The translations under genes and the position numbers were made by a program. Positions 1 to 23,837 of a DNA stretch of 23,837 bases are shown here, piece by piece. Below the pieces are notes generated by a model. That model was not told where the DNA came from. It saw nothing but the letters and a program-made list of their open reading frames with translations, and made no database searches. Source of the stretch: a virus. The stretch lies in IMG/VR virus record IMGVR_UViG_3300018067_000027, positions 1 to 23,837 of that record. One strand, written 5' to 3'. How positions within the stretch are numbered: position 1 is the first letter of the stretch; the number at the start of each line of letters is the position of its first letter.

Positions 1-752
1 GCGACTTCCGTCTCGGTGAGCGGTGCGGGCTTCGCCGCGCTGATCCACTCCCCCAGCGGGGAGACGGAAGCCTTGGCCTCCGCCTTCTCCGCCGCTGCCA
101 GCCACTGGCCCTTCAGGCCGTAGTGCTCCGCACAATCCGGGCCGAAGCCCACGAGCACCGACCGCTGTTCCTTGCCCTTGCCGATGTCCTTGCCGCAGAA
201 GCAGCAGTTACCGGTGAGCTTCCCGTAGTCCTTCGCCACCCGCGCCGGGTTCTCCGCCAGTTCACTCAGGAGCGCCGTCAACGCCTGCGTGAAGGGGTTG
301 ACCGTCTTATACGTGGGGGTGAACACCCCTTCCGGCGAGACGCTACCGTAGAAGGTGCGGTTCGGATACGTGCCCTCACCGAGCACGCTCACATGACCCG
401 CCTTGAGCGACTTCGGGCCGTTCAGGGCGAGGATGACCTTGCGGCCCTCGACCTGCAACCGGATCTTCGGGAACTTCAGGTGCGCCTTGGCCTCCGCGAA
501 CAGCTTGATGACCCCATCAAACCCGCCGACGTGGACTGGCTCCTGAATCACCGCCGACGACGCGACGACTTGGAACGCCGGAGCCTCGACGCGGGCGATG
601 AGCTTTTCCACCCATGGCTCCTGCTTGGGGGTGAGCCCGCCATACTTCTTGAAGCTGGCGATCAGGTTGGACGCGAACTGCGCGTCTGACGCCTTGAACT
701 TCGGGAGCAGCGACTGCAATTTTTCGACGTTGAGTTTCAGGTTTTGGTTCAT
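1..752 (-). CDS. Zinc-motif phage protein, DUF6011-like (3' end cut by window)
   Basis: At least 250 codons are open to the window edge with no stop, so the C-terminus is missing. The ATG at 752 follows a strong AGGAGG. Residues about 35-55 contain a 'LTPKQEPWVEKLI' segment. A C-terminal C..C (TGNCCFCGKD) followed about 20 residues later by GFGPDCAEHYGL resembles the zinc-binding DUF6011-type motif of phage proteins; that family assignment is from memory. No enzyme motif is visible. It is the first gene after the promoter at 801-829, and its SD sits in a hairpin loop. The protein at 8312-9169 carries a related C..C/G.DC arrangement, so the two may share a nucleic-acid-binding role (inference). 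Confidence 0.8.
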   Translation of the reverse strand, partial: MNQNLKLNVEKLQSLLPKFKASDAQFASNLIASFKKYGGLTPKQEPWVEKLIARVEAPAFQVVASSAVIQEPVHVGGFDGVIKLFAEAKAHLKFPKIRLQVEGRKVILALNGPKSLKAGHVSVLGEGTYPNRTFYGSVSPEGVFTPTYKTVNPFTQALTALLSELAENPARVAKDYGKLTGNCCFCGKDIGKGKEQRSVLVGFGPDCAEHYGLKGQWLAAAEKAEAKASVSPLGEWISAAKPAPLTETEV

Positions 753-758
753 TGGGGT

Positions 759-773
759 GCCCCTCCTGTGGGC
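759..773 (-). promoter_or_regulatory. Hairpin presenting the Shine-Dalgarno of the 752 gene
   Basis: GCCC (759-762) pairs with GGGC (770-773). The 7-nt loop reads ACAGGAG on the transcript, so the SD is displayed in the loop. Confidence 0.45.
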
Positions 774-800
774 GGTTGCTCAGTTCCGACTGACAAGAAC

Positions 801-829
801 AGTATAGCACCCATGAAACCGTTTGTCAA
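801..829 (-). promoter_or_regulatory. Sigma70-type promoter TTGACA-17-TATACT
   Basis: On the minus strand the -35 TTGACA (829-824) and -10 TATACT (806-801) are 17 bp apart. The TGA stop of the RapZ-like gene (826-828) lies inside the -35 box. It drives the gene starting at 752. Confidence 0.85.
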
Positions 830-1173
830 CTCGCCTGAATGTCTCGATGAATCACCGGCACACCCAACTCATGCCCCAGTCGTTCCGCCAGCACCACGCT
901 CCGATGACGGCCTCCAGTACACCCGATATACACCGTGTCCGTACCCGGTACGGTGGCCTGCGCCTTCAGGTAGGCGTACTTGGAGGCGAAATTAGGATCC
1001 TTCAGCACGAACGCCACCACCGCCGGGTCCAGCCCGTTCTTGGGGCGGAGAGTCTGGTCCCGGTAGGGGTTGCGGAAGAGGCTCCGCACGTCTACCACCA
1101 CCGTGCCGGGGATGGATTCCTCCGGGGGATTGGGGTGCTTGAATCCAAAGCTGATCACTCGCTGTATCGCCAT
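826..1173 (-). CDS. Stand-alone RapZ C-terminal-like domain protein
   Basis: This 115-aa protein contains the signature GCTGGRHRSV (residues 84-93), typical of the C-terminal domain of RapZ/YvcJ. In Enterobacteria that domain binds the small RNA GlmZ and RNase E. The N-terminal P-loop kinase part of full-length RapZ (about 284 aa) is absent. An 'SFGFKHPNP' opening and 'VVVDVRSLFRNPY' strand also fit the family. The ATG at 1173 follows AAGGAG and lies one base after the stop of the upstream gene. A phage RapZ-C could act on host RNA regulation, but that is inference; other folds using the same nucleotide-like loop remain possible. Confidence 0.8.
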   Translation of the reverse strand: MAIQRVISFGFKHPNPPEESIPGTVVVDVRSLFRNPYRDQTLRPKNGLDPAVVAFVLKDPNFASKYAYLKAQATVPGTDTVYIGCTGGRHRSVVLAERLGHELGVPVIHRDIQAS

Positions 1174-1174
1174 T

Positions 1175-1573
1175 TCACCGCACTCCTTGCGCCTCTAAGA
1201 TGGGCCGTCCCATCCAGAATCTCACGCCGTATCGTAGGCCCAGCACGTGCCCCTGCCAGAAAGACACATACACCTTCGAACCGATGGGATAACCTACATA
1301 GGTTTTCTCGTCCACCGTCTCACTGTGCGGCCCCTCGGCGTCGAAGTACTCCAGACTCCACGACGGCGATACCCACACCGGATGGCACGTGGTGTGGCCC
1401 TTGTCATCGCTATCACAAGACGTGGTGTAGTGCCCCGGCGTATAGGAGCCGCCAACGATCACACTCTCAATGGTTTCTTGGGTGGCTCCTCGATAGTCCC
1501 GCACACACTGCGTAAAGAGGCACACGAGAAACGCCATCGCACAGACCACAAGTGCCCGCTGGGTATGCGTCAA
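1175..1573 (-). CDS. Exported or membrane-anchored protein of unknown function
   Basis: This 132-aa protein opens with a basic and hydrophobic stretch (residues 6-22, RALVVCAMAFLVCLFTQ) followed by Cys23, resembling a signal or lipoprotein signal. The lipobox (FTQC) is not canonical. The rest is a beta-rich soluble part with two Cys (TTSCDSDDKGHTTCHP). The start is TTG, supported by AAGGAGG 7 bases upstream. It is led by promoter 1604-1633 and the operator-like palindrome at 1586-1599. I do not recognise the family. A cell-surface or superinfection-related role is possible but unsupported. Confidence 0.65.
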   Translation of the reverse strand: MTHTQRALVVCAMAFLVCLFTQCVRDYRGATQETIESVIVGGSYTPGHYTTSCDSDDKGHTTCHPVWVSPSWSLEYFDAEGPHSETVDEKTYVGYPIGSKVYVSFWQGHVLGLRYGVRFWMGRPILEAQGVR

Positions 1574-1576
1574 AAG

Positions 1577-1590
1577 GTGCCTCCTTGCAC
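1577..1590 (-). promoter_or_regulatory. SD-in-loop hairpin before the 1573 start
   Basis: GTGC (1577-1580) and GCAC (1587-1590) form a stem whose 6-nt loop is exactly AAGGAG on the transcript. The promoter-distal arm is shared with the 14-bp palindrome at 1586-1599. Confidence 0.45.
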
Positions 1591-1599
1591 TTGATTGCA
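1586..1599 (-). promoter_or_regulatory. Operator-like palindrome, site 1
   Basis: The minus strand reads TGCAATCAAGTGCA, lying between the -10 at 1604-1609 and the SD. It is one of six related sites in the window (consensus TGCAMTCARKTGCA). Confidence 0.6.
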
Positions 1600-1603
1600 G
1601 GCT

Positions 1604-1633
1604 ATTCTATCACCACCGGATGCGGGCTGTCAC
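1604..1633 (-). promoter_or_regulatory. Promoter GTGACA-18-TAGAAT
   Basis: The -35 GTGACA (1633-1628) and -10 TAGAAT (1609-1604) overlap the 3' end of the 1610-2128 gene. It sits directly upstream of operator site 1. Confidence 0.6.
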
Positions 1634-2128
1634 CCCCTTCTGGGTCTTGTTGATGGAGGGTGAGACGGACACATGCTTGGTTCGAAGTCCCACCCACGCC
1701 ATCAGAATCCCGCCGCCAATCATGCCCAGTCCGATCTGGGTTTCCAGCGGAGAGCCACACCCGCCGTCGTTCACGTAAGTGTCACCCACGCAGTACGAAT
1801 CGCCCAGTATGTGGTAGGTGTCCTCACTCGGGTGGAACGCCACGCCGAAACCTGCGGCGGCGATCAGGATGCCCGCTATCGCCAGCTTCGCACTGACCAT
1901 GTCCCCCTTGGGAGGTGTCCACGGGTCATACCCCATCTTGCAGGCGATCTCCCGCTGCTCCGGCGTATAGCTGTTCCACCGCTGCGCCGACATCCCCATA
2001 GGCGGGATGCTACACGGAGGCACCCACGTCGAAAGGTCACGCGGCACTACCACCGCATCCTGCGCCCACACCGGCACACTCACCGCCACCTGACTCACCA
2101 CCACCACCGCTGCAATCAGTCGTCTCAC
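1610..2128 (-). CDS. Exported protein with internal membrane segments, unknown function
   Basis: The 172-aa product starts MRRLIAAVVVVSQVAVSVPVWA, a clear signal peptide with a likely cleavage after VWA (about residue 22). Two further apolar stretches follow (AKLAIAGILIAAAGFGVAF and QIGLGMIGGGILMAWVGL), so it may be a small membrane protein. Between them is a Cys-containing loop. The GTG start at 2128 was chosen because GAGGAG lies 8 bases upstream and the start overlaps the previous stop (GTGA). The family is not recognised. Confidence 0.65.
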   Translation of the reverse strand: MRRLIAAVVVVSQVAVSVPVWAQDAVVVPRDLSTWVPPCSIPPMGMSAQRWNSYTPEQREIACKMGYDPWTPPKGDMVSAKLAIAGILIAAAGFGVAFHPSEDTYHILGDSYCVGDTYVNDGGCGSPLETQIGLGMIGGGILMAWVGLRTKHVSVSPSINKTQKGVTARIRW

Positions 2129-2292
2129 TTCTTTTTCTCCTCGACAGGTTTCACCCACACGATTTTCACCACGTTGTAGTACGTGGCGATCTTCTTGGCC
2201 GCATCAGCGGCGTCCTCACAGCCTGCGATGTTGGTGACGATCTCCACGTTCTTGGGAGATCGTTTCACCAATGCCTTGACCGTGAAGATCAC
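2125..2292 (-). CDS. Small protein of unknown function (55 aa)
   Basis: The open frame starts at GTG 2292, which overlaps the stop of the 2289-2531 gene, and ends overlapping the GTG of the 1610-2128 gene. The product is basic, with 'VKALVKRSPKNVEIVTNIAGCEDAADAAKKI' character split over two helices/strands. No good SD precedes it, so expression would rely on coupling. Reading-frame continuity and coupling at both ends are the main support. Confidence 0.5.
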   Translation of the reverse strand: MIFTVKALVKRSPKNVEIVTNIAGCEDAADAAKKIATYYNVVKIVWVKPVEEKKK

Positions 2293-2531
2293 TCCCGTGT
2301 CACCAGCACCCCGGCATGCACCAACGTGACATCCCGCACCACCGTCTCCTTGTGAACGGCTGATCGTGGCCGCACCTCCAGCCGCATGGCCCGCGCCATC
2401 TCGACGGCTTCCAAGAAATCGTTGGCGATCAGGAGCCGTTCCTCGATGGGCTGATCATCCGCCCGCGTCTCGTGATCCACCACCAGATCGAACGTCGCCC
2501 GATAGACGTTGCACTCCCCAAATCCTTCCAT
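2289..2531 (-). CDS. Small phage protein of unknown function (80 aa)
   Basis: Begins MEGFGECNVYRATFDLVVDHE at ATG 2531, after an AGGAGG and overlapping the upstream stop (TGATG). The pattern is one beta-rich start, a central helix (ANDFLEAVEMARAM) and beta-rich end (VVRDVTLVHAGVLV). A similar layout occurs in the 9237-9449 product. No motif gives a function. Confidence 0.65.
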   Translation of the reverse strand: MEGFGECNVYRATFDLVVDHETRADDQPIEERLLIANDFLEAVEMARAMRLEVRPRSAVHKETVVRDVTLVHAGVLVTRE

Positions 2532-2770
2532 CACGCTGCCTCCTGTGCCGTCACAATGACCGACTTCTCTCCGCACCACTCACACCGCATGCAGGCCCAG
2601 AACGTCGCGGGGCGCACCTTGCGCGGAGACTTGGTCACATCCGGGGACCAGATGATCTCCGACACCGCTCCGCCGTCCTCGACACCGACGCGATCCGCGA
2701 TGCTGCTGCACTGCGGACAGATGACGAACGGGTGATCAAGTGTTCCGCCGACGAATTGGACGAGCGGCAT
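2531..2770 (-). CDS. Zinc-ribbon-like small phage protein
   Basis: A 79-aa protein with two Cys pairs, CPQC near residue 18 and CMRCEWCGEK near residue 62, the layout of a small zinc ribbon. Start ATG 2770 has AAGGAG 8 bases upstream, displayed in a hairpin loop. It is first after the near-perfect promoter 2808-2836. Probable nucleic-acid or protein-binding adapter (inference). Confidence 0.75.
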   Translation of the reverse strand: MPLVQFVGGTLDHPFVICPQCSSIADRVGVEDGGAVSEIIWSPDVTKSPRKVRPATFWACMRCEWCGEKSVIVTAQEAA

Positions 2771-2772
2771 GT

Positions 2773-2787
2773 GTTCACTCCTTGAAC
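2773..2787 (-). promoter_or_regulatory. SD-in-loop hairpin before the 2770 start
   Basis: GTTCA (2773-2777) and TGAAC (2783-2787) form a perfect 5-bp stem; the 5-nt loop is AGGAG on the transcript. Confidence 0.5.
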
Positions 2788-2801
2788 GCAAAATTGAATG
2801 C
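2786..2801 (-). promoter_or_regulatory. Degenerate operator-like site
   Basis: The minus strand reads TGCATTCAATTTTGCG, matching the left half of the 14-bp operator family with a 2-base insertion. It holds the same place, between -10 and SD. Confidence 0.3.
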
Positions 2802-2807
2802 AAAACC

Positions 2808-2836
2808 AGTATACCACCGACTCTGCCGTGTGTCAA
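2808..2836 (-). promoter_or_regulatory. Sigma70-type promoter TTGACA-17-TATACT
   Basis: Consensus -35 (2836-2831) and TATACT -10 (2813-2808) with ideal 17-bp spacing. The -35 directly abuts the TAA stop of the 2837-3220 gene. Confidence 0.88.
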
Positions 2837-3220
2837 TTACCGATTGCGGTAAAACTCCTGTTCACTCTTCAACTGACCGCCCATCGTGCATTTGTCTTCA
2901 TCCCAGTCCATGGCCACCCAGTCAATTCCTTTCTGGGCTGACCACAACGGATGTTTCCGGGCAAGTGTCTCCATGTTCTCGATGCAGGACGGTGTTCTCA
3001 ACGCCTTGGCTTTCAACAAAGCCAGATACTCGGGTGACTTCATCCACGTATGAAGTTGATCCTGCTCAACCTGTGTTACCGCCTGCTTCACTACCTGCTT
3101 CGCGGTCTGACTGGCTTTTTCTCGTTCAATAAGACCGGGTACCACCATCCGCAGAAACACCGTGAATGCTGCCACCACGCTCCCGACCACCACGAACACA
3201 ACCTTCCACTTGATCATCAT
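2837..3220 (-). CDS. Membrane-anchored small protein with charged helix
   Basis: 127 aa. Residues 6-24 (VVFVVVGSVVAAFTVFLRM) form one membrane span, followed by a long charged helix (EREKASQTAKQVVKQAVTQVEQDQ) and a soluble domain with two Cys. The ATG at 3220 overlaps the upstream stop (TGATG). Topology with a short N-terminus and long C-terminal domain resembles phage spanin or accessory membrane proteins only superficially; no lysis genes are nearby, so no function is assigned. Confidence 0.65.
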   Translation of the reverse strand: MMIKWKVVFVVVGSVVAAFTVFLRMVVPGLIEREKASQTAKQVVKQAVTQVEQDQLHTWMKSPEYLALLKAKALRTPSCIENMETLARKHPLWSAQKGIDWVAMDWDEDKCTMGGQLKSEQEFYRNR

Positions 3221-3576
3221 CAATCTTCGTGCTTGTTGTCGAACTTCCAAGCCTCCGCCGCCGGGATGCCCAGCGACGTGTGCAGGCCCGTCAGGCGCGT
3301 GAACACGCTTTGGAGCGCATCGTTGTACACATCGCTCACCGTGGCCACGGTCTTCAACTTCCCCGCCCGGAGGTAGCTGGCCGTCACCGTGTAGGTGTCT
3401 GCTGGATCCAGCGTGACCTTGACCACGTTGACTCGCTTGCCATCGTAGTTCACGGAGTTGATCCGGAGCGACAGGCTGTCGGCGGAGCCAATCAGGTTCT
3501 TGGCCCCGGTCATCACAAGGAACCGCTGCCCGCCGAGTTGCTGCAAAATCGTCTGTGCGACGTGTAAATCTGCCAT
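3220..3576 (-). CDS. Conserved phage hypothetical protein (118 aa)
   Basis: Starts MADLHVAQTILQQLGGQRFLVMTGAKNL. The combination LGG..F..MTGAKN, a central 'VNVVKVTLDPADTYTV' and terminal 'VFTRLTGLHTSLG' matches a layout I recall from many phage and prophage hypothetical proteins without known role. ATG 3576 follows AAGGAGGGG within a hairpin loop. It is first after promoter 3605-3634 and is translationally linked to the membrane protein downstream. Confidence 0.78.
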   Translation of the reverse strand: MADLHVAQTILQQLGGQRFLVMTGAKNLIGSADSLSLRINSVNYDGKRVNVVKVTLDPADTYTVTASYLRAGKLKTVATVSDVYNDALQSVFTRLTGLHTSLGIPAAEAWKFDNKHED

Positions 3577-3580
3577 GTGG

Positions 3581-3600
3581 GTGCCCCCTCCTTGAGGCAC
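3581..3600 (-). promoter_or_regulatory. SD-in-loop hairpin before the 3576 start
   Basis: GTGCC (3581-3585) pairs with GGCAC (3596-3600). The 10-nt loop contains AAGGAGGG on the transcript. Confidence 0.45.
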
Positions 3601-3604
3601 ACCC

Positions 3605-3634
3605 ATCATCGCACACTCAACGGACGTTTGTCAA
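3605..3634 (-). promoter_or_regulatory. Promoter TTGACA-18-GATGAT
   Basis: -35 at 3634-3629 and -10 GATGAT at 3610-3605. The TGA stop of the HAD gene (3631-3633) is inside the -35 box. Confidence 0.7.
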
Positions 3635-4131
3635 GCTGCAACTGATTGCCGGGAGTACACCGGCCCGGTCGTCAACAGCGCCGTCGCCTGCCGGATGTTC
3701 TCCGGCGTCACCCCCTTCATGGGATCCGTCTCCACGAACCATGGACGCACCACATCCATGTTGAAACGACCGTGGTGATTGTCATCGAGGATGGCCACGC
3801 GTACGGGCTGTGGTTGCTGCGCCAGCCAATCTGCAATCTCCTGCCCTCGGACGCCGTCGCCCTGCTCCTTCGGGATGTGCGTGGTGCCGAGCACCCGGCG
3901 AGGAGGAATCGAGCCGTAGAAGAACAAAATCTTCCGCAAATCCCCGAGTGAGTGATGATGCCGCCAGTCGGAACTGATCACGATGCTGGCATTGAGCCGC
4001 TGCACCATGTCTCCGACACGATGCACCAATGTGCGGTCGAGGGGATCCTTAGAGTAATAGGTATTGAATCGGTTCATGACGCCGTCAAAGTCGAGCATCA
4101 CGATACGACGAGTTAGATCTACGTGGTTCAC
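3631..4131 (-). CDS. HAD-superfamily phosphatase (RNA-repair type)
   Basis: 166 aa with HAD motif I LDFDGVMN (D14, D16), motif II Ser in VISSDWR (about residue 53), and a late acidic motif ILDDNHHG. The 'SSDWR' and compact length fit the HAD domain of Swiss-army-knife RNA repair proteins; such enzymes remove phosphates from nucleic acid ends or small metabolites. GTG 4131 overlaps the stop of a 55-aa gene, which in turn overlaps the P-loop kinase gene. The kinase and phosphatase pair resembles a split T4-type polynucleotide kinase-phosphatase (inference). Confidence 0.82.
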   Translation of the reverse strand: MNHVDLTRRIVMLDFDGVMNRFNTYYSKDPLDRTLVHRVGDMVQRLNASIVISSDWRHHHSLGDLRKILFFYGSIPPRRVLGTTHIPKEQGDGVRGQEIADWLAQQPQPVRVAILDDNHHGRFNMDVVRPWFVETDPMKGVTPENIRQATALLTTGPVYSRQSVAA

Positions 4132-4295
4132 ACATCTCTCTTTTCTGCACCTGAGTGCAAGTCTGGCCGGTCCACCGTCGCCACCACATCTTCCAGCGTA
4201 TCGTACGCGAGATGCAGGGCTTGCGCCTCGGTTAACTCGGGCACCATCTCCATCAAAATCTTCGCGAGTCGAGCGACGATCTCGCTGTCGGTCAT
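4128..4295 (-). CDS. Small acidic helical protein (55 aa)
   Basis: Reads MTDSEIVARLAKILMEMVPE then an acidic helix. ATG 4295 overlaps the kinase stop (ATGA) and follows GGGAG. The stop overlaps the HAD gene GTG. The operator-like palindrome at 4146-4159 lies within its last codons. Coupling on both sides supports it as a real gene; function unknown. Confidence 0.65.
   Translation of the reverse strand: MTDSEIVARLAKILMEMVPELTEAQALHLAYDTLEDVVATVDRPDLHSGAEKRDV
4146..4159 (-). promoter_or_regulatory. Operator-like palindrome, site 2
   Basis: Minus strand TGCACTCAGGTGCA, 15 bases before the GTG of the HAD gene and inside the end of the 55-aa gene. I see no convincing promoter with it. Confidence 0.5.
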
Positions 4296-4678
4296 CGCTC
4301 CCAGCGATCTCGCATGGCCGTGATCACTGTCGCTGGCACATCATGAACGTTTGGATGCAGCGGCCCGCTCAAGGTGATCTCCACCACCCGATAGCCGTAT
4401 TGAAGGGCCATATCAAGGTAGGGCTGCATCTCCCACCGCTGCGTGAACGTGTTCGATACCGACAGGTCCAACCCTGCCGACATCGCCTCATTCACGCGCA
4501 CCCGGCAGTACGCATGGGCCTCTCCCCTCTTTTCAGGATCAAACCGGTACTGATAGACGCCATCCACGTACGCCTCGAAAAACTGATCCGCTTCAAACAC
4601 CCTCTCTGGCGTCAGCGTTTTGGCCAGTGTCGTCTTGCCGCTCCCCGGCAGACCACGAATGAGATACAACGTCTTCAT
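4292..4678 (-). CDS. P-loop kinase (AAA_33/polynucleotide-kinase-like)
   Basis: 128 aa beginning MKTLYLIRGLPGSGKTTLAK, an N-terminal Walker A (residues 9-16). 'VFEADQFFE' supplies the acidic residue of the acceptor or Mg site, and 'VSNTFTQRWEMQPYLDMA' matches the small AAA_33 kinase fold. Members phosphorylate nucleotides, nucleic acid 5' ends or other small hydroxyl substrates. It is one coupled gene away from a HAD phosphatase, as if the two halves of T4 polynucleotide kinase-phosphatase were split. ATG 4678 overlaps the preceding stop. Confidence 0.85.
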   Translation of the reverse strand: MKTLYLIRGLPGSGKTTLAKTLTPERVFEADQFFEAYVDGVYQYRFDPEKRGEAHAYCRVRVNEAMSAGLDLSVSNTFTQRWEMQPYLDMALQYGYRVVEITLSGPLHPNVHDVPATVITAMRDRWER

Positions 4679-4770
4679 CGTTTCTTTCTGTCCTTCCACC
4701 ACGCCCAGAGAAACGCTGTGGGGATGCAGATCACCCAGAACGCCACCACCGCCCACGCATCAGGATTCAT
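4675..4770 (-). CDS. Tiny single-span membrane protein (31 aa)
   Basis: Reads MNPDAWAVVAFWVICIPTAF then LWAWWKDRKKR: one transmembrane helix and a basic tail, so probably N-out/C-in. Its ATG overlaps the upstream stop and its TGA overlaps the kinase ATG (ATGA at both ends), which strongly supports translation although it is only 31 codons. Confidence 0.65.
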   Translation of the reverse strand: MNPDAWAVVAFWVICIPTAFLWAWWKDRKKR

Positions 4771-5111
4771 TGTGGCAACGTCTCCTCAAACGTCTCGTGC
4801 TGCTCTCCGATGGTGCGAACCGTCTCCGCATTCTCGCAGGACAGCATCTGGATCCGCACCGCAATGTTGTTGCCCGGTCCCCACTGGTTCACGAGCCACC
4901 CGATGCAGTGGGCGTCCTGCGTCTCGTGGCAGGCCATGACGTGCTGCTCCGATGCGAACAGGGGAGCCAGATCCCCCGGCGCTGCAATCGTGCGCTTCAA
5001 CGCACAGTGCTTGTCCCGGCTGTAGCCGTTCGGAATGTCGTAGGGATCCACGTCCTTCCGCCACGGGCACTTCGCACATTGCACCGTGCGCTTCAGTTTC
5101 CATGCACTCAC
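4767..5111 (-). CDS. Cys-rich phage protein, DUF6283-like
   Basis: 114 aa. Early 'CAKCPWRKDVDPYDIPNGY', then 'MACHETQDAHCIGWLVNQWGPGNNIAVRI' is the pattern of the DUF6283 family found in phages and actinobacteria (recalled, not searched). Conserved Cys/His residues probably bind metal. GTG 5111 overlaps the previous stop (GTGA); SD is weak, so translation is probably coupled. Function of the family is unknown. Confidence 0.78.
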   Translation of the reverse strand: MSAWKLKRTVQCAKCPWRKDVDPYDIPNGYSRDKHCALKRTIAAPGDLAPLFASEQHVMACHETQDAHCIGWLVNQWGPGNNIAVRIQMLSCENAETVRTIGEQHETFEETLPQ

Positions 5112-5413
5112 TTCGGAAGCTCGCTATCTGCGGCCTTCCAAATATCTCCATCGGGGAACGTGTAAGCGTGATCCTCCAGCCGTCCGTTGAGATCCATTTC
5201 GTCCACCAGATGTTGGATCTTGGCAGTCAGTTCCTCCACCACGTGCTGGAGTGCCGCCACGGTCATCTCCGGACTGGCTGGTTCCCGAGCCGCTGAGAGC
5301 ACCCAGCCGCACCCCGGACAGGGCCGAGAGCCTTCGCCCGATTGCAGCAGATACTGCCGCTGACTGTCGTGGTTCAGGGCGCACTTGGGTTCACGTCTGA
5401 TTGGTTCGGTCAT
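5108..5413 (-). CDS. Zinc-binding-like phage protein with coiled helix
   Basis: 101 aa. N-terminal Cys12 and the pair CPGCGW (residues 32-37) could bind zinc. A helix follows (MTVAALQHVVEELTAKIQHLVDEM). ATG 5413 follows GGAG and overlaps the upstream stop (ATGA). No family recognised. Confidence 0.68.
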   Translation of the reverse strand: MTEPIRREPKCALNHDSQRQYLLQSGEGSRPCPGCGWVLSAAREPASPEMTVAALQHVVEELTAKIQHLVDEMDLNGRLEDHAYTFPDGDIWKAADSELPK

Positions 5414-5772
5414 AGCTTCTCCGTTCGTAGTTCATGACTGCCGCACAGCAGGCACAGGTGATGGTCGTACTTCCGGGCGTTGACCTCTGCCAGCGAGTAG
5501 ATGTGCCCACACTTCCCGCAGACAAGCACGTCAATCGTGCCCGGTTTCGTGTTCACCCACTCCCGAAGCGTGTTGTGCATGTCCTTCGCATCGACGGCTT
5601 CATCAAGGATGCGGGTAACTTCTTCCCGACAGGTGCAGGACACTGGTGCGCCAGCCACGAGAACGTCCCGGTGATCCTCTGCCCGCACGATGGGCACTTG
5701 TACTCGGGCATTGGGTTCCTTCTCGGGCAGACGTGCCCGGTAGCGTCGTTTCGTCTGGCTCTGCCGTCTCAC
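5410..5772 (-). CDS. Zinc-ribbon protein (120 aa)
   Basis: Start GTG 5772 chosen because it overlaps the upstream stop (GTGA) and has GGAG 8 bases ahead. Basic N-terminus (RRQSQTKRRYRAR), a CTC pair mid-protein, and a C-terminal zinc ribbon CGKCGHIY...CLLCGSH. Likely nucleic-acid or protein-binding; family not recognised. Confidence 0.7.
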   Translation of the reverse strand: MRRQSQTKRRYRARLPEKEPNARVQVPIVRAEDHRDVLVAGAPVSCTCREEVTRILDEAVDAKDMHNTLREWVNTKPGTIDVLVCGKCGHIYSLAEVNARKYDHHLCLLCGSHELRTEKL

Positions 5773-6035
5773 TGGAAAATCTCCAACAGGCCTTGCGCCA
5801 CGGTGAACACCTCGGCATAGCCGTAGGCGTGCCCTTCCTCCCATGCCCGGTACGCCACCTTGGCCGCGTACTGGGCGGGGACGCCGTTCTCCTCCAGCCA
5901 AATCGTGAGATCCGTCATGAATTGGCCGGTCAGTTCACCCTCCCGGCGATGATACGTCTCTCGCGTCTCCTTGGTGTAGGGGACCGGGTTCCGATACCCA
6001 TCCTCCCGCACACGCTGTTCGAAATCTTCCGCCAT
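5769..6035 (-). CDS. Small phage protein (88 aa), helical
   Basis: MAEDFEQRVREDGYRNP..., then 'FMTDLTIWLEENGVPAQYAAKVAYRAWEEGHAYGYAEVF', an alanine/aromatic helical pair. A GGAAACTG leader precedes the ATG, the same eight bases seen before the next gene upstream. Unknown function. Confidence 0.68.
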   Translation of the reverse strand: MAEDFEQRVREDGYRNPVPYTKETRETYHRREGELTGQFMTDLTIWLEENGVPAQYAAKVAYRAWEEGHAYGYAEVFTVAQGLLEIFQ

Positions 6036-6046
6036 CAGTTTCCGTC

Positions 6047-6127
6047 CTACTTCAAGTGATCCGTGTTGAACCCATGCTTCTTGGCATCCGCGATCATCTT
6101 CTCGCGGGGCGTGACAATCTTAGCCAT
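6047..6127 (-). CDS. Tiny basic peptide gene (26 aa)
   Basis: Starts MAKIVTPREKMIADAKKHGF and stops at TAG 6047. An SD-like AGAGGAAAC precedes it and its ATG overlaps the upstream stop (TGATG). The helix is amphipathic and Lys-rich. Support is the start context and position in a continuous operon. Confidence 0.5.
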   Translation of the reverse strand: MAKIVTPREKMIADAKKHGFNTDHLK

Positions 6128-6315
6128 CAGTTTCCTCTCGACGCATCATACGCCCGGTCACCCTCGACGTTACAGGCATCACAGCTTCCGAGCGGATTGC
6201 CGTGAGCACAGGGCTTTTTTGAGCACGGTTTGCACACTGCGTAGGGCCACGAGGGCCAGAGCGCCTTGCCGCACAGGGCGCAGTAGTGATCGGGTGGCGT
6301 AGGCGTGAACGGCAT
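6127..6315 (-). CDS. Zinc-ribbon phage protein (62 aa)
   Basis: MPFTPTPPDHYCALCGKALWPSWPYAVCKPC, then CAHGNPLGSCDAC and terminal 'AYDASR'. Four Cys pairs make two zinc-binding knuckles. The terminal AYDA.R motif recurs in phage zinc proteins I recall. ATG 6315 has GGAGGAG ahead, located in a hairpin loop. It is first after the weak promoter near 6357-6385. Confidence 0.75.
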   Translation of the reverse strand: MPFTPTPPDHYCALCGKALWPSWPYAVCKPCSKKPCAHGNPLGSCDACNVEGDRAYDASRGN

Positions 6316-6322
6316 CTCGTTG

Positions 6323-6336
6323 GCTCCTCCGTGAGC
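6323..6336 (-). promoter_or_regulatory. SD-in-loop hairpin before the 6315 start
   Basis: GCTC (6323-6326) and GAGC (6333-6336) enclose a 6-nt loop reading ACGGAG on the transcript. A second hairpin, GTCGCA/TGCGAC with a 3-nt loop, lies just upstream at 6339-6353. Confidence 0.45.
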
Positions 6337-6356
6337 GAGTCGCACCATGCGACACA

Positions 6357-6385
6357 GCTAGTCTACCACAATTCCGGTGTATGCC
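6357..6385 (-). promoter_or_regulatory. Possible promoter TAGGCA-16-TAGACT
   Basis: In the 69-bp gap between genes, TAGACT preceded at 16 bp by TAGGCA gives a moderate sigma70 match. Weaker than the other promoters here. Confidence 0.35.
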
Positions 6386-6543
6386 TACTGGAAAGTGTGC
6401 CGCTCCGCGATCTGCGCCATCGCCTCCCCTATCGTGTGCCACGAGGATCGTCTGTAGACCGTCCACCGCCCCTCTACGAGGCGATACTCACTCAGGACAT
6501 AGTGGCGGGTGGCCGCGTCGAACAGCAGCGCCCAGCGGGTCAC
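6385..6543 (-). CDS. Small protein of unknown function (52 aa)
   Basis: GTG 6543 overlaps the SLOG gene stop (GTGA) and AAGGCAGG lies upstream. The product is VTRWALLFDAATRHYVLSEY followed by 'WTVYRRSSWHTIGEAMAQIAERH', a beta-beta-helix pattern. Unrecognised family. Confidence 0.6.
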   Translation of the reverse strand: MTRWALLFDAATRHYVLSEYRLVEGRWTVYRRSSWHTIGEAMAQIAERHTFQ

Positions 6544-7031
6544 TGAACGCCTGCCTTCTGTGCCAACAACTGCCGCCACTCATCGGCGGTTTGGACGCCG
6601 GGGACACCCTCGACGGTGGACGTGCCGTCCGGGTAGAGGATGCACAGGGGCTTCCCCTCCTGCCGCGCATAGCGCACCGTGGCCCACGTCCCTGAGCGCA
6701 GCTTCTCCTCCCTCTCTTTGGGGCAGGCAATCACCACATCGGACTCGTGGACGATAATGCGATTACGAGCCAACATGGGCTTCTCGGGCATCACCAGATC
6801 ACAGGTCACGTTGGCCCGCTGCCACGGTTCGCTGTAGATGGTGCCGGGGCACCCCACGATGAAGTAACCGAGCGCCTTGGCCATCTCGTGAAACTGCACA
6901 TCTGATCCCACGCACATGCCGTGGCTCACCTGTGTGGCTTCCAGCCACCGCAGATCCCCGAGCAACATGTGGACGTGGAGCACCTGTGCGTTGGTCATCC
7001 CCTCACGGGAGCCCGTAAACCCGATTCTCAT
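6540..7031 (-). CDS. SLOG-fold (YspA/DprA-related) nucleotide-binding protein
   Basis: 163 aa. Opens MRIGFTGSREGMT, a Rossmann-like beta strand with GS/TR nucleotide-binding loop. 'HGMCVGSDVQFHEMAKALGY' and 'RSGTWATVRYARQEGKPLCILYPDG' match SLOG-superfamily proteins (YspA/LOG/DprA-like) common in phages. Such proteins bind or process nucleotides. ATG 7031 has an excellent GAGGAGGAG. A 50-aa gene separates it from an HD hydrolase, suggesting a nucleotide-metabolism cluster (inference). Confidence 0.8.
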   Translation of the reverse strand: MRIGFTGSREGMTNAQVLHVHMLLGDLRWLEATQVSHGMCVGSDVQFHEMAKALGYFIVGCPGTIYSEPWQRANVTCDLVMPEKPMLARNRIIVHESDVVIACPKEREEKLRSGTWATVRYARQEGKPLCILYPDGTSTVEGVPGVQTADEWRQLLAQKAGVQ

Positions 7032-7180
7032 ACCCGCTCCTCCTCAACGGTATCGACCACCTCATCACGCGTAGCGTCTGGGTGCTCCTGAAACACGATT
7101 TCCACCGCTGTTTCGAAATCGCCCTCGTCCAAGGCGGTTTGCACCGCCTCTCGTACGCCATCCGGTAGTGGAAGAGTCAT
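7028..7180 (-). CDS. Small acidic protein (50 aa)
   Basis: MTLPLPDGVREAVQTALDEG, then an acidic helix ending DEVVDTVEEERV. ATG overlaps the HD gene stop and its TGA overlaps the SLOG ATG, so it is tightly coupled at both ends. Unknown function; a partner or antitoxin-like peptide cannot be excluded. Confidence 0.65.
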   Translation of the reverse strand: MTLPLPDGVREAVQTALDEGDFETAVEIVFQEHPDATRDEVVDTVEEERV

Positions 7181-7584
7181 GCCGTCAGCCTCTCCAGTGC
7201 CCGCACGTAGCGGGTTCGCAGCGACTGAGGAATCCGATGAAGCGTCTCCTCCCGCAGATGGTCTTTCAGGTCCGCAATCTTGACACGGATGGCCAGCGCG
7301 TTCTGGCTGTCCTTCACCCGCTCGATGAACTCGGCGTATGTGTGGTCGTACCGACGACTCAAGAGCACCACCACCTCGACCACCTCACGGGCGATGCCCA
7401 ACCGCAGGAGATCGATCTCCTTCAGGTAGGTATCCTCCAGCACGTCGTGCAGCCACGCTACATCTCGGGCATCCTCACCCGCTGCCGCCGCCACCCGTTC
7501 TAGATGGGCGGTGTAGGGGATCCCGAAGCGGTCCTTCTGCGCTCCGTGGGCAGAACGTGCGACAACTTCAGCTTTGCTCATCAT
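7177..7584 (-). CDS. HD-domain phosphohydrolase (MESH1/SpoT-hydrolase-like)
   Basis: 135 aa. Metal ligands are visible: His13, His27 (YTAHLERVA), HD at 46-47 with ED at 50-51 (VAWLHDVLEDT), and Asp105 (VKIADLKDHL). The 'AH..Q.DR.G.PY..H' opening is that of the RelA/SpoT hydrolase-type HD family, which removes pyrophosphate from (p)ppGpp or related nucleotides. No synthetase domain is present. ATG 7584 follows GGAG and overlaps the upstream stop. Confidence 0.85.
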   Translation of the reverse strand: MMSKAEVVARSAHGAQKDRFGIPYTAHLERVAAAAGEDARDVAWLHDVLEDTYLKEIDLLRLGIAREVVEVVVLLSRRYDHTYAEFIERVKDSQNALAIRVKIADLKDHLREETLHRIPQSLRTRYVRALERLTA

Positions 7585-7889
7585 TTTTCCACTCCGTTGG
7601 TCACGTCAGATACGGTAGCACGAACCCGGTTATTTGTCAACAGTCCAATTGGGGGCCGTCCCGGTCCACCCGGACGCCATGGCTGACTGCCGATCCGCTT
7701 CCGATTGCGTTCCCGGTTGCTGTCCTGACACTCCACACAAAACGCCGTCGAGTGCTCCGACCTCGGATTCACCCCACACTGCTGACACAGCCCCTCTGCC
7801 GTGCGCTGAAGTTGCCACACCCGTTGACGGGACACTCCGAGCTTCCGGCCTTGCTCCGCCAGCGTCACCGGATACTTCTGCCCACCCAT
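7581..7889 (-). CDS. Small HTH/zinc-knuckle DNA-binding protein
   Basis: 102 aa. Residues 8-29 (VTLAEQGRKLGVSRQRVWQL) form a helix-turn-helix. CQQCG at 34-39 and CVECQ at 52-56 make a zinc knuckle, followed by a basic tail (NRERNRKR) and RPGGPGRPP. Probable sequence-specific DNA-binding regulator. ATG 7889 has GAGGAG, directly preceded by operator-like site 3, so it could bind its own leader (inference). The last 20 codons overlap a TTGACA promoter-like element. Confidence 0.78.
   Translation of the reverse strand: MGGQKYPVTLAEQGRKLGVSRQRVWQLQRTAEGLCQQCGVNPRSEHSTAFCVECQDSNRERNRKRIGSQPWRPGGPGRPPIGLLTNNRVRATVSDVTNGVEK
7612..7640 (-). promoter_or_regulatory. Weak promoter TTGACA-17-TACCGT
   Basis: Consensus -35 (7640-7635) but poor -10 (7617-7612), inside the 3' end of the HTH/zinc gene and about 30 bp before the HD gene. 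Confidence 0.4.
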
Positions 7890-8315
7890 TCACATCTCCT
7901 CTGCACTTGAGTGCAATTCACTCGCACGGCCTTCAGCGGCACGCGCACGGCCTTCAGCTATTCGCGCCACGTGCTCCGCCTTTGCAGCGGCTTGCCGATA
8001 ATCGACAGCCCTACGCTCATAGCTCTCAGCCTGCCTCCTCGCATCATCCGCAAGCCGCCGAGCCGCTTGCGCGGCCAACGTAAGGTGCAACACCCCACTA
8101 TTCGGACCCTTGTGGCGGGCTCTCTTCGGCAACTCCTCCAGTGACAGACCCCGAAGTGGTGAGGCGAAGTCTCGCGTCCTCGCGGCAATCAGAGCCGCAT
8201 CAGCATCTTCGCGGAGCAGTCGTGCAGCGGTGGAGGGGATACGCGTGAGCCCGCCTCGTATCCCCACAAACTCACCATGTGTCGTCCTGAGTCTAAACAG
8301 TCGTGGGAACTTCAT
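7890..8315 (-). CDS. Ala/Arg-rich coiled-coil protein (141 aa)
   Basis: MKFPRLFRLRTTHGEFVGIRGG... N-terminal basic part, then an alanine-rich coiled coil from about residue 85 to the end. A 21-bp duplication (around 7922-7965) encodes two heptads AEGRARA/AEGRASE. ATG 8315 overlaps the upstream stop (ATGA) with GGGAG before it. The last codons contain operator-like site 3. Structural or scaffolding role possible; family unknown. Confidence 0.68.
   Translation of the reverse strand: MKFPRLFRLRTTHGEFVGIRGGLTRIPSTAARLLREDADAALIAARTRDFASPLRGLSLEELPKRARHKGPNSGVLHLTLAAQAARRLADDARRQAESYERRAVDYRQAAAKAEHVARIAEGRARAAEGRASELHSSAEEM
7902..7915 (-). promoter_or_regulatory. Operator-like palindrome, site 3 (perfect arms)
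   Basis: TGCACT-CA-AGTGCA on the minus strand: perfect 6-bp arms with a 2-bp centre, immediately before the GAGGAG of the HTH/zinc gene. Confidence 0.6.
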
Positions 8316-9169
8316 GCTCCCACCTGTGCGGCCTCGGCCTTGACCACGCTCACCAGCGAAGGCCGTGACCCGAAGGCGAAGCTCTTGTCGTCCTGACTCA
8401 CCGTGAAGGTGGCCGCGACGGTCAGCGTGTCGCCCCGCTCCGCTCCGGACTTGCTGGGGACCGTCAGCCACACCTTGCTGTTGTTCGCCAGCTTGAGCAA
8501 TCCCTTGCGGGCCGTCCCGTAGGCACCCTCGACCAGCTTGACGCTCACGAGCACTCCGGTGACCGTCTGCCGCCCCTCGGGGGCCGGTCCCTTGACCTCC
8601 TCGACCACCGGCTGTGCCGCCTTCTGGGTGTCCCGTGCGATGGCCGCGACAACCGCTGCCACCTGACGCTCACTCAGGCTCCCGTAGAGCCCCAGCTTCG
8701 CGACGACATCCTTCACGAAGGTGTTGGAGCCCGCGTAGTCGGCAATCGCCGCCGCGAACACCGGGTTGGCCTTCAGGAACGCCTCACGCTGGTTCCAGAC
8801 CTTGATGCGGACCTTGTTCGCCGCATCCCGCGCCTGCAACTGGGCCAGCTTGAAGGTCTTCTGGTCCGCGAAGTCCAGCCGCTTCGTGCAGTCCGCGCCG
8901 AAGACCACCACGTCGCCCGTCAGGAGGTGCTTCACGACCGTGAGCCACCGGAGTGGGTTGTGCCCGCAGTGAACGCACTTACGGACGTTCTTGGAGCGCC
9001 AGTCCGCGCCGAAGTACTGCACGAAATCGGCCTCCCAGAGCTTCACTTCGGCGTCGTGCGCCTCGCTGCCCTGCCCGAAGTAGGCGGGGCGCTTGCCATC
9101 GAGGTAATCGAGGACGTCGTACTGCTGCGGATCGAAATTTGTCGGATTGTGAACGGTGGGTTGTGCCAT
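8312..9169 (-). CDS. Phage protein with C..C/GADC zinc motif, possibly ssDNA-related
   Basis: 285 aa. Residues about 62-95 contain CVHCGHNPLRW...VFGADC, a C..C plus G.DC metal site. A helical middle (ARDAANKVRIKVWNQREAFL) follows. The C-terminal 90 residues (GRQTVTGVLVSVKLVEG...KVWLTVPS...GDTLTVAATFTVSQDD) look like an OB-fold beta barrel. This layout is common in uncharacterised phage proteins; nucleic-acid binding is inferred. ATG 9169 has AAGGAGGGGG, SD in a hairpin loop, and follows promoter 9212-9240. Confidence 0.78.
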   Translation of the reverse strand: MAQPTVHNPTNFDPQQYDVLDYLDGKRPAYFGQGSEAHDAEVKLWEADFVQYFGADWRSKNVRKCVHCGHNPLRWLTVVKHLLTGDVVVFGADCTKRLDFADQKTFKLAQLQARDAANKVRIKVWNQREAFLKANPVFAAAIADYAGSNTFVKDVVAKLGLYGSLSERQVAAVVAAIARDTQKAAQPVVEEVKGPAPEGRQTVTGVLVSVKLVEGAYGTARKGLLKLANNSKVWLTVPSKSGAERGDTLTVAATFTVSQDDKSFAFGSRPSLVSVVKAEAAQVGA

Positions 9170-9177
9170 TTTTTCTG

Positions 9178-9191
9178 CCCCCTCCTTGGGG
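9178..9191 (-). promoter_or_regulatory. SD-in-loop hairpin before the 9169 start
   Basis: CCCC (9178-9181) and GGGG (9188-9191) enclose a loop reading exactly AAGGAG on the transcript. Confidence 0.5.
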
Positions 9192-9211
9192 TGTCCCTTG
9201 CTAACAAAACC

Positions 9212-9240
9212 ATTCTGACAGAAGCCGAGCGCAATGTCAA
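9212..9240 (-). promoter_or_regulatory. Promoter TTGACA-17-CAGAAT
   Basis: -35 at 9240-9235 and -10 CAGAAT at 9217-9212. The TGA stop of the 9237-9449 gene is embedded in the -35. Confidence 0.72.
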
Positions 9241-9449
9241 GTAGTAATTTTGGCTGACGCCTCGACTTGCCAATCCGGGTGCTCCACACGATCCGTGTAT
9301 CCCGGCCACCGGGTGACCTGAGCCAGCCCCTTTTTCAGGGCGTGCTCGGGCGACACCGCCCGCACATAGTTGTGTGGCACTTCGTAGACGTGCCACGTCT
9401 CTGACGGCGTGTGGTACGCCTCCAGCTTGAGCGTGAGGGTATAGAGCAT
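9237..9449 (-). CDS. Small beta-rich phage protein (70 aa)
   Basis: MLYTLTLKLEAYHTPSETWHVYEV..., with 'RAVSPEHALKKGLAQ' helix. ATG 9449 overlaps the RMF-like gene stop (TGATG) with a GGGGGTG leader. The layout resembles the 2289-2531 product. Function unknown. Confidence 0.65.
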   Translation of the reverse strand: MLYTLTLKLEAYHTPSETWHVYEVPHNYVRAVSPEHALKKGLAQVTRWPGYTDRVEHPDWQVEASAKITT

Positions 9450-9664
9450 CACTTCACCCCCAGCTTTTTGCTGCGCCACTCCGCGTACCACGCCGGGAGA
9501 GGCCGATTCTCCTCGCACAATTTCCAGCCGTTCGCCCACGTCGCCCGGTAGTCCTCACGAGAGTAGGGATTGGCCGCTTGCGGCTGACCCGCAATGCACG
9601 CATCCCATCCAGCCATAAAGCGCGTGTGCCGAGCTTGCCAATAGATAGCATCCCCTCGATCCAT
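9449..9664 (-). CDS. Ribosome-modulation-factor-like protein
   Basis: 71 aa: MDRGDAIYWQARHTRFMAGW then DACIAGQPQAANPYSREDYRATWANGWK. The spacing G.DA...G....NPY.....R..W..GW matches the RMF family, whose E. coli member binds the 30S anti-Shine-Dalgarno region and drives 100S ribosome dimers. Here the N-terminal basic segment is different, so ribosome binding is inference. ATG 9664 overlaps the upstream 33-aa gene stop (TGATG). The same frame stays open upstream to 9925, but a shorter gene is preferred because another frame has the better codon pattern at 9664-9765. Confidence 0.7.
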   Translation of the reverse strand: MDRGDAIYWQARHTRFMAGWDACIAGQPQAANPYSREDYRATWANGWKLCEENRPLPAWYAEWRSKKLGVK

Positions 9665-9765
9665 CACTGCCTCACCTTCACCTGAAAACCAGCCGCCAAC
9701 AGGGCGCTGACCGATTTCTTGTCCGATTTGAGCCATTCCTTGGGAACCGTGACGACGTTGTGCAT
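9664..9765 (-). CDS. Small protein (33 aa)
   Basis: MHNVVTVPKEWLKSDKKSVS, ending ALLAAGFQVKVRQ. It has a strong GGAGGAG, set in a hairpin loop (9772-9785), and GC-rich third codon positions, unlike the overlapping RMF frame. Function unknown. Confidence 0.6.
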   Translation of the reverse strand: MHNVVTVPKEWLKSDKKSVSALLAAGFQVKVRQ

Positions 9766-9953
9766 GCGGGTGCTCCTCCATGAGCGTGCGGTGATGCGGG
9801 TATGTCATCCGGGGTGGCCCTTCCCGCCAAGGATTCTGCCACCCGTCGAGTCCGCGCTCGTTTGCCGCTTCAGAGGGGACCACGGTACTTGTCGCCCACC
9901 CCCTACTCACCGGCTCCTGCTTCACATCATCTGCTCACCCCCTCAACACAATC
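9766..9953 (-). other. Leader of about 190 nt without a clear gene
   Basis: Between promoter 9954-9983 and the 33-aa gene. An SD-like GAGGGGG is followed by ATG ATG TGA, a two-codon ORF. The RMF frame remains open from GTG 9925 with coding-like third-position composition but poor SD spacing. Possible decayed or frameshifted gene, a leader peptide, or an N-terminal extension of the RMF-like protein; I cannot decide. The SD hairpin GCTC/GAGC with loop ATGGAG lies at 9772-9785. Confidence 0.4.
9772..9785 (-). promoter_or_regulatory. SD-in-loop hairpin before the 9765 start
   Basis: GCTC (9772-9775) pairs with GAGC (9782-9785); the 6-nt loop reads ATGGAG on the transcript. Confidence 0.45.
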
Positions 9954-9983
9954 AGTATCTCACACCACGTTGGGGTTTGTCAA
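9954..9983 (-). promoter_or_regulatory. Promoter TTGACA-18-GATACT
   Basis: -35 9983-9978, -10 GATACT 9959-9954, shortly after the stop of the 9994-10389 gene. Confidence 0.75.
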
Positions 9984-9993
9984 CACCCTACCC

Positions 9994-10389
9994 TCAGATT
10001 TCCTCGGGTAGTTCCTCCAGCGCCTCCGCCACCGGCTCGATGTCAATGGCGATCTCCTCGATCTCGGGCACGTCCAGATCATCGAAGCTGGTGTGCTCGT
10101 ACTGCTCGATGAACTCGTTCACCTCCTGCCCCTTCTCGCCCTCCTGCCACTTCTCGGACTTGTCATCGAACTGCCCTCGGAAGTCGGTGGCGATATCCTC
10201 GACCAGTTCCCGCGCCTCCCCGAGCACCTCGTTGTACCGCTCGACCTCCACCACCACCGTGGCGAGTGCCGCCGCAATCGTCTCGTTCGCCGTGGCCTGC
10301 GTGGCCTCGACCGCCGTCGCCTGATCCACGAGCTTCTGCACCAGTGCCTTGATCTGGGCGCTCTGTTCCTTCGTCACCTTAAATGCCAT
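9994..10389 (-). CDS. Acidic coiled-coil phage protein (131 aa)
   Basis: MAFKVTKEQSAQIKALVQKL, then long helices rich in Ala/Glu/Val and a very acidic tail (FDDLDVPEIEEIAIDIEPVAEALEELPEEI). ATG 10389 follows AAGGAGGG; this SD is held in the best SD-loop hairpin of the window. Single-gene transcript from promoter 10419-10448. Unknown function. Confidence 0.72.
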   Translation of the reverse strand: MAFKVTKEQSAQIKALVQKLVDQATAVEATQATANETIAAALATVVVEVERYNEVLGEARELVEDIATDFRGQFDDKSEKWQEGEKGQEVNEFIEQYEHTSFDDLDVPEIEEIAIDIEPVAEALEELPEEI

Positions 10390-10394
10390 ACGTG

Positions 10395-10412
10395 ACTGCC
10401 CTCCTTGGCAGT
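10395..10412 (-). promoter_or_regulatory. SD-in-loop hairpin before the 10389 start (6-bp stem)
   Basis: ACTGCC (10395-10400) and GGCAGT (10407-10412) form a perfect 6-bp stem with loop AAGGAG on the transcript. Confidence 0.6.
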
Positions 10413-10418
10413 GCTACC

Positions 10419-10448
10419 AGTCTCTCACACAAATGTGCCATGCGTCAA
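10419..10448 (-). promoter_or_regulatory. Promoter TTGACG-18-GAGACT
   Basis: -35 at 10448-10443, -10 at 10424-10419; the TGA of the 10445-10696 gene lies in the -35 box. Confidence 0.6.
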
Positions 10449-10696
10449 TCTTCCCAGCCTTGGGCGCGTGCCCGCTCGTAGTCGGCGTTCTCGTCCTCGT
10501 GCTTCGCCCGCTCCCGGCACGTGCGGCACCACACTTCCTCGTCGTACTCCGCCGGAGAGGAAAACGTCGCCTTGGAGACTTCCACGAGGATCGTCTCGGT
10601 GACGCCCACCGGCACGATCTCCCAGCACCGATCACACAGGGTGGGGGTCAGGTCGAGGATCTCGTCGTTCTCGTCGTAGGTCAGCGGTGTCGTCAT
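10445..10696 (-). CDS. Small zinc-ribbon-like acidic protein (83 aa)
   Basis: MTTPLTYDENDEILDLTPTL, CDRC at about 22-25 and CRTC at about 62-65, spaced as a zinc ribbon; acidic termini. ATG 10696 follows AAGGAGGG (3-bp SD hairpin 10699-10710). Transcribed from promoter 10720-10748. Function unknown. Confidence 0.72.
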   Translation of the reverse strand: MTTPLTYDENDEILDLTPTLCDRCWEIVPVGVTETILVEVSKATFSSPAEYDEEVWCRTCRERAKHEDENADYERARAQGWED

Positions 10697-10698
10697 GT

Positions 10699-10710
10699 GC
10701 CCTCCTTGGC
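10699..10710 (-). promoter_or_regulatory. Short SD-in-loop hairpin before the 10696 start
   Basis: GCC (10699-10701) and GGC (10708-10710) enclose a loop reading AAGGAG on the transcript. Only 3 bp, so weak alone, but it repeats the pattern at 10395-10412. Confidence 0.3.
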
Positions 10711-10719
10711 TACACACTG

Positions 10720-10748
10720 AGCTTACTACCCTACCTGTGGTTTGTCAA
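10720..10748 (-). promoter_or_regulatory. Promoter TTGACA-17-TAAGCT
   Basis: Consensus -35 (10748-10743) with a weak -10 (10725-10720), 3 bp after the TAG of the small membrane protein gene. Confidence 0.55.
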
Positions 10749-10751
10749 GAA

Positions 10752-10874
10752 CTATTCGCGGGTGGCCCGCTGTTCTCGCAACCACGCCTCGGACATGACG
10801 GTAGGGGGAGCGCCTCTCCGCGCCACCCCCCACACCACCACGCCTGCCAGCACCAGCAACAGCGTAGCGATCAT
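10752..10874 (-). CDS. Small single-span membrane protein (40 aa)
   Basis: MIATLLLVLAGVVVWGVARR is one transmembrane helix with a basic stop, then a 20-residue soluble tail. ATG 10874 overlaps the tailspike-like gene stop (ATGA), so it is coupled to that gene. Could be a lysis or host-interaction peptide; no motif decides. Confidence 0.62.
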   Translation of the reverse strand: MIATLLLVLAGVVVWGVARRGAPPTVMSEAWLREQRATRE

Positions 10875-13669
10875 CGCATCCCGTGGATGATGTAGGCCAC
10901 CATGGCGTCTTGGCCACCACCGGGAAGATCGAGCACATCCCCGGCGTTGAACGAACGGTTGGTGACACCGGGGACCGGCTGTCTGGTCAGCGGGTTGTAG
11001 GCCGTGACATTATACAGGTTGTAGCTGGCCCTGAGCGCCACGTGGCCTCGGACGCCGCACGGCATCTGGATCACCCGGCCATCGCCTGCAAGGGCGCTGT
11101 ACGCCTTGTTGACCCCATCCCCGTGGTCCCCCTCCCAGTAGCCGTGCGGCTGGAAAGGAGCGACGGGATTGGGTGGCGTCCACTGCGTGTTGGCGACTTG
11201 CCAGTTCTCCACACCCTCTGGCAGCAGTTCATCGATCCCTCGGACGGCGTCCACGATGGCGTCGATGTTCCCGATCTCCCAGAAGTTGGCAGGCCGTGGC
11301 CCTGCGGTGGGATGCGCCTTGCCGTCGCCGTAAACCCCCGTGCCCGTGTGGAGCACCCAGCCAGCCCCGGAGCACATGACCCCTACCGCCCGCATCATCG
11401 CCAACTGGAGGGGATTGTCGTTCGTTTTGACGCTACTCGCGGGGCCAGCAGGTTCATTGTCCCAGACCACGAAGGGCTTGTAGTCCTTGAAGTCGTAGCC
11501 CTGCCGCACCTGACGCCACTTGTAGTCGCCGTCTCCCCTATCGGGGTGGGCGGTGAAGCCTTGCAGGCCGCTCGACCGGGCGGCGGCGAGAAGATCCTCG
11601 GTGTTGCCGGGTGACGACAGGCACACGATGTTCGGGCAGCGGGCCTTGACCTCTGCGGCCATACGCCGCATCGTCTCGATGGACGGCCCTCCGAGATCGG
11701 CCTCATTGGCCATCTCGAAATCCATCACCATGTGCTGCTGCCCATGCTGTGCAATTGATTGCGAGACTTCACGGGCCAGCCAAATGGGATCCGTGGACGT
11801 GCCCTTGCCGATGAGTGTCAACTCGACACGCATCCCGGCGGCGTAGATGGCATCGACCACTTCGCGGAGCACGGTGCTCCAGTCGCTCCACTGCGGTTTG
11901 GTGGGATCGATGTCTCGGCCATCCCAGCCCACCTCGGTCAGGATGCGGAGGTAATCGAAGCCCTTCTCCGCCGCCCAGCGCAGGTTGGCGAGGAAGTGCT
12001 CCCGTTCGGACTTCCAGCCCTGCATGGCCCAGAAGAACGTCAGGCCCAGCGGATGGAACAGCCCGCCCTCGTCCTGCACCGCTCGTGCAGCGGGCACCAC
12101 GATGCCCGTGCGGGCCACACCTCCACCGGTCGTGGGCGCAGTCTTGGTGAACGTCTCCCACTCGCCTGCGGCGTCTCGATTGGCGAACACATCGTGACTC
12201 AGACGTTCAGCGGCCACGAACTTCCCGTTCCGCACCGACTTGAGGTGGATCTGGTTGGCCTCACCCTCGGTGACGACGTACTCCTCCCACGCGGAGCCGA
12301 TGCCCGGTCGGTCGGCCTTGAGCCGGGTGTCATCCTCGACGGCGGTGTAGCCCTCGTTCATCACCATGCCCACTGCGCCTTCTTCGCTGGGCACGAACTT
12401 CACGAGTGCCCTACGGCCCTCACCGTGGCGCACGAATGCCTCCCCGTCGAGGCTCAGATACGTGCCGTGGAAGGTCTTGAGCCAGAACTCGTCGCCCACA
12501 GGACCGGGATCAGGTCCGGGGCCGGGATCAGGACCGGGTCCGGGTCCGGGGTCTGGGGGGCCAATCACCGGGGGACAAGGCTTGATGGGGCGGGGCATGC
12601 CTGTGGAGGCGGTGCCCTTCGCGTTGGTGATCTCCGCGTACATGCTGCCGTCGCGAATATGCACCCGCGCCTTGTAGCCATGTTGCGGATTGTTCGTGTC
12701 TTCGAAGATGAACTCCCGGCCATCGAGGAGTTCGTTGAGGGTCCACTTCTGCACGTTGACGATGGGCTCTTTCACAGGCGGATCCTCCGGGCTGGGACCG
12801 GGGCCGGGTCCGGGGCCGGGGTCAGTGATGATGGCTGTGCGAATGTCTGAACGAGGCGCAGGACGCCAGAGGTTATCGCCCCATGGATCCCGTACGAAGT
12901 TGCGGGTCACGTCGTAGTCGCGGACCCACACGTCGCCGGGTTGCTCCCCCTCCCCTCGGGCCATGGCCAGCCGGATGATGTCCGGGGAGAGCGCCCGCAG
13001 GGTGTGCCATGCGTTACCTGTGGTGACCACGTAGCCCACGAAGGAGTCGAAGGGGTGGAACACCAGCCCGTAGGTGCCGTTGTAGTAGGCTCCCCACCAT
13101 GTGCCTCCGGCATGGGCGGCTTCGAAGCGCCACACACCACCCTCGGGCGCGTAGTGCGGCTGGGGGATATCGTTGACCGCCACCACCTGACCGGCGTAGG
13201 TCGTCATCATCGCCCGCCGACCACCCAGTAGCTGCACCCACTGCGGAGAGCCACCGGTCAACTGCCAATCCTCGCCGTTCAACTCACGGACGTGGGTGGG
13301 ACCGTTGCTCTGGTAGTCAGGCTTGTAACAGATGGCCGCGAGTGGACCCATGGCCAGCAGGCCCGCATCAGGCAGACGAAGCCCTGTGGTGGAGTGGAGC
13401 CCTCGGTCAGGGTAGCTCGTAGCTTGGAACCACGTCAGATGACCGCCACCCGCGTAGCCCTGATTGCCGAAGGCGTCCCCGACGCTCACGCTCACCCCGG
13501 TCGTGATGTCATAGAGGCGGGGGAGCCCATCCGGGCCTGCCAGATAGCCGACGCGATCCTCGTCTACCCAACCGCACACGGCTCCTGCTGAAAAGGGCAC
13601 GTTGTTGACGGACGCTTGTCCACCACCGACTCCGTGGCAGACATCACCTCGACCGTTCAGATAGGGCAT
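10871..13669 (-). CDS. Tailspike/tail-fibre-like multidomain glycosidase
   Basis: 932 aa. Residues 1-275 are beta-rich with repeated W/G strands (propeller-like). A Pro-Gly linker (about 281-296) leads to a small domain, then a second P-G-P linker (about 370-392). Residues about 393-500 look like a fascin-type beta-trefoil (FHGTYLSLDGE..., RNGKFVAAE). From about 525 a TIM-barrel clan GH-A-like domain shows MDFEMANEAD (acid/base E656) and VWDNEPAG (nucleophile E739), then a C-terminal beta domain. This suits adsorption and degradation of host surface polysaccharide. ATG 13669 has GGAG 6 bases upstream. No structural neighbours confirm virion location, so a secreted glycanase is the alternative. 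Confidence 0.78.
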   Translation of the reverse strand: MPYLNGRGDVCHGVGGGQASVNNVPFSAGAVCGWVDEDRVGYLAGPDGLPRLYDITTGVSVSVGDAFGNQGYAGGGHLTWFQATSYPDRGLHSTTGLRLPDAGLLAMGPLAAICYKPDYQSNGPTHVRELNGEDWQLTGGSPQWVQLLGGRRAMMTTYAGQVVAVNDIPQPHYAPEGGVWRFEAAHAGGTWWGAYYNGTYGLVFHPFDSFVGYVVTTGNAWHTLRALSPDIIRLAMARGEGEQPGDVWVRDYDVTRNFVRDPWGDNLWRPAPRSDIRTAIITDPGPGPGPGPSPEDPPVKEPIVNVQKWTLNELLDGREFIFEDTNNPQHGYKARVHIRDGSMYAEITNAKGTASTGMPRPIKPCPPVIGPPDPGPGPGPDPGPGPDPGPVGDEFWLKTFHGTYLSLDGEAFVRHGEGRRALVKFVPSEEGAVGMVMNEGYTAVEDDTRLKADRPGIGSAWEEYVVTEGEANQIHLKSVRNGKFVAAERLSHDVFANRDAAGEWETFTKTAPTTGGGVARTGIVVPAARAVQDEGGLFHPLGLTFFWAMQGWKSEREHFLANLRWAAEKGFDYLRILTEVGWDGRDIDPTKPQWSDWSTVLREVVDAIYAAGMRVELTLIGKGTSTDPIWLAREVSQSIAQHGQQHMVMDFEMANEADLGGPSIETMRRMAAEVKARCPNIVCLSSPGNTEDLLAAARSSGLQGFTAHPDRGDGDYKWRQVRQGYDFKDYKPFVVWDNEPAGPASSVKTNDNPLQLAMMRAVGVMCSGAGWVLHTGTGVYGDGKAHPTAGPRPANFWEIGNIDAIVDAVRGIDELLPEGVENWQVANTQWTPPNPVAPFQPHGYWEGDHGDGVNKAYSALAGDGRVIQMPCGVRGHVALRASYNLYNVTAYNPLTRQPVPGVTNRSFNAGDVLDLPGGGQDAMVAYIIHGMR
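12490..12830 (-). repeat. Low-complexity Pro-Gly linker DNA (two tracts)
   Basis: Tracts at about 12500-12555 and 12795-12825 are made of repeated GGTCCGGGGCCGGG-like units encoding PGPGP linkers between domains of the tailspike-like protein. Confidence 0.7.
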
Positions 13670-13695
13670 GGCGCTCCGTTGAGGAAAGTCTGATC

Positions 13696-13830
13696 CTACT
13701 GCACTGGTGCAACTGAGTGCAAGGGGCACAACCAGTATCGTTCACCGGCAAGGATGATCTCCGTCCACCCACGTGCCAACACCACCTTGCGGGGGGCGAA
13801 GATCTCTCGGGTGCAATGCAGGCACTGCAT
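13696..13830 (-). CDS. Small zinc-knuckle protein (44 aa)
   Basis: MQCLHCTREIFAPRKVVLAR, ending with YWLCPLHSVAPVQ: a CLHC...CPLH metal-binding pattern. ATG 13830 has a GAGG leader. Operator-like site 4 lies in its final codons. It follows a terminator, so its transcription source is unclear (read-through or a weak promoter). Confidence 0.6.
   Translation of the reverse strand: MQCLHCTREIFAPRKVVLARGWTEIILAGERYWLCPLHSVAPVQ
13708..13721 (-). promoter_or_regulatory. Operator-like palindrome, site 4, with overlapping second palindrome
   Basis: Minus strand TGCACTCAGTTGCA; its last TGCA continues as TGCACCAGTGCA (13699-13711), giving two overlapping dyads about 40 bp before the tailspike-like start. 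Confidence 0.5.
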
Positions 13831-13859
13831 GGTGATGAGCCTCAGCATACACAAAATGA

Positions 13860-13881
13860 GGGGAGGGTTTGGCCCCTCCCC
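13860..13881 (-). terminator. Rho-independent-type terminator
   Basis: GGGGAGGG (13860-13867) and CCCTCCCC (13874-13881) form an 8-bp GC stem with a 6-nt loop. On the minus strand a T-containing run (TCATTTTG) follows. It ends the 13890-14132 transcript. Confidence 0.75.
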
Positions 13882-13889
13882 CTGTTGGC

Positions 13890-14132
13890 TCACTGCGCCG
13901 GGACGCTTACCGGCACGCACTGCTCACACTCGCAGACCTGAATGTTGCGGTAGCACCGGAGCGCATCCCGCACGGTCCACTCATGCACGTCGTGTGCGCC
14001 TCGTGGGTCTGCCGTGAATCCCGTCTCCAGCCAGATCCAGATCCCGTCCTCGCCCTCATCGAAGACCTCCGTCACGCGGGGGTCATCGTTGACGACATCC
14101 AGCGACTTGAAGCGCGTCTTGTTCTTGGCCAT
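13890..14132 (-). CDS. Small acidic phage protein with CECEQC end (80 aa)
   Basis: MAKNKTRFKSLDVVNDDPRV, then acidic 'FDEGEDGIWIWLETGF' and a Cys cluster near the C-terminus (RNIQVCECEQCVPV). ATG 14132 follows AGGAG. It is monocistronic between promoter 14188-14217 and terminator 13860-13881. The 5' leader contains a GAGAGG/CCTCTC hairpin. Unknown function. Confidence 0.7.
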   Translation of the reverse strand: MAKNKTRFKSLDVVNDDPRVTEVFDEGEDGIWIWLETGFTADPRGAHDVHEWTVRDALRCYRNIQVCECEQCVPVSVPAQ

Positions 14133-14187
14133 GCGAACTCCTGTCTGAGAGGTACACTCCATTGCGGCCTCTCTCAACGCTACACCC

Positions 14188-14217
14188 ATTATCTCATACC
14201 ACGATAGGGTTTGTCAA
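14188..14217 (-). promoter_or_regulatory. Promoter TTGACA-18-GATAAT (divergent pair, minus)
   Basis: -35 at 14217-14212, -10 GATAAT at 14193-14188. Back-to-back with the plus promoter; the two -35 boxes are 22 bp apart. Confidence 0.78.
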
Positions 14218-14239
14218 CACCTTTGTTTCCAGAGGAGAC

Positions 14240-14267
14240 TTGACAAACGTATCTGTGGTGTGATACC
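14240..14267 (+). promoter_or_regulatory. Promoter TTGACA-16-GATACC (divergent pair, plus)
   Basis: -35 at 14240-14245 and -10 GATACC at 14262-14267 precede the only plus-strand gene. Confidence 0.65.
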
Positions 14268-14291
14268 ATGACTGTGCATGGAGGATTGCCT

Positions 14292-14648
14292 ATGGCGTTG
14301 AAGTTCGTGAAGGCGGCACCCAAGGCCGCACCGAAAAAGCGTGTCGTGAAGCGGGGGCTGTTAGCTGCGGCCCGCACGCCTGCCAAGAAGGTCGTCATAC
14401 AGGAGTATGCGGCTATCGATCAGTTTGGAGAGTTGCCTGCGCGGAAGAAGGCGGCAGCGAAGCGGGCCTTTGATCTCGGGCATGACCTCATGCCATGGCA
14501 CCGCCGCACCAATGACCCTGCGGGGCGTTTCAATGCCTTCTGTGTGTCGTGTAACCGGGCTGCGGTGGTCTGCACAGAGGCTCCGGAGGGGATTCCTGAG
14601 AGCTACGGCCCTGCGCTCACCGAGTCATGCGGGAGCTTACCAGTATAA
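14292..14648 (+). CDS. Basic zinc-motif phage protein on the opposite strand (118 aa)
   Basis: Start ATG 14292 chosen because GGAGG lies 7 bases upstream. Residues 1-35 are Lys/Ala/Pro-rich and strongly basic (nucleic-acid-binding tail). The C-terminal half has GHDLMPWHRR, FCVSCNRAAVVC and a last ALTESC, a pattern of small phage zinc proteins. It is the only gene transcribed left to right here, from its own promoter, so it may be a separately timed regulator (inference). Confidence 0.78.
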   Translation: MALKFVKAAPKAAPKKRVVKRGLLAAARTPAKKVVIQEYAAIDQFGELPARKKAAAKRAFDLGHDLMPWHRRTNDPAGRFNAFCVSCNRAAVVCTEAPEGIPESYGPALTESCGSLPV

Positions 14649-14712
14649 CGATCAGGATGACCAGTGACAGCAGCCCGTAGACCAGCAACAGTGTCTGGGC
14701 TACGGGCGGCAT
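14617..14712 (-). CDS. Tiny membrane protein (31 aa)
   Basis: MPPVAQTLLLVYGLLSLVIL then IVILVSSRMTR: one transmembrane helix. It follows the PEP-CTERM gene by 16 bp with AGGA upstream. Its 3' end overlaps the end of the convergent plus-strand gene by 32 bp. An imperfect 12-bp hairpin lies at 14673-14707. Could assist export or sorting of the PEP-CTERM product (speculative). Confidence 0.45.
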   Translation of the reverse strand: MPPVAQTLLLVYGLLSLVILIVILVSSRMTR

Positions 14713-14728
14713 GTTCTCTGGTCCTACC

Positions 14729-15370
14729 TTACGCGGCTACCCGACGACGGAGCCGACGTCCCACCCCCAACAGGCCCATGCCCATCAGGGCGAGGCTGGC
14801 CGGTTCAGGCACTGCCGCATCCGTCGCGGAGAAGCTGAACGCGCTTCCCGTGTTCGTGAGGGAAATCGTAAAGATACCCGGTGTGTTGTCGAACCCGGCG
14901 ATGTGAAACAGCCCGGTCCCCTTCAGCACCAGCGCATCCACGCTGCTGAACGGCTTGAGGACCGACAGCATATCGAACGTCGCTCCGCCCGCCGACGTCT
15001 GCCACGCCGCAATAGGCACGCCCTGATACACCCCGCACGAACCGGGGACGAAGCAGAAGTCCTTGATGGTCCCCGCCCCGACGATCCCGGCAAACACGCC
15101 CGTGCCTCCGTCAATGCTCATCGGACCCGCCACGTTCGGCGTGGGCGCACCCGTGCTGGTGAAGTCGAGCGCCACCGCTTGGTCGAGCGTCGTCTGGACA
15201 CCCGCACCCGTCACCCCAAAGACGCAATCAGCACCCGGACACACCAGCAGTGACTGCGAGAGCGTGACGGACCCCGTGATCGGGACCGCCGATGCCTGCG
15301 CGGCCATCACCACGAACAGTGCGAGACTCAGAAACCCTACAAAAACACTGCGCTTCACGTTGCTGCTCAT
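14729..15370 (-). CDS. Exported PEP-CTERM sorting-domain protein
   Basis: 213 aa. A signal peptide (residues 1-28, cleavage after AQASA) is followed by a beta-rich secreted domain with two Cys pairs. The C-terminus is VPEPASLALMGMGLLGVGRR plus RLRRR: the PEP motif, a hydrophobic span and an Arg cluster. That tripartite tail is the PEP-CTERM signal cut by exosortases in Gram-negative bacteria that make extracellular polysaccharide. No exosortase is seen here, so sorting would need the host. ATG 15370 has GGGGG upstream and a near-perfect promoter at 15412-15440. Likely an accessory 'moron' gene taken from a host. Confidence 0.88.
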   Translation of the reverse strand: MSSNVKRSVFVGFLSLALFVVMAAQASAVPITGSVTLSQSLLVCPGADCVFGVTGAGVQTTLDQAVALDFTSTGAPTPNVAGPMSIDGGTGVFAGIVGAGTIKDFCFVPGSCGVYQGVPIAAWQTSAGGATFDMLSVLKPFSSVDALVLKGTGLFHIAGFDNTPGIFTISLTNTGSAFSFSATDAAVPEPASLALMGMGLLGVGRRLRRRVAA

Positions 15371-15411
15371 CGTTCCCCCTGACTGAACAAACCCAATCCT
15401 GACCCCGCGTG

Positions 15412-15440
15412 ACTATATCGTTACACGTCTACTTTGTCAA
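15412..15440 (-). promoter_or_regulatory. Strong promoter TTGACA-17-TATAGT with a second upstream -35
   Basis: -35 at 15440-15435, -10 TATAGT at 15417-15412. Another TTGACA at 15464-15459 lies just after the terL stop, in a locally AT-rich stretch. Confidence 0.85.
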
Positions 15441-15465
15441 TGCCTACTTTACTTAATTTGTCAAG

Positions 15466-17439
15466 TTAAAAACTAGACGCCGACTGATAATCTGGTTCGG
15501 CTTCTGGCGTCTTCAGCTTGTCCACGCTGGCATAGACACTCTGCGGGATCATCAGCACGGGGATACGGTAGAGCCCCCATAGCTCTCGACGCATGGTCAA
15601 CCCATGCACCACGCCTGCCAGTGCATCTGAGAGATCCTTGCTCCCTCCGGGGGGATGGTCCACGCGGCCCGTCTTGGCATCCTTCTCCAGCATGAGAATC
15701 TCTTTGTGGAGCTTCGGCTGCACGGGGATGTTCAAACGCCCCTCATACATGGCTGTCTTACAGAAGTCATAGGGGCGGCACGGCACATCGTCCATGCTCT
15801 GGTGCCCGGTAATCAACCCCTGCTGCCGGAGGATCTGCTGACTGTCCGACGACTGGAACTGGTCGAACGTCACCCACACGATGTTCAGGCCCATCTTCTT
15901 CAGGGCCACAATGACCTCACGGATCTTGCCCAGCAGGATTTCACAATTCTTCGGGGGACGGACCTCTAACACCCCATCAATCCACACCTCGGGCATGTAG
16001 GCGGGTTGCTGGGGATCGCTGGACACGGATTTGAACCCGCTCACGGTCCCGATGGCGAGTCCAGCCGAATCCCCACTCAGGGCCAAGTCGCAATGGGCGA
16101 ACCTCGGCACATCGGGATTCCAGAAATTGCGCCTTAGGAGGGTGAGCCGCTGCTCCACGAAGTCCACCACCGGCTGACTGAAAATGGACTCCCGGTATTT
16201 GAACGCCGCATGGACCTTATCCACCTCCAAAAAGAAGGGATGACGGGCGATGGTGGAAATACCGGCGATCTCACGCAGGGCGTTGATGACGTCCTTTTCG
16301 AACTCCAGCCGGAACTCCTCGGGGACACTCACCACCATCTCCCGGTCCTGATCGGAGACAGTGTCCTCCGCCTGAAGAATGCGCGGCTTACGCGTCATGT
16401 CCCCGGCGAACACGTTGAACCAGCCTTGGTTCCCGAAGTCATCGGGCTTGATGTCCCACACCCGCCGGTCATACACGAAGATGCGAGGGTCTTTCTCGGC
16501 CTCCTTCACCTTCTGGTCGGTGAACTGGCCGGGGTACTTCTTGGACGACACGAGGCAGAGGATGCCGGGGAGCTTGCCATTCTCCATGAAGCGGCTCTTC
16601 CGGCGGCGGGCGATGGAGTTGTACAGGAGGATGGCTTGGTCGTAGGTGCCCTTATCGACGGCGACTCTGGACTTCTCCACCACCGCCATGTAGTTCAACT
16701 CGTCTATGAGGCCACCCATGACGTTCTGGCCGATGGCAGCGGTTTCGTTACCGGCCACGGGGATGACCTCTACCCGGTTCTGGAACACCAGCTTGCTCTG
16801 CAACTGCCGGTCGAAGGGGTAATGCTTCAGGAAGTAGGGGCTTCCTGCAATCATGTGCCGAAAGCGTTGGTAATCCACCCCTTGGGCCAGTTTGAGGGTC
16901 ATGCTCTGGAAGATGAGCAGAATCTCGGAGGACGGGTCCAGATTGAACTGCTTGTGCGGGCTCCGCATGCACGACAGGAGATAGAGTTGGTAGGCGTTCG
17001 TATAGAGGGCGAGGGTGGTCTTCCCTGAGCCGATGCCTCCCGTCATGATGGCTTCGACGTACGTCCCCTTGTTCAGTTCTTCGGCGGCTTCTAAGACACC
17101 GGGATAGATCTCCTTCTCCTTATTCAGGTAGTGGGGAGAGCAGATGAACTCATGGATGCCGACAGGTTTCCACTGATATTGGCTCCAGTCGTCAAGGGCG
17201 GTGGAGTGCTGACCGGTGAGCTTGGCCTCTGTCTCGATGACCACGTTGGCGTAGTACATCGCTCGTTCGCGAAGGTTGTGGATCTTCTGACCGGAGAGCC
17301 AGACCTCGTTGGCTTCTTTGCCTCCGAGAAACTGCCGAAAGTACTCACGAGCACGCTCATTGACCGCATCCAGCTTCTCTGGACGCGCTCCATGGTGCTC
17401 CTTGAAATTATTCGTTCGACCACGACTGAAGACTAGCAT
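15466..17439 (-). CDS. terL: Terminase large subunit (TerL)
   Basis: 657 aa, the packaging motor that cuts and pumps phage DNA into the prohead. Walker A GGIGSGKT (134-141), Walker B GGLIDELNY (D246/E247) and coupling motif near CLVSSK (295-300) make the ATPase. The RNase H-like nuclease has acidic residues D451 (HCDLALSGDSAG), D526 (VTFDQFQ) and D605 (SKDLSDALAG). Length is on the long side of normal. ATG 17439 has no good SD, so the exact start is uncertain. Genes at 17679-18287 and 17447-17653 directly precede it. Confidence 0.95.
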   Translation of the reverse strand: MLVFSRGRTNNFKEHHGARPEKLDAVNERAREYFRQFLGGKEANEVWLSGQKIHNLRERAMYYANVVIETEAKLTGQHSTALDDWSQYQWKPVGIHEFICSPHYLNKEKEIYPGVLEAAEELNKGTYVEAIMTGGIGSGKTTLALYTNAYQLYLLSCMRSPHKQFNLDPSSEILLIFQSMTLKLAQGVDYQRFRHMIAGSPYFLKHYPFDRQLQSKLVFQNRVEVIPVAGNETAAIGQNVMGGLIDELNYMAVVEKSRVAVDKGTYDQAILLYNSIARRRKSRFMENGKLPGILCLVSSKKYPGQFTDQKVKEAEKDPRIFVYDRRVWDIKPDDFGNQGWFNVFAGDMTRKPRILQAEDTVSDQDREMVVSVPEEFRLEFEKDVINALREIAGISTIARHPFFLEVDKVHAAFKYRESIFSQPVVDFVEQRLTLLRRNFWNPDVPRFAHCDLALSGDSAGLAIGTVSGFKSVSSDPQQPAYMPEVWIDGVLEVRPPKNCEILLGKIREVIVALKKMGLNIVWVTFDQFQSSDSQQILRQQGLITGHQSMDDVPCRPYDFCKTAMYEGRLNIPVQPKLHKEILMLEKDAKTGRVDHPPGGSKDLSDALAGVVHGLTMRRELWGLYRIPVLMIPQSVYASVDKLKTPEAEPDYQSASSF

Positions 17440-17446
17440 GGGGACG

Positions 17447-17653
17447 TCACGCAGAGGGGAGAGGCTGAAGGGGTGTCTCCACGGTGGCTCCCTCGACCTC
17501 CTCTAGACGGCAGAACCAGCACTGGTAGCGACGGAGGGTATCGAGTACGACGACGGCGGGCGTATGGGCTGTCGCTCCCGGTTCCCAGCGGCTGACGGCT
17601 TGGGCAATCGCCTCTGCGAGTTGGAGGGTGGTTGGGGGGTAAAACGTCAGCAT
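17447..17653 (-). CDS. Small protein upstream of terL (68 aa)
   Basis: MLTFYPPTTLQLAEAIAQAV, 'LDTLRRYQCWFCRLEEVEG'. A CWFC pair may bind metal. SD is weak. It lies 7 bp before terL. Family not recognised; possibly packaging-associated by position only. Confidence 0.55.
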   Translation of the reverse strand: MLTFYPPTTLQLAEAIAQAVSRWEPGATAHTPAVVVLDTLRRYQCWFCRLEEVEGATVETPLQPLPSA

Positions 17654-17678
17654 AACAGTCTACGATGAACGGATGAAG

Positions 17679-18287
17679 CTACTGAAGACGCGGGATTTTC
17701 CGGGCATCGAAGATGCGTTCGATGGTATTCACGGCTTCGAACACTTGCTTGTTCACACTGGTGCCATCAGGGAACGTCGTTGTTTGGCTGGCTCCTTTGA
17801 GGGTGGCCGTTGGGCCTTTGTACTCATCCAGCCCCAGTTCAAATCGGATCTTCTGGATGGACAGGAGCACTTTGTGATAGCCCTCGACGGCATCGTTGGT
17901 GCTCATGTACGTCTTCTTGTTCGCGAGGGCTTCATCCATCAGGGCGAACGACAGGGTACGCTGCTTCTCGGCCAGTTCCTCTAAACGATCAAGGGCTTTG
18001 ACCGACACGTGTTCCAGTCGCTTGATGCGCGGAGCGGCACCCTCTGCGATGCGCTTTGCGGCTCGGAGTCCAAAGGCTCCTTGCGTAGCGGCTTCGCGCA
18101 GGCGGAGCAGTTGCTGGGTGAGGGTCTTCTCGGCCACATCCTGAAAGAGTCCCCAGCCATCAGGGGGGTGAAGCTGGATAGTCCGGGCCAGAGCCATGGC
18201 GGGCTCTCCCCGTTGCAGAGCATTCAGGATCTGGGTGAAGCGTTCCTCACCCAACTTCTGGAGACGATCAAAGGGCGCGAGAGGCAT
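17679..18287 (-). CDS. Helical protein before terL, candidate small terminase or packaging factor
   Basis: 202 aa, almost all helical: FDRLQKLGEERFTQILNALQ, an Ala/Arg-rich centre, then 'EKQRTLSFALMDEALANKKTYM' and 'VLLSIQKIRFELGLDEYKG'. It lies two genes before terL, where TerS usually sits, and the length fits, but I see no clear HTH. Call is by position and architecture. ATG 18287 is 3 bp after the upstream stop. Confidence 0.6.
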   Translation of the reverse strand: MPLAPFDRLQKLGEERFTQILNALQRGEPAMALARTIQLHPPDGWGLFQDVAEKTLTQQLLRLREAATQGAFGLRAAKRIAEGAAPRIKRLEHVSVKALDRLEELAEKQRTLSFALMDEALANKKTYMSTNDAVEGYHKVLLSIQKIRFELGLDEYKGPTATLKGASQTTTFPDGTSVNKQVFEAVNTIERIFDARKIPRLQ

Positions 18288-18290
18288 GGG

Positions 18291-18404
18291 TCACTTCGGT
18301 GCTTGGACCTTCTCACCCGGACCCGGCTTATGGGTCTGGTCACCCTTGGTGGGTTTGAAGGTACCGGGATGCGTCGTCTTGGGTGTCGGCTGTTTCTTTC
18401 CCAT
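18291..18404 (-). CDS. Small basic Pro/Thr/Lys-rich protein (37 aa)
   Basis: MGKKQPTPKTTHPGTFKPTK..., disordered and positively charged with no Cys. A strong AAGGAGG precedes ATG 18404, and promoter 18432-18460 plus operator site 5 lie directly upstream, which supports a real short gene at the head of the TerS-like/TerL run. Function unknown. Confidence 0.68.
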   Translation of the reverse strand: MGKKQPTPKTTHPGTFKPTKGDQTHKPGPGEKVQAPK

Positions 18405-18418
18405 CAGATTCGCCTCCT

Positions 18419-18432
18419 TGCAATTGAGTGCA
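18419..18432 (-). promoter_or_regulatory. Operator-like palindrome, site 5
   Basis: Minus strand TGCACTCAATTGCA. It starts in the last base of the -10 and ends two bases before AAGGAGG would be complete, so a bound repressor would cover the transcription start. Confidence 0.65.
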
Positions 18433-18460
18433 GTCTATCAGATATGGAGCAAGGAGTCCA
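18432..18460 (-). promoter_or_regulatory. Promoter TGGACT-17-TAGACT
   Basis: -35 at 18460-18455, -10 at 18437-18432, with exact 17-bp spacing. It overlaps operator site 5 by one base and reads into the 37-aa, TerS-like and terL genes. Confidence 0.65.
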
Positions 18461-18479
18461 GATGTGGAGGATGTCGTTC

Positions 18480-18665
18480 CTATGGTGTAGACCGTGTGAG
18501 TGACCCTAGCCCATCCTTGAGGAGGGTCAGGGCGAACTCCTGTTTATCAATCCGCTCTTGGAGGAAGTCGATGAGCTTGGACGCGTCGTACTGGTCCTTG
18601 GGGGTGGCGGCTCCCTTGCTCAGGACGTTACGGAGGCGATCATGGTGCTCATGCTTGGGGAACAT
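18480..18665 (-). CDS. Small helical protein (61 aa)
   Basis: MFPKHEHHDRLRNVLSKGAA, 'YDASKLIDFLQERIDKQEFALTLLKDGL'. ATG overlaps the upstream stop (TGATG) and has GGAG. Unknown role. Confidence 0.65.
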   Translation of the reverse strand: MFPKHEHHDRLRNVLSKGAATPKDQYDASKLIDFLQERIDKQEFALTLLKDGLGSLTRSTP

Positions 18666-18847
18666 CAGGGCGTCTTCTCCGCGTAGATACGTTCAAGGAT
18701 TTCGTACTGCCGTTCAGAGAGCGTACCTCTGGACTGGTACTGCTCATTTAAGGACTCGATGAAGTTTTCTTCCCACTTGGTGAGCGTCTTGTGGGGCGTT
18801 TCCAAGGCTCGGAGCATGTGTTCGATGTTCTCGGACTGAGACGGCAT
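18665..18847 (-). CDS. Small phage protein, LTKWEE...ERIYAEK type (60 aa)
   Basis: MPSQSENIEHMLRALETPHK then LTKWEENFIESLNEQYQSRG and LSERQYEILERIYAEK. This helix pair recurs in phage replication regions in my memory; role unknown. ATG 18847 has AAGAGGT. The Cys-rich gene upstream overlaps it by about 100 bp in another frame. Confidence 0.7.
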   Translation of the reverse strand: MPSQSENIEHMLRALETPHKTLTKWEENFIESLNEQYQSRGTLSERQYEILERIYAEKTP

Positions 18848-19040
18848 AGAACACCTCTTGTGGCTCAGGGGCAGGGAAGTGGTGGAAGCAGGGGATACTG
18901 TCACCATCCATGGCCAGCGGGGGATCGAGCGTGGGGTTCTGCGTGCATGTCCCTCGCTCCGAATACTCACGCGTCCACCGATTATGTGCCCAGATCCCGT
19001 AATCTTTCTTCCAGAAATGACAAGTATTACAAGTGGCCAT
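18744..19040 (-). CDS. Cys-rich protein with recoded 5' end (HNH insertion target)
   Basis: 98 aa: MATCNTCHFWKKDYGIWAHN, then RGTCTQNP and IPCFHHF, a probable zinc site. The first 12 residues duplicate the stub at 19512-19553 (MPSCSTCHFWKKG) but with AT-rich codons like the HNH gene. The HNH stop overlaps its ATG by 14 bp. The last third overlaps the next gene by about 100 bp, unusual here; the true C-terminus may be changed. Function unknown. Confidence 0.68.
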   Translation of the reverse strand: MATCNTCHFWKKDYGIWAHNRWTREYSERGTCTQNPTLDPPLAMDGDSIPCFHHFPAPEPQEVFYAVSVREHRTHAPSLGNAPQDAHQVGRKLHRVLK

Positions 19041-19509
19041 CTGGAAAGTTTACCTTTGCAAACTCGCCATGTAACTTCAAGGCCGCAGTATCATACGCAC
19101 GAGCCGCTTCTACTGAATCGGTGAAGTACCCTAGATGGATTTCCTTATAATTCGCGCAAATAACAGCCTTCCATCGACCTGCTCGTTTATTCCACGTAAC
19201 CCCTTTGTGGGGACAAGACGAGGGGGATTTCTTCTTACTCTTATTTCTCGCGTTCTGAAGTGGAGTGGCCACACGAAGATTACTTCGCCTGTTATTTAGC
19301 CCGTCGCCATCAATGTGGTCCCCGCCCTTGGTCCCTAAGATGAGCGCCTGCATCTGAAGCGATCTTCTCTTACCCTCCACGCGCACATTCGTGTTGGCGT
19401 ACCACCGCTGCTTGTGGTCGAACACAGCGTGCCACTTGTGTTGAGCAATGAGTGGGTGGTCCTCATCGTCAATGACAGCCGTTTTACCTTGCGTAAGGGG
19501 TATAAGCAC
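19027..19509 (-). CDS. HNH homing endonuclease with AP2 DNA-binding domain
   Basis: 160 aa starting at GTG (MLIPLTQGKTAVIDDED). HNH core GDHIDGDGLNNRRSNLRVAT (about 86-105) is followed by an AP2 domain, KGVTWNKRAGRWKAVICANY then EIHLGYF..EEAA-like helix and HGEFAKVNF. The usual MHR..LG is MQALILG here. Codons are AT-richer than the rest of the window, a mark of transfer. It is inserted at the 5' end of the Cys-rich gene (see stub). Such enzymes nick or cut recipient DNA so that their own gene spreads. Confidence 0.88.
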   Translation of the reverse strand: MLIPLTQGKTAVIDDEDHPLIAQHKWHAVFDHKQRWYANTNVRVEGKRRSLQMQALILGTKGGDHIDGDGLNNRRSNLRVATPLQNARNKSKKKSPSSCPHKGVTWNKRAGRWKAVICANYKEIHLGYFTDSVEAARAYDTAALKLHGEFAKVNFPDGHL

Positions 19510-19511
19510 GA

Positions 19512-19553
19512 CTACCCCTTCTTCCAGAAGTGACAGGTGCTACACGACGGCAT
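19512..19553 (-). pseudogene. 13-codon stub of the Cys-rich gene left by the HNH insertion
   Basis: Reads MPSCSTCHFWKKG then TAG. Residues 4-12 match the start of the 18744-19040 protein (C.TCHFWKK). Its codons are GC-rich like the surrounding phage. It looks like the original start of the gene, cut off by the inserted endonuclease. No SD is visible. Confidence 0.7.
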
Positions 19554-19566
19554 AGGATGGACAGAG

Positions 19567-19595
19567 AGTGTAGCACTAAGAGAACTCCCTGACTA
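19567..19595 (-). promoter_or_regulatory. Possible promoter TAGTCA-17-TACACT
   Basis: Moderate -35 (19595-19590) and -10 (19572-19567) with 17-bp spacing, 13 bp before the stub start. Could be the original promoter of the interrupted gene. Confidence 0.4.
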
Positions 19596-19621
19596 TCCGA
19601 AAATGTACTGAGAAAAACTCC

Positions 19622-19744
19622 CTACCCCAACTGATCCATGATCCAGTCGAGAACTACCCAGATCACAGCCATGATGCACACCAACACGAACAACTCGTAC
19701 CACATGAAGATGATGGCCCAACGTGGAAGCCGTTGACAGAGCAC
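19622..19744 (-). CDS. Small single-span membrane protein (40 aa, or 27 aa from ATG 19705)
   Basis: Long form starts at GTG 19744: LCQRLPRWAIIFMWYELFVL then VCIMAVIWVVLDWIMDQLG. One hydrophobic helix with a basic N-terminal flank. SD is poor for both starts. Supported mainly by a coherent transmembrane helix. Confidence 0.4.
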   Translation of the reverse strand: MLCQRLPRWAIIFMWYELFVLVCIMAVIWVVLDWIMDQLG

Positions 19745-19920
19745 GTTGGGGGACCAGCCTCCCAGTTACCCTGCTGGCGATCTTGGGACGCTGAACCTTA
19801 GTCTCATGGACTATTCTGTGCGCCCGCACCGCCGTCTGGACCAACCCCCCACACTCCGTGGCTATCCTCTCGGCACGATAAGCTCGTGGGAAGCTAACCC
19901 CTCCCCTAGCCACGAAGAAT
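19745..19920 (-). other. Gene-poor stretch with an RNA-like structure (R1)
   Basis: CGTGGCTA (19857-19864) pairs perfectly with TAGCCACG (19907-19914). Inside is CACGA/TCGTG with a 5-nt loop. The right arm is 6 bp from the cold-shock gene stop. It may be a 3'-UTR structure or small RNA; no other support. Confidence 0.4.
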
Positions 19921-20169
19921 CTAGATCAGTTCCACATCCTCAGCGCGTGGCCCCTTCGGGCTGTCGGTCAGGATGAACCTCACCGGCTGCGTCAACCGGA
20001 TCTCCTCTGCCGGGACGTTCCCACGAACAGACGTGCGATGGAAGAATATCTCCTTACCATCGGGAGTACGGATGAAGCCGAAACCCTTGTCAGGAATGAA
20101 CTTGATGATAGTGCCTTCGGCACGGTCTACGGTGGGCTGCGACGAATACATGCGCTGAGGTTTGGCCAC
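19921..20169 (-). CDS. Cold-shock-domain protein (Csp-like)
   Basis: 82 aa. Cold-shock fold with RNP1 KGFGFIR (28-34) and RNP2 EIFFHRTSV (40-48), preceded by GTIIKFIPD. Such proteins bind single-stranded RNA or DNA and melt structure. A 16-residue N-terminal extension precedes the domain. GTG 20169 is chosen with GGAG 7 bases ahead. The long structured region upstream (R2) recalls regulated csp leaders. A phage copy may aid transcription antitermination or translation (inference). Confidence 0.92.
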   Translation of the reverse strand: MAKPQRMYSSQPTVDRAEGTIIKFIPDKGFGFIRTPDGKEIFFHRTSVRGNVPAEEIRLTQPVRFILTDSPKGPRAEDVELI

Positions 20170-20180
20170 TAGCTAACTCC

Positions 20181-20201
20181 GATGAACGCTGACGATGAAC
20201 G
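20181..20201 (-). repeat. Direct repeat GATGAACG x2, 13-bp period
   Basis: GATGAACG at 20181-20188 and 20194-20201, directly before the GGAG of the cold-shock gene. The same 8-mer is at 17664-17671 before the 17653 start. Confidence 0.4.
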
Positions 20202-20203
20202 AG

Positions 20204-20299
20204 TATGGCGGCGAAGCCCCGTCGTCTTATCCGGCGTGCGCCCTGTGGACCTGTGAAGTGAACAGAGCGGATCCGTGAAGCTGGTGCCCCGCCGCCATA
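20204..20299 (-). ncRNA. Structured-RNA candidate R2 (csp leader)
   Basis: TATGGCGGCG (20204-20213) and CGCCGCCATA (20290-20299) form a perfect 10-bp closing stem around 76 nt. Inside, ATCCG/CGGAT and CTGT/ACAG hairpins can form. It fills the gap between the collagen-like gene and the cold-shock start. Strand is inferred from csp. Confidence 0.45.
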
Positions 20300-20307
20300 G
20301 CTGAGAA

Positions 20308-20520
20308 CTACGACCGCTTCGGCTCGTAGCGTCCCTGTCCGGGGCGATCCGGTCCACCGGGTCCACCCGGCCCTCCGGGGCCACCGGGTCTGCCGGGGAG
20401 TCCCTGATCGGGCTTACCGGGTCCACCGCCGGGACCACCGGGCCTGCCGCCCTGACCGGGCAGCGTGTTGTCAGGATGTGCGCCGGAATCCGGCGGCTCG
20501 GGGGGTGAGGATTCAGTCAT
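20308..20520 (-). CDS. Short collagen-like Gly-Pro repeat protein (70 aa)
   Basis: MTESSPPEPPDSGAHPDNTL, then a Gly-X-Y-like tract (GRPGGPGGGPGKPDQGLPGR and GGPGGPGGPGG) and a charged end. Collagen-like tracts are common in phage tail and surface proteins, but this is a stand-alone peptide with no fold domain. ATG 20520 has AGGAG, chosen over an upstream ATG at 20544 inside operator site 6. Confidence 0.68.
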   Translation of the reverse strand: MTESSPPEPPDSGAHPDNTLPGQGGRPGGPGGGPGKPDQGLPGRPGGPGGPGGPGGPDRPGQGRYEPKRS

Positions 20521-20539
20521 GGTGTATGTCTCCTGCCAA

Positions 20540-20553
20540 TGCAATCAAGTGCA
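20540..20553 (-). promoter_or_regulatory. Operator-like palindrome, site 6 (inverted)
   Basis: Minus strand TGCACTTGATTGCA, the reverse orientation of site 1. A TTGACA lies at 20579-20574 upstream, but no well-spaced -10 is seen. Confidence 0.55.
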
Positions 20554-20586
20554 GAGCATATCACGTGTGGGTCTGTCAATACAAGA

Positions 20587-20662
20587 CTAGCCTGAAGGGT
20601 GATGGCCCACACCGGCCAAGGAGTGTAACCACCCCCGCTGGAGCGCGGCTCCTTCAGGCTAG
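20587..20662. ncRNA. Structured-RNA candidate R3
   Basis: CTAGCCTGAAGG (20587-20598) and CCTTCAGGCTAG (20651-20662) are perfectly complementary over 12 bp and enclose 52 nt. Two inner hairpins can form (CCGC/GCGG and GGTG/CACC with inner ACAC/GTGT), giving a three-way junction. No ORF explains it. Strand cannot be fixed. Confidence 0.5.
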
Positions 20663-20673
20663 ACTTCTAAAAT

Positions 20674-20703
20674 GGTCACAGGGCTACTGATTGCCCTGTG
20701 ACC
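20674..20703 (-). terminator. Strong terminator hairpin
   Basis: GGTCACAGGGC (20674-20684) pairs with GCCCTGTGACC (20693-20703), an 11-bp stem with an 8-nt loop. On the minus strand ATTTTA follows, so it ends the right-hand operon after the 20725-21579 gene. Confidence 0.8.
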
Positions 20704-20724
20704 CACACTGCGAACTGGTGAACA

Positions 20725-21579
20725 TCAGCCCTGCGCGACGGGCTCTGCCTCGGCTTCGGGTTCGCCCTCGGCCTCCGCCTCGTCCTGCCCGACCGGCTTG
20801 ACGATGATGTCGTAGTCCGGAAACTTGGCCGCGATGGCCTTGAGCAGCGGCTCAAAACCGGTGGCGTCGATGACTTCATCGAGGCTGTAGGGCTTCGCGG
20901 CCTCCGTGGTGCCGCCGACGTATCCGGCGCAAATCTGTTCCAGCGCGACGGTGTCGTACTCGGTCTGCAACTCGCCCTTGGCCTTCGCGAGTGCCTGCCC
21001 GACGATCTCGGCCTGATCACCCTTCAGCTTGAACACCAGCTTGACGATGTCGTCCGTCGCCTTCTGGGTCTTCTCGCTCTCGCCGTCCTCGTCGCCCTTC
21101 AGCGCCTTCAGGACTGCGATCAGTTCCACGACCGTGAGCTTCTCGGCTTTGGCCACCCACTCGTCCACCGTCTCCGGCGTGATGATGGGCGCAATCTCCT
21201 TGAGCTTCGTCCAGCCCAAGCCGCTGACCTTCTCCCACGGAATCATCTTCGTCACGAGGTGATCGTAGATGCTCACGAGGTAGCGGGCCTTCCGACCGGC
21301 GAACTGGTACTTCTCGAAAACGAAGTCGTCAAAGGTCTTGTAACCTTCGAACCACGAGTTGTCGTTGATCAACTTCAGCACGCCACCCAGCTTGAAGTAG
21401 TTGACCTCGATGTTCTCGGCCAGATTGTCGGCCATGTTGAGCGCCTTGGTCTTGGACAGCGACTCCACCTCGTGGGCGATGTCCAGAATCAAGTCGCCGG
21501 TTTTCTCGATCTTCTTCTTCCCGATCACGGCGGTTTCGGGCTTGGCTTCCTCGACCACCGCGCCTACTGCTTCACTCAT
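20725..21579 (-). CDS. Conserved phage protein with helical core and acidic tail (284 aa)
   Basis: Central region 'NYFKLGGVLKLINDNSWFEGYKTFDDFVFEKYQFAGRK' split over two helices resembles DUF3102/KilA-associated phage proteins by feel only. 'GWTKLKEIAPIITPETVDEWVAKAEKLTVVEL' suggests a helix-hairpin DNA-binding module. Last 30 residues are Glu/Ala-rich. ATG 21579 has AAGGAG; promoter 21613-21641 precedes. Role unknown, perhaps DNA-associated. Confidence 0.72.
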   Translation of the reverse strand: MSEAVGAVVEEAKPETAVIGKKKIEKTGDLILDIAHEVESLSKTKALNMADNLAENIEVNYFKLGGVLKLINDNSWFEGYKTFDDFVFEKYQFAGRKARYLVSIYDHLVTKMIPWEKVSGLGWTKLKEIAPIITPETVDEWVAKAEKLTVVELIAVLKALKGDEDGESEKTQKATDDIVKLVFKLKGDQAEIVGQALAKAKGELQTEYDTVALEQICAGYVGGTTEAAKPYSLDEVIDATGFEPLLKAIAAKFPDYDIIVKPVGQDEAEAEGEPEAEAEPVAQG

Positions 21580-21612
21580 CTGCTGACTCCTTCACAAAAT
21601 CGAACCTGATTC

Positions 21613-21641
21613 ATGATGCCACAGCGGCATCGGTTTGTCAA
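21613..21641 (-). promoter_or_regulatory. Promoter TTGACA-17-CATCAT with an inverted repeat in the spacer
   Basis: -35 at 21641-21636, -10 at 21618-21613. Spacer contains GATGCC-ACAGC-GGCATC (21615-21631), a perfect dyad overlapping the -10; a regulator could bind there. Confidence 0.6.
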
Positions 21642-21646
21642 CAGGT

Positions 21647-22417
21647 TCAGGCGGTCACGGCCTCGGGCTGCGCCTTCTTGCCCTTGACGGGTGCCTTCTT
21701 GGCGGGCGGCACGGCGGCTGGGAACGTCACCTTGCCCTTGGGGGCCGCTGGGGCGACGGGGGTGGGGGCTGGGGCTTCCTCGGGGTAGTCGGCCTTCAGG
21801 CGCGTTGCCATGGCCTCCAGCACCCCTGCCGGGGGCTCACCCAACAGGTCGAAGCACAGCCGCCAATAGATGTCGATGGCTCCGCTCAGAAACGAGCGCA
21901 TCTGGTTCTGCCGGGTGGCCTCTGCGGCCTCATCGGCCTCGGCGTCCACGACACGGACCTCCCGCTCCTCCTTCACGCCACCCTTCTGCGGCATGGGCAC
22001 CATCTTCTTGACCGTGACCATGGGCGGAGTGTCGAACAACCCACCCTCGACGGTGTGCAGGAGGTTGGTGGCGAGGCTGTCCAACTGCAACAGCGCGGCA
22101 CCACGCGTGCCCACGAGCTTGATCTTCTTGGTCGATGACGGGAGCTTGACCTTCAGCGTCCGCGCCATCACGGTCAGGTCATATGCGATGTTCCCAAGAT
22201 CGAGCAGCGCATGGTCCTTCATCTCCTGCGTCTGCTGTGCGCCCAGCACGTAGGCTCCGGTCGTCTGGAGCAACTGGCCCGTGTGGACCTTCAGGGCCAC
22301 CGTAGACCGGGCCAACAGCGTTCGCACCGTGTTCTTGCTGGTCGTCCGCATGGCGATCTTGATCCGCTTGGGGATCAGGGTCTTCGCCACCACCCGTCGA
22401 AACATACCGATCTTCAT
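21647..22417 (-). CDS. Phage protein with basic N-terminus and Pro/Ala/Lys-rich tail (256 aa)
   Basis: N-terminus basic (RRVVAKTLIPKRIKIAMRTT), helical centre (NQMRSFLSGAIDIYWRLCFDLLGE) and a C-terminal Ala/Pro/Lys tail. It follows the RuvC-like gene by 5 bp with AAGGAG (shared with that gene's end). A DNA-associated role near recombination genes is suggested by position. Family unknown. Confidence 0.7.
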   Translation of the reverse strand: MKIGMFRRVVAKTLIPKRIKIAMRTTSKNTVRTLLARSTVALKVHTGQLLQTTGAYVLGAQQTQEMKDHALLDLGNIAYDLTVMARTLKVKLPSSTKKIKLVGTRGAALLQLDSLATNLLHTVEGGLFDTPPMVTVKKMVPMPQKGGVKEEREVRVVDAEADEAAEATRQNQMRSFLSGAIDIYWRLCFDLLGEPPAGVLEAMATRLKADYPEEAPAPTPVAPAAPKGKVTFPAAVPPAKKAPVKGKKAQPEAVTA

Positions 22418-22422
22418 CTCAT

Positions 22423-22917
22423 TTACTCCTTGTGCTCACTCCAACCCACAGCCACACCGGGTATGCCCACAAGGGCATCCCATCCCATCTGACACATCTG
22501 CGCCAACGCGAAGGCATCTACGATGTCATGTGAATGACTCGCATACGCCCACCGTTCCTTGACTGATGCGGCCATGTGGGCTTTCGTGGCGTTACCATGT
22601 CCCGTGGTCCACCGCTTCAACACCGCTGGTGGGACTTCCACCCATGGGATACGTGAGCGGTAGAGCGTATCCCGAATAATCGTGCCGATGCTCACCAACG
22701 TCACGAACGACCGAATATTTCGCACGAAGGCGTAGCCCTCGATAGCGGCGAACTCCGGTTGCCAGATTTGCAGCGTTCGTGCCACTTCGTTGGCAATCAG
22801 TTGCAACCGGAGATGGCCCCGCTCGTGGGGCACCTCGACCGTCTTGCCTCGATGATCCTCGCCTCCGACCAGCGCCAGCCCGGTGCAGGCGGCTCCGTCC
22901 ACGCCGAGTGTCTTCAT
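22423..22917 (-). CDS. RuvC-like Holliday junction resolvase
   Basis: 164 aa. Catalytic acids of the RNase H-like fold: D7 (LGVDGAACTG), E60 (AAIEGYAF), and D131/D134 (SHDIVDAFALAQ). 'VPPAVLKRWTTGHGNATKAHM' matches the RuvC substrate loop. It resolves branched DNA before packaging. ATG 22917 overlaps the upstream stop (ATGA). Sits with a Cas4-like nuclease in the recombination block. Confidence 0.9.
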   Translation of the reverse strand: MKTLGVDGAACTGLALVGGEDHRGKTVEVPHERGHLRLQLIANEVARTLQIWQPEFAAIEGYAFVRNIRSFVTLVSIGTIIRDTLYRSRIPWVEVPPAVLKRWTTGHGNATKAHMAASVKERWAYASHSHDIVDAFALAQMCQMGWDALVGIPGVAVGWSEHKE

Positions 22918-23135
22918 GCCTCGACCGACACGGTCACGACACGGAACAACTCGGCAATGGGTTGCCCGCAATCACAGCGCCAGTGCTCCTGCCCCTGCTG
23001 ACTGAGAAACACGTCCCACGCCACTCGGGCTTCCTCGACTGAACTGGCTCGTGCCAACAGCGAAGGCCACATGACCTCCACATCACCAGAGCGGCGGTTT
23101 CGATGCACCCACCGTGACAGGGGGAGACAGGCCAT
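22914..23135 (-). CDS. Small protein with CDC motif (73 aa)
   Basis: MACLPLSRWVHRNRRSGDVE, 'EEARVAWDVFLSQQGQEHWRCDCGQP'. ATG 23135 with GAG ahead. Coupled to the RuvC-like gene. Function unknown. Confidence 0.6.
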   Translation of the reverse strand: MACLPLSRWVHRNRRSGDVEVMWPSLLARASSVEEARVAWDVFLSQQGQEHWRCDCGQPIAELFRVVTVSVEA

Positions 23136-23139
23136 GATT

Positions 23140-23208
23140 TTACTCGTCCGACGTCAGCCAGTACAACACCGCAAGCCCGCCCAACACCAGACACGCCAAG
23201 AAAATCAA
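23140..23208 (-). CDS. Possible tiny membrane peptide (22 aa)
   Basis: From TTG 23208: LIFLACLVLGGLAVLYWLTS then DE and TAA. One hydrophobic helix fills the gap between two genes; a CTG at 23223 that overlaps the upstream stop could be the start instead. No ATG and weak SD, so low confidence. Confidence 0.35.
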   Translation of the reverse strand: MIFLACLVLGGLAVLYWLTSDE

Positions 23209-23219
23209 CAGCCCTGTAG

Positions 23220-23837
23220 TCAGAGCGTCACTGAGTGGCCCGCTGGATAGGTACCCGAAAAACACGGTTGCCCCACGCTACACGCTTTCGCGTATTTGTC
23301 CAGCGCCGTCGTGCAAATGCCCTGTGGCAACAAACCGATGGTGCGAAAGGCTTTCAACGCTGCCGCCCGCTTCAGAAATTCCGCAAGGTCCGCATCGTTC
23401 CGGGTGACCGCGAACTCCCTGAAGGGGAGGATCTCGTTCCACTCGGCATTGAGCTTTCCATAGCCTCGACTAATATACAACACCCGCGCTTCCGATGTGT
23501 TAATTTTTTCGCGAAATGGGTGATGGGACTCCGCGATGATCTTCATGTAGAGGTTGGTTCGCAACCGGTGCTCGGGTTGGGGAACCAGCATCGTCTCAAA
23601 TTCAGCGGGGTTGATGGTCTTGATCTCGGTGATCATCAACTGCGGAGCGCCGATATTGAACAGCGCGTCGATGCCACCCTCCACACCGTACTCCGGAGCA
23701 CTCACCACCAGTTGGCGGTACTGCCACCAGTGCTTCCGCTTCCCGATGGGCACCACGCAGTAGCCGTCAGGATGTGGCACCATCGTCCGCTGCTCTCCAC
23801 AGTGGCGGCACCGCCAGTTGCCCACGATGGCATCTCC
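23220..23837 (-). CDS. Cas4/RecB-like PD-(D/E)XK nuclease, 5' end cut by window
   Basis: Frame is open to the right edge; at least 205 residues. A CRHCGEQ zinc/iron pair near the start, then GGIDALF (Asp), LMITEIKTINP (E-X-K) and a C-terminal Cys cluster (ICTT...KACSVGQPCF). The E.K nuclease core with C-terminal Cys triplet is the layout of Cas4/AddB-type 4Fe-4S exonucleases, common in phages for recombination. Whether it binds a cluster is inference. Confidence 0.82.
   Translation of the reverse strand, partial: GDAIVGNWRCRHCGEQRTMVPHPDGYCVVPIGKRKHWWQYRQLVVSAPEYGVEGGIDALFNIGAPQLMITEIKTINPAEFETMLVPQPEHRLRTNLYMKIIAESHHPFREKINTSEARVLYISRGYGKLNAEWNEILPFREFAVTRNDADLAEFLKRAAALKAFRTIGLLPQGICTTALDKYAKACSVGQPCFSGTYPAGHSVTL

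Follow-up and report, generated by a model that had tools for sequence, protein, structure and literature searches.

A phage HNH-AP2 endonuclease gene that probably brought in a replacement 5' end for the gene it interrupts

Selfish endonuclease genes usually spare their hosts by lying between genes or by splicing out. The closest precedent for the arrangement reported here is found in the mobile ORFs of fungal mitochondria, which formed gene hybrids in atp6 of Allomyces macrogynus and in atp6, atp9, cox2 and nad3 of Glomus sp.; there, an ORF for a LAGLIDADG or GIY-YIG enzyme lies within a gene, the 3' end of that gene is replaced by a diverged copy and the native end is left as a remnant (PMC3630166). 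In phages, free-standing HNH endonucleases split nrdA of Aeh1 (mobE) and gene 60 of T4 (mobA); they use the promoter of the host gene, start/stop overlaps suggesting coupling are described for them and for endonucleases of T4, and the host gene is split into two functional polypeptides, with no end described as duplicated or replaced (PMC2988022). The HNH insertion in the ShiLan methylase gene has no recognisable intron or intein, a GTG near one edge and a stop at the far edge, and the host gene reads through it in another frame (PMC11855218). The available sections of the report on the IPA-HNH class, which combines HNH and AP2 domains, describe no replacement gene end (PMC10448857); in the corresponding sections of surveys of ICP1 and of Skunavirus, the HNH genes are free-standing, truncated or linked to introns. 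In insects, the engineered CRISPR constructs known as HomeR home-and-rescue drives pair a nuclease with a piece of the target that restores function and is meant to resist cutting (PMC7968924). We found no published case of 5'-end replacement by an HNH gene in a phage in the open-access literature.

Here, we analyzed a viral DNA of 23,837 nucleotides (positions 1 to 23,837 of IMG/VR record IMGVR_UViG_3300018067_000027; the whole stretch is called the window), in which a stub, an HNH-AP2 endonuclease gene and an intact gene for a Cys-rich protein follow one another on the minus strand. The stub (19512..19553, minus strand; ATG at 19553-19551, TAG at 19514-19512) has 13 codons and reads MPSCSTCHFWKKG before its stop. 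The endonuclease gene (19027..19509, minus strand; 160 aa) starts with a GTG at 19509, 2 nt after the stub's TAG, and ends with a TAA at 19029-19027. Because stop and start are so close, translation of the stub and of the endonuclease may be coupled; AAGAAGGGG within the stub (19515..19523, minus strand), as read from the sequence, is a possible Shine-Dalgarno element for the HNH gene. The Cys-rich ORF starts at an ATG at 19040 with MATCNTCHFWKKDYGIW (in a longer reading, MATCNTCHFWKKDYGIWAHNRWTRE), and its first 14 nt are at the same time the 3' end of the HNH ORF. Its first 36 nt (MATCNTCHFWKK; 19005..19040, minus strand) are a second copy of the stub's start, the putative replacement 5' end, with 27/36 nt and 9/12 residues identical, including TCHFWKK in both. 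From codon 13 on (DYGIWAHNRWTRE; 18744..19004, minus strand), the gene is conserved with relatives that lack the HNH gene and is the native remainder.

The first-pass annotation had noticed the same protein start on either side of the HNH-AP2 gene, and its coordinates proved exact. It had also described the second copy as synonymous, and as written in AT-rich codons like those of the HNH gene in place of the GC-rich codons of the phage. Each of these descriptions holds in part. GC3 is indeed higher in the stub (0.83) than in the second copy (0.42; Cys-rich gene body, 0.69), but the HNH gene itself is just mildly AT-rich (GC 0.51, against 0.56-0.57 in the flanks). Similarly, the codon differs at three of the nine identical residues, but the residues are unlike at 3/12 positions, so the copy is not purely synonymous.

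Related phage contigs were gathered with the Cys-rich protein and the phage large terminase as queries. The Cys-rich gene is one uninterrupted ORF, with neither HNH gene nor stub, in 20 contigs (L001, L002, L020, L021, L025, L026, L027, L030, L032, L034, L038, L040, L044 and L216, some of whose forms are repeated by L028, L033, L035-L037 and L047); these amount to ~13 distinct forms, since L020 and L044 are near-identical. A second copy of the Cys-rich start was found at the site in none of the 20. HNH-less relatives with two Cys-rich genes, which would have spoken against the splitting of one gene, were thus looked for and never seen, and the earlier proposal that the HNH gene split its target while leaving the gene intact agrees with these relatives. 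The start motif of the relatives is M--C--C--W(K/R)KDWG(I/V)WAHNRWT (DYG instead of DWG in L001, L002 and the window), and the stub fits the M--C--C--WKK start of their single intact gene. In addition, neighbouring genes are common to the window and the HNH-less relatives: a downstream neighbour of ~60 aa (MPSQSENIEHMLRAL; 18665..18847, minus strand) is syntenic, and an upstream one of 284 aa (PHROG 17202; 20725..21579, minus strand) is also upstream in L001, L025, L026 and L038. Because the relatives carry a single uninterrupted gene, we read the stub as the displaced native start, codon 13 onward as native, and the HNH gene with the second start as inserted. On this alignment, the insertion is the HNH ORF plus the 36-nt replacement start (~513 nt) and is placed after codon 12, within the best-conserved stretch of the Cys-rich gene (mean conservation 0.88 in codons 10-23, 0.71 before and 0.65 after), and the occupied state is derived relative to the HNH-less one. 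The nearest phage, L003/L018, is 95% identical where aligned and is uninformative on empty versus occupied, because the L003 contig starts inside the Cys-rich gene. A DNA search of the window region against annotated phages gave no match, and an exact degenerate pattern for KDYGIWAHN recovered only the L001 and L002 contigs. An in-frame TAG takes the place of the conserved W17 codon in the Cys-rich gene of L021 (1108-1110).

The locus thus resembles the fungal mitochondrial ORFs in that an empty allele exists, a diverged copy remakes the reading frame and the native end persists as a remnant, but the affected end is the 5' one, the setting is a phage, the enzyme is of the HNH-AP2 type, and what was the native start now appears to be the leader of the endonuclease. 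With mobE and mobA it shares a free-standing HNH gene in a phage gene, apparent use of the host-gene promoter and a start/stop overlap, but here an end is duplicated. The GTG near one edge, the stop at the far edge and the lack of a recognisable intron or intein recall ShiLan, but the window gene restarts with a new 5' end instead of reading through. The likeness to HomeR is a functional analogy only.

The endonuclease itself has the architecture of the IPA-HNH class, with Pfam matches to HNH_3 (1.1e-6) and AP2 (3.6e-9), both better than the cut-off, and it matches PHROG 99, HNH endonuclease (1.3e-36). The family profile of the HNH protein matched I-HmuI (1u3e; 1.6e-8), an intron-encoded enzyme without AP2, and D64, H65, N73 and N86, which are invariant across the family alignment, aligned with the DH...N...N residues of the HNH motif in I-HmuI. 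In the same alignment, the window protein has QMQAL where most relatives carry an MHRxI-type segment, and because of this it may be weakened or inactive. The ...NFP end common in the family is followed in the window by DGHL and the stop, which are encoded by the replacement start. When viral contigs were searched with the window protein, relatives were only 39-40% identical and none lay at the same site; mobility at the window site was not observed, as no second phage with an HNH gene there was found.

The anatomy of the locus settles that the stub is the native start, since it stops at the edge of the insertion, whereas the second copy is physically continuous with the HNH ORF. Stub-like codons had been predicted for HNH-less relatives, and for the window this fits L216, the relative most similar at the 5' end (8/36 mismatches to the stub and 12 to the second copy), whereas the means across 14 relatives were equal (12.9 and 12.9). 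Codons by themselves are indecisive here because divergence from the relatives is too great. The two copies differ by 9 mismatches, and either differs from any relative by 8 or more. A pair that is probably the Cys-rich gene's native promoter, and that now precedes stub and HNH gene, is at 19567..19595 on the minus strand (TAGTCA, 19595-19590; 17 nt; TACACT, 19572-19567). L216 has TTGACG-17-TACACT with identical position, spacing and -10, and similar pairs occur 9-13 nt 5' of the ATG in 10/13 HNH-less relatives; 8% of random windows reach a promoter match score of at least 8/12, and the stub promoter was absent from the output of the general scan. Displacement of the promoter is not clear-cut because a promoter-like pair (8/12) also lies 5' of the replacement copy. 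The stub holds the position of the native start and, on moderate evidence, its probable promoter. The replacement start differs from it in amino acids, base composition and codons, and therefore most likely derives from the gene start of a diverged orthologue and arrived with the endonuclease, rather than being a purely synonymous recoding.

To place the window among other loci, 247 HNH-AP2 loci were assembled from phage, viral and genome collections (207 distinct, 205 testable), and six-frame peptides from the two sides of each endonuclease gene were compared, with 2,500 mismatched upstream/downstream pairs as the control (mean score 29.6, 99.9% at 47, maximum 53). The peptide common to both sides of the window's HNH gene scored 64, and chance is thus an unlikely source of the repeated start. 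Scores of at least 45 were reached by 14/205 loci (0.4 expected) and scores of at least 50 by 11/205 (0.16 expected). Matches were accepted or rejected by eye, several being low-complexity sequence or repeats, and inspection left four of the 11 highest scorers as 5'-end cases (the window, L272, L064 and L122), so that the layout recurs in several unrelated viruses; all end-replacement cases, that of the window included, come from metagenomic assemblies. Visual inspection of ten HNH-AP2 loci, eight in annotated phages and two in viral contigs, turned up no duplication of this kind. Several high-scoring candidates were dropped: L056 for an HTH-domain similarity (0.41 nt identity) in which the end duplication was not clean, L292 since the resemblance was mostly in the common ribosome-binding-site region, and GC-rich low-complexity pairs such as L137, L192, L199 and L212. 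L172 was dropped as a dispersed direct repeat; at 1280-2135 it carries several repeat copies (GTAGGATGGGTAACTCGTTACCCATGCGGTTTCTA and a near copy) on either side of its HNH-AP2 gene.

In L272, the native start MEAISGTRRAMKE opens the HNH ORF in frame, and the TGA that ends this ORF shares bases with the start ATG of the restored gene (MNAISGTRRSMREMADG). Over the residues I-S-G-T-R-R, the HNH-less L295 has the codon of the L272 stub in five of six cases and that of the replacement in none of the six, so the predicted stub-like codons were found in this independent locus. The relatives that the L272 gene has among annotated phages resemble it in the C-terminal half only. In L064, GC is 0.53 in a 50-codon stub, 0.39 in the HNH gene, 0.37 in the replacement start and 0.54 in the native remainder, and 27/50 aligned residues are identical between stub and replacement; this composition suggests a foreign donor of the replacement end, although no donor was found, and a search for relatives of the L064 target gene found none. 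The case of L122 resembles the others but is weaker. Three further candidates (L173, L121 and L066) concern the 3' end, where short diverged copies of the gene's last codons flank the endonuclease; in L066 (1445-1990), an antisense HNH gene lies near the gene's 3' end with VIQQQLEEL and VIEQQLKEL on either side. Directly 5' of the HNH-AP2 gene of L121 (1369-1435) is a match to int-alpA-like RNA, at 27.2 bits below the cut-off of 35.8, and in L173 and L122 the endonuclease is preceded by sequence resembling a promoter and by a leader that may be structured.

In the phage group of the window itself, a different AP2-type endonuclease ORF opens at the terminase start (MLAVLK...) in L032 (4487-4957; also in L031, L033 and L039), and a TTG within the 3' end of that ORF serves as the new terminase start (LLVFKRGPG). 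This locus is a possible further case, short and only suggestive.

A repeated start could also arise if insertion had duplicated ~36 bp of the target site and the copies had then drifted, with no foreign gene end involved. The shared TCHFWKK would fit such an event, as would a divergence between the copies that is close to that from the relatives. The other loci argue otherwise, because the replacement in L064 resembles the endonuclease in GC and not the host gene, and because L272 changed 5/6 of the common codons while its stub kept those of the HNH-less relative; moreover, long target duplications are not known from HNH homing enzymes. We consider this explanation unlikely. Still less probable is that two paralogous Cys-rich genes came first and that the stub is what decay left of the first of them, after the endonuclease had inserted within it or between the two: the residue differences between stub and intact start are what paralogues might show, but two copies occur in none of the relatives, the end of the stub coincides exactly with the start of the HNH gene and the first gene is wholly absent past codon 12.

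Short N-terminal exons beside endonuclease genes do exist, as in the ICP1 terminase (PMC10448857), and the stub might accordingly be spliced to the gene body by a self-splicing intron or an intein that carries the endonuclease. The HNH gene and the replacement start fill the insertion with no spare sequence, Rfam gave no intron family even at a relaxed threshold, the stub terminates in a stop codon, and a second coding of the same protein start is not expected of an intron; there is next to no chance that splicing explains the locus.

In contrast to these three, insertion of a free-standing HNH-AP2 homing element that brought a replacement 5' end into the Cys-rich gene is, in our judgement from the sequences, the probable history of the locus. 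By analogy with homing-endonuclease biology, the endonuclease would cut or nick an uninterrupted site at the conserved codons on either side of where the insertion lies, and repair would copy the cassette in, the homology being the conserved block just 3' of the insertion. The first 12 native codons and the original promoter would stay behind as a short leader for the endonuclease, which probably owes its expression to the host gene, with AAGAAGGGG in the stub codons preceding the GTG. The replacement 5' end would remake the full reading frame and, by its difference from the stub, prevent recutting; the start of the restored gene within the end of the endonuclease gene may provide translational coupling. 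More broadly, we give an even chance to the idea that phage HNH-AP2 elements include a recurring natural class of cut-and-rescue elements, which carry a cleavage-resistant target end (5' or 3') and capture the target's start signals.

Such an arrangement would be another way to occupy coding sequence, in which the broken part is replaced, and a natural counterpart of the engineered home-and-rescue drives. If true, it would explain how intron-less endonucleases enter genes, and it would offer phages a source of chimeric gene starts. As the alleles are only a few dozen bases each, the proposed protection is directly testable with short substrates.

Two other features of the window stand apart from this locus. 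An ORF of 952 aa with proline/glycine-rich linkers (10871-13729, minus strand) has no confident match in Pfam or NCBIfam. The protein encoded at 14729-15370 (minus strand) combines an N-terminus resembling a signal peptide with a PEP-CTERM sorting signal (PF07589, 2.7e-7; also NCBIfam PEP-CTERM families), an unusual phage cargo.
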